Positions 1-64,000 of a DNA stretch of 64,000 bases are shown here, in pieces. Every line of letters begins with the position of its first letter. Position 1 is the first letter of the stretch. The stretch lies in the NCBI RefSeq assembly GCF_905221025.1, contig NZ_CAJNBL010000010.1, positions 1-64,000 of the forward strand, written 5' to 3'. A model generated the notes under the pieces. That model saw only the letters and a list, made by a program, of their open reading frames with translations, did not search any database and had not been told where the DNA came from. Made by a program: the position numbers and the translations under genes. This stretch comes from Candidatus Nitrotoga fabula (GTDB lineage Bacteria; Pseudomonadota; Gammaproteobacteria; Burkholderiales; Gallionellaceae).

Positions 1-325
1 TTCAAGGCCCATCATTTGGCTTAGTTCGGCAGATAAAACACCTCGATCTGGTCCTTATGCCTTGCGAATCAGGCCTTGACCGGCATGCCGTAATGAACCC
101 GAAGGTTGTCGAGGATCAATAACACCTTCTTGTCGGCGCCCTTGATGAGGCGCCGCAGGAAGTCGATCAGGATGCCGACATTGAGCGCGCCCTCGAAAAT
201 CTTCCAGCGCATCGTCCCTTTGTTGTTCACGCTGGAGATGATGGACATACCTTCCCACTTGCTGTTGATGCAAACGACCGGTGTTTCCTCTTGGGGGCAA
301 AGCTTCCCCAAAAAATTAAGGTAAC
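1..325 (-). pseudogene. IS630-family transposase remnant (C-terminal part)
   Basis: On the minus strand the translation reads like the DDE region of an IS630-type transposase, with a segment resembling SxxNNKGTMRWKIFEG followed by the hydrophobic strand and Asp of LLILDNLRVHYG, then HKDQIEVFYLPN. It is broken in several ways: TGA replaces an expected Trp codon near 68-70, a stop follows LPN where family members continue to the catalytic Glu, and the WGSFAPK and EETPVV segments lie in different frames around 293-300. The first catalytic Asp and the N-terminal helix-turn-helix are absent. It is cut by the window edge. I regard it as a decayed insertion sequence with no active product. Confidence 0.75.
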
Positions 326-360
326 GTTTACTGGAAAAATCTCGGAGTCGATTAAACGGT

Positions 361-560
361 CTATGGTTCGGGTTCGTGCCAAATTTCTACTGAGTTTTCC
401 AGTTTTGAGCATAGTGCTCTTTTCACCCGATATTCGAGATTGCTGGGGTCAATCTGCAAAGCCTGCTCAAAATACAATCCACTTTTCCCATAATCCTGAA
501 GTTTAAAATAACAGGTGGCCAATTCACTCAAGGGAAATACATCCAGGAGCCGCTTGTCAT
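361..560 (-). pseudogene. Fragment of a TPR-containing protein (remnant)
   Basis: One minus-strand frame ending at the TAG at 361-363 encodes a typical tetratricopeptide segment: LSELATCYFKLQDYGK, then SGLYFEQALQIDPSNLEYR. The A-x-C-Y-F...Y-G-K...A-L-x-I-D-P pattern is that of a TPR helix pair. The reading frame has no start codon and no recognisable catalytic domain upstream, so this is probably the tail of a broken gene next to the IS630 remnant. The parent family cannot be named; the tail of a large glycan-related membrane protein is one possibility. Confidence 0.4.
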
Positions 561-728
561 ATGCAATCGCATGTTCAGGGCTGCCAAATGGCCAACTGAG
601 AATGCAGCAATGATAAAGGCTGAAATTCCGGGATGGAAGGACTGCTGAAAATCCGGATGCCCGGAAGTGCCCCGTGTGCGAGGCTTCTTTACGAAAGATA
701 CAGTTTTACCGAAACATCGGAAGATGCC

Positions 729-805
729 TGGTAGGCACGATTGGACTCGAACCAACGACCCCCACCATGTCAAGGTGGTGCTCTAACCAGCTGAGCTACG
801 CGCCT
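729..805 (-). tRNA. tRNA-Val (anticodon GAC)
   Basis: The 77-nt minus-strand sequence folds as a cloverleaf: acceptor AGGCGCG pairs with CGUGCCU, the D-arm contains AGCUCAGCUGG, the anticodon stem CCACC/GGUGG encloses the loop UUGACAU with anticodon GAC, and the T-arm carries GGUUCGAGUCC. CCA is encoded. It would decode GUC and GUU valine codons. Confidence 0.96.
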
Positions 806-820
806 GTATGCCGAATTAGA

Positions 821-849
821 ATTGTAACCGAATTGCCGGGATGGTTCAA
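821..849 (-). promoter_or_regulatory. Sigma70-type promoter for tRNA-Val
   Basis: On the minus strand TTGAAC (844-849) and TACAAT (821-826) are separated by exactly 17 nt. The -10 box ends 15 nt before the tRNA, which suits a short 5' leader removed by RNase P. Both boxes were read directly; activity is inferred. Confidence 0.6.
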
Positions 850-1001
850 ATTTCACCGGGGCATGCCGGGTACTACAAGGCTACCGCAGATTACAGGCAC
901 GGCAAGCCCATGCGCCTCGGCTCACATTGCTGTGGTCCGGGCGGCAAGGTGGCGTAAAATGCACGTTTTGTTCCTGCATGAATTTCTCTGGCTACCTAAT
1001 T

Positions 1002-2393
1002 ATGACCATACGCACACGTTTCGCACCCAGCCCTACCGGCTATCTGCATATTGGCGGCGCACGCACCGCACTATTTTCCTGGGCTTATGCCCGCAGGCAC
1101 AAGGGAGCCTTTATCCTGCGCGTAGAAGACACCGACGTAGAGCGCTCGACGCCCGAAGCAGTGCAGGCCATTCTGGATGGCATGGCATGGCTCAACCTGG
1201 ATTACGACGAAGGCCCGTTCTATCAGATGCAGTGCATGGGCCGATACAAAGAGGTCATCCGCAACCTGCTCGACCAGGGCTTGGCCTATTACTGCTATGC
1301 CTCTTCGGAGGAACTCGATGCGATGCGCGAGGAGCAACGTGCGCGCGGAGCCAAACCGCGCTACGACGGCCGCTGGCGGCCGGAGCCGGGCAAGGTGCTG
1401 CCGCCTCCCCCATCAGGCGTAAAGCCGGTCGTGCGATTCAAGAATCCCGTATCCGGCGTGGTTGCATGGAATGATCTGGTAAAGGGACAGATCGCATTCG
1501 ACAATGAAGAACTGGACGACCTCATCATTGCGCGGGCCGATGGCACCCCCACCTATAATTTCTGCGTGGTGGTGGATGACTGGGACATGAATATCACCCA
1601 TGTGATCCGCGGCGATGACCATGTCAACAACACCCCGCGCCAGATCAACATTCTCAGGGCACTGGGCGCCAGCGTGCCCCAGTACGCGCACCTGTCGATG
1701 ATACTGGGGGACGACGGTCAGAAGCTTTCCAAACGGCATGGCGCAGTCAGCGTGATGCAGTATGAAGAAGACGGCTATCTGCCGGAAGCAGTCATCAATT
1801 ACCTGGCCAGGCTGGGATGGTCGCACGGCAACGAAGAAATCTTTTCGGCGCAGCAGTTCTGCTCCTGGTTTGACCTTGACCATATCACTCCGTCCGCCGC
1901 GCAGTTCAACACCGAAAAGCTGAACTGGCTGAACCAGCACTACATCAAACAGGCCGACAACGGAAAGCTGGCAAAACTGGTTGCCCCCCGCCTGCACGCT
2001 CGGGGAGTGCTGATCAGCTCCCGACCCGACCTGGAATCCATCATCGCCCTGTACAAGGAACGGGTGGCAACCCTGAATGAGCTGGCAGACGCAGCGGAGG
2101 TCTTCTATATCGACCTGCACCCCAACCAGGAGCTGCTCGATGCCCAGCTTTCTGCCGAAGCGCTGCCCGCCCTGCGCGACCTGGCGGAACACCTGAAGGA
2201 CACCCCCTGGGAAACCGCGGCCATCGGAGCCGCGATCAAGGGAACCATCACCCGGCACGGGCTGAAAATGCCCAGACTGGCCATGCCGCTGCGGGTGATG
2301 CTAACCGGGCAGACACAGACGCCATCGGTGGATGCCGTAATTGCCCTGTTCCCGCGCGAAGAAGTACTGGCGCGACTGGCGCGATATATTTAG
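1002..2393 (+). CDS. gltX: Glutamyl-tRNA synthetase
   Basis: Class I aminoacyl-tRNA synthetase that charges tRNA-Glu with glutamate in the cytoplasm. The 463-residue product has the usual length. The start [13 protein letters not shown] at 1002 is chosen because the HIGH-type signature (HIGG, residues 16-19) sits near the N-terminus as in the family; the same frame is open further upstream but that extension is not family-like. The second ATP-binding signature is KLSKR at about residues 241-245, followed by HGAVSV. A tRNA-Glu gene lies 160 bp downstream. Whether it is discriminating or also charges tRNA-Gln cannot be decided by eye. No disruption is seen. Confidence 0.97.
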
Positions 2394-2399
2394 CATTTA

Positions 2400-2433
2400 A
2401 TCGGGCATCCGCCTTTACAAGGACAGGCCCGAT
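2400..2433 (+). terminator. Hairpin downstream of gltX
   Basis: ATCGGGC (2400-2406) and GCCCGAT (2427-2433) can pair around a 20-nt loop just after the gltX stop. There is no T-run after it, and it overlaps the -35 box of the tRNA promoter, so its role as a terminator is doubtful. Confidence 0.3.
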
Positions 2434-2442
2434 CATTATAAT
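2414..2442 (+). promoter_or_regulatory. Sigma70-type promoter for the tRNA-Ala/tRNA-Glu pair
   Basis: TTTACA (2414-2419) and a consensus TATAAT (2437-2442) are separated by 17 nt. The -10 box ends 13 nt before the mature tRNA-Ala, and the following GC-rich stretch resembles the discriminator of stable-RNA promoters. No other promoter is needed for tRNA-Glu 23 nt further on. Confidence 0.7.
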
Positions 2443-2455
2443 GCGCGCACCTTTC

Positions 2456-2531
<76 letters not shown>

Positions 2532-2554
2532 GAATGGTAACAAAAAGCCCTTTA

Positions 2555-2630
2555 GTCCCCATCGTCTAGAGGCCTAGGACACCGCCCTTTCACGGCGATA
2601 ACACGAGTTCGAATCTCGTTGGGGACGCCA
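2555..2630 (+). tRNA. tRNA-Glu (anticodon UUC)
   Basis: A 76-nt cloverleaf beginning GUCCCCAUCGUCUAGAGG, with anticodon stem CCGCC/GGCGA-type pairing around the loop CUUUCAC (anticodon UUC), T-arm CGAGUUCGAAUCUCG and encoded GCCA. It decodes GAA and GAG. Its 3' end marks the left border of the accessory KAP/NACHT region, a position where integrating elements often enter, although no duplicated att-like copy of its 3' end was found before hupB. Confidence 0.96.
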
Positions 2631-2998
2631 GACATATCTGCGTATTAGTTTTTACACCTGCCTGTTATTTGTATCTGCTCCCTACCCGGGATTGATTCCG
2701 GAGTATATTTCCAGAACGCAGGTCATCCCCTGCTAAACCGTTACCGCACATGGCTCATTTCACGAATTAGAAGAAAATTCACTGCTGACGGCCAGGGCAT
2801 TTCAATCCCCCACCGGCTCCATTTGATTCCGCACCGGTTCCTGCGCTGAATAAACCCGGCATGGTTTCCCACAGCCTACCCAGACTGCAATTCCCCCTCA
2901 GCCTTGAATTCCGCCTGTAATGCAACGTACAGCATATTTTAATTGAGATCACTGATAAAATTAGCTTGTTTATCATATAACCCATTTCTTCAACGATC
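2631..2998. other. Gene-free spacer between tRNA-Glu and the KAP/NACHT module
   Basis: About 370 bp without a credible reading frame. The right half is AT-rich and must hold the promoter of the module, but no well-spaced -35/-10 pair stands out. No integrase fragment or repeat of the tRNA end is visible. Confidence 0.5.
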
Positions 2999-4351
2999 AT
3001 GACGGATCCCACTATGCCCAATGACCTCCCCGCTCTTGAAGATAAGCTTGAGTGGCAAACAGAGAAAATGCGTATTCTTGAACATATATGCAAGTGTGAA
3101 ATGCCTCACATTATGGGTGTCCATGGGGACTGGGGCAGCGGCAAAACCAGTTTTATGCGTCAACTGGAAAAACTCTTGAAAGAACGCTTACTACCTAACG
3201 GCGAACCACTCGACCTTCCAGATACAATCATCCCTATCTGGTTCGATGCATGGCAATATCAAAATGAACCGGTTCCGGTTGTCGCCTTGCTCCACGAAAT
3301 ACGCCGTCAGATGCAAGGCATTGAACGGTTGAAAGCTAAATTCGAGGAAATAGGTACAATCGCTCTCTACTCCTTATTAGACGGGGTCTCTGGTATAAGC
3401 AGGGCAATCGGCCTAGAGGGGATCAGTGCCGAAAAAATCGAGCAACACGCTGAAAAATGGGAACAGCAACACCACGCACAAGCCCTCGCCTCTGACACCA
3501 TCCGCAATCAATTAAAAAAAACCATTCAATGCCTGTTGCCCACAAAAGAATACCGCCTGGCGGTATTCATCGACGACCTCGATCGATGCAACCCGAAAGC
3601 CGCCTTTCGCTTGCTTGAAGGTTTAAAAATTTACCTCAGCATTCCCAATTGCGTATTCATCCTAGGCATGAACGAAAGAATTCTGGTGGATGCAATACGC
3701 GAGGAAATCTCCGCACCCAAAGATACCTCCGGGGAAGAACTTAAACTTCGTGCGGCCCATTATCTTGAAAAAATTTGTACTGACATCTACCGGTTGCCCA
3801 TTCCGAACGATCCCCTGAAATTTTTATTACATTTTATACCAGACGAAAACCACAAAACCGCTCTACGATGTGCGATTCTCAATAAAAAATCCGATTCAAA
3901 GCCAGCGATTCCTTGTCTGCCCCCCAACCCGCGCCGACTCAAGGCGTTAGCCCGTCAATGGCTCTGTTTTTCGCAATACCTGGACTTTCCAGAAGAAAAC
4001 ACCGAACAGCAGAAATACTGGGCGGCGCGCATACTGATTGCAGCTTATGTACATCAATTTCACCGGGATCTGTGGGAACGCTGGCATTTCAATCCAGATT
4101 TCTTCATGCAAATCTCGGCATGGTGCAATAACCAGATCACCGAGGAAACTCACGACAAGTACAAATGGATCGGGGCGCTTAAACTCTCCGGAAAGCAAAA
4201 TAACGACGGAACATGGACATCCGGGTTTCCTAATCCAGGCGATATCGACACTTTCTGGATGGACAGCCTGATCAATGAACATCCCAACCTTGTTGCGCGA
4301 GATTTCACGTCTTTGCTGAATCGCACCCGCTTACTCCAAACCTCATCATGA
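2999..4351 (+). CDS. KAP-family P-loop NTPase
   Basis: The 450-residue product has the hallmarks of the KAP NTPase family (the group of Kidins220/ARMS and the phage-exclusion protein PifA). Walker A is GDWGSGKT at residues 43-50, the family motif IPIWFDAWQYQNE follows at about 79-90, and Walker B is LAVFIDDLDRC at about 187-197, followed by the LLEGLKIYL and FILGMNERIL segments typical of the family. Many KAP proteins carry membrane helices inside the NTPase domain; the weakly hydrophobic stretch at about 118-137 is not convincing, so it may be soluble. The start at 2999 lacks a clear Shine-Dalgarno; ATG at 3014 is an alternative. Its stop overlaps the next gene as ATGA, so the two are translationally coupled. 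The biochemical role is unknown; a role in anti-phage defence is inferred from family and partner. Confidence 0.85.
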   Translation: MTDPTMPNDLPALEDKLEWQTEKMRILEHICKCEMPHIMGVHGDWGSGKTSFMRQLEKLLKERLLPNGEPLDLPDTIIPIWFDAWQYQNEPVPVVALLHEIRRQMQGIERLKAKFEEIGTIALYSLLDGVSGISRAIGLEGISAEKIEQHAEKWEQQHHAQALASDTIRNQLKKTIQCLLPTKEYRLAVFIDDLDRCNPKAAFRLLEGLKIYLSIPNCVFILGMNERILVDAIREEISAPKDTSGEELKLRAAHYLEKICTDIYRLPIPNDPLKFLLHFIPDENHKTALRCAILNKKSDSKPAIPCLPPNPRRLKALARQWLCFSQYLDFPEENTEQQKYWAARILIAAYVHQFHRDLWERWHFNPDFFMQISAWCNNQITEETHDKYKWIGALKLSGKQNNDGTWTSGFPNPGDIDTFWMDSLINEHPNLVARDFTSLLNRTRLLQTSS

Positions 4352-6672
4352 CCATCAAACCGCTCGACCCCTCCCTGCCCAAACTTTGGGACGACTTCAC
4401 GCTACGCCCCTATCTGGGCGAAATCCGTCGCCGCCACGGCATCGTCGAAACGCTTGCGCTGCCATCCATGCGCGACTTACCGCCGCTTCGAATTGAAACC
4501 ACTTTTGTATCACCGCTATTATCTGAAAAACAGGTATATCCGGACACCGACCCCAGCCAATGGCCCAAAGGGCAAAATCTACTGGATGCATTGGGAGCTT
4601 CCCAGCAATTGGTCGTTCTGGGCGACCCCGGTGGCGGCAAAACCACGCTGAGCAAGTGGCTGGCGTGGCGCCTGTCATCGGGGTTAACCTCGCCTCTTCC
4701 TCCTGTTCTTGAAGGGCGCATGCCGCTGCCTTGCATTTTGCGTGAAATGCCGCCAGCAGCGTTTACACCAGATATGACTTTACCCGATCTAGCGGGTCTG
4801 ATGGCAGACATATTGCTCGGCGTCAAAGCCGACGACAACCTCAAAGCCAGCCTACACGCGCGTATGCGTTCAGGACATTATGTCCTCATCCTGGATGGCG
4901 TAGATGAAATCCCCGTCGCACACAGAAAAATCGTTGCCGAATGGATCAAACAGGCAAGGTTTCAGAAAGCCTGCGTACTTGCCACCTCCCGGATCGTTGG
5001 CTATAAAGACTGCCCGGTTGACCGCAGCATTCCAGAACCCGATGATGACCTGAAAATCCAATCCTATCCGAGCTCCCATGGAGAGCTGCCAGTTTGGCTG
5101 GATGCAAAAACAGATATACCCGGGTTCGAGAAATGGGCGAAAATCCTTTACCTGATGCCATTTGACCAGCACCGCATCAACATTTTCGCTGAAAACTGGT
5201 ACCGGCAACGCTGCGGAACGGAACTGGAAGCAAAACAAAAAACCGAGGATCTGCTTGCCTCTTTAACGAAGTCGGAAGCAACCAGGCAATTGGCCCGCAC
5301 CCCCAACCTGCTCAGCCTGATGGCCATTGTGCATCGCGAACGCGCCCATCTGCCGGATGGCAAGGCACTGCTCTATGATGAGATTGCCAACGCCTACATC
5401 AATACCATCGACCAGCAACGCAATATCCTGCCTGGGGATGCCCTTGCCCCTTATGGATGGAAAGAACGCAAGACATGGCTGGCTTATATCGGCTTCCAGA
5501 TGCAGCAACTCCGAATGAATCCAGACATAACAGAGTTTCCGATAAGAGAAATAAGCGACGATGGCCTTCTGGCACAAAAAACAGACGTGGAAGCATGGCT
5601 GGCAGAAGCCATGGAAGATTCTGGAGTAAAAGCTCCAATTTCAGCTGCAAGAGAATTTCTCGCGTGGGTGGCGCGCCGTAGCGGCCTGTTATTACCTCGC
5701 GGAGAAGATCGCTATGCCTTTGTACACCTGAGCTTCCAGGAATATTTCTGCGCCTGCTACCTTGATTCCCGCATCGTAAGGCCCACCTTCTTTTCCGGGA
5801 ACACGACAAACCCAGACTCGGTTAACCCAAAAAATCTGCGTACCTGGAGTGGACTTTCCATCTGGCGCGAAACTTTTGTTTACCTTTTTGAACTTCTCTC
5901 AGCAGAGCGCGGCTCCGACTGGGTAGATGCCCTGGCAGATATCCTGTTTAGCCAAAGTTCTGATAAAAACCGGGATTTCGAGAAAAATCTTGGGACGCTT
6001 ACTGGACTCATTCTCGCGAATCAACACATCCGCAGCAACGGAAAATGGAAAGAACAGCTAAAACATATTGATTTTCGCGGCACTTCTGTCTCCGACCTCT
6101 CGCCTCTGGCAGGGCTAGGAAATCTGGAGACGCTTGATCTTGAGAGCACTTCTGTCTCCGACCTCTCGCCTCTGGCAGGGCTAGGAAATCTGGAGATGCT
6201 TAATCTTGAGAGCACTTCTGTCTCCGACCTCTCGCCTCTGGCAGGGCTAGAAAATCTGAAGACGCTTTTTCTTAGTAACACTTCTGTCTCCGACCTCTCG
6301 CCTCTGGCAGGGCTAGGAAATCTGGGGATGCTTGATCTTAGGAACACTTCTGTCTCCGACCTCTCGCCTCTGGCAGGGCTAGAAAATCTGAGGGTGCTTT
6401 TTCTTAGTAACCCTTCTGTCTCCGACCTCTCGCCTCTGGCAGGGCTAGAAAATCTGAGGGTGCTTTTTCTTAGTAACACTTCTGTCTCCGACCTCTCGCC
6501 TCTGGCAGGGCTAGGAAATCTGGGGATGCTTGATCTTAGGAGCACTTCTGTCTCCGACCTCTCGCCTCTGGCAGGGCTAGAAAATCTGAAGACGCTTTTT
6601 CTTAGTAACACTTCTGTCTCCGACCTCTCGCCTCTGGCAGGGCTAGGAAATCTCTCAATCCAGTATGAGTGA
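4348..6672 (+). CDS. NACHT NTPase with C-terminal leucine-rich repeats (NLR-like)
   Basis: A 774-residue STAND-class protein. Residues 1-88 form a short N-terminal region without a recognisable effector domain. The NACHT domain follows: Walker A GDPGGGKTT at 92-100, Walker B YVLILDGVDEIP at 178-189, a sensor-like VLATSR near 210, and further on the winged-helix-type VHLSFQEYF at about 458-466. From about residue 578 to 769 there are nine 22-residue leucine-rich repeats of the consensus TSVSDLSPLAGLxNLxxLxL; the protein then ends after SIQYE. This sensor-NTPase plus LRR order is that of NLR immune receptors; bacterial NACHT proteins are established anti-phage defence proteins. It begins inside the stop codon of the KAP gene. 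With no effector domain of its own, the KAP protein is the obvious candidate partner (inference). Convergent with hupB. Confidence 0.88.
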   Translation: MTIKPLDPSLPKLWDDFTLRPYLGEIRRRHGIVETLALPSMRDLPPLRIETTFVSPLLSEKQVYPDTDPSQWPKGQNLLDALGASQQLVVLGDPGGGKTTLSKWLAWRLSSGLTSPLPPVLEGRMPLPCILREMPPAAFTPDMTLPDLAGLMADILLGVKADDNLKASLHARMRSGHYVLILDGVDEIPVAHRKIVAEWIKQARFQKACVLATSRIVGYKDCPVDRSIPEPDDDLKIQSYPSSHGELPVWLDAKTDIPGFEKWAKILYLMPFDQHRINIFAENWYRQRCGTELEAKQKTEDLLASLTKSEATRQLARTPNLLSLMAIVHRERAHLPDGKALLYDEIANAYINTIDQQRNILPGDALAPYGWKERKTWLAYIGFQMQQLRMNPDITEFPIREISDDGLLAQKTDVEAWLAEAMEDSGVKAPISAAREFLAWVARRSGLLLPRGEDRYAFVHLSFQEYFCACYLDSRIVRPTFFSGNTTNPDSVNPKNLRTWSGLSIWRETFVYLFELLSAERGSDWVDALADILFSQSSDKNRDFEKNLGTLTGLILANQHIRSNGKWKEQLKHIDFRGTSVSDLSPLAGLGNLETLDLESTSVSDLSPLAGLGNLEMLNLESTSVSDLSPLAGLENLKTLFLSNTSVSDLSPLAGLGNLGMLDLRNTSVSDLSPLAGLENLRVLFLSNPSVSDLSPLAGLENLRVLFLSNTSVSDLSPLAGLGNLGMLDLRSTSVSDLSPLAGLENLKTLFLSNTSVSDLSPLAGLGNLSIQYE
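6081..6653 (+). repeat. Array of 66-bp tandem repeats encoding LRRs
   Basis: Nine units start at 6081, 6147, 6213, 6279, 6345, 6411, 6477, 6543 and 6609 with an exact 66-bp period; the last is truncated. A core of about 37 bp starting CACTTCTGTCTCCGACC and running through CTGGCAGGGCTA is practically identical in all copies; the only change I see is CCT for ACT at the start of unit six. The remaining part alternates between a GGAAATCTGG type (product GNLGMLDLR) and a GAAAATCTGA type (product ENLKTLFLSN or ENLRVLFLSN). Units 3 and 8 are the same and pairs 4-5 and 7-8 are near copies, which suggests block duplications. All units stay in the NACHT reading frame. Confidence 0.97.
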
Positions 6673-7026
6673 TTATAACCTGCGCTCAACCATTAACAGA
6701 CGAACAGCTGTTCCAGATACTGCAGCGCCAGTCTCGCAGCACTGGGGTATGCTACTGCGGGCTGGCCAAAATACAACGCAATTGTTACACACTGTTTGCA
6801 CGAGGTAAGCTTGTAGCATATCAGGGGAATCTTACGGGTGTCAGGAATGTAGTCTGCCAGAAAAACAGGGAATCCCCAGGGAAATCGCAATCTGGAAGAA
6901 GACTGCTGTTTCAGACCGAATTCCAATCAAGACTCGGCGTTGATCCGCCATCTTAGAAACCTGAAGCACCGGATAGCTGCTTGTTAAACACTTCACCGGG
7001 GCATTGCACCCCTGGGGATGGAAACC
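6673..7026. other. Gene-free stretch between the NACHT gene and hupB
   Basis: No coding frame with recognisable product on either strand. It probably contains the right border of the accessory module. No integrase, IS end or direct repeat of the tRNA-Glu 3' end was found. Confidence 0.5.
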
Positions 7027-7058
7027 TGCGGCAGGCAACCCATACTCCGCCTGCCGCA
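7027..7058 (-). terminator. Hairpin downstream of hupB
   Basis: Perfect 10-bp arms TGCGGCAGGC (7027-7036) and GCCTGCCGCA (7049-7058) with a 12-nt loop, 24 bp past the hupB stop and between two convergent genes. A T-run is missing on the hupB side, so it may stabilise the 3' end rather than act as a strong intrinsic terminator. Confidence 0.5.
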
Positions 7059-7082
7059 AATTTTGGGAACGAAAGCGGATTT

Positions 7083-7376
7083 TTATTTCTTCTTGATTTT
7101 TGCGCTGGCAACTGCGTCTTTCAATTTGCTGCCAACCTTGAACTTGACGACATTTTTGGCAGCAATCTTGAGCTCCTTGCCGGTGGCCGGATTGCGACCG
7201 ACCCTGGCAGCACGCGTTTCAACGGCAAACGTGCCAAAACCAATCAGCTGAACGTTGCTTCCTTTGGTCAGCGAGGTCTGAATCGTGGCCATCAATGCGT
7301 TCAGGGTTTCCTCCACGCTGGCCTTGGTCTGCTTCGTGGATTTGGCTACTGCATCAATCAGCTCGGTTTTATTCAT
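7083..7376 (-). CDS. hupB: DNA-binding protein HU
   Basis: Small histone-like nucleoid protein that dimerises and bends DNA. The 97-residue product begins MNKTELIDAVAKSTK and carries the conserved loop GFGTF...RxxRxGRNPATGKE that forms the DNA-binding arms. It is a few residues longer than the usual 90 because of a lysine-rich tail ending IKKK. A GGGAG Shine-Dalgarno lies 8 nt before the ATG. It is a monocistronic gene with its own promoter. Confidence 0.95.
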   Translation of the reverse strand: MNKTELIDAVAKSTKQTKASVEETLNALMATIQTSLTKGSNVQLIGFGTFAVETRAARVGRNPATGKELKIAAKNVVKFKVGSKLKDAVASAKIKKK

Positions 7377-7717
7377 AGTATTGACTCCCTAGTGGTTGAA
7401 AAGACGGTGCACTGTACCAAGTCATGCCATCAATTACAAGAAATTATAAAAACTATTCATGCGTTGAGTAACATTTTTTTAACAGATGGCGTGGGTTTTA
7501 CCCATTTAAAAACCTATTCTGCAAGGAACAAGGCCGAAAAACACCGCACAACAACCCAGGAGATGGCGGCACGGACCAATATAACATTTTGATTTATAAT
7601 AATCTAATATTTACCACCCTGATCATTCTCCACCAACGATCCGGTTTGCGGCTACCGTCACGCCAGCCTTTAACCACGCCAGCAGCAAAAACCCTCGTGA
7701 ATGCAGCATTTATGCCA
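7377..7717. other. Spacer upstream of hupB and downstream of tilS
   Basis: Holds the hupB promoter at its left end. The rest is AT-rich then GC-rich without a credible gene; short frames here overlap the tail of tilS or lack any family resemblance. Confidence 0.5.
7411..7439 (-). promoter_or_regulatory. Sigma70-type promoter for hupB
   Basis: On the minus strand TTGTAA (7434-7439) and TACAGT (7411-7416) are 17 nt apart, giving a leader of about 30 nt before the hupB ATG. Confidence 0.45.
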
Positions 7718-9064
7718 TCAGGATGGCGTCGCATGCCAGAGCACCTCCATCCCGGCTTCGCCCGGCTGTGCCTGGTACGTGCTGGCTATGGCTATGCCGG
7801 GAATGCACACCAGGACATCACCGCAAAACAGCAGCGGCAGTGCATCGCGTTGCCAGGGCAATATTTCATGCTGCTGCAGCAGATTTTTCAGGCTATGCTG
7901 GCGACTCGCAGCCCCCATGCGAATGCGCTCTCCTCCCCTGCGTGGACGTATCCTGATTTCCCCGGGGTGGAGTTTGTCGAGACGGATGCCCTGCCCGGTG
8001 ACCGGCATGAAAATAAGCGTGCCATGGGGAACAGGCAGGGATATTTCGGGTTCGCCATGCCAGACCAGGCAGAAATCTGCCACGGGCGGCAGCGCAGGCA
8101 TGGTATAGGCACGGTTGCGGTATCGCCGCATTTGCCAGCCCTGCCAGTCGATGCACAGCTGTGCATCGTCACGCGCATTGCACAATTGCCGGTGCATTTC
8201 TTGTAACCGCGTGCTGTCCGGGATAGGCGCACCCTGTACGGCCAGAAAATAGCGCAACAGATTTTTGCCGCGGGCAATCTCCAGCGCGCGCAGCTGGCTT
8301 ACCTCCAGACGATGATCTGCAACCGCTTCGCGCGCATCCTGTCTTGCCAGTTCGTCCAGCAGCCCGGCCGCTTCGGCAAACAGCCGCGCGCTGCGTGCGA
8401 GCGTTTTCCGGCAGGCGGGGAAACGCTGTTCCAGCAGCGGAAGAATGCGGTGACGCAGGAAATTGCGCGGGTAGGCTTCATCGGCATTGCTTTCGTCTTC
8501 GACCCATTGCAGGGCGTGCTGACACGCATAGTCAAGCAGCCGGGAGCGCGGCACATCCAGCAGCGGTCGCAACAGGACCGGCGCACCTGCGCGATGCTTC
8601 ACCGGCGGCATGGCGCTGGCTCCGCGCACGCCTGACCCGCGCAACAGTTGCAGCAGCAGGGTTTCCGCCTGATCATCCTGGTGGTGCGCCAGCGCCAGAT
8701 AATCCGCCTGTTGTTGCGAGAGCGCATCGTGCCGCAGCTTGCGTGCCGCCGCCTCGATGCCCAGCGAGCGCAGCGGCTGGATGTCCACCCTTTGAATTTG
8801 CAGCGGCACGCCGTATAACGCGCATAGATCCCCGCAGAATGCTGCCCAGTCGTCTGCCTGCGAGCTGATTCCATGATGCACGTGCATTGCACCTAGACGC
8901 CATGCAAAGCGCAGGGAAAGCTGGTAAAGCAGGTGCAGCAGCACCACCGAATCCAGCCCGCCGCTCAGGCCGAGCAGGATGGAGCTGCCGCGGGGAATCA
9001 GGGGGGCAAGGACTTCGGCGACGTGCCCGGACAGGTCAAAGTTCGGTTTCCCTGAATTTGCCAT
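7718..9064 (-). CDS. tilS: tRNA(Ile)-lysidine synthetase
   Basis: ATP-dependent enzyme that attaches lysine to C34 of the CAU-anticodon tRNA-Ile so that it reads AUA. The PP-loop ATP pyrophosphatase motif SGGLDS is at residues 34-39, followed by MHVHHGIS and the [21 protein letters not shown] segment typical of TilS. The 448-residue length includes the C-terminal tRNA-binding domains. The start at 9064 overlaps the end of accA by 29 bp, indicating co-transcription with accA, an arrangement common in proteobacteria. Confidence 0.95.
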
Positions 9065-10001
9065 AGCCCATGATGCGGTTGAAACGGGCTTGCAGCAGCT
9101 CGTCCATGGATTGGGATTGCACCTGCTTGAGCACCTCCTGCAGGTTTTTTTTCAGGGTTTGCATCATTGCCTGGGCATCACGGTGTGCGCCCCCGGTCGG
9201 TTCGCTGATGATCCTGTCTATCAGCCCCAATGCTTTCAGCCGGGTTGCGGTGATGCCCAGGGTTTCTGCTGCATCGGCGCATTTGTCCGAGTTTTTCCAC
9301 AGGATGGCGGCGCACCCTTCCGGCGAGATGACCGAATAGGTGGCGTATTGCAGCATCAGCAGAGCGTCCCCGACTGCAATGGCCAGCGCGCCCCCGGACC
9401 CGCCCTCACCGATGATTGTGCAGATGATCGGCACGCGCAGTTCTGCCATGACATACAGATTCTTGCCGATGGCTTCGGACTGGCCGCGCTCTTCGGCGCC
9501 GATTCCGGGATAGGCACCCGGCGTATCGATGAAGGTCATGACCGGAATACCGAATTTCTCCGCCAGGCGCATCAGCCGCATGGCCTTGCGGTAGCCTTCG
9601 GGACGCGGCATGCCAAAATTGCGGTATTGCCTTTCCTTGGTATCGCGCCCTTTCTGGTGGCCGATGACCATCACGCTCTGGCCTTTGAAACGCGCCAGCC
9701 CACCGACAATGGCCGGGTCATCTGCAAAGGAACGGTCTCCGTGCAGTTCCTGAAAATCGGTAAACAGGTGCTGGATGTAATCCAGGGTATAGGGCCGCTG
9801 CGGATGGCGTGATACCTGGGAAATTTGCCATGGGGTGAGTTTGGCGTAGATCTCCTTGGCAAGGGCAAGGCTTTTCTGTTGCAAGCGATTGATCTCGTCG
9901 GAGATATCCACCGCCGAATCGTTATGCACAAAACGCAGTTGCTCGATTTTGTTTTCCAGCTCGGCAATAGGCTGCTCAAAATCCAAAAAAGTGGCTTTCA
10001 T
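9036..10001 (-). CDS. accA: Acetyl-CoA carboxylase carboxyltransferase subunit alpha
   Basis: Alpha subunit of the carboxyltransferase that makes malonyl-CoA for fatty acid synthesis, acting with AccD. The start [18 protein letters not shown] at 10001 matches the normal AccA N-terminus and gives 321 residues; the frame is open 18 codons further upstream but without family similarity. The coiled N-terminal helix is followed by the crotonase-like fold with [16 protein letters not shown] and [10 protein letters not shown], the oxyanion-hole glycines. tilS overlaps its 3' end. Confidence 0.97.
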
Positions 10002-10249
10002 AAATTCCGTAATGGTTTGCTTGTTGAAATGATACCGTATCCGGCCCGTTACCATCCAGAAACATCCGGGGCTGCGGGCGTAGCAGAATGTCCCGGCCAG
10101 TTCGGGCGCTCACCGGCGATGCCGGGCAGTGGATTGCTCCGGCATGGTTCTTCCTTATCCGCCAGCCGGTCCGGGAATCGCTCATCCCCGGCATTTTACC
10201 AGTTGACCCGGACCGGGGAAATTCTTGCGGGAGCGGTATTTTATTTTAA

Positions 10250-11284
10250 CTACCGCAACGCGTATTTCTCCAGGGGCTTTGCCAGCCGCCATAGCTTCCA
10301 TGCCGCGTTATTTTTCAGTACAAACCGGTAACCGAGCCTTGCGCCGGGCAGATCCAGCGATAGCTGCCTGACCCTTCCGTTGCGCAATGCTTCCCACAGC
10401 GGAACCAGATACCCCTGTTCCAGGCGCAGGACGGAATCGCGCCAGGCATGCAGGTCGCCCTGCAGCAGCGGACGCTGCAAACCTTCCCAGGCAACCAGCA
10501 TATCGCCATCCAGGGCAGGCAGGCGGGTCCAATCTCCCGCTGCCGGCCCGGGATCAATACCAGCCGTGCGGGCAAACGCCCCCGCCAGGAAACTGTCACC
10601 GCAAACCCGTTCGTAAGGCGAAGCGATTTTCCCTGTCGCTCTTCCCCCGCCCCATAGCCACACGCTATTGACAGGCAGATCGCCGCGCGTCTCGCGCGTT
10701 CGGTTTACCTCATGATCAAAAAAGATCATCTGGATTTCATTGAATATCTTGTGCCAACGCAAGGCATCCTTGCCTTTCGGCAGGTGCATTTGCACGCCTC
10801 TGCCGGATGCCTGGGCCAACGGGGTAGTCACAATTTCCGGAGCATTTTCCACGCGCAGGTACCAGCGCTGCGGGCTGGGCGCGAAAAAATGCAGGCCATC
10901 GGCATTAAAATGCAGGTTCAGGCTGGCGCACAACTGTGCCGCCTCTTCCGCGCCCAGCACAAGATCGGGTTGCAGAAGCAGCTGCGTGCGCCGCATCTGC
11001 AAATGCACCGGGTCCGCGCGCAGCCAATAGCCGTCTCCCGGCTGCATCCCGTCTGCTGTCAGGGTAACTAGTGCGATGGGTTCATCCTGCTGCCGTTCCA
11101 TGACGAATTTCTGGCAAAGCCATTGTTCCAGCGTGTCACATGAATACCCATTCTCCGGCAGCGGTTGCAAAGTGGCTCGCGCCAGCATTTTTTCCAGAAA
11201 CGGCACCGGCAACCCGGCGCAGGCATCGGCACAAATCTCCTGCGGCAAAAACAAGCCGGGAATAACAATGTCTACATTTCTCAT
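10250..11284 (-). CDS. RpfE-like conserved protein (COG4255-type)
   Basis: A 344-residue protein of a family sometimes annotated as regulatory protein RpfE or as a phosphoglycerate-mutase-like protein. The most characteristic part is LRWHKIFNEIQMIFFDHEVN, then the GDLPVNSVWLWGGGRA segment; a WYLRVE motif precedes it. The start MRNVDIVIPGLF at 11284 is preferred; a 30-residue open extension upstream looks non-coding. No signal peptide or membrane helix. The molecular function of the family is not established to my knowledge. It is divergent from lolC across a 228-bp spacer that must hold both promoters. Confidence 0.65.
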   Translation of the reverse strand: MRNVDIVIPGLFLPQEICADACAGLPVPFLEKMLARATLQPLPENGYSCDTLEQWLCQKFVMERQQDEPIALVTLTADGMQPGDGYWLRADPVHLQMRRTQLLLQPDLVLGAEEAAQLCASLNLHFNADGLHFFAPSPQRWYLRVENAPEIVTTPLAQASGRGVQMHLPKGKDALRWHKIFNEIQMIFFDHEVNRTRETRGDLPVNSVWLWGGGRATGKIASPYERVCGDSFLAGAFARTAGIDPGPAAGDWTRLPALDGDMLVAWEGLQRPLLQGDLHAWRDSVLRLEQGYLVPLWEALRNGRVRQLSLDLPGARLGYRFVLKNNAAWKLWRLAKPLEKYALR

Positions 11285-11512
11285 GGCGAATTGACCCGAA
11301 AAACAGGATGCGAAGCGGAAGCAGCCCGGCTGTACCCCTCTACACCGCTGAAATGGAACAGGAAGTCGCCGCAAAGCCAGCCTTGCACGGCGAACGGCAT
11401 GTTATTTGCGGAAAGGAAATTTTCTGCGGGCGCCCGTTTCCCGCCCCACGATGCGCCCTCTTGTGGCAAACTAGCACACAATCTGTTTCCCATTTTTTCA
11501 GGCATTCATAAT

Positions 11513-12757
11513 TTGCGTCCTTACGAACTCTTTATCGGTCTGCGTTATACCCGTGCCAAGCGGCGCAATCATTTTATCTCCTTTATTTCGCTGATCTCCA
11601 TGCTGGGCATGGCCCTGGGCGTGGCCGCGCTGATTGTTGTTCTCTCCGTGATGAACGGCTTCCAGAAAGAGATCCGCGCGCGCATTCTGGGTATTGCGCC
11701 TCACCTGCAAATCAGCGTGGAAGGAAGCTCCATGTCCGACTGGCAGCCCGCACTGCGACTTCTGTCCGGATACCCGCAGATTGCGGCTGCTGCGCCCTTC
11801 GTGAACGGGCAGGGCATGTTGTCGTTTAACCAGAATGTGCAGGGGGTCATGGTACGCGGCATTCTGCCACAGGATGAGCTCAAAATTACAGACCTGACCG
11901 ACAAGATGAAGACGGGTTCGACGGATGCATTGCAGGAAGGCGGCTTCGGTATTGTGCTGGGCTCCGACCTTGCGCGCACGCTGGGGGCCAGGCTACATGA
12001 CAAGGTTTTGCTGATCTCGCCGCAGGGGCAGATTACCCCGGCCGGGATGATGCCGCGCCTCAAGCAGTTTCGCATAGTCGGCATATTCGAGATCGGCATG
12101 GCACCCTACGACAGTTCGCTTGCGCTGGTTCATCTCAAGGACGCCCAGAAGCTCTATCAAATGAATGATTCTGTCAGTGGCGTCAGCGCCCGCCTGCATG
12201 ACCTTGACCTCGCCCCGCAGGTAGCAGCCGAGATTGCGCAGCACCTGCCTCTCACCCAGTATGTCAGCGACTGGACGCGCCAGCACGCCAACTATTTCCG
12301 CGCGGTACAGATCGAAAAAAAAATGATGTTCATCATTCTTTCCCTCATTGTGGCGGTAGCCGCATTCAACATTGTCTCCACGCTGGTGATGGCCGTTACC
12401 GACAAGCAGTCCGATATCGCCATTCTGCGCACGCTGGGTGCCTCTCCTGCCAGCATCATGAAGATATTCATCGTCCAGGGCGCACTGATCGGCCTGATCG
12501 GCTCAGTACTGGGCGTAACGGGCGGCATCCTGCTATCGCTGAACATTGATACCGTCGTTCCATTCATTGAAAGAATGCTGGGCATGCAATTTCTTTCCAA
12601 GGATGTATATCTGATCAGCGAATTGCCCTCGGACCTGCAGCGCAAGGATGTCCTGACCGTGGCGGGCTTTTCCTTCTTCACCAGCCTGCTTGCGACGCTG
12701 TATCCCAGCTGGCGCGCATCCAGGACGCAACCGGCGGAGGCGCTGCGCTATGAATGA
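11513..12757 (+). CDS. lolC: Lipoprotein-releasing system permease LolC/LolE
   Basis: Inner-membrane subunit of the Lol ABC transporter, which extracts outer-membrane lipoproteins for hand-over to LolA. The product begins [20 protein letters not shown], as in the family; the only in-frame start at this place is TTG (11513), giving 414 residues. Hydrophobic helices lie at about 23-45, 270-295, 316-343 and 379-399, with a large periplasmic domain between the first two, the FtsX-like layout. It overlaps lolD by 8 bp. Only one permease gene is present, so the transporter may use a homodimer of this subunit (inference). Confidence 0.92.
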
Positions 12758-13430
12758 AATTGTCATTTCCTGCCATGGCTTGCGCAAAACCTTTGTACAG
12801 GGCGAACTGAACGTGCCGGTGCTGAAAGGTGTCAACCTGGACGTCATGCGCGGCGACCGCATCGCCATCCTGGGCAGCTCCGGCTCCGGTAAGAGCACCC
12901 TGCTCCACTTGCTGGGCGGGCTGGACAGGGCCAGCGAAGGCAGCGTCTCCATTCTCGGACAGGACGTACAGGCCATGAGTGAAGCGGAACGCGGCATTCT
13001 GCGCAACCGGACACTGGGCTTTGTGTACCAGTTTCATCACCTGCTGGCAGAGTTCACCGCGCTGGAGAACGTGGCCATGCCGCTTCTGATCCGGGGCATG
13101 AACCGGGAACAATCCGCTCCGGTTGCAGCCCGTATGCTCGAGCTGGTCGGCCTCGCCCAGCGTACCGGGCACCTGCCTGCCGAACTGTCGGGCGGCGAGC
13201 GACAGCGGGTCGCCGTCGCGCGCGCGCTGGTGACCGAACCTGCCTGCGTGCTGGCAGACGAGCCGACCGGAAATCTGGATCGCACCAGCGCGCAGGCATT
13301 GTTCGAACTGATGCTGGAACTGAATACCCGGTTGCACACCAGTTTTATTGTAGTCACCCATGACCTGGAGCTGGCGGGAAAAATGCAGCGTCAGCTTCGC
13401 CTGATGAATGGAGTGCTGCACGAAACCTGA
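12750..13430 (+). CDS. lolD: Lipoprotein-releasing system ATP-binding protein
   Basis: ABC ATPase that powers LolC. Walker [10 protein letters not shown] at residues 42-50, Q-loop region FVYQFHHLL, signature LSGGERQ at 146-152, Walker B VLADEP at 167-172 followed by TGNLD, and the switch His in VVTHD. The start ATG at 12750 lies within the last codons of lolC, giving 226 residues, the family's usual size; an upstream open extension in this frame overlaps lolC and is not real. Confidence 0.95.
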
Positions 13431-13591
13431 CGCAGCGTAATCCTTCCGCAACAGAATCCGGAAAGTTACGATGACGGAACCACGGAAACCTGCAAACGCT
13501 CTTACGGGCTGATCCGGCCTGCATGCAGCGCCTGATGTGGACAGGACGGGACGTCGACCGGACTCTCCGGCATGGCCGTCCTGATATCCCC

Positions 13592-16500
13592 CTACGGTTT
13601 CAGTACGAAATCGACGCGATTCGGCTTGCCCTGATCTTTTTGATCTTTCGCCACTTTCCCGGGAGCCACCAGGAACATTCTTTCGTTCGACACTTTCCCA
13701 CGTTCTTCCAGATGCCGTTTGACTACCAGCGCGCGGCGCTCAGCCAGTGCCTTGAGTTCATTTTCCCCAATCGGCGCGTTGATATACATCAGGTTTTCCA
13801 TTTCCTTCGCCGGAATGGATTTCGGCAAGCCGATGAAATTGCGTGGTTTGGAGAAACTTTCCGCCTTGTAGGCGAGTTTCAGATATTTTACATATTCATC
13901 AGGCCCGACCGTCACCTCTTCAGGGTTAACAGACTCATCGCCCCCCAGTTTCAGCTTGAGAATTTTTTGCGCCTTGACCTTATTTGCAATATAGACACGC
14001 CGCGCGCCATCCAGGTCTGTAACCGGATCATAGCGGCCCATGATTTCCAGTTTAAGCGCAGGACGGTCGTTCAGCGCCTTGGACAAGGTGGCAAGCCTCG
14101 TCTCTGCCGCAGGCGACAGGTTGCTCAGACCGGGTTCGAACTCCACATAGGCCAGTTCGTCTCCTCCGCCTAGAGCCGCAGCCAGCAGTGAAAACGGTGA
14201 GATGATCGCTTTGGTCAGCAGGTTGATGATAACCTTGAAAATAAGCCCGCCGATGCTAAATTCCGGGTCGGACAGGGAACCGGAAATCGGCAGGTTGATA
14301 TCAATCTCGCCGCGGCTGTTTTTTAACAACGCAACGGCAAGCAATACCGGCAGCTTGGTGGCATCCGGGCTGTCCACCTTTTCGCCAAAGGTCAGCTGAT
14401 CAATAAAAACGTTGTTGCTGGCATCCAGCTTGCCATTCTGGATGTTATATTTGACATCCAGTGACAATTTTCCCTTTGTGACCGGGTAGCCGGCATATTT
14501 CGCCGAATAGGGAGCAAGCCGCGTCAGCTCGATCCCCTTGGCATTGGCTACCAGATCGAGGAAAAGCTGGGCACCCAGCGGATTGAGCTTGCCGGTAATG
14601 GCCAGCGAGCCATCATCGTCAATCTTTCCGTTCATGATGACATCCGCCGGCGTGGGATCATCCGAGGCAACCTTGGAAACCGATCCCGCCAGCCCGGTCA
14701 GATTGGCAGTGTAGCTAGGCTTGATGAAATTGTCCGTAAAGTTGATGTTCCCGTCCTGCAGTGTAATCTGTCCGATGCGAATCAAGGGTCTTGAATCGGC
14801 GCTCTGGCTGCCTTCCACCTTTCCGGCATTTGGTTCCTGCTGGGCTGCGCGGGCAGGCATGGAGGTGCCGGACAATCCTTCCGCTGGCGGCAGCTTGCCC
14901 GGAGAAGGTGCGGATTGCGTCAGACTGGTTGGTTTGGATTTTCCCTGGTCGTTTTTTACCAGAATATCCTGCAGGTTAAGGTGTCCATCGGTATTGACAA
15001 TGATCCGTGCATAAAAATCGGAAAGCGCGATATTGCCAAGAGAAACTGCCAGCGGATTTTTCTGCGTATTGACCTGGGCGTTGACATTGCCGAAATACAG
15101 CGATTTCCAGCTCACAAAATCATCCCCGGTAATTTTATCCAGTGTATGGATATCCGCCAGGTTGAGCGAACCGGCATAGCTGGCGCGAACCGGGCGATGT
15201 TCCGGAAGTTGCAGCATCAGTTTACCCTTGGCACCTATGCTTCCGCTGGTGAAAACGGCATTAATCTGATCGGCAAAATACGGCTGGAATGCATTCACTG
15301 CCAGTCTCTTTCCATCGATTTGCAGATTTGCGCCAAACGGGCTCAAAGTCAGGCTGCCGTTCGCGCTCAGGGTGCCACGCTTGTTGTGGCTGAGTTTCAG
15401 GCTCAACGGGGAGGGGGAAGCGGCAGTACCTGGCGGTACCAGAGCAAGGTTTCCTAGGGTTATATCGACATTGCTCAACTGCTGCACTGCCGGTTTTCCT
15501 TCATTCCTGGAGGCCACCTGTTCGTCAGCAAACTGGAGATCTGATTGCTCGATTTTCAATTGTTTTAATGCAGCCTGCCATGGCCTGGATGCGACAGGGG
15601 GGACACTTTCCGTTGCGGGTTGCTTACCGGACCCGGAGCGATCAGCAAGCATCGACATCAGATCAATTTTCCCATCGGGGTCGCGCTTGACCCTGATTTT
15701 TGCGGCATTCACGGTAACGCCGTCCAGCGTGGCAATTTGCTTTGCCAGATCGAACTCCAGCCCATCGAAGGCAATATCGCTGGCAGAAATGCTGTTGTTT
15801 TTTTCCTTTGGCAATTTTACCTGGAGGTTATGCAGGCGGACGCTGGCTTGGGTGAACAGCAGATTGATTCCTGTATCAGGCCACGCAAGCTGGTAAGGCA
15901 GTTTGGCATCCAGCAGCGTGCCCCCCAGATCTGCTGTGAAGAATGGGGCAAAGTATGGACGCAGGTTTTGCGGCTTCAGGGATGTGATCACCACCTCGCC
16001 CTGCATGGACTTTCGGCGGAGCGACAAAGACCCCTGATGATCCAGAATCTCGCCCGCTTCCGTTTCCAGCCGGGCATTAATCTGCGCAGGAAAATCAATG
16101 TCAGTGCGTAGCTTGGACAGGCTTGCATCCAGGCGCTTGACCACCAGCGCTGCAGGGCCGAAGGCAGGGTCGGTTGTCCCATCGCCCCAGCTCAAACGCC
16201 CGTTCACAATTTCGGCACGTTCAAGCGAAAAGACAAACGGCTGGGGCTGCGATTTTTCAGGAGATGGTTTAGGGGCGGCCGGCTTGCTGTCCCGCCCTGT
16301 TGCAGGCAGTTTGAACGCATGCAGCAAATTAAAGGAGCCATCCTTCATCCGGCTTACTTCTATGTCAGGCCCTTCCAGTTTAATCTGGCGCAACCTTGCC
16401 AGATTGTTCAAAGGTTCCACTCTATCCAGCAGAACCGTAAGTTTGTCCCACTGGATCAGCGGTGCTCCTGATTTTTCCTGCAGATGCAGCTTGCGTATGC

Positions 16501-17365
16501 CGGCCTGTCCACTGAGAACAACCTTTTTCGAGCTGCTTGTCTGTTCAAAACCAAGGTTCAGGCGCGTATCCAGCAAACCGGAAGTCAGCTCGAAATTAAG
16601 CGGTACCGGAACAAAAGGCATGTACGCCGGAAGCGCCAGACCATCAAGATTGATCTGCACGAAAGTTTCAATGGACGACGTAAAGGGCTTGGATTTCCCC
16701 TTGATCACAAGTGGAGTGCCATTGATCTTCGCGCTGAAGGCAGGCAATGTGAAAATTTCGACCTTGTGCGGCAAATTAGATAGAAACGGGATGGACAAAT
16801 TCAGATCGGAAATGGCATGGCGTGATTTCAGCACGCGATCGTCATAATCGATGCGTCCCTGCTGGACACTGATATTATTAAAAGAAAAGTACGAAGGGGG
16901 TTCATCCGGCTTCTGTTTAGCCAGTTTTTCCAGAATCCTGTTTACGATGTCAGAGAAATTGAAAAGATTCTCCCCGGTACGGATGATGCGCACAACCGGT
17001 TTTCCGATCCGGATTTCGTTCACTACTGGCGCCAGATGGATAATGCTGGCCGTAGAAAGATTGGCATAAAGTTCATCTATGGCCAGGATCTTTGCCCGCT
17101 GATCCAGTTCATAGACGGAGATGTCACGTATCGTTGCCGTCAGCCCGAAGGGATTGATCGAGACTTCCCCGAAATCTACCCGTCGCCCGATTTCTTCGCC
17201 AATTTTTTTGGCTACGAATGATTTGACTATCGGGGGGCCGACAAAAAACAGAAGAGCGCAAAAAACAATAAAGACAATAGCAGCGATCCGACCCGCCGAT
17301 AACAGCCTGCGTTTGCGCTCAGGGGTGAGGTTCAATGCAAGTTTGTTCATAGCAGTGGGTGTCAT
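13592..17365 (-). CDS. Giant AsmA-like / DUF748 envelope protein
   Basis: A 1257-residue protein with one N-terminal membrane anchor (about residues 28-48) and a long remainder predicted to be periplasmic. Segments such as VDFGEVSINPFGLTATIRDI and repeated beta-rich blocks fit the DUF748/AsmA-like group, whose better-known relatives form hydrophobic grooves for lipid transport between the membranes. Two low-complexity Pro/Ser/Lys stretches in the middle look like linkers. The C-terminus has an OmpA-like flavour (FEPGLSNLSPAAETRL, then a block with LEIMGRYDP). MTPTAMNKLAL at 17365 is chosen because AGGA stands at a good distance; ATG at 17350 is a weaker alternative. The specific substrate is unknown. 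Confidence 0.75.
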   Translation of the reverse strand: MTPTAMNKLALNLTPERKRRLLSAGRIAAIVFIVFCALLFFVGPPIVKSFVAKKIGEEIGRRVDFGEVSINPFGLTATIRDISVYELDQRAKILAIDELYANLSTASIIHLAPVVNEIRIGKPVVRIIRTGENLFNFSDIVNRILEKLAKQKPDEPPSYFSFNNISVQQGRIDYDDRVLKSRHAISDLNLSIPFLSNLPHKVEIFTLPAFSAKINGTPLVIKGKSKPFTSSIETFVQINLDGLALPAYMPFVPVPLNFELTSGLLDTRLNLGFEQTSSSKKVVLSGQAGIRKLHLQEKSGAPLIQWDKLTVLLDRVEPLNNLARLRQIKLEGPDIEVSRMKDGSFNLLHAFKLPATGRDSKPAAPKPSPEKSQPQPFVFSLERAEIVNGRLSWGDGTTDPAFGPAALVVKRLDASLSKLRTDIDFPAQINARLETEAGEILDHQGSLSLRRKSMQGEVVITSLKPQNLRPYFAPFFTADLGGTLLDAKLPYQLAWPDTGINLLFTQASVRLHNLQVKLPKEKNNSISASDIAFDGLEFDLAKQIATLDGVTVNAAKIRVKRDPDGKIDLMSMLADRSGSGKQPATESVPPVASRPWQAALKQLKIEQSDLQFADEQVASRNEGKPAVQQLSNVDITLGNLALVPPGTAASPSPLSLKLSHNKRGTLSANGSLTLSPFGANLQIDGKRLAVNAFQPYFADQINAVFTSGSIGAKGKLMLQLPEHRPVRASYAGSLNLADIHTLDKITGDDFVSWKSLYFGNVNAQVNTQKNPLAVSLGNIALSDFYARIIVNTDGHLNLQDILVKNDQGKSKPTSLTQSAPSPGKLPPAEGLSGTSMPARAAQQEPNAGKVEGSQSADSRPLIRIGQITLQDGNINFTDNFIKPSYTANLTGLAGSVSKVASDDPTPADVIMNGKIDDDGSLAITGKLNPLGAQLFLDLVANAKGIELTRLAPYSAKYAGYPVTKGKLSLDVKYNIQNGKLDASNNVFIDQLTFGEKVDSPDATKLPVLLAVALLKNSRGEIDINLPISGSLSDPEFSIGGLIFKVIINLLTKAIISPFSLLAAALGGGDELAYVEFEPGLSNLSPAAETRLATLSKALNDRPALKLEIMGRYDPVTDLDGARRVYIANKVKAQKILKLKLGGDESVNPEEVTVGPDEYVKYLKLAYKAESFSKPRNFIGLPKSIPAKEMENLMYINAPIGENELKALAERRALVVKRHLEERGKVSNERMFLVAPGKVAKDQKDQGKPNRVDFVLKP

Positions 17366-17732
17366 TTGCCATCCTGTCAGGCCATGCTCAGGCCGCTTAA
17401 CTGCGCACCACAGGCGCAGATAAAGATACAACCAGCCCAGGCTGCAATGCCATTAACTGTTTCACATGGCGGCAGATGGCGTCCGGCCGTAAACTGGTAT
17501 TTTCAGTGCGCAATCCCCCTGCGGGGAACATGGGGGGAAAAATACGAACCCGACGCTCCCCGTGAAAAAACGATTTGCCCGGAAAAACAGAAAGATTGCC
17601 GGCAAAAACAGGGGCATGTACAGCGATCAAGGATCTTTCAGAAATTTTTTCTTCCCGCCGGTTTAACGGGGATCTAATTATCCGTGTATTCCCAGATCCG
17701 GAATCCCGAGTCTCAGGATTCCGAAGCAACCA
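17366..17732. other. Spacer between the DUF748 and DUF883 genes
   Basis: No credible gene. An inverted repeat CGGAATCC (17699-17706) / GGATTCCG (17716-17723) with a 9-nt loop lies just past the DUF883 stop and may mark its transcript end, but it has no T-run. The remainder contains the promoter region of the DUF748 gene. Confidence 0.45.
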
Positions 17733-18089
17733 TCAGCGACGAGAAATAATGGCACCCAGAAGAAGGCCTACTGCTGCGGCAATACCCACGGCCTGCCAGG
17801 GGTGAACATGCACATAATTATCGGTCGCCGTGGCAGCTGCCTTGGTTTTTTCGACTACTGCAACCTGGGCATTACCCAGACGTTCCTTGGCAGCCTGCAA
17901 GGATTCCCCTGCCTTGGCCCGCGCGGCCGCTATTCTTTCCCCTGTCTGATTGGCAGTTGCCTTCAGCAACTCCTCTGCATCTGCAACTACGACTCTCAAA
18001 TCATCCATGAGCTTCTCCTTTGAAATATCCACTGTTGCGGTTGTCACTCCAAACGTACTTCCTGAAGTTTTTGCTTCTGGCATGTTCAT
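17733..18089 (-). CDS. DUF883 (ElaB/YqjD-type) membrane-anchored protein
   Basis: A 118-residue protein with a long alanine/glutamate-rich helix (VVADAEELLKATANQTGER, then IAAARAKAGESLQAAKERLG) and a C-terminal membrane segment PWQAVGIAAAVGLLLGAII followed by the SRR tail. This is the layout of ElaB, YqjD and YgaM, C-tail-anchored inner-membrane proteins reported to bind ribosomes in stationary phase. The start MNMPEAKTSG at 18089 has an AGGA 8-11 nt upstream; the longer open frame has no family resemblance. Function here is inferred by family only. Confidence 0.8.
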   Translation of the reverse strand: MNMPEAKTSGSTFGVTTATVDISKEKLMDDLRVVVADAEELLKATANQTGERIAAARAKAGESLQAAKERLGNAQVAVVEKTKAAATATDNYVHVHPWQAVGIAAAVGLLLGAIISRR

Positions 18090-18299
18090 GATCCAGTTCC
18101 TTCCATTAAGAAACGCCCGTGGCGTTAGGGTTTTACTCCTGTAATCACCTAAACCGTTTTCACTATAACAACCAAAACTGATCAAAGCAAGCATGTTCAT
18201 GGCTCTGTGCGATCCATAATCGGGAATATACCTTCCATTCGCTCCTGTAGCTGCGGATTTTCAGCGGGTCCTGCCGTTCCCAAGCAGGTAGCGCGGATA

Positions 18300-19085
18300 T
18301 CATGATCTTCTGCGCTGCCTCACTGCTTCGAACAGACATATGGCTGTGGCCGCGGCAACATTCAGCGATTCACAGCTGGCCGACATGGGAATGGTGATAT
18401 GCTGGCCTATTATGGTCCGCAGGCTGTCTGACAGGCCTGCCCCTTCATTTCCGATGGCAAAGGCAATATTTCCGCGGAGACAGCAATCATACAGGCAGGC
18501 CGCTGCATTCACTTCCATAGCAAAAATATTCCCCTGGAATGCAGCCGCAATTGCATGCAAGTCCATGGACTCGTAGATGGATAGTGCAAAATGTCCGCCC
18601 ATCCCCGCGCGCAGCACTCTGGGTGACCATACATCCGCACACCCTCGGGATAAATATATCGTATCGCAGCCTGCCGCTGCAGCAGAACGCAGAATGGAAC
18701 CCAGATTCCCTGGGTCCTGGACATCCTCCAGTAGCAGGGAAAAGCGGTTTTCTACCGGAATGGCCGGAACATGCGGCAACGGAATGAGGGAAAGGATTCT
18801 GCTGGTCGATTTCAGTTCGGACAGATCGGCAAACAGCCCGGCATCCAGTTGCAAACGCGGCACATCAGGAAACATGTCCAGTAAATTCGTTACCTCCTGA
18901 TTCTGCATGGAATTTTCCGTCAGAATCATATATAACGGTTGCTGGTTGCAGAACTGATGATAAGCCTGTAACAGATGGGTGCCATCCAGTAAGGTCTGCC
19001 GGATTTTCCGGCGATAACGTGCCGAACCCGCCAGCCTGAGCAACTCTTTAAAAAAAGGATTACTGCGGGAATGAATGAATTTCAT
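18300..19085 (-). CDS. TrmH/SpoU-family RNA 2'-O-methyltransferase
   Basis: A 261-residue SPOUT-class methyltransferase. The N-terminal substrate-binding domain (KFIHSRSNPFFKELLRLAG) is followed by the three SpoU motifs: LLEDVQDPGNLGSILRSA, then FAIGNEGAGLS, then IPMSASCESLNVAAATAICL, which build the trefoil knot that binds SAM. Target RNA cannot be assigned; 23S rRNA or tRNA are both possible. It is the last gene of the run that begins with the PHP nuclease, 21 bp after scpB. Confidence 0.9.
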   Translation of the reverse strand: MKFIHSRSNPFFKELLRLAGSARYRRKIRQTLLDGTHLLQAYHQFCNQQPLYMILTENSMQNQEVTNLLDMFPDVPRLQLDAGLFADLSELKSTSRILSLIPLPHVPAIPVENRFSLLLEDVQDPGNLGSILRSAAAAGCDTIYLSRGCADVWSPRVLRAGMGGHFALSIYESMDLHAIAAAFQGNIFAMEVNAAACLYDCCLRGNIAFAIGNEGAGLSDSLRTIIGQHITIPMSASCESLNVAAATAICLFEAVRQRRRS

Positions 19086-19106
19086 GACTCAGTTCGCACG
19101 TGCCAT

Positions 19107-19697
19107 TCACGCTTCGTCCTGTTCGAGAAGGACACTGATTTCTTCCAGCGACGGCAGTTCCTGCAAGGAACGCAGATTGAGATCATCCAGAAATTTTTTA
19201 GTGGTAGCGTACAAAGCGGGTTTTCCGGGAACATCGCGCGTGCCGATTATCTCAATCCAGCCACGCATCTCCAGTGTTTTCAGAATTTGCGAAGATACCG
19301 CAACACCGCGTATTTCCTCAATATCACCGCGCGTCACCGGCTGTCGGTAAACAATGATCGCGAGGGTCTCCATAACTGCCCGCGAATAGCGGGGAGGTTT
19401 CTGCGGGGAAAGACGGTCCAGGTAAGGCTGCATTTCAGGCCGCACCCGAAAACGCCAGCCATTGGCTACCCGGTTGAGTTCCACTCCCTTTTCTGCATAT
19501 TCCTGTGCCAGCTGCTCCAGGTTCTGTTCAATAAAACGGCTTTCCAGTGGAAAATCGCTTAGTTTTTTCAGTTCCACCAGCGACAAGGGCTCCGTGGAAG
19601 TCAATAGGGCAGCCTCCAGGATTCTCCTGAATTGCGCCGCATCCGGCAACGTATTTGTCCCTTTACTCTGCGGTAAGGCTTCTACTTGCCCGGACAT
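19107..19697 (-). CDS. scpB: Segregation and condensation protein B
   Basis: Winged-helix partner of the SMC-ScpA complex in chromosome segregation. The 196-residue product shows the family blocks FRRILEAALLTSTEPLSL and RYSRAVMETLAIIVYRQPVTR, then IEEIRGVAVSSQILKTLE. The start MSGQVEALPQ at 19697 lies 35 bp inside the end of scpA, so the two are translated together. A longer open frame upstream overlaps scpA and has no similarity. Confidence 0.93.
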   Translation of the reverse strand: MSGQVEALPQSKGTNTLPDAAQFRRILEAALLTSTEPLSLVELKKLSDFPLESRFIEQNLEQLAQEYAEKGVELNRVANGWRFRVRPEMQPYLDRLSPQKPPRYSRAVMETLAIIVYRQPVTRGDIEEIRGVAVSSQILKTLEMRGWIEIIGTRDVPGKPALYATTKKFLDDLNLRSLQELPSLEEISVLLEQDEA

Positions 19698-20475
19698 AGA
19701 TACATCCCAAGGTTTCCGTTTGCATAATTTCGACCAGTGTTTCCTTGGCCAGCTCCAGAATTGCAATAAAAGTCACTACCAGGGACGCAATACCACCCTT
19801 CATATCGAACAGATTCGCAAAGGGCTCAAACTCGCCATGCCGCAGCGTGCTTAACACCCGGGTCATTTGTTCGCGCACCGACAATTCCTCACGGCGAATC
19901 TTGTGGTGAATATTCCGTTTGGCGCGTCCCAGCAGGACCATCCAGGCTTGCTGCAGATCTTCCGCAGTAAGATTCGGCAAATTTTGCGTTGTAACCCGTT
20001 CGATCACAACCTGAACCAGTTGGAAATCGCGCCCGGCCTGCGGCAGCTCGTCCAGTTTTTTCGCGGCCATCCTGATCTGCTCGTATTCCAGCAGGCGACG
20101 CGTCAGCTCGGCACGCGGATCCTCTTCTTCCGCATCCATTTCTTTCGGCGGACGTGGCAACAGCATGCGTGATTTAATCTCCATCAGCACCGCAGCCATC
20201 AGCAAATATTCGGCGGCCAGCTCCAGGCGGTTGCGCTGCATGATCTCAATATAGGCCATATATTGCCGGGTAAGCTGGGCCATGGGAATATCGAGCACAT
20301 CCAGATTATGCCTGCGAATCAAGTACAGCAATAAATCCAGGGGCCCCTGAAAAGTCTCAAGGACGATTTCCAGGGCATCCGGAGGAATGTAGAGATCGTG
20401 TGGCAGTTCCAGCAATGGCTCGCCATGAATGTGAAATCCCTGCGCACTCCCTGAAGATTGCTCCTGATTTTTCAC
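19663..20475 (-). CDS. scpA: Segregation and condensation protein A
   Basis: Kleisin subunit bridging SMC heads. The N-terminal block FQGPLDLLLYLIRRHNLDVL followed by DIPMAQLTRQYMAYI is diagnostic, as is EYLLMAAVLMEIKSRMLLP. An acidic linker and a C-terminal winged helix complete the 270 residues. It overlaps scpB; a classical smc gene is not in the window. Confidence 0.95.
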   Translation of the reverse strand: MKNQEQSSGSAQGFHIHGEPLLELPHDLYIPPDALEIVLETFQGPLDLLLYLIRRHNLDVLDIPMAQLTRQYMAYIEIMQRNRLELAAEYLLMAAVLMEIKSRMLLPRPPKEMDAEEEDPRAELTRRLLEYEQIRMAAKKLDELPQAGRDFQLVQVVIERVTTQNLPNLTAEDLQQAWMVLLGRAKRNIHHKIRREELSVREQMTRVLSTLRHGEFEPFANLFDMKGGIASLVVTFIAILELAKETLVEIMQTETLGCIYVRASRSLTAE

Positions 20476-20524
20476 GTTTTACGAGTACCTGACTGATAGA
20501 CCAGAGAGTGGCATGTTCACTGGA

Positions 20525-21727
20525 TCAACGATAAGCAAGTCCCATCGCTTCGCGTACCTCTCTCATCGTCTCAGCAGCCAGCCGGCGTGCCTTATCGCTT
20601 CCCTCTGCAATAATGCTGCGTACCAAGGCAGTATCCTCCAAAAATAGCTGGGCTCGCTCACGCATCGGCCTTTGCTCCGCCAGCACTGCATCAACTACCG
20701 GCTGCTTGCATTCGATGCATCCTATGGATGCACCCCTGCATCCCTGCTGCACCCAGTTCCTGGTGTCTTCACCCGAATAGACCTGATGTAGCTGCCACAC
20801 CGGACAGTGATCAGGATTGCCGGGGTCGGTTCGACGCACGCGCGCCGGATCGGTAGGCATGGTGCGGATTTTTTTTGTCACGCTAGGCTCGTCCTCACGC
20901 AGACTGATTGTATTATTGTAGGATTTGGACATTTTATGCCCGTCCAGCCCGGGCATTTTGGAAGCTGCGGTGAGCATGGCATGCGGTTCGGATAAAATCA
21001 TTTTTCCACAGCCTTCAAGATAACCGAACAGTCTCTCGCGATCAGCCGAACCGAGATTCTGCTGTTCTTCCAGCAATGATCTGGCAAATTGCAGCGCCTC
21101 GTCATCCCCCTTCTCCTGGTAACGAAGACGGAACTCATTATACAGTTTTGCATTTTTGCCCCCCATTTTCCTGACGGCAGCCTGTGCTTTTTCTTCGAAA
21201 TCCGGCTCACGGCCGTAAATATGGTTAAACCTGCGCGCAATTTCTCGCGTGAACTCGATGTGTGGCACCTGATCTTCGCCTACCGGTACCTGGGTGGCAC
21301 GATAGATGAGGATATCCGCGCTTTGCAATAGCGGGTAGCCGAGAAATCCATACGTGCCCAAATCTTTGTCAGACAGTTTTTCCTGCTGGTCCTTATAGGT
21401 CGGAACACGTTCCAGCCAGCCACGCGGAGTAATCATGGAAAGAAGAAGATGTAGCTCGGCATGCTCGGGAACCCTGGATTGAATGAACAGTGTTGCCCGG
21501 CTCGGGTCCACTCCAACCGCCAGCCAGTCAATGACCATATTCCACACGCTTTCTTCAATGATCCTGGGGGAATCATAATGCGTAGTCAGCGCATGCCAGT
21601 CTGCAACAAAAAAATAGCACTCGTATTCCTGCTGCATTTTCACCCAGTTTTTCAAAACGCCATGATAATGTCCAAGGTGCAGACTACCGGTTGGTCTCAT
21701 GCCTGATAAAACACGATCAACAAACAT
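20525..21727 (-). CDS. trpS: Tryptophanyl-tRNA synthetase
   Basis: Class I synthetase charging tRNA-Trp. HIGH-type motif HLGH at residues 17-20 within RPTGSLHLGHYHG, and KMSKS at about residues 263-267 within GHKMSKSYNN. At 400 residues it belongs to the longer TrpS type seen in betaproteobacteria, with an insertion carrying two Cys-containing segments (GCRGASIGCIECKQP) near the C-terminal third. It lies between the M50 protease gene (10 bp) and scpA. Confidence 0.96.
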   Translation of the reverse strand: MFVDRVLSGMRPTGSLHLGHYHGVLKNWVKMQQEYECYFFVADWHALTTHYDSPRIIEESVWNMVIDWLAVGVDPSRATLFIQSRVPEHAELHLLLSMITPRGWLERVPTYKDQQEKLSDKDLGTYGFLGYPLLQSADILIYRATQVPVGEDQVPHIEFTREIARRFNHIYGREPDFEEKAQAAVRKMGGKNAKLYNEFRLRYQEKGDDEALQFARSLLEEQQNLGSADRERLFGYLEGCGKMILSEPHAMLTAASKMPGLDGHKMSKSYNNTISLREDEPSVTKKIRTMPTDPARVRRTDPGNPDHCPVWQLHQVYSGEDTRNWVQQGCRGASIGCIECKQPVVDAVLAEQRPMRERAQLFLEDTALVRSIIAEGSDKARRLAAETMREVREAMGLAYR

Positions 21728-21737
21728 AATTTTTACT

Positions 21738-22385
21738 TTATAGTCCGAAAATAAAATTAATTAACTGAATCAATCCCATCACGGGCGGACCCAGTATCCA
21801 TCCCAAAACAGGCGTAACCGCAAGAAAAATCAAAACAAACATGCCATATGGTTCTACTCTCGCCAAGGTCAGAGCCAGCCGGTGCGGCAGCAGGCTCACG
21901 GCCATGCGCCCGCCATCCAGGGGCGGGAGCGGCAGCAGATTCAGCACCATTAATACCACGTTGATTTTGATCCCGATCTGCGCCATCTGCAATAACGGTT
22001 CAGCAAAGTAATTTCCGTGCAGCGTCAATGCCAGCCTGGCAAGAAGGGCCCAGAATAAAGCCATGAACAAATTGGCAATCGGACCGGCAAATGCAACCCA
22101 CAGCATATCCTGCTTGGGGCGGCGCAATGCGGAAAAATTCACCGGGACAGGTCTGGCCCACCCGAACAGAATACCGCCCATCCATAACGTCAGCAACGGC
22201 AAGAAAATTGTGCCCACAGGATCAATATGGCGAATCGGGTTCAAGCTGATGCGCCCCTGATTATAGGCTGTCATATCCCCAAAATGCCGGGCAACATAAC
22301 CATGCGCCGCCTCGTGCAGGGTAATGGCAAACAAAACCGGAATCGCCGCAATTGCAATAGTCTGTATCAGCTGTTCAGCCTGCAT
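21738..22385 (-). CDS. Site-2-protease family membrane metalloprotease (M50)
   Basis: A 215-residue, short, PDZ-less M50 peptidase. The zinc motif HEAAH (residues 24-28) sits in the first hydrophobic segment and the second ligand motif LLPLPPLDGGR is near residue 155; several further membrane helices fill the rest. Proteins of this size are widespread, usually next to trpS and scpA as here, and their substrates are unknown. It is a paralogue, not the RseP of this window, which has PDZ domains. It directly follows the yciO-type gene. Confidence 0.88.
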   Translation of the reverse strand: MQAEQLIQTIAIAAIPVLFAITLHEAAHGYVARHFGDMTAYNQGRISLNPIRHIDPVGTIFLPLLTLWMGGILFGWARPVPVNFSALRRPKQDMLWVAFAGPIANLFMALFWALLARLALTLHGNYFAEPLLQMAQIGIKINVVLMVLNLLPLPPLDGGRMAVSLLPHRLALTLARVEPYGMFVLIFLAVTPVLGWILGPPVMGLIQLINFIFGL

Positions 22386-23015
22386 TTATTTCTCGATTAT
22401 AAATGGCGAAACATCGCCTTTTCCCGATCTTACAACCACTGGAATATCCTGGGTCAGGTCTATCACAGTGGTTGGATCCAATCCAACAGCACCACTATCT
22501 ACTACCAGATCGACCTGATGCTGCAAACGCTCCCGAATCTGTTCTGGATCATTCAAAGCAAATTCTTCATCAGGCATAATCAGGGTGGAACTGATTAGCG
22601 GTTCGCCCAGCTCTTCCAGCAATGCCAATGCAACCGGATGCTCAGGAATGCGAACCCCGATCGTACTACGCCGGGGATGCTGCAGGCGCTTTGGAACTTC
22701 CTTGGTTGCCTCAAGGATAAAGGTATAACTTCCTGGAGTGTTATTCTTCAACATTCGGAACTGAATATTGCTCACCCTGGCGTAACGAGCCAGCTGGGAC
22801 AGGTCACGGCAAACCATCGTCATGTGGTGTTTGTCATCCACTCCACGTATTTTCCGGATGCGTTCCACGGCATTCTTATCCCCAAGGCAACAACCAAGGG
22901 CATAACAGGAATCGGTCGGATAGGCAATCACTGCCCCATTTTTCAGCAGGGCGACAGCCTGCTTTATCAATCTGGACTGTGGATTGGCTGCGTGTATAGT
23001 GAAAAACTGCGACAT
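22386..23015 (-). CDS. yciO: YciO/Sua5-family (threonylcarbamoyl-AMP synthase-like) protein
   Basis: A 209-residue YrdC-fold protein. Family blocks AVIAYPTDSCYALGC, the KxxxRIRKI region, MVCRDLSQLARYA and STIGVRIPEHP match the YciO branch, relatives of TsaC that bind ATP and threonine for the tRNA t6A pathway; YciO itself is reported to be less active or distinct. The start MSQFFTIHAANPQ at 23015 is placed 2 bp after the PHP gene stop; upstream in-frame codons overlap that gene. Neighbouring a PHP nuclease is the arrangement known from enterobacterial yciO/rnm. Confidence 0.87.
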   Translation of the reverse strand: MSQFFTIHAANPQSRLIKQAVALLKNGAVIAYPTDSCYALGCCLGDKNAVERIRKIRGVDDKHHMTMVCRDLSQLARYARVSNIQFRMLKNNTPGSYTFILEATKEVPKRLQHPRRSTIGVRIPEHPVALALLEELGEPLISSTLIMPDEEFALNDPEQIRERLQHQVDLVVDSGAVGLDPTTVIDLTQDIPVVVRSGKGDVSPFIIEK

Positions 23016-23017
23016 GG

Positions 23018-23875
23018 TTAGCGTTTCGCTTCCCACGCCAGCCATATGGGACGGCAATCCAGAGGAAAATCGGGCAGGCGTCCCAAATCCCGGTAGCTTT
23101 CTCCTGGCCCGTGAAAGTCGGATCCGCAAGAGGCCAGTAAATTAAATTCCTTGGCATAACGGGCAAACTCGACATACTGTTCCGGCGTATGGCTGCCGCA
23201 TACCACCTCGATTCCTTGTCCGCCCAAATTGATAAACTCGCCCAGCAATTCGCGCATGGTCTTCTGTCCCATTCCCTTGCGGGCTACGGTATAACGGCCT
23301 GGGTGCGCCAGCACGGGAAATCCGCCGCTGCCGCTGATCCAGCTTACCGCATCCTGCAGGGAAGCCCAGTGATGCGCCGCATATCCGGGTTTATTTTTTA
23401 CCAGATAATTCTTGAATACGCTACGCACATCCCTGCAGTGGCCTTGTTCAACCAGAAACCGGGCAAAGTGGGTACGGCCGATCATGCCGCGGTTGCCTGC
23501 ATACCGGTAAGCCCCTTCCAGCGACCCGTGAATGCCGGATTTAGCCAGTGAATCGGCCATCAGCTGCGCACGAGCGCCCCGACCATCTCGGATACTGCGT
23601 AAACCTTCTGTCAGCGGCCTGTGTGATGGATCGATGTGCAGGCCAATAATGTGCAGGGTATGGCTACGCCAGGTCACGGAAATTTCCACGCCGTTAATGA
23701 ACTGCATGCCATGCTGTTTAGCTGCATCAGACGCTTCAGTTAACCCAGAAAGATCGTCATGGTCAGTCAGGGCAAGAAATTTAACCCCACGTTCCGCTGC
23801 TCGGGCAACCAGGGCTGTTGGCGACAGGAGTCCGTCCGAAAAAGTTGAGTGACAATGCAAATCGTAATCTAACAT
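23018..23875 (-). CDS. rnm: PHP-domain phosphoesterase / 5'-3' exoribonuclease (RNase AM type)
   Basis: A 285-residue PHP-domain protein with the metal-binding motifs LHCHSTFSDG (His7, His9, Asp14), ALTDHDDLSG, GVEISVTW and FPVLAHPGR, CGSDFHGPG. It resembles RNase AM (YciV), which trims 5' ends of rRNA precursors and degrades short oligonucleotides. It is first in the minus-strand run yciO-M50-trpS-scpAB-trmH, with no other promoter-sized gap down to trpS. The exact substrate in this organism is inferred. Confidence 0.85.
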   Translation of the reverse strand: MLDYDLHCHSTFSDGLLSPTALVARAAERGVKFLALTDHDDLSGLTEASDAAKQHGMQFINGVEISVTWRSHTLHIIGLHIDPSHRPLTEGLRSIRDGRGARAQLMADSLAKSGIHGSLEGAYRYAGNRGMIGRTHFARFLVEQGHCRDVRSVFKNYLVKNKPGYAAHHWASLQDAVSWISGSGGFPVLAHPGRYTVARKGMGQKTMRELLGEFINLGGQGIEVVCGSHTPEQYVEFARYAKEFNLLASCGSDFHGPGESYRDLGRLPDFPLDCRPIWLAWEAKR

Positions 23876-24051
23876 TTAGTAACCATAAATATTCTCACCC
23901 ACTCTATCTATCCGGATAGACGTTCAAAGCCGAGAACCTGAGGCTTCATTCCGGTCGGGTAAAACCGGTTTCTTATTCTCGAAAGCAATTCTTCTCCACA
24001 GCGCAAAAGGCCGGATTCCTGGTCAATCTGTATTACCTTCTTTCCTGTCAT

Positions 24052-24495
24052 TTAATCGATTTTTTCTGAATAGATTGTTTCAGCACGATGTACAAAGGCA
24101 TCTACAAAGCTATTGGCTATGTAGTGAAAAATTGGGCCAAACACTTTTTCTAGTAGTTTGTTTGAAAATTCATAATGCAACTGGAATTCTATTTTACAGG
24201 CAGCTTCCGAAAGCGGTATAAAATGCCAGTCTCCGTCAAGATGCTTGAATGGACCGTCTTTCAGCGTCATTTCGATGTGATGGGGTGTCTGGCGCACATT
24301 CTCAGTGGTAAAACTCTGCTTTATATGATGATAATTGATATGGACCGTCGCATGTACGGTACTTCCGTCTACCGAGGTAACGCTGGCTCCACCACACCAA
24401 GGCAAAAAATGCGGATAATCTTCAACATTATCAACCAGCACGAACATTTGTTCCGCACTGTAGGGAACCAGCACTAATTTCTCAACCAAAGCCAT
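24052..24495 (-). CDS. ratA: RatA/Coq10-type START-domain protein
   Basis: A 147-residue START/polyketide-cyclase fold protein. MALVEKLVLVPYSAEQMF, then VDNVEDYPHFLPWC, FTTENVRQTP, DGPFKHLDGDWHF and the long C-terminal helix ending HRAETIY match RatA (YfjG), described in E. coli as inhibiting 70S ribosome association, and the mitochondrial Coq10 family that binds ubiquinone. The ATG at 24495 is chosen by alignment with the family start; an upstream ATG at 24516 adds seven residues. It is divergent from smpB, the usual context. Confidence 0.9.
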   Translation of the reverse strand: MALVEKLVLVPYSAEQMFVLVDNVEDYPHFLPWCGGASVTSVDGSTVHATVHINYHHIKQSFTTENVRQTPHHIEMTLKDGPFKHLDGDWHFIPLSEAACKIEFQLHYEFSNKLLEKVFGPIFHYIANSFVDAFVHRAETIYSEKID

Positions 24496-24537
24496 TCTAG
24501 CAGTACATCCGTGCAAAGCTGGTAAAATATGTCAATT

Positions 24538-24987
24538 ATGAGCATAGTTCAAAATAAAAAAGCATTCCATGACTACTTCATCGAAGATCGCTATGAAGCA
24601 GGTATCATCCTGGAGGGATGGGAAGTCAAAGCAATCCGTGCCGGGCGCGCCAATCTGAAAGAAGCGTATATTACCGTGAAAGATGGCGCCCTGTATCTCT
24701 TCGGTTCGCACATCAGCCCATTGCCCACTGCTTCCACCCACATACATCCTGACCCCGTTCGTACGCGTAAGCTTCTACTGCATGCAGCCGAAATCAACAA
24801 GCTGATCAGCAAGGTGCAGCGCGCCGGATATACCCTGATGCCATTGAACCTGCATTTTAAAGGCGGGCTTATCAAAGTGGAGCTCGGTCTTGCAAAAGGG
24901 AAAAAAATGCACGACAAGCGTGATACCGAGCGCGAAAGAGACGCACTCCGGGAAGCGCAGCATGCCATGAAAAAATCACGCGGGTAA
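24538..24987 (+). CDS. smpB: SsrA-binding protein (trans-translation)
   Basis: tmRNA-binding protein required for rescue of stalled ribosomes. [20 protein letters not shown], then [20 protein letters not shown], and the basic tail [15 protein letters not shown] are diagnostic. 149 residues from the family-like ATG at 24538; an in-frame ATG at 24529 would add three residues. The 42-bp gap to ratA must contain both promoters; TAAAAT at 24523-24528 could be a -10 box, which would make the leader extremely short (inference). No tmRNA gene is in this window. Confidence 0.94.
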
Positions 24988-25203
24988 CGGCATCCCCCAA
25001 AAATATTTATAGCCTCATCCGCATATAAATGCCAGCACACTGCAACTGCCATCCAAGACCCGCATACACGCACAATTACCCCAGGCAGGTTCTTAGGTCT
25101 ACATAACCACCGCAACTAACATCAAAGAGAACCCAGACTTGCCCTGCATACTGCTATCGAAAACAGAAGATATAGTCCGGTTCCCACAAGCATCCAGTAT
25201 CCA

Positions 25204-25932
25204 TCAAACTGCTTTAGCCAGTTCTGTACGCAGGGCAGCAACTATAGAATCATAATGATTCGGATCCGTATTCCTGGATGCCTCATATATGGCAGTACCT
25301 ACCACAAAGGTATCGGCCCCGGCTCTGGCGACTTCTGCAATATTACCCAGATTCACATCACCATGCACTTCCAGCGCAATGTTGCGACCGCTATCATTAA
25401 TCTTTTTACGCGCCGTGCGCACTTTATCAAGCGTTGCAGGAATAAATTTTTGTCCAACAATCAGGCCGGTCTGTTTGGACATGATCAGAACAACATCCAG
25501 CTTGCCGATCACGTGGTCAAAATAACTGAATGGGGTAACGGGATTCATGGCCAGCCCGGCCTTGCAACCATTCTCATGTATTAAATCCACGACACGTTCG
25601 ATGTTGTCAAAAGATGGAAGATTATATTCATCCCGGTCCGCAGCTTCCGGATGAAAAGTGATGATGTTTGCACCTGCCTTGGCGTAAGCAGGAACCAGAT
25701 CAGTAAGAGACTGATCCACATTGTACCCGCTCGTCAAATGTACTTCGATTGGTGCTTGTGTGATGGGTCGAATGGCCGCACACGCCTTCAGACCATTCTT
25801 GTATGTAGGCACAAAATGCCTGTTCATCACTTCCAGGTGAATAATGTCTACCCCGGAATCCAGGACATCGACAATTTCCTCTCCAAGTTTGGCGAAATTG
25901 GCAGAAATAATACTTGCTGCGATCTTGTACAT
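25204..25932 (-). CDS. Ribulose-phosphate 3-epimerase-like protein with altered active site
   Basis: A 242-residue TIM-barrel protein clearly homologous to Rpe along its whole length (GANIITFHPEA, ENGCKAGLAMNPVTPFSY, KLDVVLIMS, GQKFIPATLDKV). However the metal/catalytic residues are changed: the usual HxDVMD reads HLEVMN (Asp to Glu34, Asp to Asn37), the LEVDGGV motif reads LEVHGDV (Asp to His190), and the NPGFGGQ loop reads KQTGLIVGQ. His32 and His65 are retained. It is therefore unlikely to be an ordinary Rpe; another sugar-phosphate epimerase/lyase or a non-catalytic role are possible. It is last in the long minus-strand block, 101 bp after the CopD-like gene. Confidence 0.75.
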   Translation of the reverse strand: MYKIAASIISANFAKLGEEIVDVLDSGVDIIHLEVMNRHFVPTYKNGLKACAAIRPITQAPIEVHLTSGYNVDQSLTDLVPAYAKAGANIITFHPEAADRDEYNLPSFDNIERVVDLIHENGCKAGLAMNPVTPFSYFDHVIGKLDVVLIMSKQTGLIVGQKFIPATLDKVRTARKKINDSGRNIALEVHGDVNLGNIAEVARAGADTFVVGTAIYEASRNTDPNHYDSIVAALRTELAKAV

Positions 25933-26033
25933 TAAAATACCTTTAAAATGAAGTTACACAGTTTTTTATTTTACCCGAAAATCCTGTGGCGCCAATTTCC
26001 GGCTGTCGCTCAAAAGAACGATATAGGGTATTT

Positions 26034-26492
26034 CTATATGCCAGCTGCTCCCCCCAGCACTGCTGTCGCAATGGTAGACAGACCAATAACCAGATTCAAG
26101 CCGACCAATCTGCGTATAGTGGCCAACATCGCCCCTGATCCTGGCCAATCCTGAGAAGCAACCTTTAACCTGAAGCGCCTGAAACTAATAAAAAACACAT
26201 ATATGAAGATTGACACCATCCCCATGCCAAACAGGGCCATCAAATGAACATGGCTGGAGACATGGGTCAATCCGCCATACAAATAAACCATACAGAAACC
26301 AGTGATCAACAAAATAATGACTGACAGCCACACCCAGTTAAAAAAACGTGCAAACACATTATCCCAGAGACGCAGCCGGTCCGGCGGTTGGAGTATTTCC
26401 CCAGCGGCAGCACGCAGTATCATATAGGCAAAGAACATCCCCCCCACCCAGATTACCACTGCCAGGACATGGAAAAATTTTAAAAAACTCAT
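26034..26492 (-). CDS. CopD-family integral membrane protein
   Basis: A 152-residue protein with four hydrophobic segments. The first, FHVLAVVIWVGGMFFAYMIL, carries the His and the WVGG signature common to CopD-type and related haem/copper membrane proteins; the others lie around residues 50-72, 84-104 and 130-150. ATG at 26492 overlaps the rnhB stop by one base (TGATG), so it is coupled to rnhB; a TTG one codon earlier is also possible. No periplasmic CopC-like partner is near. Function is unassigned beyond the family. Confidence 0.7.
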   Translation of the reverse strand: MSFLKFFHVLAVVIWVGGMFFAYMILRAAAGEILQPPDRLRLWDNVFARFFNWVWLSVIILLITGFCMVYLYGGLTHVSSHVHLMALFGMGMVSIFIYVFFISFRRFRLKVASQDWPGSGAMLATIRRLVGLNLVIGLSTIATAVLGGAAGI

Positions 26493-27079
26493 CAATCTTT
26501 CATTCCCTGTTGCAGGATTTCTCTTACCGGCCTGAAGCTGTTCCTGTGTTCATGGGTTGCTCCATATTTTTTTAATGCTGCCAAATGAATCTTAGTAGCA
26601 TACCCTTTATGAGCGGCGAACCCGTACTGTGGAAATGTTTCATGCAGCAACAGCATCGCAGCATCGCGCGCAGTCTTAGCCAAAATAGAAGCTGCAGAAA
26701 TCGAAGCGACACTACTATCCCCCTGCACAATCGCACGGCTTGGTATGCCGGTATCCGGGCAATGCAAACCATCCACAAGAACTTCTTGCGGGCGGAGCTG
26801 CAATTTTTCTACAGCTCGGCGCATGGCCAACAGGCTGGCATGAAAAATATTTACTGTATCAATCTCCTGAACAGAAGCCTCCGCTATCGCCCAGTCTATA
26901 GCATGTTGTTTGATTTCCAGAGCCAGATGGTTACGTTGCTTTTCGCTGAGTTTTTTTGAATCGTCCAGTCCCAATATTGGGTGGGAATCATCCAGAATAA
27001 CCGCTGCGGCAAAGACGGGGCCTGCCAGCGGACCACGACCAGATTCATCCACACCGCAGACCAGTAGCGACGGCTTCAT
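26492..27079 (-). CDS. rnhB: Ribonuclease HII
   Basis: Removes RNA from RNA-DNA hybrids, including single embedded ribonucleotides. [14 protein letters not shown] near the N-terminus holds the catalytic Asp11-Glu12; further motifs are [17 protein letters not shown] and [17 protein letters not shown]. 195 residues. It begins inside the lpxB stop (ATGA), the standard lpxB-rnhB arrangement. Confidence 0.96.
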
Positions 27080-28245
27080 CTGGAACCTTCATTTTGCAAC
27101 CCCAGATATGGCAGGATGGCATGTGCCGCTTTATGAGCATTGCCCTGCCGTAATAGTGTATGCATATTGTTAAGTATTGCCTCCAGTTCGGCAACGGCTT
27201 GCCTGTTGAAAACCCAGTTTAGCAGCGCTTGTGCAAGGTTTTCAGGAGTAGCCTCATTTTGCAGTAATTCCGGCACTATAAATTTCCCGGAAAGAATGTT
27301 CGGCAATCCAAAATAAGGCTGGTACGCCTTTGTTTTCAAAAACCAGTAAGACAGGGCTGGCATCTTGTAGGTAATCACCATGGGGCGCTTGAGCAGCGCA
27401 ACCTCAAGTGTGGCAGTACCTGAAGCAACCAGTACCACATCTGAAGCAGTAATCGCTTCGTGGGCATGACCAAACAGGATCCGGAAAGGCAAATCCTGGC
27501 CGCCGCAATGCCGCAGGATTTCCATAAAAATATGATGTGTTTCACTCGTCGCCAGAGGTACCAGAAAAATCGCCTCAGGCAAAGTTTTGAGAATCAGTCT
27601 TGCAGTATCAATATAGGTTGCAGCCAGCTGACTTACTTCACTCTGACGACTTCCCGGGAGAAACGCAAATATTTTGCCTTTTACCGGCAAGCGCATCTCT
27701 TTTCGTATCGCGTCCCTATCCGGCCTCTCAGGCAATATTTCAGCCAGGGGGTGACCGACATAGGTTACCGGAATACCAGCTTGCTCATATAGCGGTGCTT
27801 CAAAAGGAAACAGTGCAAGCATGTGCGTCACCGCCTTCCTGATCTTGTGAATTCGCTCACCGCGCCATGCCCAGATAGACGGACTGACATAATGCACTGT
27901 TGGAATCCCGCGCTCCTTAAGCTTTGACTCAAGACCCAGGTTAAAATCCGGTGCATCCACTCCAATGAAAACATCCGGCGGATGATCACTGAAATACGCC
28001 TGGAGCTTGCGGCGTATCCCCATAATTTCAAACAAATGCCTGAGCACTTCAACATATCCGCGAACCGCAAGCTTCTCCAGTGGAAACAATACTTGCATGC
28101 CGATTGCCTGCATTCTGGGGCCGCCGATACCGACAAAGCGTACGCCAGGCACAACCCGTTTCAGCTCTTCCATCAGATGACTGGCAAGCAAATCTCCAGA
28201 AGCTTCACCGGCAACAATACCGATCACTTTTACTGGCTGTGTCAT
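27076..28245 (-). CDS. lpxB: Lipid-A-disaccharide synthase
   Basis: GT19 glycosyltransferase that joins UDP-diacylglucosamine and lipid X to form the lipid A disaccharide at the inner membrane. [18 protein letters not shown] at the N-terminus and [34 protein letters not shown] and [18 protein letters not shown] are family signatures. 389 residues. Lies 9 bp after lpxA and overlaps rnhB. Confidence 0.96.
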
Positions 28246-28254
28246 ATAACAAAG

Positions 28255-29025
28255 TTAACGTAGGATACCGCGTTGCGAACGGCCAAGGAAATCAAGCAAT
28301 ACATGCAACTCTGGATATTTATCCGCTTGCTCGGAAATTCCTGCCTTCGCCTGCTCCAAGGACAGGCTAGATCTGTACAGGGTTTTATAAGCGCGTTTAA
28401 TGGCCATGATCGCGGCATCTGAAAATCCACGCCGCTTCAACCCGATAGAATTGATACCATGAGGAGCGGTCGGATTTCCTGCGGCGGTGACATAGGGGGG
28501 AACATCCTGAGAAAGCGCAGCCCCCATCCCGGTGATTGCGTGCATGCCAATTTGACAGAACTGATGTACCAGGGAAAACCCGCCCAGAATTGCGTAGTCT
28601 TCAATCCTGACGTGTCCGGCCAATGATGCGTTGTTGGCAAATATTGTATGACTGCCAACCTGGCAGTCATGTGCCAAATGCACATACGCCATGATCCAGT
28701 TATGATTCCCTACCCGCGTTACCCCGGCATCCTGTGAAGTACCAATATTAAATGTACAAAATTCACGAATTGTGTTGTTATCACCAATTTCCAGCCGAGT
28801 CGGCTCCCCTGCGTATTTCTTGTCCTGCGGGATTTCACCCAGCGAACAGAACTGAAAAATACGGTTGTTCTTCCCAATTCTGGTATGCCCGTCGATCACA
28901 ACATGAGGGCCAATATGCGTATTTTCGCCAATCTCGACATGCTGACCAATGATTGAATATGCACCTACCTCAACATTGTTTGCCAGTTTAGCGTCCGGAT
29001 GGATAAGAGCCGTCGGATGATGCAT
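28255..29025 (-). CDS. lpxA: UDP-N-acetylglucosamine O-acyltransferase
   Basis: First enzyme of lipid A synthesis, transferring a hydroxyacyl chain from ACP to UDP-GlcNAc. The left-handed beta-helix is visible as hexapeptide repeats ([20 protein letters not shown]). HLAHDC at residues 116-121 contains the catalytic His (His125 of E. coli). HQFCQIG and the C-terminal helical bundle complete 256 residues. Its ATG overlaps the fabZ stop by one base (TAATG). Confidence 0.97.
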
Positions 29026-29477
29026 TACAGTTCACGCACTGTACACATTAATTCGGCCTCTGCCACTGTCTGCCCGTCAACTTCGGCAGCAGTGGAAAAT
29101 TTCCACAAACCACGCATATTTCGAATAAACGATGCTTTCAGTATTAACTGATCCCCTGCAGTTACCGGCTTTTTGAAACGCGCTCCATCAATACCGACAA
29201 AATAATACGCCGACTTGTCGTCCGGTCTGGAATCCCTTGTCTTGAATGCGAGAATAATCGCAGCCTGTGCCATCGCCTCAATGGTCAATACCCCAGGCAT
29301 GACCGGATGATGCGGAAAATGACCGCCAAAAAATGGTTCATTGATCGTAACATTTTTAACAGCCACGATATCCTTGCCAGGCTCGCACGACAACACGCGA
29401 TCAACCAGCAAAAAAGGGAATCGATGCGGCAAATATTTCAGAACCTCGTATATATCCATTTGAGTGTCCGTGCTCAT
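29025..29477 (-). CDS. fabZ: 3-hydroxyacyl-ACP dehydratase FabZ
   Basis: Hot-dog fold dehydratase of fatty acid elongation. [14 protein letters not shown] and [20 protein letters not shown], which holds the active-site His, are diagnostic; the partner Glu lies in the long helix. 150 residues. Overlaps lpxD by ATGA and lpxA by one base, so lpxD-fabZ-lpxA form one translational unit that balances hydroxyacyl-ACP between phospholipid and lipid A. Confidence 0.97.
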
Positions 29478-30517
29478 GAACCTTCCTTCCTCAATGTTTC
29501 CACCTCATGCTGCAGTGCTTTCAGTTTATTTGCCAGTTCATCCAGATGGCGCAGCTGAGCCGCATTTTTGCGCCACGTCTCATGCGAACTGAATGGAAAA
29601 ATTCCAGTGTAGGTACCGGGCTCACGAATGGATTTTCCGATCATCGTATAAGAAGAGATCTCTACATGATCCCCGATCTGGGTATGCCCCAGAATACCAG
29701 TGCCGCCACCAATTCGACAATGACGCCCAATAACCGCGCTCCCTGCTATCCCCACACATCCGGCAATGGCGGTATGGGCGCCGATACGGACATTGTGCGC
29801 CACCTGAATCAGGTTATCCAGCTTGACCCCTTCCTCAATCACAGTGTCGTCCAGTGCTCCACGGTCTATGGTTGTATTCGCACCGATTTCCACATCGTCA
29901 CCGATAACCACACGTCCGATCTGGGGAATTTTCAGCCAGCGGCCTTTATCCATGGCCAGACCAAATCCATCCCCGCCAATGACCACACCAGAGTGTACAA
30001 TCACCCTGCTTCCCAGTATACAATTGCTATATACCACCACATGTGGATGCAGAAGAGTATTGTCCTCTATGACTACCCTAGAGCCAATGCAACATCCTGC
30101 CATTACCGCACTGCCAGCCCCTACCCTGGAATCTGCTCCGACTACCACATTCGGACCAATATAGGCCCCAGGGTCAATATACGCACTTTCTTCAATCACA
30201 GCACTGGGATGAATACCGGAAGTGACTGGATCCGGAGGATTCAGGAAGGCTGAAACCTTAGCAAAATAAAGATAAGGATTATCGCTGACAATACGGGGCA
30301 GCTGCGTTGATTCCGCATCTGCCGCACCGACTATAATTGCGCTGGCACCGGTACTGGCCAAGAACGGGCGATATTTACCACTTGCCAGAAAGGTAAGATG
30401 TCCTGCCTGCGCGTTTTCCAGCGTAGCAATTTGATGAATGACTGCCTCGGAATCCCCCAGCAATCGGCCTCCGAAGCGCTTTGCTATTTCATTAAGACTA
30501 TATTCCGCCCTCTTCAT
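29474..30517 (-). CDS. lpxD: UDP-3-O-acylglucosamine N-acyltransferase
   Basis: Third enzyme of lipid A synthesis. An N-terminal uridine-binding domain ([16 protein letters not shown]) is followed by a beta-helix with many hexapeptide repeats and the motif [17 protein letters not shown] around the lipid/UDP site; a C-terminal helix ends the 347-residue protein. Overlaps fabZ by ATGA. Confidence 0.97.
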
Positions 30518-30541
30518 AGAATTCTGGCAGCTTGCGACACT

Positions 30542-31045
30542 TTATTTTTCATTCGCCATATATTTCAGGACTTTTTCAGTAATATCAATATTGGGATTAC
30601 GATACACCGCTTCTTGCAAAATCAGATCATATTTTTCTTTTTCTGCCAGGGTCTGAATGGCTTTATTGGCATGTTCCAGAATAATTGCCATTTCTTCATT
30701 TTTACGCAGATTCAAATCTTCACTGAAGCTACGCTGCAGGCGCTGCAAATTCATATTCAGATTGGCCAATTCACGTTCCTTGTTACGTTTTTCAGCTTCC
30801 GGAACCGTCAATCCTTCCTTTTCTATGAAAGTCTGCAGATCTCTCCCCTGCTTGATCATTTTTTTGATCTCCTGGTCACGTGCAGAAAATTCCTTCTCGA
30901 TTCGTTTTTCTGCCTTCACAGCAGGAGCAGATTCGCGCAGAACACGCTCGGTATTGACTATGCCAACCCGAAAATCAGCCGCAAATGACTGGGCACATCC
31001 AAGAACCAGCAATATATGTAAAAATTTTATTCCCGGAATTTTCAT
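30542..31045 (-). CDS. skp: Periplasmic OmpH/Skp-like chaperone
   Basis: A 167-residue periplasmic chaperone for outer-membrane proteins. A signal peptide with hydrophobic core FLHILLVLGCAQSFA (cleavage after AQSFA) precedes VGIVNTERVLRESAPA and a long charged coiled-coil region forming the tentacles. Located between bamA and lpxD as in most proteobacteria. Confidence 0.93.
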   Translation of the reverse strand: MKIPGIKFLHILLVLGCAQSFAADFRVGIVNTERVLRESAPAVKAEKRIEKEFSARDQEIKKMIKQGRDLQTFIEKEGLTVPEAEKRNKERELANLNMNLQRLQRSFSEDLNLRKNEEMAIILEHANKAIQTLAEKEKYDLILQEAVYRNPNIDITEKVLKYMANEK

Positions 31046-31076
31046 CTTTATCTCCTAACCAAATTCCTAACCAAAT

Positions 31077-33365
31077 TTAAAATAGTGTGCCTAGCGTAAA
31101 CTGGAACGCCTGCAGCCTATCACCCGGTTTCTCATTTAACGGCATCCCAATGCTAACTTTAAGTGGCCCCATCGGTGATACCCATATGACGGCCAGACCC
31201 GTAGTATAACGCAAGTTGTCGGTTAATCCCGTTTCTGCCACGCCCCATACCGAACCGGCATCCACAAAAACACTCATGCGTACTGATCTGTCTTTTCCCA
31301 TCCCAGGCATCGGAAATAACAACTCAGCATTTCCGATCAAACGTCTGGTTCCCCCCAAGGAATTATTGTAACCATTAGCGGTGTCGCGTGGTCCTAGGGC
31401 AAATGGTTTATACCCGCGCACCGAACCGGGCCCACCTGCATAAAAATTCTTGAAGAACGGCACGGGGTTGCCGCCATAACCGTCCGCGTATCCAGCTTCC
31501 CCATTGATCATGAAAGTGAAGTTATCGGTTATCGGATGAAACCAGGAATGCTGGTATGTAAGTTTATAAAATTGCTGATCCGCAACTGGCAAGGCAACTT
31601 CCACAAATGCACGCTGCACCATTCCTGCCGTAGTCCAAATGGCGCTGTCCCGGCTATCCTGACTCCAGCCAACGGAAGCCAGCAGATTGGTTGTGGAAGG
31701 GCCATAGAATTTTACATAGTCCTTCATCTGCGAAGAACTGAGCTCGGTGAGCGTCAGGTCAGTATTCTCTGCGGAGATGGCATAATGAGTATGCTCAAAA
31801 TCGCTGATCGGCACACCAATACGCATCCCTCCTCCTATAGTAGAAGACAAGTATGGCGCAAGAGCAGTATATGTTGCATTTATATCCCGCTTAAAGATGT
31901 CAAATCCCTGACTGACTCCATTGTCAGTGTAATAAGGGTTCGTATAGGAAAGCGAATAGATTTGGTTAATTTTTCCGGTATTCACCTGGGCAGTCAGGTT
32001 CTTGCCTGTCCCGAATAAATTGCGCTGTGTTACCGAACCAGTGAATACCAGCCCAACAGTACTGGACATCCCTGCACCAATTGAAAAATTGCCCGTGGAT
32101 TTTTCCTTTACGGTCATACTGACATCCAGCTGGTCATTGACGCCCGGCACAGGAAGAGTTTCAACATTCACTTCACTAAAGAAGTCCAGACGGTCTACTT
32201 TTTGCTTGGACCTCTTAATCTTGGCCGTTGAGTACCATGCGCCCTCCATTTGGCGGAATTCACGCCTGATTACTTCATCACGGGTTTTAGTATTCCCTGA
32301 AATATCAATATGCCGCACATAAGCTCTAGATCCAGGATCGACCATAAAGGTAAATCCAACTTGATGTTTTTCTTTATTCACATCCGGAACCGCATTGACA
32401 TTCGCAAAGGCATAACCATCCTCACCAAGACGGTCACTGATTTGCTTGCTCGAGTCGGTCAGTTCTTTCCGGGAAAAAACATCACCCGTTTTTATCTTGA
32501 TTAATTTACGTGCCTCTTCATGAGACAAGATATTCTCGGGCCCTGCCACGTTTACCTCGGAAACAGAATACTTGGGGCCCTCTGTCAGATTAACCGTAAT
32601 GTAGATATGCTCTTTATCCGGCGTGATAGATACCTGGGTGGAATCTATCGAAAACTCGAGATACCCCGAATCCAGATAAAAAGAACGTATGGATTCCAGA
32701 TCAGCAGACAGTTTCTGTTTGGAATATTGATCGTTTTTCGTAAACCAGCTGATCCAGTTTGGTGTATCCAGTTGCATCAGGCTCCTCAGTTTTTTTTCAC
32801 TGAAAGCACGATTGCCAATAATGTTAATATTCTTGATCTTGGAAGTTTCACCTTCTGTCACATTAAAAACGAGAGCAACACGATTACGGTCGAGCTCGGT
32901 AACAGAGGTATTGACTAACACACCGTATTTCCCTTTAGCCACGTACTGGCGCTTAAGTTCCTGCTCAGCCTTATCCAGCGCAGATTTGTCGAAAATACGA
33001 CCATCCGCCAATCCAAGTGATTTCAGATTTTCACGCAAGGTATCCTTTGGGATATCTTTGACGCCGTTAATTTCAACACTGGCAATGGATGGACGTTCGT
33101 TCACCAGAACGATTAACACGCCTTGCCTCACTTCAAGGCGAACATCCTTGAAAAAACCGGTCGCAAACAAAGCACGGATTGCAGCTGCTGCATGCTCATC
33201 ATCCAGTGTGTCACCAACCTTGACCGGCAAATAGCTGAATACCGTTCCTGCTTCTGTTCGTTGTATCCCTTCAACACGAATATCTTTCACCTCGAAGGGC
33301 TCGATAGCCTTGGCAGACACAGTAGATAAAAGCAGCACCAGGCCCGCTAGAATTTTTAATTTCAT
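31077..33365 (-). CDS. bamA: Outer-membrane protein assembly factor BamA
   Basis: Central pore of the BAM machine that folds beta-barrel proteins into the outer membrane. Signal peptide MKLKILAGLVLLLSTVSAKA, five POTRA domains in roughly residues 22-425 (first begins FEVKDIRVEGIQR), then a 16-stranded barrel containing YAGGPGSVRGYKPFALGPRD, whose VRGY is the conserved lid-lock loop motif. The C-terminal residue is Phe (LGTLF), the normal beta-signal. 762 residues. Confidence 0.97.
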   Translation of the reverse strand: MKLKILAGLVLLLSTVSAKAIEPFEVKDIRVEGIQRTEAGTVFSYLPVKVGDTLDDEHAAAAIRALFATGFFKDVRLEVRQGVLIVLVNERPSIASVEINGVKDIPKDTLRENLKSLGLADGRIFDKSALDKAEQELKRQYVAKGKYGVLVNTSVTELDRNRVALVFNVTEGETSKIKNINIIGNRAFSEKKLRSLMQLDTPNWISWFTKNDQYSKQKLSADLESIRSFYLDSGYLEFSIDSTQVSITPDKEHIYITVNLTEGPKYSVSEVNVAGPENILSHEEARKLIKIKTGDVFSRKELTDSSKQISDRLGEDGYAFANVNAVPDVNKEKHQVGFTFMVDPGSRAYVRHIDISGNTKTRDEVIRREFRQMEGAWYSTAKIKRSKQKVDRLDFFSEVNVETLPVPGVNDQLDVSMTVKEKSTGNFSIGAGMSSTVGLVFTGSVTQRNLFGTGKNLTAQVNTGKINQIYSLSYTNPYYTDNGVSQGFDIFKRDINATYTALAPYLSSTIGGGMRIGVPISDFEHTHYAISAENTDLTLTELSSSQMKDYVKFYGPSTTNLLASVGWSQDSRDSAIWTTAGMVQRAFVEVALPVADQQFYKLTYQHSWFHPITDNFTFMINGEAGYADGYGGNPVPFFKNFYAGGPGSVRGYKPFALGPRDTANGYNNSLGGTRRLIGNAELLFPMPGMGKDRSVRMSVFVDAGSVWGVAETGLTDNLRYTTGLAVIWVSPMGPLKVSIGMPLNEKPGDRLQAFQFTLGTLF

Positions 33366-33378
33366 TTATTGTTTCAAC

Positions 33379-34731
33379 CTAAAACAGGCGGCTAATGTCG
33401 TTCAAGAATGCTAGAGCCATTAAGGTAACAAGTAATGCAATGCCAATTTTCTGTCCGACAATCCATGCATTGTCAGACATTGGACTACCCTTGATCAGCT
33501 CAACAGTATAATACAGCAAATGCCCTCCATCCAATAAGGGAATGGGAAGCAAATTCAATACTCCCAGACTAATGCTTATCAGCGCAAGAAAATTTACATA
33601 TGCAACCAGGCCCATTTGTACAGACTGACCGGCATAATCGGCAATGGTTATCGGACCGCTCAGATTTTTCAGCGACATTTGTCCTGTTACCATTTTTCCT
33701 AACGCCTTCAAGCTAACTTTGGCAATTTCCAGTGTTTTACGTGCCGCATGAAACAAAGCCGGAAGCGGTGCATAACGTACTTCCTCCATTAATAAATCAA
33801 ATTCCCGACGGTCTACGTAAGGCGCAGCACCAATCTTTCCCACTGTCATATTTTCTTCACTGATTACTTCCGGAGTTAGGTGAAATACCGATATATTCCC
33901 GTTCCGCTCAATTTCCAGTTGCAGTGGCTTTCCTGGATGACTACGCACTTCTTGCACCAGTTCATTCCAGCTCTCCATGTACTTGCCATCCACACGCAGA
34001 ATTTTATCTTTCGGAAGTAGTCCGGCACGCTGAGCAACCCCATCTTTTACCAGATCACCGATCACAGGAGGAATCAAAGGCTGGTAAGGCTGCAGGCCAA
34101 GTGCCTGCAAAAAATTCTCCCCCAATGCATCCGGAGTCAGCCCCTCCAGATTGAGCAAGTGCCTGACTGTATCTCCTTCTTGGGTTCGTACTTCAATCCG
34201 TGCTTCAGGTACTCCCTCTAATGCAAGATCCAACAGCATCCAGCTGACCTGCTCCCAACCCAGAACAGGTTGTTCATTGATGCTGACGATGGTTTCATGT
34301 GACTGGAGCTGCGCTGCTGCCGCCGCAGTATCCGGCACTACCTCTCCAATCACAGGTTTGAGGGTTGGCACTCCATAAATAAATAGTGCCCAGAACATCA
34401 TAATGGCCAACAGGAGATTGGCGACAGGTCCGGCAACGACGATAGCCATCCGCCGCAGTACAGGCTGACGGTTGAACGCGAGATTCAGCTCATGGGCCGG
34501 CACCTTCCCCTCTCGTTCATCCAGCATTTTCACATAGCCACCCAAGGGGATCGCGGAAACCACCCAGTCCGTATCGCTATTTGCAAAGCGCTTGGTAAAC
34601 AGCACCTTGCCAAATCCAACCGAAAAACGCAATACCTTGACCCCGCACATTCTGGCCACCCAATAATGTCCCAATTCATGGAACACAACCAGAATTACAA
34701 TGGCCGTTATAAACGCCAGAAGTGTGGTCAC
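33379..34731 (-). CDS. rseP: Site-2 protease RseP
   Basis: Inner-membrane zinc protease of regulated intramembrane proteolysis, cutting anti-sigma factors such as RseA and remnant signal peptides. HELGH is at about residues 18-22; two PDZ-like regions fill the middle ([20 protein letters not shown] and [19 protein letters not shown]), and [16 protein letters not shown] near the C-terminus carries the third zinc ligand. 450 residues. ATGA overlap with dxr. Confidence 0.95.
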
Positions 34732-35936
34732 GAAACGAAACTCGCAGACTGGATCAATTCGTTGGCCATCATGCGCGCAGCTGCATCAGCTGCAAGCACA
34801 TCCTCCAGCACATCGACTTCAGATACTGGCAAATTGGCCAGAACCTGTTCTATTAAACGTGGAATAGCAAGAAAAGAAATACGCTTTTCCAGGAATGCAA
34901 ACACAGCCACCTCATTGGCTGCATTCAACACCGCAGGGGATGTCCCACCTGTTCGCAGCGCTTGATAGGCCAAACCAAGACCCGGGAAACGTACCAAATC
35001 CGGGGCAATAAAATTGAATGTAGCCACCTTAAACAAATCCAATGGTTCCACACCAGCTTCAATTCGTTCTGGATAGGCAAGCCCATAGGCAATCGGCGTC
35101 CGCATGTCTGGATTACCCAGCTGCGCCAGCACCGAACCATCCACATACTGCACAAGCGAATGAATAATGCTTTGAGGATGCACAACGACCTGGATCGCCT
35201 CGGCGGGAGCATTAAAAAGCCAGTAAGCCTCAATCACTTCCAGCCCTTTGTTGATCATGGTGGCGGAATCAACTGAAATCTTGCGCCCCATTGCCCAGTT
35301 GGGATGTGCGCATGCTTGCTCCGGTGTAACATGTCGCAACGCGGACAACGTACTATTAAAGAAAGGGCCGCCCGATGCAGTTAGCAAAATTTTACTGACC
35401 CCACTGGCAGCGAGGCTGTTCCCTCGGTAGCATGAATAATCATGTGGTAACGCCTGAAAAATCGCATTATGCTCGCTATCAATCGGCAGCAGTGTGGCTC
35501 CATTTTTTTGCACTGCATCCATGAACACGCGCCCTGACATTACCAGCACTTCTTTGTTTGCCAAAAGAATTTTTTTACCGGCACGCGCAGCCGCCAATGT
35601 AGGACGCAAACCTGCAGCACCAACAATAGCTGCCATCACGGTATCAACCTCGGGCAACGATGCGACTTGTTCCAGTGCTTCAATACCGCATAACACCTCT
35701 ACATCCAGTCCGGTTTCGGCAATGCGCTGCTCTAGGCGTGCAGCTGCTGCATCATCCATCAATACGGCATAACGCGGAGAAAACCGGACACATTGATCAA
35801 ACAGAACATCATCACGACTCTGTGCGGTCAACGCCTGTACCCGATATCGTTCCGAATGCCGGGCAACCACATCCAATGTGCTGGTTCCAATACTTCCGGT
35901 AGAACCCAGAATAGTCAGGTAACGAACTCCCATCAT
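34728..35936 (-). CDS. dxr: 1-deoxy-D-xylulose 5-phosphate reductoisomerase
   Basis: NADPH-dependent second step of the MEP pathway to isoprenoids, which feeds undecaprenyl phosphate, quinones and the squalene made by hpnCDE in this window. [14 protein letters not shown] is the NADPH site; [12 protein letters not shown] and [10 protein letters not shown] carry catalytic/metal residues (Asp-Ser-Glu), and SASGGPF-type TASGGPFF follows. 402 residues. Overlaps cdsA and rseP by ATGA. Confidence 0.97.
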
Positions 35937-36766
35937 GCGAGCCTTTGATACAGCATCAGCATTGCTGCCAATGGTAATGTGGAGGTCAATGCATCAATGC
36001 GGTCCAGCAATCCGCCGTGGCCAGGCAATAACGCACCACTATCCTTGACACCAGCCTGTCGCTTCATGGCCGATTCGAACAAGTCTCCGATAACCGCCAA
36101 TCCTACCCATCCCCACGCAGCCATCAATACTCCAGGCATAGCCCCGTTAATAACAGAAAAATCCATCTTCCAGGCAATCAGTAACACATAAACCGTTACC
36201 CCAATCAACGCACCCAGCACTCCCTCCCATGTTTTACCGGGGCTAACATTAGGCGCAAGCTTGTGCTTGCCAAATTTGCGTCCACTGAAATAAGCAGAAG
36301 TGTCAGCTACCCATACCAGCCCCATAACTGCCAGCAACCACCAGGGACCTTGCTCACGCAAATCAATCATCGCCAAACCAGTCGGAATCAGAATGATCCA
36401 CCCAACCAGCATTAACAAAAACGGTATGTGTACTTGCCAAGCAGCATACAACCAAAGAGGAACAATAATCAGCCATAGCAACGCTGACATCCCGTATATC
36501 AGGAAATGCAACGGTTCTTGCAGGATTGGATAGTATATGTCAAACCATACGATAAGCCCCATCATGAAGATGGTCAGCCACAGGTAGGCATGAATACCCT
36601 GATTTGACAGCCTGGACAAACGAGCCCATTCCAATGCACCTTGCATTACCATGATTAGTACCAGAACGGACCATCCTAAAGCAGGCAACAGAAAAAGAGC
36701 TGAAAGAAACAACACCAACAGCAGAATTGCTGTAATGGCACGTTGTTTAATCACCTGTTCGACCAC
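35933..36766 (-). CDS. cdsA: Phosphatidate cytidylyltransferase
   Basis: Makes CDP-diacylglycerol from phosphatidate and CTP at the inner membrane. Several hydrophobic helices and the C-terminal signature [18 protein letters not shown] followed by [14 protein letters not shown] are diagnostic. The start GTG at 36766 is chosen because GGAGG stands 9 nt upstream; it gives 277 residues and overlaps uppS by 20 bp. An ATG 10 codons upstream (36796) has no comparable ribosome-binding site. Confidence 0.93.
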
Positions 36767-37526
36767 TTTGCATTCCCTCCTCCCGGACCTGCTCACTAGT
36801 GCGGCCGAACCGACGTTCGCGCTCGCGATAGGAGTGGATTGCCAACTTCAATGCCTCGGCATCGAAGGATGGCCACAAAATATCGGTGAAATACAATTCG
36901 GTATAGGCCAACTGCCATAACATGAAATTACTAATTCGCTTTTCACCACCAGTGCGAATGAACAAATCCGGCTCGGGTGCATAGCTAATGGAAAGATAGG
37001 CCTCTAGATCTTCCTCTTTAAAACGGTTCATCCGCTCCGGGTGTGCTTGCAACATTTTCTGCATGGCTTGCATTACATCCCAGCGGCCACCGTAATCTGC
37101 AGCAACCGTGAGTGTCAAGCTGGAATTATTTGATGTTAATTGCTCCGCATCACTAATGCGTCGCTTGAGATTTTCATCAAAGCGGCTTCGATCGCCTATT
37201 ACTTTTAATCGAATGTCATTTTCATGTAATTTTGATACTTCTCGTTCAAGCATTTTGAGAAAAAGTTGCATCAGAAAAGAAACCTCTTCCTGCGGACGCC
37301 GCCAATTCTCACTGCTGAAAGCGAACAGGGTCAAATAGCTTACCCCAAGTTCACGGCATTCTTTCACAATCTCGCGCACTGTTTCCATACCTCGCTGATG
37401 ACCCGCAACGCGAGGCAAAAATCGCTGTTTCGCCCAGCGACCGTTGCCATCCATGATAATGGCAATATGACATGGTATTGGATTTGTATTTGGAACGGCG
37501 CGTGCAGAGCTCTGAAATAACGCCAT
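36747..37526 (-). CDS. uppS: Undecaprenyl diphosphate synthase
   Basis: Cis-prenyltransferase that builds the C55 lipid carrier for peptidoglycan and O-antigen. IIMDGNGRWAKQR holds the catalytic Asp and GRWA signature; YLTLFAFSSENWRRP and the C-terminal PEPDLFIRTGGEKRISNFML, then LWQLAYTELYFT are family motifs. The start MALFQSSARA at 37526 gives 259 residues, the usual length; the upstream open frame is non-coding. Confidence 0.96.
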   Translation of the reverse strand: MALFQSSARAVPNTNPIPCHIAIIMDGNGRWAKQRFLPRVAGHQRGMETVREIVKECRELGVSYLTLFAFSSENWRRPQEEVSFLMQLFLKMLEREVSKLHENDIRLKVIGDRSRFDENLKRRISDAEQLTSNNSSLTLTVAADYGGRWDVMQAMQKMLQAHPERMNRFKEEDLEAYLSISYAPEPDLFIRTGGEKRISNFMLWQLAYTELYFTDILWPSFDAEALKLAIHSYRERERRFGRTSEQVREEGMQSGRTGD

Positions 37527-37629
37527 CACGACTCTCTGGAAGAATCTTGGGACACCTGCAACCTTGTGAATCTCACAAGTGAGCAATCTGCCCACTTTTT
37601 CATGATATACGCCCCATATAACAATATGG

Positions 37630-38187
37630 CTAAACTGCCATCAGATCTGCTTCTTTTAATTGCAGCAGCTTATCCACTTCTGCTACAAAATGATCCGTAA
37701 GTTTCTGCACCTCATCTTGCCCACGGTGTTCTTCATCCGTACTAATCTCTTTATCCTTGATCATTTTTTTAAGTTGCTCATTGGCATCCCGACGTATATT
37801 ACGTATGGCAACCTTGGCGTTCTCTGACTCGCCACGCACAATTTTTATCAAATCGCGACGACGCTCTTCAGTCAGCATTGGCATGGGAATCCGGATCAAA
37901 TCTCCATGAGTCGCCGGATTCAATCCAAGATCCGCGGAGCGGATCGCTTTTTCAATCGCAGCTATCATATTTTTCTCCCATGGTTGCACTCCGATTGTCC
38001 TGGCATCAATCAGCGTTACATTGGCAACCTGACTAATCAATATTGGATTGCCATAATATTCCACTGTCACATGATCCAGAATACCCGTATGTGCCCTACC
38101 GGTTCGCACCTTACTAAAATCCGCCTTAAGCGTTTCTAACGATTTTGCCATTTTCTGCTCAGCATTTTTTTTGACAGCAGCAATCAT
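37630..38187 (-). CDS. frr: Ribosome recycling factor
   Basis: Splits post-termination ribosomes together with EF-G. The 185-residue product from [13 protein letters not shown] has the RRF signature [20 protein letters not shown] and PLTEERR-type [15 protein letters not shown] longer open frame upstream overlaps pyrH and is discarded. Confidence 0.96.
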
Positions 38188-38203
38188 CCCCTCTTGTCCT
38201 CTC

Positions 38204-38926
38204 TCAATAACAATGTACCAGCGTTCCCTCATCCTCACCCATCACTACTCTCTTCAGTGCATCATGCTTGAATATACTGAATACAATTATAGGCAAGCGC
38301 TGGTCGCGGCATAAAGTCAGTGCCGTCGCATCCATGACCTTGAAATTTTTACTTATCGCTTCATCGAAACTCACTTTCTGATAACGAACAGCAGCAGGAT
38401 CCAGCTTCGGATCAGCGGTATAAACCCCGTCCACCTTAGTCGCCTTAATGACCACCTCCGCATCCATTTCTACGCCACGCAGTGCTGCGGCAGTATCGGT
38501 AGTGAAGAATGGATTTCCTGTACCTGCAGCAAATATCACCACTTTTCCATCTTCCAGGTAACGCAATGCCTTGCCCCTGATAAACGGTTCAGCAACCTGC
38601 TCCAAATTAAGCGCCGATTGCACCCGGCAGTCCAAACCAGAGCGTTTCATCGCGTCCTGCAAAGCCATGGCATTCATCACGGTGGCCAGCATTCCCATAT
38701 AATCAGCAGTTGCACGATCCATTCCTTCCGCGGCAGGGGCAACCCCACGGAAGATGTTGCCACCACCAATCACGACCGCCACCTGTATACCCAGACCGAC
38801 CACCTCGCCAATTTCTCTGACGATACGTTCAATCACTGCTCGATTGATACCATGAGTGTCATCGCCCATTAGTGCTTCCCCTGACAGTTTCAGGAGAATT
38901 CGCTTATATACTGGAACGACTGACAT
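38204..38926 (-). CDS. pyrH: Uridylate kinase
   Basis: Hexameric UMP kinase of the amino-acid-kinase fold. [14 protein letters not shown] at the N-terminus, [11 protein letters not shown], and [16 protein letters not shown] are diagnostic. 240 residues. It begins 4 bp after tsf. Confidence 0.97.
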
Positions 38927-38930
38927 TTAT

Positions 38931-39809
38931 TTATACTTTCGCAGCAGCGGCAACTTCTGCAGCATAATCCACGGCCACTTTTTCTATGCCTTCGCCCACC
39001 ACAAACACCTGAAAAGCATTAACCCTCGCCCCACGATTAGCCAACAATTTTTCCACCAGAATATCTGGATCCTTTACAAAGGGCTGACCAAGAAGCGTAA
39101 CTTCAGACAAGTATTTAGCAATACGTCCCTCCACCATCTTTTCAACGATATTGGCTGGCTTGCCGCTTTCTGCCGCCTGAGCGGTGTAAACCTTGCGTTC
39201 AGTATCGAGAAGATCCTGGGACACCTGATCCTTCGATACACAAATCGGCTTGCTTGCAGCAATATGCATAGCCAAATCCTTGGCCAATGCATCATCACCA
39301 CCGCTCAGATCCAGCAGCACTCCAATTTTGCTACCATGCAGATAAGTTGCCAGCTTACCTTCCGTACTGAAACGGACAAACCGGCGCACAGTGACATTCT
39401 CCCCCAGTTTCATAACCAGAGTCTTGCGTGCATCTTCCACTGTTTCTCCACCAGCCAGCACAACAGAAGCCAACGCTTCACTATCCTGCGGGTTGTTTTG
39501 TGTGGCAGCCTGGGCCACACTATTTGCAAACTCTACGAAATTATCATTTTTCGCCATGAAATCCGTTTCGCAATTCACTTCAACCAACGCACCTGTCTTT
39601 CCGTCCGCACTGATATAGGCACTCACTATACCCTCGGCAGCGACGCGCGAGGCTGCCTTGCCGGCCTTGACACCACTTTTAATGCGCAACAATTCTTCGG
39701 CTGCCTTGAAATCTCCACCAGTTTCAACAAGCGCCTTCTTACATTCCATCATACCGAGACCAGTTACCTCACGTAAATCCTTTACCATCCCTGCGGTAAT
39801 TTCCGCCAT
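38931..39809 (-). CDS. tsf: Elongation factor Ts
   Basis: Guanine-nucleotide exchange factor for EF-Tu. [20 protein letters not shown], then [13 protein letters not shown], and the central [13 protein letters not shown] motif are diagnostic. 292 residues with an AAGGAG Shine-Dalgarno. It is separated from rpsB by an intrinsic terminator-like hairpin, so its level relative to S2 may be set by read-through. Confidence 0.97.
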
Positions 39810-39833
39810 TTCCAGCTCCTTGAAAACATAACC

Positions 39834-39858
39834 AAAAAAAGGGGCTTTCGCCCCTTTT
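39834..39858 (-). terminator. Intrinsic terminator/attenuator between rpsB and tsf
   Basis: In the transcribed (minus) direction AAAAGGGGC, loop GAAA, GCCCC and then TTTTTTT: a short GC-rich stem with a stable tetraloop and a run of seven T. It lies in the 65-bp gap after rpsB. Because tsf, pyrH and the rest follow, it probably attenuates rather than fully stops transcription, similar to what is known for E. coli rpsB-tsf. Confidence 0.85.
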
Positions 39859-39874
39859 AGCCTTGCTAAAACAA

Positions 39875-40591
39875 TTACTCTGCGACTTGCGCCACAAGCT
39901 CATCAAGCGCCTGCTCTCGTCCTTCAAGAATAGCATCTGCCACTCCGCGCGCATACAAACGTATCGCCTGACTGGAATCGTCATTACCCGGGATTACATA
40001 ATCCACTCCAGATGGGGAGTGATTAGTATCCACCACACCAATCACCGGGATATCCAGTTTGCGCGACTCGACAATAGCTCCTTTTTGATAACCGACATCA
40101 ATCACAAAAATTGCAGTAGGCAAACTTTGCATGTTCTTGATCCCGCCAAGGCTGCGATCCAGCTTCTCCAGTTCCCGCTGCATCATCAAGCCTTCCTTCT
40201 TGGATAACTTCTCCATGGCTGTAGCATCCTGCATCATGGCTTCCAGATCATGAAGCCGCTTAACAGATTGCTGCACGGTCTTGAAATTAGTAAGCATACC
40301 ACCCAACCAGCGGTGATCCACATAAGGGCTGCCACAGCGAAGAGCCTCCTCTTTTATGATATCCCGGGCCTGACGCTTGGTCGCCACAAACAGTATGGTT
40401 CCCTTGTTTGCAGCAATCTTGCGCACAAACTTCAATGCGTCGTTGTACATTACAACGGTTTTTTCCAAGTTGATGATATGAATCTTGTTCCGATGGCCAA
40501 ATATGAACGGAGCCATCTTTGGATTCCAGTAGCGAGTCTGATGTCCGAAATGGACACCGGCTTCCAGCATTTGACGCATGATTACAGCCAT
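39875..40591 (-). CDS. rpsB: 30S ribosomal protein S2
   Basis: Structural protein of the small subunit. [20 protein letters not shown] and the HIINLEKTV and [20 protein letters not shown] segments are diagnostic. The start MAVIMRQML at 40591 has GGAG 8 nt upstream and gives 238 residues; the upstream frame is the leader. It is the first gene of the long block reaching down to 25204. Confidence 0.97.
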
Positions 40592-40724
40592 TGTTTTCTC
40601 CAAACAAACGTATAGGGTTAAATCTTCCACTTGCGAGATCGACCCTTACGGGCACCCCAATTAAGCAAGTGTGCTAATTTCCTGATATTTAAAACTTAAA
40701 ACCAAGTTAATCTAAATGAACAGG
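40592..40724 (-). promoter_or_regulatory. rpsB 5' leader, probably structured
   Basis: About 130 nt between the predicted transcription start and the rpsB ATG. On the minus strand a GGGU...ACCC pair could close a region with an inner CCC-GUAA-GGG hairpin and a GAUCU/AGAUU stem. S2 is known to repress its own mRNA through a structured leader in other proteobacteria; that this leader does the same is inference. Confidence 0.4.
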
Positions 40725-40730
40725 TCTGAT

Positions 40731-40759
40731 ATTATAACCCAAGCAGTTATTCAACTCAA
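40731..40759 (-). promoter_or_regulatory. Sigma70-type promoter for the rpsB-tsf block
   Basis: On the minus strand TTGAGT (40754-40759), a 17-nt spacer and a perfect TATAAT (40731-40736). This is one of the best promoter matches in the window and fits a strongly expressed ribosomal operon. Confidence 0.75.
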
Positions 40760-41052
40760 ACGAAGCCAGGCTGGGTCTTTATCCTCCCCAAAGCTGAAAC
40801 TATTCGACAGATCAGATTTACAAACACTGTAATGCTCTATAATTGCAAAAGTAAAATATTTTCCGGTTAACTGCCCATACATCAGAAAACCTGAAAGAAA
40901 ATCCCTGACGTGCCACTTTAGAAAATATGGCTGTTATCCATGCTCACAAGGAACAAAAGCCAGAAAAACAGCACAACAACATGTTTCCAAATTAATTATA
41001 TCTCTGAGAGGGAATTAACGATTATGAATTCTTTTATTATTGAAGGTGACAC
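40760..41052. other. Divergent spacer between rpsB promoter and sel1 gene
   Basis: About 290 bp, AT-rich, no gene seen. It should include the promoter of the downstream plus-strand sel1 gene, but no clear boxes were identified. Confidence 0.45.
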
Positions 41053-41736
41053 ATGGTAGCTGAAACACACCCCGGCCTAGCTGATGATTTCAAAGAAGGA
41101 ATAAAACTTGCCACTACCAATGATTTCATCAAGGCGGCAGAACTATTCAAACGGCTTGCCGAAAAGGGGCATGCAGAAGCACAGTTTTATCTGGGGCTTA
41201 TGTACGAGGGGGGGCGCGGAGTATCAAAGGACGACCATCAAGCTGCATTCTGGTGGGAAAAATCTGCTGAGCAGGGTAACATCCTGGCACAGAACAATCT
41301 CGGCCTCATGTACGAACAAGGCAGAGGAGTCCTGCAGGACTACAGCAAAGCAGCATACTGGTTCCTCAAGGCTGCTGAGCAGGGCGACCCTGAAGCGCAA
41401 TATACCATTGGATTCATGTATGCGAACGGTGAAGGTATTTCGCGGGACTACCTTCAGGCAATATTTTGGCTAACTAAAGCTGCAGAGCATGGAGATGTTG
41501 CAGCGCAGTTCAAGGTAGCACAACTACATCTTGGAGTTCTTTACACACCTGACAACAACGTCAAACAAGATTTTATTGAGGCCTACAAATGGTTCAAGAT
41601 TGCCAGCCTGGAAGGAGATCAGAACGCCAAGGACGGGCTGGAGGTTGCTGAATCCTACCTTGCACCATCCGCCATTGAAGAGGCACAAAGACGGGTGGAT
41701 GAGTGGATTGCAAACAGCAGGAAACAGCATCCTTAA
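41053..41736 (+). CDS. Sel1-repeat protein (cytoplasmic form)
   Basis: A 227-residue protein made of Sel1-like repeats of about 36 residues (AEAQFYLGLMYEGGRGV, then AAFWWEKSAEQG, AQNNLGLMYEQGRGV, AQYTIGFMYANGEGI), with a divergent last repeat containing AYKWFKIASLEGD and a C-terminal helix. Such repeats form solenoids for protein binding. No signal peptide is visible, unlike the convergent sel1 gene. GAAGGTGA before the ATG provides a weak ribosome-binding site. Partner unknown. Confidence 0.85.
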   Translation: MVAETHPGLADDFKEGIKLATTNDFIKAAELFKRLAEKGHAEAQFYLGLMYEGGRGVSKDDHQAAFWWEKSAEQGNILAQNNLGLMYEQGRGVLQDYSKAAYWFLKAAEQGDPEAQYTIGFMYANGEGISRDYLQAIFWLTKAAEHGDVAAQFKVAQLHLGVLYTPDNNVKQDFIEAYKWFKIASLEGDQNAKDGLEVAESYLAPSAIEEAQRRVDEWIANSRKQHP

Positions 41737-41780
41737 AAATCCACCACTATAAAGAAAAAACCGGCAGCATTCCTTAATAT

Positions 41781-41873
41781 GTAGTAGTTTCGATTTGACC
41801 CGACAGTCACTCCCGACAAATCGGGTAACCGTCAGATCGGGGGTAACCGTCAGATCGGGTTCGCGACTACTAC
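41781..41873. repeat. Compound palindromic repeat between the two sel1 genes
   Basis: Terminal inverted repeats GTAGTAGT (41781-41788) and ACTACTAC (41866-41873) enclose two direct copies of GGTAACCGTCAGATCGGG and a small CCCGACAAATCGGG palindrome. It is non-coding. It could be a small palindromic intergenic element or a structured 3' region shared by the converging transcripts. Confidence 0.75.
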
Positions 41874-41876
41874 AGA

Positions 41877-41913
41877 TAAGGTGACGTTCTAAACTGCACG
41901 ACTCGTCACCTTA
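41877..41913. terminator. Hairpin at the 3' end of the second sel1 gene
   Basis: Perfect 10-bp arms TAAGGTGACG (41877-41886) and CGTCACCTTA (41904-41913), 17-nt loop, 12 bp past the minus-strand gene. No T-run on either side. Placed between converging genes, it may work as a bidirectional transcript end. Confidence 0.45.
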
Positions 41914-41924
41914 TGCTTCCCGAT

Positions 41925-42740
41925 TTATTTGACGTGTTCCGCCCGCCATTTCCGCGCCATGGCCTGCGCCTGTTCAACTTGGGTGGCGTCCAGCTTCCAT
42001 TCGGCATGTTTCCTGTGCAGCTCAGCCTCATCTATTCCTTCTCCGGCTGCCAGGTTAAACCACATGTGCGCTTTCATCCAATCCTGTGGTACACCCTTTC
42101 CAGTTTCATACAGCAGTCCAAGTCTGTACTGCGCCTGAGCATTGCCTTGCTCGGCAGATTTAAAATACCACGAGGCTGCTTCATGAAAATCCTGTGGGAG
42201 CCCATGTCCTTTTTCATAAAGCTCGCCTAGACCATTTTGGGCAAGATGATTACCCTGATCTGCTGATTTGCGATACCACCACGCAGCTTCCTTATAATTC
42301 CGTGGCATTCCTTTCTCATGATGGTACATATAACCCAAATTGAACTGTGCACCGGAATGTCCCTTGCCTGCTGCCTGATGGTATAGCCCTGATGCCTCAG
42401 CATAGCTTTGCGGCACACCCAAACCATACTGATACAGAAGCCCAAGCGCAGACTGCCCATCGGGGTCTCCCTGCTTGGCTGCAAGCTGATACCAATCCGC
42501 CGCCTGCTTGTAGTCCTGTGGAACACCATGCCCTTTTTGATACATTACACCCAAGTTATATTGAGCATACGCATCCCCGGTAGATGCCATCTGGCGAAAT
42601 TCCTTAAGCGCAGCAGGATAATTACCTTTCTCGTACGCCTCAGTTGCATCCTGCAAATCAGCATGTGAGCTGGCACTAATTGCAAACAAGGCCACTGCCA
42701 GGAACACTCTGAATTTATTTACCATAATTGAATTGTGCAT
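41925..42740 (-). CDS. Secreted Sel1-repeat protein
   Basis: A 271-residue Sel1-repeat protein with a signal peptide (KFRVFLAVALFAISASSHA, predicted cleavage before DLQDA). After a TPR-like entry (AYEKGNYPAALKEFRQMAST) come six regular 36-residue repeats of the form AQYNLGVMYQKGHGVPQDY-KQAADWYQLAA. AGGA lies 7-10 nt before the ATG at 42740. Predicted periplasmic; probably a scaffold or adaptor. It faces the cytoplasmic sel1 gene, to which it is similar but not identical. Confidence 0.87.
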   Translation of the reverse strand: MHNSIMVNKFRVFLAVALFAISASSHADLQDATEAYEKGNYPAALKEFRQMASTGDAYAQYNLGVMYQKGHGVPQDYKQAADWYQLAAKQGDPDGQSALGLLYQYGLGVPQSYAEASGLYHQAAGKGHSGAQFNLGYMYHHEKGMPRNYKEAAWWYRKSADQGNHLAQNGLGELYEKGHGLPQDFHEAASWYFKSAEQGNAQAQYRLGLLYETGKGVPQDWMKAHMWFNLAAGEGIDEAELHRKHAEWKLDATQVEQAQAMARKWRAEHVK

Positions 42741-43127
42741 TTTCGTTCCTCGTAATTTAAGTCTATCAACTCGACAGATTCGGTTTTACCCTGCACTTTC
42801 GCTGCTACCACCTGCCAATACAACTTACCAGTTTTACTAACACCATTATTACAGTACCACTAAGCTGGAGAGGTTAATTTGATCTCTGCCAAAGCGCATC
42901 CTATCACTATCATCCTCAGCACTCAAACCCCATTCAAGCCAATAATTCCCAGTTACGCCAAATTTCCAGGTAATGCTTTCAGTTACTTGTCTTTGTACTG
43001 TTTAAATACAATTATTTTGTTACCAAACAAGCTACTGACTGCCTATATCATAAATTCACACAAAACATGATCATCAATAATGACCCTAAAATTGCTATCC
43101 CGAATATTACCAATGCAAAAAACTTGC
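42741..43127. other. Gene-free AT-rich spacer upstream of the cytochrome gene
   Basis: No credible gene; a 63-codon frame at 42879-43070 lacks a ribosome-binding site and any family pattern. The spacer separates divergent sel1 and cytochrome genes and must hold the sel1 promoter. Confidence 0.45.
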
Positions 43128-43150
43128 AAATGCAGTATATACTTGCATTT
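43128..43150. promoter_or_regulatory. Inverted repeat upstream of the cytochrome gene (possible operator)
   Basis: AAATGCA (43128-43134) and TGCATTT (43144-43150) flank GTATATACT. It sits just before a possible -10 box TAAAAT (43155-43160) and 27 bp before the ATG, where a dimeric regulator could act. The cognate regulator is unknown. Confidence 0.4.
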
Positions 43151-43176
43151 AGAATAAAATATGCTGGGAGATTGAA

Positions 43177-43491
43177 ATGTTTCAAGGATTAACATTCGTC
43201 GCGTTATTCCTCCTGTTCGGACTGAGCGGGAATATCGCTCATGGTGAAACCCAACCCCAACCGTTACCTACTGCTTCACGGGGTGAGTTATTGTATTCGA
43301 CTCATTGCATTGCCTGTCACAGCACTCAAATACATTGGCGTGAAAAAAAACTGGTTAATAACTGGGAAAGCCTGCTTTCGGAAGTACAGCGCTGGCAAGA
43401 AACCTTAATGCTCGAATGGAACAAGGATGACAACAAGGAGGTCACACGCTATCTGAATGTCATATATTATCACTATACCATAGCAGAATAA
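43177..43491 (+). CDS. Small periplasmic c-type cytochrome (one haem)
   Basis: A 104-residue protein with a signal peptide (LTFVALFLLFGLSGNIAHG) and one haem-attachment motif CIACH in GELLYSTHCIACHSTQIHW. The rest has the pattern W...LLSEVQRWQ...W...EVTRYLNVIYY seen in small cytochromes of beta- and gammaproteobacteria. No Met in the usual axial position is obvious, so the sixth ligand is uncertain. GGGAG lies 6 nt before the ATG. Redox partner unknown; the gene stands alone. Confidence 0.8.
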   Translation: MFQGLTFVALFLLFGLSGNIAHGETQPQPLPTASRGELLYSTHCIACHSTQIHWREKKLVNNWESLLSEVQRWQETLMLEWNKDDNKEVTRYLNVIYYHYTIAE

Positions 43492-44125
43492 ACGGCATAT
43501 TTTACAGAGCTCTGATCACACCTTAACCATTTTGGCTCTGCCAAAATACTATTCCTGGCAGATTTACCAGAAGCAACTGCAAAAAACCAAAAAAGTTAAG
43601 CAGATAAAATATCTGTCTCATTCATCTTTGAAGATATGCCACGCGTCATGTAAGAACCCGCATCCCTGTTATAACAAAAATGTCTGCATATAGAACGTCG
43701 ATTTAAAGATAAAATTCAGTAGCACCAAAAAGAATTTCTTCTTTACATTCTTACATTTGCAAACTTTGGATCAGAATAAACAGTACAAAAAACTTTTCTT
43801 GGCTTTCTTTTTTTGCTACTGCGTATTACCTAACATTTTAAAGCTTAGCGTTAATGAGCAACACAAAACCGAAAGATTCTAACACCTATTGCCACACTTA
43901 CTGCATACCCGGGAAATATCCAGATCAATGGCGAAAATTCAGCATAGAAAATTTGAACAAATTGACTTCAAAAATATCATCATAATTTACAAACATATGA
44001 TGTTCAAACAGGATTAATTGCCAGACCAGATTGACCGCACTCGCTTCCCCTCAAAAAAGACCGTTCCTTCTTTAAATTTTCTGGTCTCTTCTGTATAAAT
44101 AAAAACTCTTGGAATTTGCATTCAT
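43492..44125. other. 634-bp AT-rich stretch without a gene
   Basis: No reading frame, tRNA or known small RNA was recognised. It precedes hpnC and should contain its promoter; a TATAAA-like box lies about 30 bp before the hpnC ATG but without a good -35. Confidence 0.45.
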
Positions 44126-44941
44126 ATGGCCGTAAATCACTACGAAAATTTCCCTGTTGCCTCTATTCTCCTGCCCAAACCTATCAGGCATGCGGTTGAA
44201 ACCATTTATCACTTTGCCCGCCAGGCAGACGACTTCGCTGACGAGGGCAATTGGTCAAATTTGGAACGATTCAGTAAGCTTGACCATTTCCGCACTGAGC
44301 TTTTGTGCATTGCTGCAAATGAGGAACCACAAACCCCCTTGTTCCGCGAACTGGCGTTCATCATCGAAAAACATCAGCTTCCCCTGCAATTATTTCATGA
44401 CCTGCTTGATGCCTTTGCGCAAGATGTGGTCAAAAAGCGCTACGCGAATTTCGACGAAATCCTGAATTATTGTCGCCGTTCCGCCAATCCGGTCGGCAGA
44501 TTACTGTTACATCTGTATCAGGAAGCCACTCCTGTAAACCTGGCCTATTCCGATGCCATATGCTCCAGTCTGCAACTCATCAATTTTTGGCAGGATATTA
44601 TGAAAGACTACTCCATCAACCGAATCTATTTGCCACAGGACGAAATGGCGGATTTCGGGGTAACAGAAATGCATATTGCACAGTGCCGTGCAGACCAGGA
44701 ATGGCGTAATCTCATGCAATTTCAAAGTCTCCGCGCACGCAACATGCTGCAAAGCGGAACTCCGCTAGGCAGCATACTCACCGGTCGCATCGGCATGGAA
44801 ATGAGACTGATCATTGCAGGCGGCAATCGCATTCTGGACAAGCTGGAAACCGTTAAATTCGATATGTTTCACCACCGCCCTGTATTACGTCCTTTGGACT
44901 GGATTATCATGCTTGGTAAATCTGCGCCATTTGGTTTTTGA
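44126..44941 (+). CDS. hpnC: Squalene synthase HpnC (hydroxysqualene synthase)
   Basis: In the three-gene bacterial route to squalene, HpnC converts presqualene diphosphate to hydroxysqualene. The 271-residue trans-isoprenyl-diphosphate-synthase fold protein has the aspartate-rich motif ARQADDFADEG and the second, degenerate one SLQLINFWQDIMKD. ENFPVASILLP at the N-terminus is typical. No good Shine-Dalgarno is visible. First gene of the hpnCDE set; hpnD follows after 36 bp. Confidence 0.93.
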   Translation: MAVNHYENFPVASILLPKPIRHAVETIYHFARQADDFADEGNWSNLERFSKLDHFRTELLCIAANEEPQTPLFRELAFIIEKHQLPLQLFHDLLDAFAQDVVKKRYANFDEILNYCRRSANPVGRLLLHLYQEATPVNLAYSDAICSSLQLINFWQDIMKDYSINRIYLPQDEMADFGVTEMHIAQCRADQEWRNLMQFQSLRARNMLQSGTPLGSILTGRIGMEMRLIIAGGNRILDKLETVKFDMFHHRPVLRPLDWIIMLGKSAPFGF

Positions 44942-44977
44942 AGGAACAAACCAGCCAGCTACTCAGAATACGTTAAT

Positions 44978-45811
44978 ATGACACCCGATCAATACTGCAA
45001 AGACAAGGCGGCTCAAAGCGGTTCAAGTTTCTATTACAGCTTTATGTTCCTCCCCCCGGACAAACGTCGTGCAATCACTGCACTATATGCTTTTTGCCGG
45101 GAAGTAGATGATGTGGTAGACGAAAATTTGAATGCAAACGTGGCACGTGCCTCACTGGCCTGGTGGCATACCGAGGTAATTGCCATTTACAACGGGAGCC
45201 CCCAGCATCCGGTTACTCGTGCGTTGGCCCCGGTAGTCAGGCAATACCACCTGCCACAGGAACATTTTCATGAAATCATCAAGGGCATGGAAATGGATTT
45301 GCTCCCACATCAATATGCAGATTTCCCATCCCTGAAGCAGTATTGCTATCGCGTGGCATCCATAGTAGGAATACTCGCCGCCAAAATATTCGGCTATACC
45401 AACCCTGACACCCTCAAATATGCACAGGATCTGGGCCTTGCATTCCAGCTTACCAATATCATCCGCGACGTTGGAGAAGACGCCCAACGCGGACGCATCT
45501 ATCTCCCTATGGAAGAATTAAAACTTTTTGGTATAACCAGCAATGAAATTCTTCACAGGCTGGACAGTGAAAATTTTCAAAAACTCATCCAATTCCAGAT
45601 TGATCGCGCACAACATTACTATTACCAGGCATTTGCACAGCTTCCCGCTGCAGATCGCAAGGCGCAGCGCACCGGTCTTATAATGGCAGCAATTTATCAG
45701 GCAACCTTAAAAAAAATCACTGCCAGCGGATGCCCTGTACTTACTAAGCGCGTCTCACTTACGCCTCTCCGCAAGCTTTGGATCGCGTGGAAAACCTGGA
45801 TGCAGAACTAA
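44978..45811 (+). CDS. hpnD: Presqualene diphosphate synthase HpnD
   Basis: Condenses two farnesyl diphosphates to presqualene diphosphate. FYYSFMFLPPDKRRAITALY, CREVDDVVDE and LGLAFQLTNIIRDVGEDAQR followed by GRIYLP carry both Asp-rich motifs in good order. 277 residues. A 257-bp gap follows before hpnE. Confidence 0.94.
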   Translation: MTPDQYCKDKAAQSGSSFYYSFMFLPPDKRRAITALYAFCREVDDVVDENLNANVARASLAWWHTEVIAIYNGSPQHPVTRALAPVVRQYHLPQEHFHEIIKGMEMDLLPHQYADFPSLKQYCYRVASIVGILAAKIFGYTNPDTLKYAQDLGLAFQLTNIIRDVGEDAQRGRIYLPMEELKLFGITSNEILHRLDSENFQKLIQFQIDRAQHYYYQAFAQLPAADRKAQRTGLIMAAIYQATLKKITASGCPVLTKRVSLTPLRKLWIAWKTWMQN

Positions 45812-46068
45812 TTGTCTATGACTTGACCGTGAATGTTACCAGCTAAATAACTCGAACCAGGTAAACATCATTCTGCAAAATTCATGGCTTCAAATTTTAC
45901 CAGCCATACCTGCATGTACGATTTACACACCAATCCGGCACGGCAGAATTTTTGCCTGAAGGCAATACCTAACCTTATCTGGATGCAACGCCTGAATCAT
46001 CAGGAAAAACGAATAAGACCAAGGCACTGTAGCCCATTTTGACCCAGTTTAAACAGCTAACGCAAACC

Positions 46069-47415
46069 ATGAATCCAGACCATGACCGACAAAAGAAATA
46101 TCATGTCGCCATTATCGGTGGCGGATACGCCGGTATGGCGGCAGCGGTAACCCTGAGTACGGCAGGAGTACCCGTTACGGTATTTGAGACTGCCAGAACG
46201 CTCGGTGGTCGTGCCCGTGGCGTTTGGCATAAAAATACACAACTCGATAACGGCCAACATATTCTGCTGGGCAGCTATCACCATACTTTACAATTAATAG
46301 AACAGGTCGGCGGCAATATTGAACAGGACTTCCTGCGGTTGCCATTGCAATTGAAACTGCACAATAGATTCGAATTGAAAGCATGGCGTCTGCCCGCTCC
46401 CCTGCATCTTCTTGCCGGGCTTCTCGGCGCAACCGGGGTATCTTTTAACCATCGCCTGTCAGCTGCAAAATTCATGTTATCGCTGAAACGCAGCAAATTC
46501 ACCCTAGACTACGATGTCAGTGTATCGGAACTATTGCACTTCCATAACCAAAATATAAACCTGGCCAGATTTTTATGGGAACCGATCTGCATTGCAGCCC
46601 TCAACACACCAAGCCATATTGCCTCTGCAAAAGTGCTGCTGCATGTGTTGCGCGACAGTCTGGGCGGTTCGCGTAGCGATAGCGATATCCTACTGCCTCG
46701 CATCAATTTTTCTGCGCTATTTCCAGAACGAGCCGCCGAATACATCAAACATCATGGTGGAAAGATTCTCACTGCCTGCAAGGTAGATGCCATTGTTCCG
46801 CATGGCAATGAAATCGAACTCATCATTCATTCTTCGACAGCAAATCATTCCTCGCATCCGAGGATATTCAGCCATGTCATATGTGCAGCATCACCAGTGA
46901 ACGCCACGCGACTGTTAAAATCTGAACCTCAGATTGCATGCATTGCAGAGCAAATTGCTGCAATGCAACACCAGCCCATTTATACAATTTATCTGCAATA
47001 TCCTGAAAAAATTCACTTGCCCTGCCCAATGCTTGGTCTGGACAGCTGTATTGCTCAATGGCTGTTTGATCAGGGGCAGATCTCCGGACAAAATGGGCTG
47101 ATCGCTGCGGTAATCAGCGCACAAGGAAAACACCAAAAATTAACGCATGATCAGCTTGCGAAAGAGATCGTCCGCGAAATATACGAGCAATTGAATATAG
47201 CGGAAGTCCCAATATGGCAGAAAGTGATCGCAGAAAAACGAGCCACCTTCTCCTGCGTAACGAACCTGTTCCGCCCCATTCATACCACGCCTCTTGCCAA
47301 CGTACTATTGGCTGGGGACTACACAGCTGGCGACTACCCTGCCACTCTGGAAGGAGCCGTAATAAGCGGGATACGCTGCGCGGAAAAAATTACGTCCGAA
47401 ATCGGGTTCTCCTGA
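46069..47415 (+). CDS. hpnE: Hydroxysqualene dehydroxylase HpnE
   Basis: FAD-dependent amine-oxidase-fold enzyme that reduces hydroxysqualene to squalene. VAIIGGGYAGMAAAVTLS near the N-terminus is the dinucleotide-binding fold, followed by FETARTLGGRARG; the C-terminal LLAGDYTAGDYPATLEGAV is the FAD-contacting motif. ATG at 46069 gives 448 residues; an in-frame TTG at 46039 is possible. No squalene-hopene cyclase gene follows in the window. Confidence 0.92.
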   Translation: MNPDHDRQKKYHVAIIGGGYAGMAAAVTLSTAGVPVTVFETARTLGGRARGVWHKNTQLDNGQHILLGSYHHTLQLIEQVGGNIEQDFLRLPLQLKLHNRFELKAWRLPAPLHLLAGLLGATGVSFNHRLSAAKFMLSLKRSKFTLDYDVSVSELLHFHNQNINLARFLWEPICIAALNTPSHIASAKVLLHVLRDSLGGSRSDSDILLPRINFSALFPERAAEYIKHHGGKILTACKVDAIVPHGNEIELIIHSSTANHSSHPRIFSHVICAASPVNATRLLKSEPQIACIAEQIAAMQHQPIYTIYLQYPEKIHLPCPMLGLDSCIAQWLFDQGQISGQNGLIAAVISAQGKHQKLTHDQLAKEIVREIYEQLNIAEVPIWQKVIAEKRATFSCVTNLFRPIHTTPLANVLLAGDYTAGDYPATLEGAVISGIRCAEKITSEIGFS

Positions 47416-47775
47416 CAATTTTCCAGAAATTCCCTTATCCCGGAAGGCAAGAACACCGACCGATGTGAGAATATCTACTTTTCCGGCATTAACGATCGTG
47501 AATTTTCGCATCCCCTGCTTCTTGACCACAATTATCAACCAAAACCGGTTTTCCGGCTCGCCCGAGACCTCCAGTTCAAGCTATCCCTATTTCATCTTCC
47601 TGGCTTTCCATTCCAGACTAAATTTCATATTCAACATTGCTCCCAGAAAATAATATCTGGTTATTCAGCGCAACCTCAACCAACCAGAAATTTTTCTGCT
47701 CTCACTCAAATAGCAAAGCACCTATCCTATCTGAACGAATGAATAACCACACCCGGGCACAGAAATGCAGCGATC
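47416..47775. other. Convergent spacer between hpnE and dnaB
   Basis: 360 bp without a recognisable gene or clear terminator; the short open frames have no ribosome-binding site or family pattern. Confidence 0.45.
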
Positions 47776-49164
47776 CTAATATTGAGGCGGAGCAAAATTA
47801 TCAAAGCGTGTATATTCGCCACGAAAAGTCAGCTCAATCTTGCCTATCGGACCATTACGCTGCTTTCCGATAATAATTTCGGCTTTTCCTTTATCAGCTG
47901 AATCCTTGTCGTACACTTCATCACGATAAATAAACAGGATTAAATCCGCATCCTGTTCAATAGCACCGGACTCGCGCAAATCGGACATCATCGGTCGTTT
48001 GTTTGGGCGCTGTTCCAGGCTGCGGTTCAGCTGCGACAATGCAATTACCGGGACATGCAACTCTTTTGCCAATCCTTTGAGAGAGCGTGAAATTTCAGAA
48101 ATCTCGGTAGCCCGATTTTCACTTGCCTTGCTGGACGGAGAAGACATCAATTGCAAATAATCAACAATAATCAAGCCCAAACCATTATTCTGACGATGCA
48201 ACCTGCGTGCTCGCGAGCGTAACTCAAGCGAATTGAGCGCAGCGGTTTCATCGATAAAAATTGCTGCATCATTTAAACGGCCCAGCGCATGGGTCAAGCG
48301 GGGCCAGTCATCATCCTGCAACCGGCCCGTGCGCAAATCATGCTGATTGAGCTTTCCAACAGAGCCTATCATGCGCATCGCCAACTGAGCGCCACCCATT
48401 TCCATGCTGAATATTGCCACCGGCTTGCAGCTATCCAATGCAACATTCTCGGCAATATTGATGGCGAAGGCCGTTTTCCCCATGCTTGGGCGACCAGCAA
48501 CAATGATCAACTCGCCAGGCTGCAACCCGGAAGTCATCCTGTCCAGATCGGTAAACCCGCTTGCCACACCAGTCACATCGCTGGAATTATCACGACCGTA
48601 CAAGGTTTCAATACGCTCCACTACCTTTGTCAATAAAGGTGGAAGGGGGGTAAAACCCTGGCGACCACGTTCACCGGCCTCAGCAATTTCGAAAACCCGG
48701 CTCTCCGCCTCATCCAGCAACTGGTCCGCATCCCTTCCAGCCGGGTTATAAGCGCTGGTCGCGATTTCACTGCCAACTTCTGCCAGTTTGCGCATGACGG
48801 CACGCTCACGCACAATCTCTGCATACCGTCGAATATTGGCGGCAGACGGCACATTCTGCGCCAGGGAACCGAGATACGCCAATCCACCTGCCTTATCCAG
48901 CTCAGCATTGGCTTCCATGGATTCTGCCACAGTAATCACATCCACTGGCTTGGCATGCTCAGTCAGGCGCGCAATATGCCGGTATATCAAACGGTGTTCA
49001 AAACGATAAAAATCCTGTTCGCTGATCAGATCAGCAATTTTATCCCATGCGCTTGGGTCCAGAAAAATGCCGCCTAATACTGACTGTTCTGCTTCCACCG
49101 AGTGGGGCGGCAATTTTAATGCATCCAGCTGGGAATCTGTGGAAGGAATATGGAAGTTCTGCAT
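47776..49164 (-). CDS. dnaB: Replicative DNA helicase DnaB
   Basis: Hexameric 5'-3' helicase at the replication fork. N-terminal domain LPPHSVEAEQSVLGGIFLD; RecA-like domain with Walker A AGRPSMGKTA, Walker B-type LIIVDYLQLM, and LRESGAIEQDADLILFIYRD. 462 residues, no intein. It follows the rpsF-priB-rpsR-rplI cluster beyond a strong terminator, so it probably has its own promoter. Confidence 0.97.
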   Translation of the reverse strand: MQNFHIPSTDSQLDALKLPPHSVEAEQSVLGGIFLDPSAWDKIADLISEQDFYRFEHRLIYRHIARLTEHAKPVDVITVAESMEANAELDKAGGLAYLGSLAQNVPSAANIRRYAEIVRERAVMRKLAEVGSEIATSAYNPAGRDADQLLDEAESRVFEIAEAGERGRQGFTPLPPLLTKVVERIETLYGRDNSSDVTGVASGFTDLDRMTSGLQPGELIIVAGRPSMGKTAFAINIAENVALDSCKPVAIFSMEMGGAQLAMRMIGSVGKLNQHDLRTGRLQDDDWPRLTHALGRLNDAAIFIDETAALNSLELRSRARRLHRQNNGLGLIIVDYLQLMSSPSSKASENRATEISEISRSLKGLAKELHVPVIALSQLNRSLEQRPNKRPMMSDLRESGAIEQDADLILFIYRDEVYDKDSADKGKAEIIIGKQRNGPIGKIELTFRGEYTRFDNFAPPQY

Positions 49165-49239
49165 GGTTCCGGGTTATGGCTCGTCAACTGGCTTTGGCAT
49201 TTTATCACCGGAAAACACTGGGAAAATTATTACCTGCAG

Positions 49240-49275
49240 AAATAAAATAGAGCTGTTGCCAGCTCTATTTTATTT
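49240..49275 (-). terminator. Intrinsic terminator after rplI
   Basis: Perfect 15-bp arms AAATAAAATAGAGCT (49240-49254) and AGCTCTATTTTATTT (49261-49275) around the 6-nt loop GTTGCC. The outer stem is A/T-rich, supplying a U-tract in either direction. It separates rplI from dnaB. Confidence 0.85.
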
Positions 49276-49294
49276 CCAGAAAAACATTCGGATA

Positions 49295-49750
49295 TTATGG
49301 CTTTTGCTCGCCCAGTACTGAAATTGTGATATTTGCCATCACATCCGTATGCAATGCAATAATGGCCGGATAATCACCAATTTGTTTTATATGTCCTGCC
49401 GACATTCGAACCTGGCTTTTTTCCACACTAAATCCTTGTTGAGCCAATGCAGCAACAATATCGGCATTGGTCACTGAACCAAACAGCTTACCGTCTACAC
49501 CCGCTTTTTGCATAATTTGAACGATCAGACCATTGATTTTCTCTGCACGTACCTGCGCTTCTGCAAGCTTGGCCTGTTCCGCAGCTTCCAGTTCAAGACG
49601 CCGTGCCTCGAATTCTGCCTTATTGGCATCGGTTGCACGCTTGGCCTTGCCCTGCGGAATCAAGAAATTACGGGCATAGCCATTTTTAACGTTGACTATA
49701 TCTCCCAATTGGCCAAGGTTCACCATTTTTTCCATAAGTATAACTTGCAT
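49295..49750 (-). CDS. rplI: 50S ribosomal protein L9
   Basis: [20 protein letters not shown], then [16 protein letters not shown] is the L9 signature; a long connecting helix and a C-terminal rRNA-binding domain follow. 151 residues. Last gene of the rpsF cluster. Confidence 0.97.
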
Positions 49751-49761
49751 GCTCAGCTCCT

Positions 49762-50031
49762 TCAGTGCAAATCTGTGTAAGGCAGCAACGCCAAAAACCT
49801 TGCGCGCTTGATAGCAACGCTCAACTGGCGCTGAAAACGAGATTTGGTTCCGGTAATACGTGCCGGAATGACCTTGCCATTTTCGGAAATAAATTCCTTC
49901 AATATGTTCAGATCCTTATAATCCACCTCAGGAATTTTTTCTGCAGTGAACCGGCAAAATTTACGACGCTTGAACAATTGACGCGAAGAGTTCGTCTTCT
50001 TGTCATCTTTTTTCTTAAATACACGAGCCAT
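49762..50031 (-). CDS. rpsR: 30S ribosomal protein S18
   Basis: The 89-residue product from [14 protein letters not shown] has the S18 core [20 protein letters not shown] and [20 protein letters not shown]. The 11 open codons upstream overlap the priB end region and are not part of the protein. Confidence 0.96.
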
Positions 50032-50041
50032 TCTGTGCTCC

Positions 50042-50344
50042 TTATTCCAATATAATATTATCAATGTGCAACACGAGCTGGCTGGTTCGCATGCTGCGCT
50101 GGGCTAGAAACCCTTCTGCCTTTACCCGCTGCCCCACTTGCAACTGGTTAACCTGCAAGGCGGGGGTACCCAGTGCCAATGCAGGGATATCGCAATTCAC
50201 CTGACGCACCATTCCAGCCTCCGTCTGCATGGAAGAATGACGAATTCTGAATGCGACCCGCGCCAGTCCTGCAGGGGTGTATCGCAAATCATCCAGTTCA
50301 GCAAGCTCTCCACAAACAGAAAACCGGTTGCAGTCCAAACTCAA
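50042..50344 (-). CDS. priB: Primosomal replication protein N (PriB)
   Basis: Single-stranded-DNA-binding OB-fold protein that helps PriA restart replication. [33 protein letters not shown] and [16 protein letters not shown] are PriB-like. No ATG fits; TTG at 50344, directly after the rpsF stop, is the likely start (a second TTG two codons on is possible), giving 100 residues. Its place between rpsF and rpsR is the standard one in beta- and gammaproteobacteria. Confidence 0.92.
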
Positions 50345-50755
50345 TCAGGAAACTACAGGAACATCCGTGGGAACCGCTGCATCACCCTGGGCAACCTGTC
50401 CTGAACCTGCTGCAGGCGCAGTCAGCGAGCGGGATTTCTCCTCTCTCATCATTGCCGAAGGAACCGTCACCGCAGCCTTGGTTTTGATGGTCAAATGACG
50501 CAGCACAGCATCATTGAACCTGAATGCATGCTCCAGCTCATCCAGAACCTCCTGGCTGCATTCAATATTCATCAGGACGTAATGCGCCTTGTGGATTTTT
50601 TGAATCGGGTAGGCCAACTGACGACGCCCCCAGTCTTCCAAACGGTGAATCAGACCATCTTTAGCTGTTACCAGGGTACGGTAACGCTCCATCATGGCTG
50701 GCACCTGCTCACTTTGATCAGGATGCACGATAAATACAATCTCATAATGCCGCAT
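50345..50755 (-). CDS. rpsF: 30S ribosomal protein S6
   Basis: [42 protein letters not shown] is S6. The start at 50755 has a very good AAAGGAG. The 136-residue product has an Ala/Gly/Val-rich C-terminal extension, a region that is variable in the family. First ribosomal gene of the cluster. Confidence 0.96.
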
Positions 50756-50877
50756 TGGATCTCCTTTTGGATATAAAGCCCCCCGCCATGCGCAACAGTG
50801 GAGCAAGGTTTAACAATTTTTTATTATATCAAACATATAACTATCCGGTCAAACCTTGGCCCGCCCACCCCGGCAAT

Positions 50878-51714
50878 TCACTCAAGCATCCGGGAAACCT
50901 GAGTGAAAAAACGGCTATTCAGCTCTTCCAGTCCCAGAGTGTGCAGCACTGCCTGTAAGCGGCTGGCCGCGCGATTGCGCGGCAGGTTCTTATATTTTGC
51001 AATGATGAGCTCATTTTTCATTGAATGCTCCCAGCCAACCAGCTCCGTCACCGTCACCTGATATCCGTGCGCTTCCAGTTGCATGCAGCGCAGGACATTG
51101 GTTACATGGCTTCCAAATTCACGGGTATGTATGGGATGGCGCCACAGTTCAGTCAAATCACTTTTCTCAAGGCGTTTATCCTTGTTCTTCCTCAGCACGG
51201 CTGCCACCTCAGCCTGACAGCAGGGAACCAGGACGATGAATTGCGCCTTTTTACACAGTGCAAAGCGTATGGCATCATCGGTAGCCGTATTGCATGCATG
51301 CAGAGCTGTAACCACATCCACAGCAGGCGGCAAGCCCGCAGATTCAACCGACTCCTCAACTGAAAGATTGAGAAAAGTCATCCTGGAAAACCCCAGCCGC
51401 GATGCCAATTCCTGCGAGTGCCGGACCAGATCAGCGCGCGTCTCAATGCTGTATATATGTGACGCATCGTTCAACGCCTTGAAAAACAGGTCGTACAGAA
51501 TAAAGCCCAGGTACGACTTGCCAGCCCCATGGTCTACCAGAAAAATATCGCGCCCATCCTGCTTGATTTTTTGCAACAACGGCTCGATGAACTGATAGAG
51601 GTGATAAACCTGCTTGAGTTTGCGTCTGGAATCCTGATTCATCTTCCCATCACGGGTAAGAATGTGTAGCTCCTTCAGCAAGTCGATTGACTGATCCGGC
51701 CTGATTTCATGCAT
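50878..51714 (-). CDS. SAM-dependent methyltransferase (Methyltransf_32 type)
   Basis: A 278-residue Rossmann-fold methyltransferase. Motif I is FLVDHGAGKSYLGF (around residue 58), followed by acidic IYSIETRADLV, VVTALHACNTATDDAIRFAL and VPCCQAEVA. The DxGxGK...HACxxATD...VPCC pattern is that of the family related to eukaryotic METTL25/RRNAD1; bacterial substrates are unknown. It lies upstream of rpsF in the same orientation with a 122-bp gap. Confidence 0.85.
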   Translation of the reverse strand: MHEIRPDQSIDLLKELHILTRDGKMNQDSRRKLKQVYHLYQFIEPLLQKIKQDGRDIFLVDHGAGKSYLGFILYDLFFKALNDASHIYSIETRADLVRHSQELASRLGFSRMTFLNLSVEESVESAGLPPAVDVVTALHACNTATDDAIRFALCKKAQFIVLVPCCQAEVAAVLRKNKDKRLEKSDLTELWRHPIHTREFGSHVTNVLRCMQLEAHGYQVTVTELVGWEHSMKNELIIAKYKNLPRNRAASRLQAVLHTLGLEELNSRFFTQVSRMLE

Positions 51715-52365
51715 TGCAAATAATTACCCAATGAAATTATAGCGATCTATCCATTATTGAAAAAACACAGAGTGGAAACACAAACCCATTCAAGATAATC
51801 TTTTGTCATGAATTTGTATGTCGCCATTAGCCACTATCAGATGCTTAAGATTTTCCATCTCTCAAAGTGTAAAAACGAGAATCCCACTGAATAGCAGCCG
51901 GGAAGATTTCAGATTCTTGCACTACAGACCATAAAGCGACAACAGAATCCGGCAAGATGCTTTTTTATTTTGTTACATTTTTCGACGTTTTAAAAACGGT
52001 TCTTTCGTCTTGTTTCCTTCTGACGAGAAACTTCGGATAGCCTGCACGAACAACGCACATATTTTGCATATCTTGGAAATTGGTCAGAACAGAGTGGACT
52101 ATTATGCGACAATTTTTCAGACCGGGTAGCACCAATGATATAACCTAACAGGTGCTTCAATAGCAAGAAGCAAGTGCACCCATTATAATAAGTTGCGCAA
52201 TCGGTATGATTGAAACAACATGTCCAAACATTAAACAACTGATTGGCTTCCAGCCCTTGCAGAAATTATTTCTTCCGCGTCTGCTTTGACTGCGTCACAA
52301 ATCCTCTTGCCACAAAACTCACCTGTTTCATGGCAACTCGAATCTACCGTTAAGTACGTGCAACC
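51715..52365. other. 651-bp AT-rich stretch without a gene
   Basis: An 82-codon frame at 51990-52238 (minus) has no ribosome-binding site or family pattern. No tRNA or IS end was found. Composition and lack of genes suggest the left border of an accessory segment containing the coiled-coil gene and the IS element. Confidence 0.45.
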
Positions 52366-53850
52366 TTACTGGGTGTCGGAATTCTTCGAGTTTGACTTTA
52401 ATTTGTCAGGGAATTTCCCAAAAAAATCTTGAACGGGGTGCTTATCCCCATGATGGCCATCAAGTGTCTGCGAGGCGTTGTATGCAATTGCATCAACCGC
52501 CTTTCTGATCAATTCCTTCTGCATCGATTTGTCCTGGTCATCCAGAGACTCCAACTGTTTTTTGTAGCTGTCATATGATTTAGCCAAGGCTTCTTTATGA
52601 GCATATTCCTGCTGCAACCGTTGGTATTCGCTGCGTCTTTTGGAGGCAACAAAAGCCAACCAAATTATCGGAACATAAATTGGAGTTTTATGAACCAGCC
52701 CTTTAAGAACTGATTCCCAAGTATCAAAATTATACAATTCAAACCAATGGTCTCCACCTATTTTGAAAGAAGATAGTATGGCCACAAAAAACATCAATAC
52801 AATGGACATCAAGAAAACAACGGTTGCATATTGAATCGGTTTATTGAATGAACGCTTCAATTCCCCATACGCTGCCGCCAAACCGGCGCTAGTCGCTCCC
52901 GGTAATAGGCTCTCAATCTGTTTGTTTAAGGCGTTGTATTTATCCACCTGCTTATTTTCAAATTGACCAAGCATCGTAATGCGATCTTCAAAATCTTTCT
53001 CAAGTCCACCTTCTCGAATGTCGTCTTCGTTGAGTTTTCCAAAAATCTTCGTGTGAAACTCAGCAAGGTCATCCTCTTTTTGTTCTACGTCGGAAAGGAT
53101 TTGATTAATTTCAGCCCGCCTGGCTAATATTTCCTCTTCTGCATCAGCCAATAACTGTTTTTTTGATGGATTTTTCGCTTCTCCAACCAGGATTTCATCA
53201 TGATATGCGTTAATTTCATTGACCTTGTCCTCAACTTGTCTCGCGCACGTTTCAACTTTTTCTTCCAAGCCGCCCTGTCCTTCATTACCAAATAGCTTCG
53301 CATTAAGTTTTTCAACTGAATCGTAAGATAATTGAATCTCAGATTGGCTTTGCTTAGCCTCGCTTCTCATGTCCTGTATTTCGCCCAATAACCCGCCAGC
53401 ACTAGCCTCAAAGCTTTCCATGTAACCTGACACAACTTCCGCAAACCCTTTGACAGCCTCCTGCATAGCTTTGGCTGCTTTTCCATAAGCAACCATATAG
53501 GGCCGAACATACGTGATCAGGTTATCCGCATGAGCGTTGGCTTGCTGTATGTGGACTATGTTGCGATCGCTGTTGAATAGGACTATCCGCTGGGCACAGG
53601 GTTTTGCCTGGGTATTGAAACTATCCCAAGTGCCTGATGGGATCAGTTCTGGATCAATCGAATTGATCATTTTATCTATGAATGTGATGATCTTTTTCAA
53701 TCGGGCCAATTCCTGAACCGAGGTAATAACGGTCTGGTCGTCCACTTTGGCAGTTTTTAACTCCGCCAGTAATTTGTCCCACTCCGCATGAATAAGGATG
53801 ATCGTTAAACTGTTGAATCCAGCGAGACATCTATACACCTCAATCAACAT
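52366..53850 (-). CDS. Coiled-coil protein with two C-terminal-half membrane helices, unknown function
   Basis: A 494-residue protein. A helical N-terminal half contains NIVHIQQANAHADNLITYVR; then long charged coiled-coils hold two related blocks, NAKLFGNEGQGGLEEKVE and TKIFGKLNEDDIREGGLE. A striking hydrophobic-turn motif IESLLPGATSAGLAAAYGEL precedes membrane helix 1 (about residues 339-361); helix 2 is at about 388-403 (TPIYVPIIWLAFVAS). A second charged coiled-coil and a His/Lys-rich tail follow. No catalytic motif is seen. I recall the LLPGATSAGLA pattern from unnamed proteins in variable regions of bacterial genomes, but no function. The exact start is uncertain because no ribosome-binding site is evident. 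Confidence 0.75.
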   Translation of the reverse strand: MLIEVYRCLAGFNSLTIILIHAEWDKLLAELKTAKVDDQTVITSVQELARLKKIITFIDKMINSIDPELIPSGTWDSFNTQAKPCAQRIVLFNSDRNIVHIQQANAHADNLITYVRPYMVAYGKAAKAMQEAVKGFAEVVSGYMESFEASAGGLLGEIQDMRSEAKQSQSEIQLSYDSVEKLNAKLFGNEGQGGLEEKVETCARQVEDKVNEINAYHDEILVGEAKNPSKKQLLADAEEEILARRAEINQILSDVEQKEDDLAEFHTKIFGKLNEDDIREGGLEKDFEDRITMLGQFENKQVDKYNALNKQIESLLPGATSAGLAAAYGELKRSFNKPIQYATVVFLMSIVLMFFVAILSSFKIGGDHWFELYNFDTWESVLKGLVHKTPIYVPIIWLAFVASKRRSEYQRLQQEYAHKEALAKSYDSYKKQLESLDDQDKSMQKELIRKAVDAIAYNASQTLDGHHGDKHPVQDFFGKFPDKLKSNSKNSDTQ

Positions 53851-53942
53851 ATTGATTTTAATATCTTAGCAGATTGAATATAACTATAATAATTTTTTAT
53901 GCAAACGCTTATTGAACGGGACACAGATACCTTTATAAACAA

Positions 53943-54680
53943 GGGTCTTAGGAAGTTAAAGCGGTTTCAATCTCAACAATTTGAGTATTTCAAGGTAAAG
54001 ATTATCACGACGATGATTAAAACGATATTCAGTTTCTTTCAGATGCAGATAGAACGTATGTCCAGGTACACCATTAAATTTGGCCAACCTTCGTTTTGCA
54101 TAGCTCCAGAACGACTCAATACCGTTAATATGTCGATCGCCATTCGCAAATTCATTGTCTCCGTGATTCACTCTGAAATGTTTGTCAAACCCAATATCAA
54201 CCAGGCCGTCATATCCCCTCCAGCCATCCGAATGAATGATGGTAGCGGGTTCCACATGCCCTCTGATGATGCCTTGCAGCGTGGCTTTGGAACAGTCTGG
54301 CACGATCTCGGTATACACTTTACCTTGCCGTTTCAGCAACCCGAATACAATCGTTTTACCATAGGCACCCCGCCCGCGTTTACCTCTTACACGATGCGCC
54401 CCGAAATACGATTCATCCACTTCTACCGCGTCTTTAAGTGGAGTAGCAACCTCACAGTCTTCCGCCATGCGAAGGCGAATTCCAAGGTAGATGCTGTTTA
54501 CAGACCGTACCGAAATTCCAATCAACTTAGCCGTATTGGTAGCAGTAAGATCGAGTGCAAAACATTTTACAAGTTGCCTGAATTTAGCCTCGCTGATTCG
54601 TGAACGGACATAGTATCTATTTTTATTAACCATATTAGGAAGTTAGCACATTTTATAATGCCCTTAACTTCCTAAGACCC
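53943..54680 (-). mobile_element. Complete IS1595-family insertion sequence
   Basis: The 738-bp element is bounded by perfect 17-bp inverted repeats GGGTCTTAGGAAGTTAA (53943-53959) and its complement (54664-54680) and contains one intact transposase gene. It lies in a non-coding stretch; joining the flanks does not restore an evident gene. Confidence 0.95.
53956..54633 (-). CDS. IS1595-family transposase
   Basis: A 225-residue ISXO2-type DDE transposase. An N-terminal helix-turn-helix (FALDLTATNTAKLIGISVRS) is followed by the catalytic region: VEVDESYFG (Asp), HSDGWRGYDGL (Asp), and HINGIESFWSYAKRRL (Asn and Glu), then FNGVPGHTFYLHLKE. It lacks the long zinc-ribbon N-terminus of some relatives. 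The frame is intact and the last codons extend into the left inverted repeat. Probably active. Confidence 0.93.
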   Translation of the reverse strand: MVNKNRYYVRSRISEAKFRQLVKCFALDLTATNTAKLIGISVRSVNSIYLGIRLRMAEDCEVATPLKDAVEVDESYFGAHRVRGKRGRGAYGKTIVFGLLKRQGKVYTEIVPDCSKATLQGIIRGHVEPATIIHSDGWRGYDGLVDIGFDKHFRVNHGDNEFANGDRHINGIESFWSYAKRRLAKFNGVPGHTFYLHLKETEYRFNHRRDNLYLEILKLLRLKPL

Positions 54681-54688
54681 ATAAACAA

Positions 54689-55016
54689 TAACAATGACCG
54701 TAAGCCACGAACTGATAAAACTTTGTGAGTGCAGAAATGGAAGAAGCCTTGCATAATCACAGCCCGGAAAACAATACCGCACAACGGCTCACGCTGCCTG
54801 GATGGCAATTGGTACCCAGTCACGCAAGTGTTACTGACTGTAAAGATATGGTGTAAAAACCGAAAAATCCAGTGATTCGCCAGGAAAATCACAATTTCAA
54901 ATTGGATTTCTATAAATACCGCCTGAAAGGCATTTTTAAAGAAACAAGGAGCTCTAAACTGATGCTCACCTATGGTTTTCTTATTTTAAAATTAACTATT
55001 TACAGGGGGCGTATTC
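54689..55016. other. Spacer between the IS element and the acyl-CoA ligase gene
   Basis: About 330 bp, AT-rich on the right, no gene recognised. It should contain the ligase promoter. Confidence 0.45.
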
Positions 55017-56585
55017 GTGACACAGAAACCCATCCAGATTATCGACACCGATCTACCCGCACTGCTGCGTTCCATAGTCTCCAACCATCCAAACCATACT
55101 GCCATTCGTTTCGAAGGCAAGGACACCAGCTTCCACGAATTTACGGCACTCACTGACCGTGTGGCCGCCGGACTGCACGCGAAAGGGATTCGTAAGGGGA
55201 ATCACGTCGGATTGTATTGTCCAAACTCTGAGGCATTCGCCGTAGCGTATTTCGGCATCATCAAAGCCGGGGCCACTGTAGCGCCAATCAATCTCCTGTT
55301 CAAACCGTCAGAGATCGAGTACATACTGCGCGATGCAGATGCAGTCGGGCTGATCTATCACGAACTGTTTGCTGATTCGGTCCATGCCTTCCGGAACCAG
55401 TTGCCCGGTCTGAAAACGTTCATTCGTATCGGTACTGCACAACCGGAAACGGGCGACCATGCCTGGGCGGATATCGCATCTGCCACTGCACCCGTTCCGA
55501 GCGTTTCATTCAATCCCGCAAGCGATGTCGTTTCAATACTATATACATCGGGCACAACCGGGCAACCCAAAGGAGCGATGCTCACGCACCGGAACCTTGC
55601 CAGCAACACCGCCAGCGTTATGGAAGCCATGCATTTCACAGCCGGCGAAACCGTCATTCTGACGGTATTACCGATGTTTCATGCTTTTGCCGCAACCGCA
55701 TGCATGCTGACGCCGCTACTGCATGGGCTTACCTTCGTGCCCGTTCCCAGGTTTGATCCTGGCTCGCTCGGGGATACGATTATACAGTCGGGCGCGAATG
55801 TCCTGATGGCTGTCCCCAGCATGTTCAACGCACTGCTGCGCTTGCCCGACGAGCAGGTCTCTAAATTTCGCGGCCTGAAGTACTGCGTTTCCGGTGGCGC
55901 CGCAATGCCGGTAGAGCTGATGAAAAGGTTCGAGCAACGTTTTGGCGTGGCCATATACGAAGGGGACGGGCCCACTGAGTGTTCTCCGGTTACCTGTGTC
56001 AACCCGATCAACGGCACACGCAAACATGCATCGGTCGGCCTGCCTGTGCCGCGCGTAAAGATGAGCATACGCGACAAACAGGGACAGGAGGTTGCCACAA
56101 GTGCCATTGGCGAAATCTGCGTGTGCGGCCCAAGCATCATGAAGGGCTACTGGAAACGTCCCGCCGAAACAGCCGAAAGCTTCTACGGGGACTGGTTCCG
56201 TACCGGGGATTTGGGATATCAGGATGCCGATGGGTATTTCTTTATCGTCGACCGCATCAAGGACATGGTGATCGTAAACGGCATGAATGTTTACCCACGC
56301 AAGGTGGAAGATGTTCTTTATCGGGATGCACGCATCCTGGAAGCGGCGGTTATTGGCGAACCGAATAAAACCCACGGCGAGATCCCCGTCGCATTTGTCG
56401 TCCTGCAACCCGGGCAATCGGCAGGCTCCGCCGATATCCGCAGGTTCTGCGCACAACACCTGGGAGCCTTCGAAATTCCACGCAAATTCATCTTCGTCGA
56501 TGCCCTGCCGAAAAATGCCGCGGGTAAAATCCTTAAGCGGGAGCTGCGCAGACATGGCGAAATCGAGCGTGGCATAGAATGCTGA
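55017..56585 (+). CDS. AMP-forming acyl-CoA ligase (long-chain-fatty-acid type)
   Basis: A 522-residue member of the ANL adenylating enzymes, activating a carboxylic acid (probably a fatty acid) to its CoA thioester via an acyl-AMP. P-loop ILYTSGTTGQPKGAMLTH, then YEGDGPTECSPVT, WFRTGDLGYQD, DRIKDMVIVNGMNVYPRKVE and GKILKREL with the catalytic Lys are all present. GTG at 55017 is the start, with GGGGGC 7 nt upstream. It stands alone between the IS element and prfB. Chain-length preference cannot be read from the sequence. Confidence 0.9.
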   Translation: MTQKPIQIIDTDLPALLRSIVSNHPNHTAIRFEGKDTSFHEFTALTDRVAAGLHAKGIRKGNHVGLYCPNSEAFAVAYFGIIKAGATVAPINLLFKPSEIEYILRDADAVGLIYHELFADSVHAFRNQLPGLKTFIRIGTAQPETGDHAWADIASATAPVPSVSFNPASDVVSILYTSGTTGQPKGAMLTHRNLASNTASVMEAMHFTAGETVILTVLPMFHAFAATACMLTPLLHGLTFVPVPRFDPGSLGDTIIQSGANVLMAVPSMFNALLRLPDEQVSKFRGLKYCVSGGAAMPVELMKRFEQRFGVAIYEGDGPTECSPVTCVNPINGTRKHASVGLPVPRVKMSIRDKQGQEVATSAIGEICVCGPSIMKGYWKRPAETAESFYGDWFRTGDLGYQDADGYFFIVDRIKDMVIVNGMNVYPRKVEDVLYRDARILEAAVIGEPNKTHGEIPVAFVVLQPGQSAGSADIRRFCAQHLGAFEIPRKFIFVDALPKNAAGKILKRELRRHGEIERGIEC

Positions 56586-56708
56586 TCCAGCATATTGTCA
56601 GCATTACCAATCCGGGCCAGATTCTGAATAGCGGTCCAGCATTTTTCCCGGCTGAAACTCTGCCCGGGCTTTCAGTTATAATTACCGTTATTTAAACAAG
56701 TCACAATC

Positions 56709-57813
56709 ATGGAAGCCGAACAACTCAACGCAATTACCCATCAGTTACAGGATCTCCATTTGCGCAGTACTGAACTACGGAGGTATCTTTGACTTCGATG
56801 GCAAACAGGAACGGCTTGCCGAAGTCGTAATTCTTGCCGAAGACCCCTCTATCTGGCAGGACAACAAACGGTCTCAGGAACTGGGGCGCGAACGGAAACT
56901 GCTGGAAGGCATCGTCCATACGCTTGATCAGCTAGGTCAGGATCTGGATAGCACAAGTGAACTGCTGGAGATGGCGCTGGAAGAAAATGACGATGCCGGC
57001 CTTCTAAGCATTTCGCAAGACATTCAAAAAATAGAGCAGAAAGTAGCGGACATGGAGTTCCGCCGCATGTTTTCCAAACCAATGGATTCCAACAACTGCT
57101 TCCTCGACATTCAGGCAGGTTCCGGAGGAACGGAAGCCCAGGACTGGGCCGCAATGCTGTTACGCATGTACCTGCGTTACTGCGAAAAAAAGGATTTTCA
57201 GGTCGAAGTGCTGGAACAGTCTGATGGAGAAGTAGCCGGCATCAAGAGTGCGATCCTGAAAATCACTGGTGAATATGCTTATGGCCATCTTCGAACCGAA
57301 ACCGGGGTGCACCGGTTGGTGCGCAAATCTCCCTTTGATTCCGGTAACCGGCGGCACACATCCTTTTCCAGCGTATTCGTATATCCGGAAGTGGATGAAT
57401 CCATTGAAATTGACATCAATCCGGCAGACTTGCGCGTAGACACTTACCGCGCCAGCGGCGCAGGCGGGCAACACATCAACAAGACCGATTCAGCTGTACG
57501 GATCACGCATATCCCTACCGGCATCGTGGTGCAATGCCAGAATGACCGGTCACAGCACCGCAATCGCGCAGAAGCGATGGCCATGCTGAAATCACGCATG
57601 TACGAGGCTGAACTACGCAAACGCAATGCCGAAAAACAGCTTATGGAGGACGAAAAAACCGACATCGGCTGGGGACATCAAATCCGCTCTTACGTACTGG
57701 ACCAGTCCCGCATTAAGGATCTTCGTACCAACGTAGAAATCGGCAACACGCAAAGTGTTCTGGATGGAGATCTGGATGAATTTATTAGCGCCAGTTTGAA
57801 ACAGGATGTGTAA
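56709..57813 (+). CDS. prfB: Peptide chain release factor 2 (programmed +1 frameshift)
   Basis: Recognises UGA and UAA stop codons and triggers peptide release. The gene is read as 56709-56789 then 56791-57813: the first 27 codons end in CTT followed by an in-frame TGA, and a +1 shift continues as Asp-Phe-Asp-Gly. The 367-residue product has the RF2 anticodon-like tripeptide SPF (in [11 protein letters not shown]) and the catalytic GGQ (in [13 protein letters not shown]). This is the autoregulatory arrangement known from most bacterial prfB genes, not a mutation. A TATAAT is present about 30 bp upstream. No lysS follows. Confidence 0.95.
56779..56792 (+). promoter_or_regulatory. prfB programmed frameshift site
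   Basis: GGAGG, an internal Shine-Dalgarno-like sequence, is followed after TAT by the slippery CTT and the stop TGAC. When RF2 is scarce the ribosome pauses at the UGA and slips one base forward, so the factor controls its own synthesis. Confidence 0.93.
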
Positions 57814-58329
57814 ACATCATGGTAACTATCATTAAATGGCTTTGTGTTTGGAACATGGAGCCATCCCTTGCATAGCCAGTAACAAACTGTATCCGACTGA
57901 GCTGGACCTCCCGACTATTTTCCATCTCTAAAGGTATCCAAACCTTTATGCCAAAGCAAACTGAAAACTGACACCCGGTACTCTTACCATAGGGCCAAAA
58001 CACTACTGCCTGGCGAAGCAGCCGCCTGAAGAAATAATCACCCCAGCAAGCCAGTTCTTACGGCTTGCTTCCCCTTCCCCCCATTATCGTGAAAAAATTT
58101 AAATCATCTGCTCAATATCTATTTTATTGAAACCATGGAAACAACGATGTTGCATCATTGCAACCGACTGAGTTTCTAGAAAAATATTTAAATCCAGAAC
58201 ATGTCTTTTCTGTAAAATAATAGTTACAATTATCATTTGCATCTTATGCTGCCCGCCATCGCAAATATCCAGAAACAGGCAGTTTATTGCGCAACAGTCA
58301 ATACCACGTATCACCCTGATTAAAAACAA
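57814..58329. other. Spacer between prfB and mdtA
   Basis: About 516 bp without a gene. A hairpin AGCAAGCC (58045-58052) / GGCTTGCT (58062-58069) with a 9-nt loop followed by a pyrimidine-rich stretch may end the prfB transcript. The AT-rich part after it probably carries the mdtABC promoter. Confidence 0.45.
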
Positions 58330-59562
58330 ATGAAAAATAAACGCTTTTGGATTGTGAGCGGAATTTTATTGGTTGCAGGACTTGCCATCCTTCTGTTTTA
58401 TGGAACCCAGAAAAAACCTTCCCCATCCATGGGGCGCCACGGGAACAAAGAGAATGCCAACCGGCTCATTCCGGTAGCGGTGGCTACCGCCCAGTCAGGG
58501 GCCATTGATGTGATCATCAATGCGCTAGGCACAGTTACTGCGCTCAACACCGTTACCGTCAAGCCTCGGGTAGATGGTCAGCTTGTACGCGTGGCCTTTA
58601 GGGAAGGCCAGTTCGTGAACAAGGGAGACCTTCTTGCAGAAATTGACCCTCGCCCATTCCAGACACAGCTTGACCAGGCAAACGGTCAGTTAATTCGGGA
58701 TCAGGCATTACTCGCCAATGCGAAGCTTGACCTGGATCGCTATCGGGGACTGCTGACCAAGGATTCAATAGCCAGGCAACAGGTCAACACCCAGGAATCT
58801 TTGGTCAGGCAATACGAGGGCACGGTCAAGGCGAACCAGGCTTTGGTAAATAATGCACGGCTCCAGCTTGAATTCACCCACGTCAAGGCGCCGATTGCCG
58901 GTCGTCTCGGTTTGCGCCTTGTCGACAACGGTAATATGGTTCGGACAACAGATACCAATGGATTAGTGGTTATTACCCAGATCCAGCCCATTACAGTAGT
59001 TTTTTCCATTCCATCGCATCATCTCTCTACCCTATTGGGTAGACTGCAAACCGGTGATCCAATGACAGTCGAAGCCTGGGATCGTGAAGACCGGAATAGA
59101 TTAGCAGTCGGCAAGCTGCTAACCGTAGACAACCAGATTGATACGACAACTGGCACGGTAAAACTCAAGGCCGAATTTACAAACTCTGACAATGCTCTTT
59201 TCCCGAACCAGTTTGTCAATGTTCACCTGCGTACTGAAACACTGCATGGAGTGACTTTAATTCCAGTCTCGTCTACCCAACAGGGCATACAGGGTACTTT
59301 TCTTTATGTGGTAGATAAACGCAATACCGTCATCCTTAAACCTGTGACACTCGGACCGGTTTCAGGCAACCTTGTAGCAGTAGACAAAGGGTTGGTTCCA
59401 GGGGAACAGGTTGTCATCGATGGTGCTGACAAGCTACGTCAGGGTGCCCGGGTTGAAATTATACGCCCCGGCAGACTAAACGCAGCAGAGAGAGGGCACC
59501 CTAAAGGCGACGCGTACCGGGAGCAGCATAAAGCTCCCAGCGGAAATCAGGGTGGAGGATGA
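58330..59562 (+). CDS. mdtA: RND efflux periplasmic adaptor (MdtA-type)
   Basis: Membrane-fusion protein linking the RND pumps to an outer-membrane channel. An N-terminal signal anchor (residues 8-24), then [20 protein letters not shown], the lipoyl halves [19 protein letters not shown] and [19 protein letters not shown] around a helical hairpin, and a beta-barrel domain. 410 residues with a basic, hydrophilic tail. Overlaps mdtB by ATGA. Confidence 0.92.
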
Positions 59563-62500
59563 ATTTTTCACATCTTTTTATTATCCGGCCAGTAGCTACC
59601 TCCCTGCTAATGGCAGCCATCCTGCTGTCGGGAATGCTGGCCTACCGATTACTGCCGATATCTGCATTACCGGAGGTGGATTACCCGACTATTCTGGTTA
59701 CCACTTTTTACCCTGGTGCAAGCCCGGACGTAACGACATCTTCCATTACCGCTCCTCTCGAGCGGCAGTTCGGACAAATCCCAGGCCTGAATCAGATGTC
59801 CTCCAGCAGTTCAGGAGGAGCATCCGTCATTACATTGCAGTTTGGACTGGATATCAGCCTGGATGTGGCTGAACAAGGGGTGCAGGCAGCAATCAACGCT
59901 GCCAATTCCTTTCTTCCGGCTGATCTGCCAATGCCTCCTGTGTACAGCAAGGTTAATCCGGCGGATGCTCCCATCATTACAATGGCCATCACTTCCGAGA
60001 CTTTACCACTGCCTAAGGTACAAGATCTTGTAGATACCCGCCTGGCACAAAAAATTTCACAGTTGCCCGGCGTTGGCCTCGTTAGCATCGGGGGCGGCCA
60101 GAGACCTGCGGTACGCATCCAGGCCAATCCCAAAGCCCTGGCCGCACACGGCCTAAATCTGGAAGACATCCGCGCTGCTATCGGAAATGCCAATGTAAAC
60201 ATGCCAAAGGGAAGTTTTGACGGCCCAGCGCGCTCTTCTACTCTCGATGCCAATGACCAGCTAAAATCGGCCGAGGAATATCGAAATCTTATCGTCGCCT
60301 GGCGCAATGGCTCGCCAATTCGTTTAAAAGACATTGCAGATACCATTGATAGCGCGGAGAACACGCGCCTTGCTGCCTGGTCCAACCAAACACGGGCCGT
60401 AATACTTAACATCCGGCGTCAACCAGGATCCAATGTTGTAGAAACGGCAGACCGCGTCCATAAACTTCTGCCTCAATTACACGCTACCTTACCCGGTGCC
60501 ATCCAGGTAAAAATACTTACGGACCGGACGAATGCGATCCGCAACTCGATAGAAGATGTCAGCTATGAACTGATGCTCTCTATCGCTCTGGTGGTAATGG
60601 TAATTTTCCTTTTCCTGCGCAATGGCCGTGCAACCTTTATCCCGGCCATTACAGTACCGCTGTCACTTGTCGGTACTTTGGGAATCATGTACCTGGCTGG
60701 CTTCAGCATCAATAACCTGACGCTGATGGCGCTCATTATTGCAACCGGATTTGTGGTGGATGACGCTATCGTGATGATCGAAAATATCACGCGCCATATT
60801 GAGGCCGGAGATTCGCCCCTGCAAGCTGCACTCAAAGGTTCAAGGCAAATTAGCTTCACCATCATTTCCCTTACCCTGTCTCTCATTGCAGTGCTGATTC
60901 CCCTGCTATTCATGGAAGAAGTGGTTGGCCGCCTGTTTCGTGAATTTGCCATTACTCTCGCCGTAGCCATCCTAATTTCCGCAGCAGTATCCCTGACACT
61001 CACCCCCATGATGTGCGCAAGATTACTTCAACATGTACCGGCTATACACCAGGGCCATTTTTATAAAATAAGCGAAGGGGTTTTCAACAGGTTAATCCTG
61101 CATTATGGAGCAATGCTCAACTGGGTGCTGGACCGGCAATTTTTCATACTCATGGTGGCAGGCGGCACACTGGTTTTGACCATATTGCTGTACATACTGA
61201 TACCCAAAGGTTTTTTTCCGATACAGGATACCGGAGCTATTCAAGGCATGACCAGAGCGCCACAGACTATTTCCTTTTCTGCAATGGCGGAACGCCAGCA
61301 GGCAGTTGCCCGGATTATCCTCAAAGACCCTGCAGTAGAAAGCCTTGCATCCTTTATTGGCGTGGATGGCACCAATGTTACCCTGAACAGTGGCCGCATG
61401 ACCATCAACCTAAAACCCAGGAGTATGCGCAATGCCACAGCAACCGATGTAATTCGCCGGTTACAGACAAAACTATCCCTGGTGCCAGGAATCGAGATGT
61501 ACATGCAACCAGTGCAGGACCTGACAATCGAAACGCGGGTAAGCAGTACCCAGTTTCAATACAGCATTGAAAGCGTCAGTCAGGCTGAATTAGCTGGATG
61601 GGTACCCAGAATTTTGGAGCACCTCCGCAAATTACCTGAACTGATTGATGTTGATAGCGATCTACAGAACCATGGATCACAGGTTTATATTGAAATCGAC
61701 CGGGACACGGCAGGACGGCTCGGGATTACTCCTGCCGCAATCGATAATTCACTGTACAACGCCTTTGGACAGCGACTCATATCAACTATTTTTACCCAGT
61801 CCAGTCTTTACCGGGTTGTGTTGGAGGTCAAAAAAGAATTTCAGCAAGGACCCGCTGCACTAAATGATATTTACGTAATTTCACTTAATGGTAACCCTAT
61901 ACCCTTATCGTCAATCGCCCGTATTTCAGAGCATGCAACCCCGCTATCCATCAACCACCTCAACCAGTTTCCTTCGGCTACTATCTCCTTTAACCTCGCA
62001 CCTGATGTCTCTCTGGGCGAAGCAGAAGCCGCAATTCATGCCGCGGAACAAGAAATTAGACTACCCCCCAGTATTCAAACCAGCTTTCAGGGTACTACCC
62101 TCGCCTTCAAGGAATCTCAAAGAAACATACTGCTACTGATCATTGCATCCATCATAACCATGTACATCGTTCTGGGTGTACTTTATGAAAGCTACGTGCA
62201 TCCCATCACCATTCTTTCAACGCTTCCTTCTGCCGGAGTTGGGGCATTGCTGGCACTTCTGGTATCCCGCACTGACCTTGGAATAATCGGCATTATCGGA
62301 ATTATTCTGTTAATTGGTATTGTCAAGAAAAATGCAATCATGATGATTGATTTTGCCCTGGATGCGGAGCGCAATGAAGGCAGAAAGCCACGCGATGCAA
62401 TCTTTAATGCCTGTCTGTTACGTTTCCGACCCATTCTGATGACTACAATGTGCGCCCTGCTTGCAGCACTTCCATTAATGCTTGGCACCGGTGTCGGCTC

Positions 62501-62648
62501 TGAATTACGTCACCCTCTGGGCATTACCATGGTTGGAGGGCTATTGGCAAGCCAGCTGCTTACCCTGTTTACTACACCCGTTATTTATCTTGCCTTTGAC
62601 CGGTGGGGAAAACGCTTCAAATCATCCATGACTCCCGACTATACATGA
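59559..62648 (+). CDS. mdtB: Multidrug efflux RND transporter (MdtB-type)
   Basis: A 1029-residue inner-membrane proton antiporter. Twelve membrane helices with two large periplasmic loops are recognisable; TM4 has the proton-relay pair in [14 protein letters not shown]. The N-terminus ([20 protein letters not shown]) and [17 protein letters not shown] are typical of HAE-1 pumps. In E. coli MdtB and MdtC form a heterotrimer exporting bile salts, novobiocin and other compounds; the substrates here are unknown. An mdtC-like gene starts 22 bp later. Confidence 0.93.
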
Positions 62649-62670
62649 AGCTTACCCCAATTTTTCTGTG

Positions 62671-64000
62671 ATGCACTTGTCAGAAACCTTCATAAAACGA
62701 CCCGTTGCCACTACGCTACTTGCACTGTGGATTCTACTGCTGGGGGCAGTGGCCTATAAGCTGCTTCCCGTAGCAGCCTTGCCACAGGTTGATTTTCCAA
62801 CAATATCCGTGCAGGCAAATCTTCCTGGGGCCAACCCGGAAACAATGGCTGCCACTGTGGCTACCCCGCTTGAAAGATCACTAGGACAGATCTCCGGAGT
62901 CACCGAAATCAGTTCAACCAGTTCCCTCGGACTGACTCGAATTACCTTGCAATTCGATATGAGCCGCAATATTGACGGCGCTGCGCGTGATGTTCAGGCC
63001 GCAATAAATGCATCACGAAACCTGCTACCCACCAGCCTACCCAATACCCCTGTCTACCGCAAGGTCAATCCCAGCGATGCACCGATCATGATTCTGGCGC
63101 TTACATCAGAAACCTTGAGCCGAGGACAGATGTATGATGCTGCCTCGACCATCCTGGCTCAAAAAATATCCCGGTTAAAAGGAATTGGCATGGTAACCGT
63201 GGGCGGAGGCTCACTGCCGGCCGTGCGGGTGCTGCTCAACCCCAATGCCATGAATAAATACGGCATCAGCACTGAAGATGTAAGAGCTGCAATCATCGCT
63301 ACCAATGTGAATCGGCCCAAAGGGTCACTGGAAAAAAAAGAACAGTCCTGGCAGATACTAGCCAACGATCAAGCAAAAATCGCAGCGGAGTACCTTCCGA
63401 CAATTATTGCCTATCGTGGGAACGCACCGGTACGTCTCTCCGACATTGCCAGGGTAGAAGATTCTGTACAGGACATCCGGAATGCCGGGCAATTTAATGG
63501 CAAACCTGCAATCATGCTGATCCTGAATCGCGAAGCAGGTGCCAATATTATTGAAACCGTAGATCAGGTAAAGAATCTCTTGCCCAATCTGCGCGCTTCC
63601 ATACCGGCAGCCATGAATCTGTCCGTAGCATCCGACCGGACTCCGACGATCCGCGCTTCGCTGGAAGGAGTCGAACACGCACTGATCATTGCAATCATCC
63701 TGGTAGTATTCATCGTATTTCTTTTTCTCCGGGATGCCCGGGCTACTCTGATCCCTGGCGTTGCGGTCACCGTATCGTTAGTAGGGACATTTGGAGTCAT
63801 GTATCTGGCCGGTTTCAGCCTGAACAATATTTCTCTGATGGCCATTACTGTTGCGACCGGTTTTGTCGTAGACGATGCTGTGGTTATGCTGGAAAACATA
63901 TCCCGCCACATCGATAATGGCATTCCCCCCTTTGAAGCCGCAATAAAAGGAGCAGGCGAAGTAAGTTTTACCGTGGTGTCAATGAGCTTGTCCCTGGTGG
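62671..64000 (+). CDS. mdtC: Multidrug efflux RND transporter (MdtC-type), partial
   Basis: Second RND subunit, open to the window end (about 443 codons seen). It begins [20 protein letters not shown], then [40 protein letters not shown] and, in TM4, [17 protein letters not shown] with the two proton-relay aspartates. ATG at 62671 is used; GTG directly before it is also in frame. Its separate coding next to mdtB supports a heteromeric MdtABC pump. The 3' half and any outer-membrane channel gene lie outside the window. Confidence 0.92.

What the first reader, a model, noticed from the sequence alone, without database searches (positions are those of the whole stretch)
25204..25932. Ribulose-phosphate-epimerase homologue with replaced catalytic and metal residues
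The protein aligns with Rpe end to end, yet HxDVMD is HLEVMN, LEVDGGV is LEVHGDV, and the NPGFGGQ loop is KQTGLIVGQ. Both catalytic Asp are gone while two His ligands remain. Conservation of the fold and of new residues hints at a changed reaction or a regulatory role rather than decay.
Basis: partly seen in the sequence, partly recalled or inferred. Interest (0 to 1): 0.55.

Follow-up and report, generated by a model that had tools for sequence, protein, structure and literature searches.

The report
Rebuilt sugar-phosphate epimerase copy in Nitrotoga
Nitrotoga bacteria carry, beside their normal Calvin-cycle epimerase, a second copy whose active site has been rebuilt and then kept under strong selection, so it has probably taken on a new and still unknown job.

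Summary
It is a full-length Rpe-fold protein in Candidatus Nitrotoga. Both catalytic, metal-binding Asp are replaced (Glu34, His190) and both His ligands kept (His32, His65). The residue changes are fixed in 15 of 15 paralogues and seen in none of 104 canonical sequences compared. A normal rpe is present in the same genome. The variant is one clade, joined to Nitrotoga's own rpe. It is in 15 of 19 genus genomes; its signature pattern marks no such gene in 131 other Gallionellaceae. It is not decaying: dN/dS is about 0.06, and the altered active-site face is more conserved than the rest. It sits beside smpB in 15 of 15 genomes and keeps the rpe promoter element, so the duplication probably copied promoter and gene together. 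Best reading: a neofunctionalised metal-dependent TIM-barrel enzyme, not a standard ribulose-5-phosphate 3-epimerase. Reaction unknown. Chief rival: an inactive partner of Rpe.

The parts
25204..25932 (-). Rpe-like paralogue, 242 aa (P0001), (beta/alpha)8 barrel
   Evidence: ORF; Pfam PF00834; AlphaFold2 model pLDDT 88.8 and VIA Z 33.8 to Rpe 7sbj
25968..25981 (-). Conserved -10-type promoter element TTTTCGGGTAAAAT, shared with canonical rpe; promoter-like hexamers span 25995-25968 (TTGGCG, 16 nt, TAAAAT)
   Evidence: Upstream alignments; genome-wide pattern; consensus scan (1 promoter-like site found in 25000-26600, 3.2 expected in shuffles, so the scan alone proves nothing)
25822..25839 (-). 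Residues 32-37 HLEVMN (H32 kept; catalytic/metal Asp replaced by E34; D to N37), end of strand 2
   Evidence: Alignment of 15 paralogues and 29 canonical; 27-bp pattern at 25813-25839 matched in 1 of 398 Pseudomonadota genomes, this one
25714..25740 (-). Residues 65-73: H65 kept, M67 replaced by T67, 5-residue insert GYNVD (69-73) after strand 3
25609..25638 (-). Residues 99-108: 10-residue insert DRDEYNLPSF after strand 4
25450..25479 (-). Residues 152-161 SKQTGLIVGQ: rebuilt strand-6 loop (SVNPGF-GGQ in Rpe)
   Evidence: mean pLDDT 68 in residues 151-160
25357..25365 (-). Residues 190-192 HGD: catalytic/metal Asp replaced by H190, Gly of the DGG motif by D192

Best explanation
The gene arose when rpe was duplicated, promoter included, in the ancestor of the main Nitrotoga clade, and the copy was then neofunctionalised. 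Scaffold and position of the metal site are kept, but the site is predicted to become His32-Glu34-His65-His190 in place of His2-Asp2. Both Asp acid/base catalysts are gone, one of three shielding Met is Thr, the Gly192 position of the phosphate end is now Asp, and two inserted loops plus a rebuilt strand-6 lid cover the barrel mouth. I infer a metal-dependent enzyme acting on a different sugar- or polyol-like substrate, whose phosphate end is not bound as in ribulose-5-phosphate. Proton transfer would be by Glu34/His190, or the reaction would be another one (isomerisation, retro-aldol, decarboxylation). It is probably expressed along with rpe. Shown by calls: the sequence replacements, their fixation, selection, clade, promoter element and fold prediction. 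Inferred: metal binding, substrate change, catalysis, co-expression.
For: Replacements fixed in 15 of 15 paralogues and absent in 29 of 29 canonical sequences of relatives and 75 of 75 from GTDB contigs (some of these are the same organisms as among the relatives). dN/dS median 0.063 in the paralogue against 0.024 in canonical rpe. The active-site face is more conserved than the rest within the paralogue (65/87 against 95/155 invariant, p 0.035; pN/pS 0.087 against 0.129), unlike an abandoned active site. 26 of 35 fixed differences lie on that face (87 of 242 residues, p 7e-7). All four metal-ligand positions still carry ligand-capable residues. Canonical rpe, RuBisCO and a PRK match in the same genome free the copy from the housekeeping role. 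rpe promoter element kept in 15 of 15. Independent BamA tree: the 14 carriers with a BamA hit are one clade, 100/100.
Against: No activity, metal, substrate or expression data. Position next to smpB gives no pathway hint, and upstream genes differ between genomes. Glu and His can act as acid/base, so Rpe activity is not excluded, and the protein scores only slightly below the Rpe equivalog cut-off. Shared promoter element and Rpe-like surface also fit a regulatory subunit. 9 of 35 fixed differences lie off the face, four of them in helix 3. dN/dS is 2.6 times that of canonical rpe, so constraint is weaker. The face/rest difference in conservation is modest, and canonical rpe shows the same trend.
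Confidence: 0.55

Rival explanations
1. A catalytically dead or weak paralogue that assembles with canonical Rpe (Rpe forms dimers or hexamers, passages) or another Calvin-cycle enzyme and regulates it: a pseudoenzyme partner, co-expressed from the duplicated rpe promoter.
For: Both catalytic Asp lost in 15 of 15; same promoter element as rpe; scaffold conserved, Z 33.8 to Rpe 7sbj; pseudoenzymes that regulate active cousins are known in most enzyme families (start of the abstract of PMC11266112 in the listing).
Against: The active-site face, including new residues and inserts, is more conserved than the rest; ligand-capable residues remain at all four metal positions; no interface test could be run.
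Confidence: 0.25
2. A divergent isozyme that still interconverts pentose 5-phosphates (or a close ketose phosphate), with Glu34 and His190 as the new acid/base pair.
For: Overall score close to the Rpe equivalog cut-off (198.6 against 212.6 bits); Glu and His are common general acids/bases (general knowledge).
Against: Both Asp are described as fundamental to Rpe catalysis (passages of PMC9978339); Gly192 to Asp; lid loop and two more loops rebuilt; canonical rpe present in the same genome.
Confidence: 0.15
3. A decaying or neutral copy.
For: Nitrotoga does leave decaying rpe remnants: G009 C50 and G003 C5 carry broken fragments of the canonical gene.
Against: No stop inside the match in 15 of 15; dN/dS median 0.063 and at most 0.168 over the 82 of 105 pairs that were not saturated; replacements identical in all; the real remnants look quite different.
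Confidence: 0.02

Closest known systems
Ribulose-phosphate 3-epimerase (Rpe/CbbE, EC 5.1.3.1; PF00834, TIGR01163)
   Same: Whole fold, two metal His, two of three Met, most of the barrel scaffold; parent gene and promoter element
   Different: Asp/Asp replaced by Glu/His, Met67 to Thr, rebuilt strand-6 lid, inserts after strands 3 and 4, Gly192 to Asp; below the TIGR01163 cut-off
D-allulose-6-phosphate 3-epimerase (AlsE, NF007266, PDB 3ct7)
   Same: Same superfamily and fold (Z 28.7); shows that Rpe relatives change substrate
   Different: 124.1 bits against a cut-off of 271
3-hexulose-6-phosphate synthase / 3-keto-L-gulonate-6-phosphate decarboxylase
   Same: Related barrels (Z about 20-22) acting on related sugar phosphates; metal dependence recalled
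   Different: For the synthase models, sequence match only within residues 176-222 and far below cut-offs (20.7 against 500 and 19.9 against 200 bits)

Membership tests
Ribulose-phosphate 3-epimerase | Ribul_P_3_epim domain over full length | tested here: met
   PF00834, 190 bits (cut-off 21.1), model 1-198 of 198
Ribulose-phosphate 3-epimerase | Curated equivalog score (TIGR01163) | tested here: not met
   198.6 bits against cut-off 212.6
Ribulose-phosphate 3-epimerase | (beta/alpha)8 barrel of Rpe type | tested here: met
   Model pLDDT 88.8; Z 33.8, rmsd 1.2 over 216 residues to 7sbj
Ribulose-phosphate 3-epimerase | Metal ligands His, Asp, His, Asp | tested here: not met
   His32, Glu34, His65, His190 in 15 of 15
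Ribulose-phosphate 3-epimerase | Two catalytic Asp | tested here: not met
   Asp to Glu34 and Asp to His190 in 15 of 15; Asp in 104 of 104 canonical sequences (17 + 12 + 75)
Ribulose-phosphate 3-epimerase | Three Met shielding the enediolate | tested here: not met
   Met36 and Met151 kept, third is Thr67 in 15 of 15
Ribulose-phosphate 3-epimerase | NPGFGGQ lid and DGG phosphate site | tested here: not met
   KQTGLIxGQ and HGD in 15 of 15; that these motifs bind phosphate is recalled
Ribulose-phosphate 3-epimerase | Epimerase activity on ribulose-5-phosphate | not testable with these tools
   needs an assay
D-allulose-6-phosphate 3-epimerase | Curated equivalog score | tested here: not met
   124.1 against 271 bits
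3-hexulose-6-phosphate synthase | Curated score | tested here: not met
   TIGR03128 19.9 against 200 bits; NF041755 20.7 against 500 bits
Rpe-interacting pseudoenzyme | Binds and modulates canonical Rpe | not testable with these tools
   no complex prediction or assay available

The most novel reading that the evidence does not exclude
Inside one genus, a central Calvin-cycle epimerase was converted into a metalloenzyme of another reaction type: an rpe copy with a three-His/one-Glu metal centre and new lid that no longer does the Asp/Asp proton relay, works beside Rpe from the same promoter, and serves nitrite-oxidising autotrophy. One example would be repair or use of a RuBisCO side product, such as a pentulose bisphosphate, that ordinary Rpe cannot hold.
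Probability: 0.2. Interest if true: 0.65.

Novelty: new variant of a known kind. Interest (0 to 1): 0.42.

Why it matters
It is a recent, genus-level neofunctionalisation of a central enzyme whose active site was invariant in all 104 canonical sequences compared at the ligand positions: parent and daughter sit in the same genomes with the same promoter element, the active site is replaced as a unit, and the result is fixed in a group of nitrite oxidisers. If it is a new activity, it offers a compact test of how an epimerase barrel changes reaction or substrate; if it is a partner, it would be a genus-specific control of the Calvin cycle. It also warns that by domain search alone such a gene reads simply as 'ribulose-phosphate 3-epimerase'.

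Tried and rejected
Decay: rejected. Horizontal acquisition: disfavoured, since paralogue and Nitrotoga rpe together form one side of a branch at 100/98* and share the promoter element. Exact order of events: not resolved. The tree puts the paralogue inside Nitrotoga rpe, after the G004/G016 split (96/89*), but holding the 17 canonical sequences together is not rejected (AU p 0.29), so duplication before that split followed by loss remains possible.

Operon or neighbourhood clue: none. It stands convergent to smpB in 15 of 15 genomes (window plus the 14 loci). Upstream are CopD-like/rnhB/lpx genes in 3 (G000, G009, G002) and other genes in 11; in G014 only 306 bases lie upstream on the contig.

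Link to nitrite oxidoreductase: NxrA-like protein in 12 of 15 carriers (not in G002, G013, G018, the last rated 100% complete) and 0 of 4 non-carriers of the database genus, but also in G022 (68% identity), which lacks the paralogue. So the link is of lineage, not shown to be of function. NxrA is my label, from a 1169-aa molybdopterin protein and recalled knowledge. My checkpoint note says 11 of 15; the count is 12. That note and the one also call the paralogue one of 'two best' promoter matches; it ties with two others at one mismatch.

MSKQTG-coding DNA pattern in the family: 23 of 150 genomes matched, 15 being the paralogue; of the other eight, two encode MSKQTG but in unrelated genes (G022 and G073, loci L196, L197), the rest encode other residues or a stop. 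This exact pattern would miss a variant without the motif; a protein search of 18 family genomes outside the genus gave one Rpe match each. Viral contigs: 6 pattern hits, none a relative. Pattern for HxEVM(N/D)xH(F/Y) in 398 Pseudomonadota genomes: only this genome, with the same limit. A second Pfam hit, QRPTase_C over residues 167-218, is just above its cut-off (24.1 against 23.1 bits); I take it as shared barrel architecture. Literature: no paper in the held library has both 'Nitrotoga' and 'epimerase'; searches for altered Rpe paralogues or Rpe mutants gave nothing on point, and served for background.

Full report
What is there. The stretch 25204-25932 encodes a 242-aa protein on the minus strand. 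It is an Rpe homologue end to end: PF00834 190 bits, TIGR01163 198.6 bits, just below that model's cut-off of 212.6, and phmmer E 5.6e-57 to the Neisseria Rpe 5umf. An AlphaFold2 model (pLDDT 88.8, pTM 0.89; 40 aligned sequences) superposes on Rpe structures with Z up to 33.8 and rmsd 1.2 over 216 residues. A weak second Pfam match, QRPTase_C, is just above its cut-off (24.1 against 23.1 bits).

Whose genome. The window lies in a 2.30 Mb, 44-contig genome. The closest named contigs are Candidatus Nitrotoga, known nitrite oxidisers. The genome has a second PF00834 gene on contig 21, scoring 301 bits, which lies in a rpe-gph-trpE-like order (the gene names gph and trpE are my reading of the translations) and has the canonical active-site residues. 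RuBisCO large chain is found in 20 of 20 genomes tested and a PRK match in 19 of 20, this one included in both. So a normal Rpe is available for the Calvin cycle.

The altered residues. According to PMC9978339 (passages seen), Rpe binds its metal with two His and two Asp (His72, Asp74, His105, Asp216 in Chlamydomonas), the two Asp are the acid/base catalysts, and three Met shield the intermediate. By motif, the window protein has His32, Glu34, His65, His190 at the four ligand positions and Met36, Thr67, Met151 at the Met positions. In addition the NPGFGGQ lid is KQTGLIVGQ, DGG is HGD, five residues (GYNVD) are inserted after strand 3, and ten (DRDEYNLPSF) after strand 4. E34, N37, T67, K153-Q154-T155, L157, H190 and D192 are identical in 15 of 15 paralogues; the corresponding canonical residues (D, D, M, V-N-P, F, D, G) are found in all of 17 Nitrotoga canonical, 12 relatives' and 75 GTDB sequences, save one Tyr for Phe at position 157. 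Some GTDB sequences come from the same organisms as the relatives, so the 104 are not all independent. The inserts were compared with the 29 relatives' sequences and are absent from all of them; I did not count them in the 75.

Not decay. Within 15 genomes, pairwise dN/dS (Nei-Gojobori) has a median of 0.063 (maximum 0.168), against 0.024 in the canonical gene; dS was saturated in 23 of 105 paralogue pairs and 2 of 105 canonical pairs, which were left out of the ratios. 26 of the 35 fixed differences lie on the catalytic face (strand C-termini plus beta-alpha loops of the model, 87 of 242 residues; hypergeometric p 7e-7); for substitutions alone, leaving out the inserted stretches, 14 of 22 (p 0.001; the stretches left out were set by eye to within one residue). 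Within the paralogue clade that face is more conserved than the rest (65/87 against 95/155 invariant, Fisher p 0.035; pN/pS 0.087 against 0.129). An unused active site would be expected to drift; this one does not. Against this, the difference is modest, canonical Rpe shows the same trend (67/72 against 127/154), and the paralogue as a whole is less constrained than the parent.

Origin and range. The paralogue occurs in 15 of 19 genomes of the database genus (this one included). Its MSKQTG signature pattern marks no such gene in the other 131 of 150 Gallionellaceae genomes sampled: eight gave hits, all in other genes or coding other residues. The four genus members without it (G004, G010, G011, G016) are 71-97% complete, so absence from some may be missing sequence. 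A BamA tree of 23 genomes puts the 14 carriers that have a BamA hit in one clade, 100/100. The Rpe tree puts all 15 paralogues in one clade (100/100) that joins the 17 Nitrotoga canonical sequences (100/98*); the order inside that group is not settled (AU p 0.29). A pattern for HxEVM(N/D)xH(F/Y) occurs in 1 of 398 genomes across the phylum, this one.

Promoter kept. Upstream of the paralogue, 15 of 15 genomes keep TTTCGGGTAGAAT or nearly so (13 exact; G000 has TTTCGGGTAAAAT, G015 one extra G). The canonical rpe carries GTTTCGGGTAGAAT at a similar distance in 15 of 17 Nitrotoga genomes and GTTTCAGGTAGAAT in the other two. Of 11 further canonical rpe from the family that were among the fetched loci, 7 have TTTCGGGTAGAAT exactly (G010, G011, G022, G023, G025, G028, G034; not G019, G024, G030, G036); none of the 75 GTDB loci outside Nitrotoga has it. 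In this genome the exact 14-mer GTTTCGGGTARAAT occurs once, at canonical rpe; with one mismatch three times, one being the paralogue; with up to two mismatches 61 places in all, against 25 for a reversed control. The element fits a -10 box. The simplest account is that the duplication carried the rpe promoter along and selection kept it, which suggests joint expression; expression itself is not shown.

Neighbourhood. The gene is convergent to smpB in 15 of 15 genomes. Upstream genes differ: CopD-like, rnhB and lpxB in G000, G009 and G002, other genes in 11, unknown in G014. It is probably its own transcription unit; no pathway hint comes from context.

Mechanism. What follows is inference. With ligand-capable residues at all four positions and a conserved, rebuilt pocket, a metal-dependent activity is more likely than a dead site. 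Loss of both Asp, of one shielding Met and of Gly192, together with new loops, argues for a changed substrate or reaction. Glu34 and His190 could still shuttle protons, so an epimerase of another ketose is within range. A pseudoenzyme partner of Rpe is the main rival, favoured by the shared promoter element. Sequence alone cannot separate them.

Verdict. This is a genus-specific, neofunctionalised Rpe paralogue: a new variant of a known kind. In two Nitrotoga genome papers the word 'epimerase' does not occur in the main text (PMC6050957, PMC9239080; word search and passages), and no held paper combines 'Nitrotoga' and 'epimerase'.

Noticed in passing
L127 (G009 C50) near 4900-5106 and L128 (G003 C5) near 4667-4840: Broken remnants of the canonical rpe (not of the paralogue): one keeps the start and, the end with the middle missing; the other has a stop after 43 residues. 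They suggest that rpe was duplicated more than once in Nitrotoga and that other copies decayed.
   Followed up: partly
G022 (other Gallionellaceae genus), C120 and C76: NxrA-like proteins 68% identical to the Nitrotoga one in a genome outside the genus and without the rpe paralogue: a possible further nitrite oxidiser.
   Followed up: no
G010, G011 (placed in the same genus by the database), L148, L149: Their rpe belongs with other Gallionellaceae, and they show neither NxrA nor the paralogue; G010 also branches outside the carrier clade in BamA (G011 had no BamA hit). Both are incomplete; genus placement or bins look doubtful.
   Followed up: partly
Canonical rpe upstream regions, e.g. L129 and L148-L151: GTTTCGGGTAGAAT is a conserved promoter-like element of rpe in much of the Gallionellaceae, conserved beyond a plain -10 hexamer.
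   Followed up: partly
window 44126-47415: Three ORFs in a row that look like a squalene-synthesis set (two short prenyl-synthase-like proteins and an FAD protein); label recalled from the translations, not searched.
   Followed up: no
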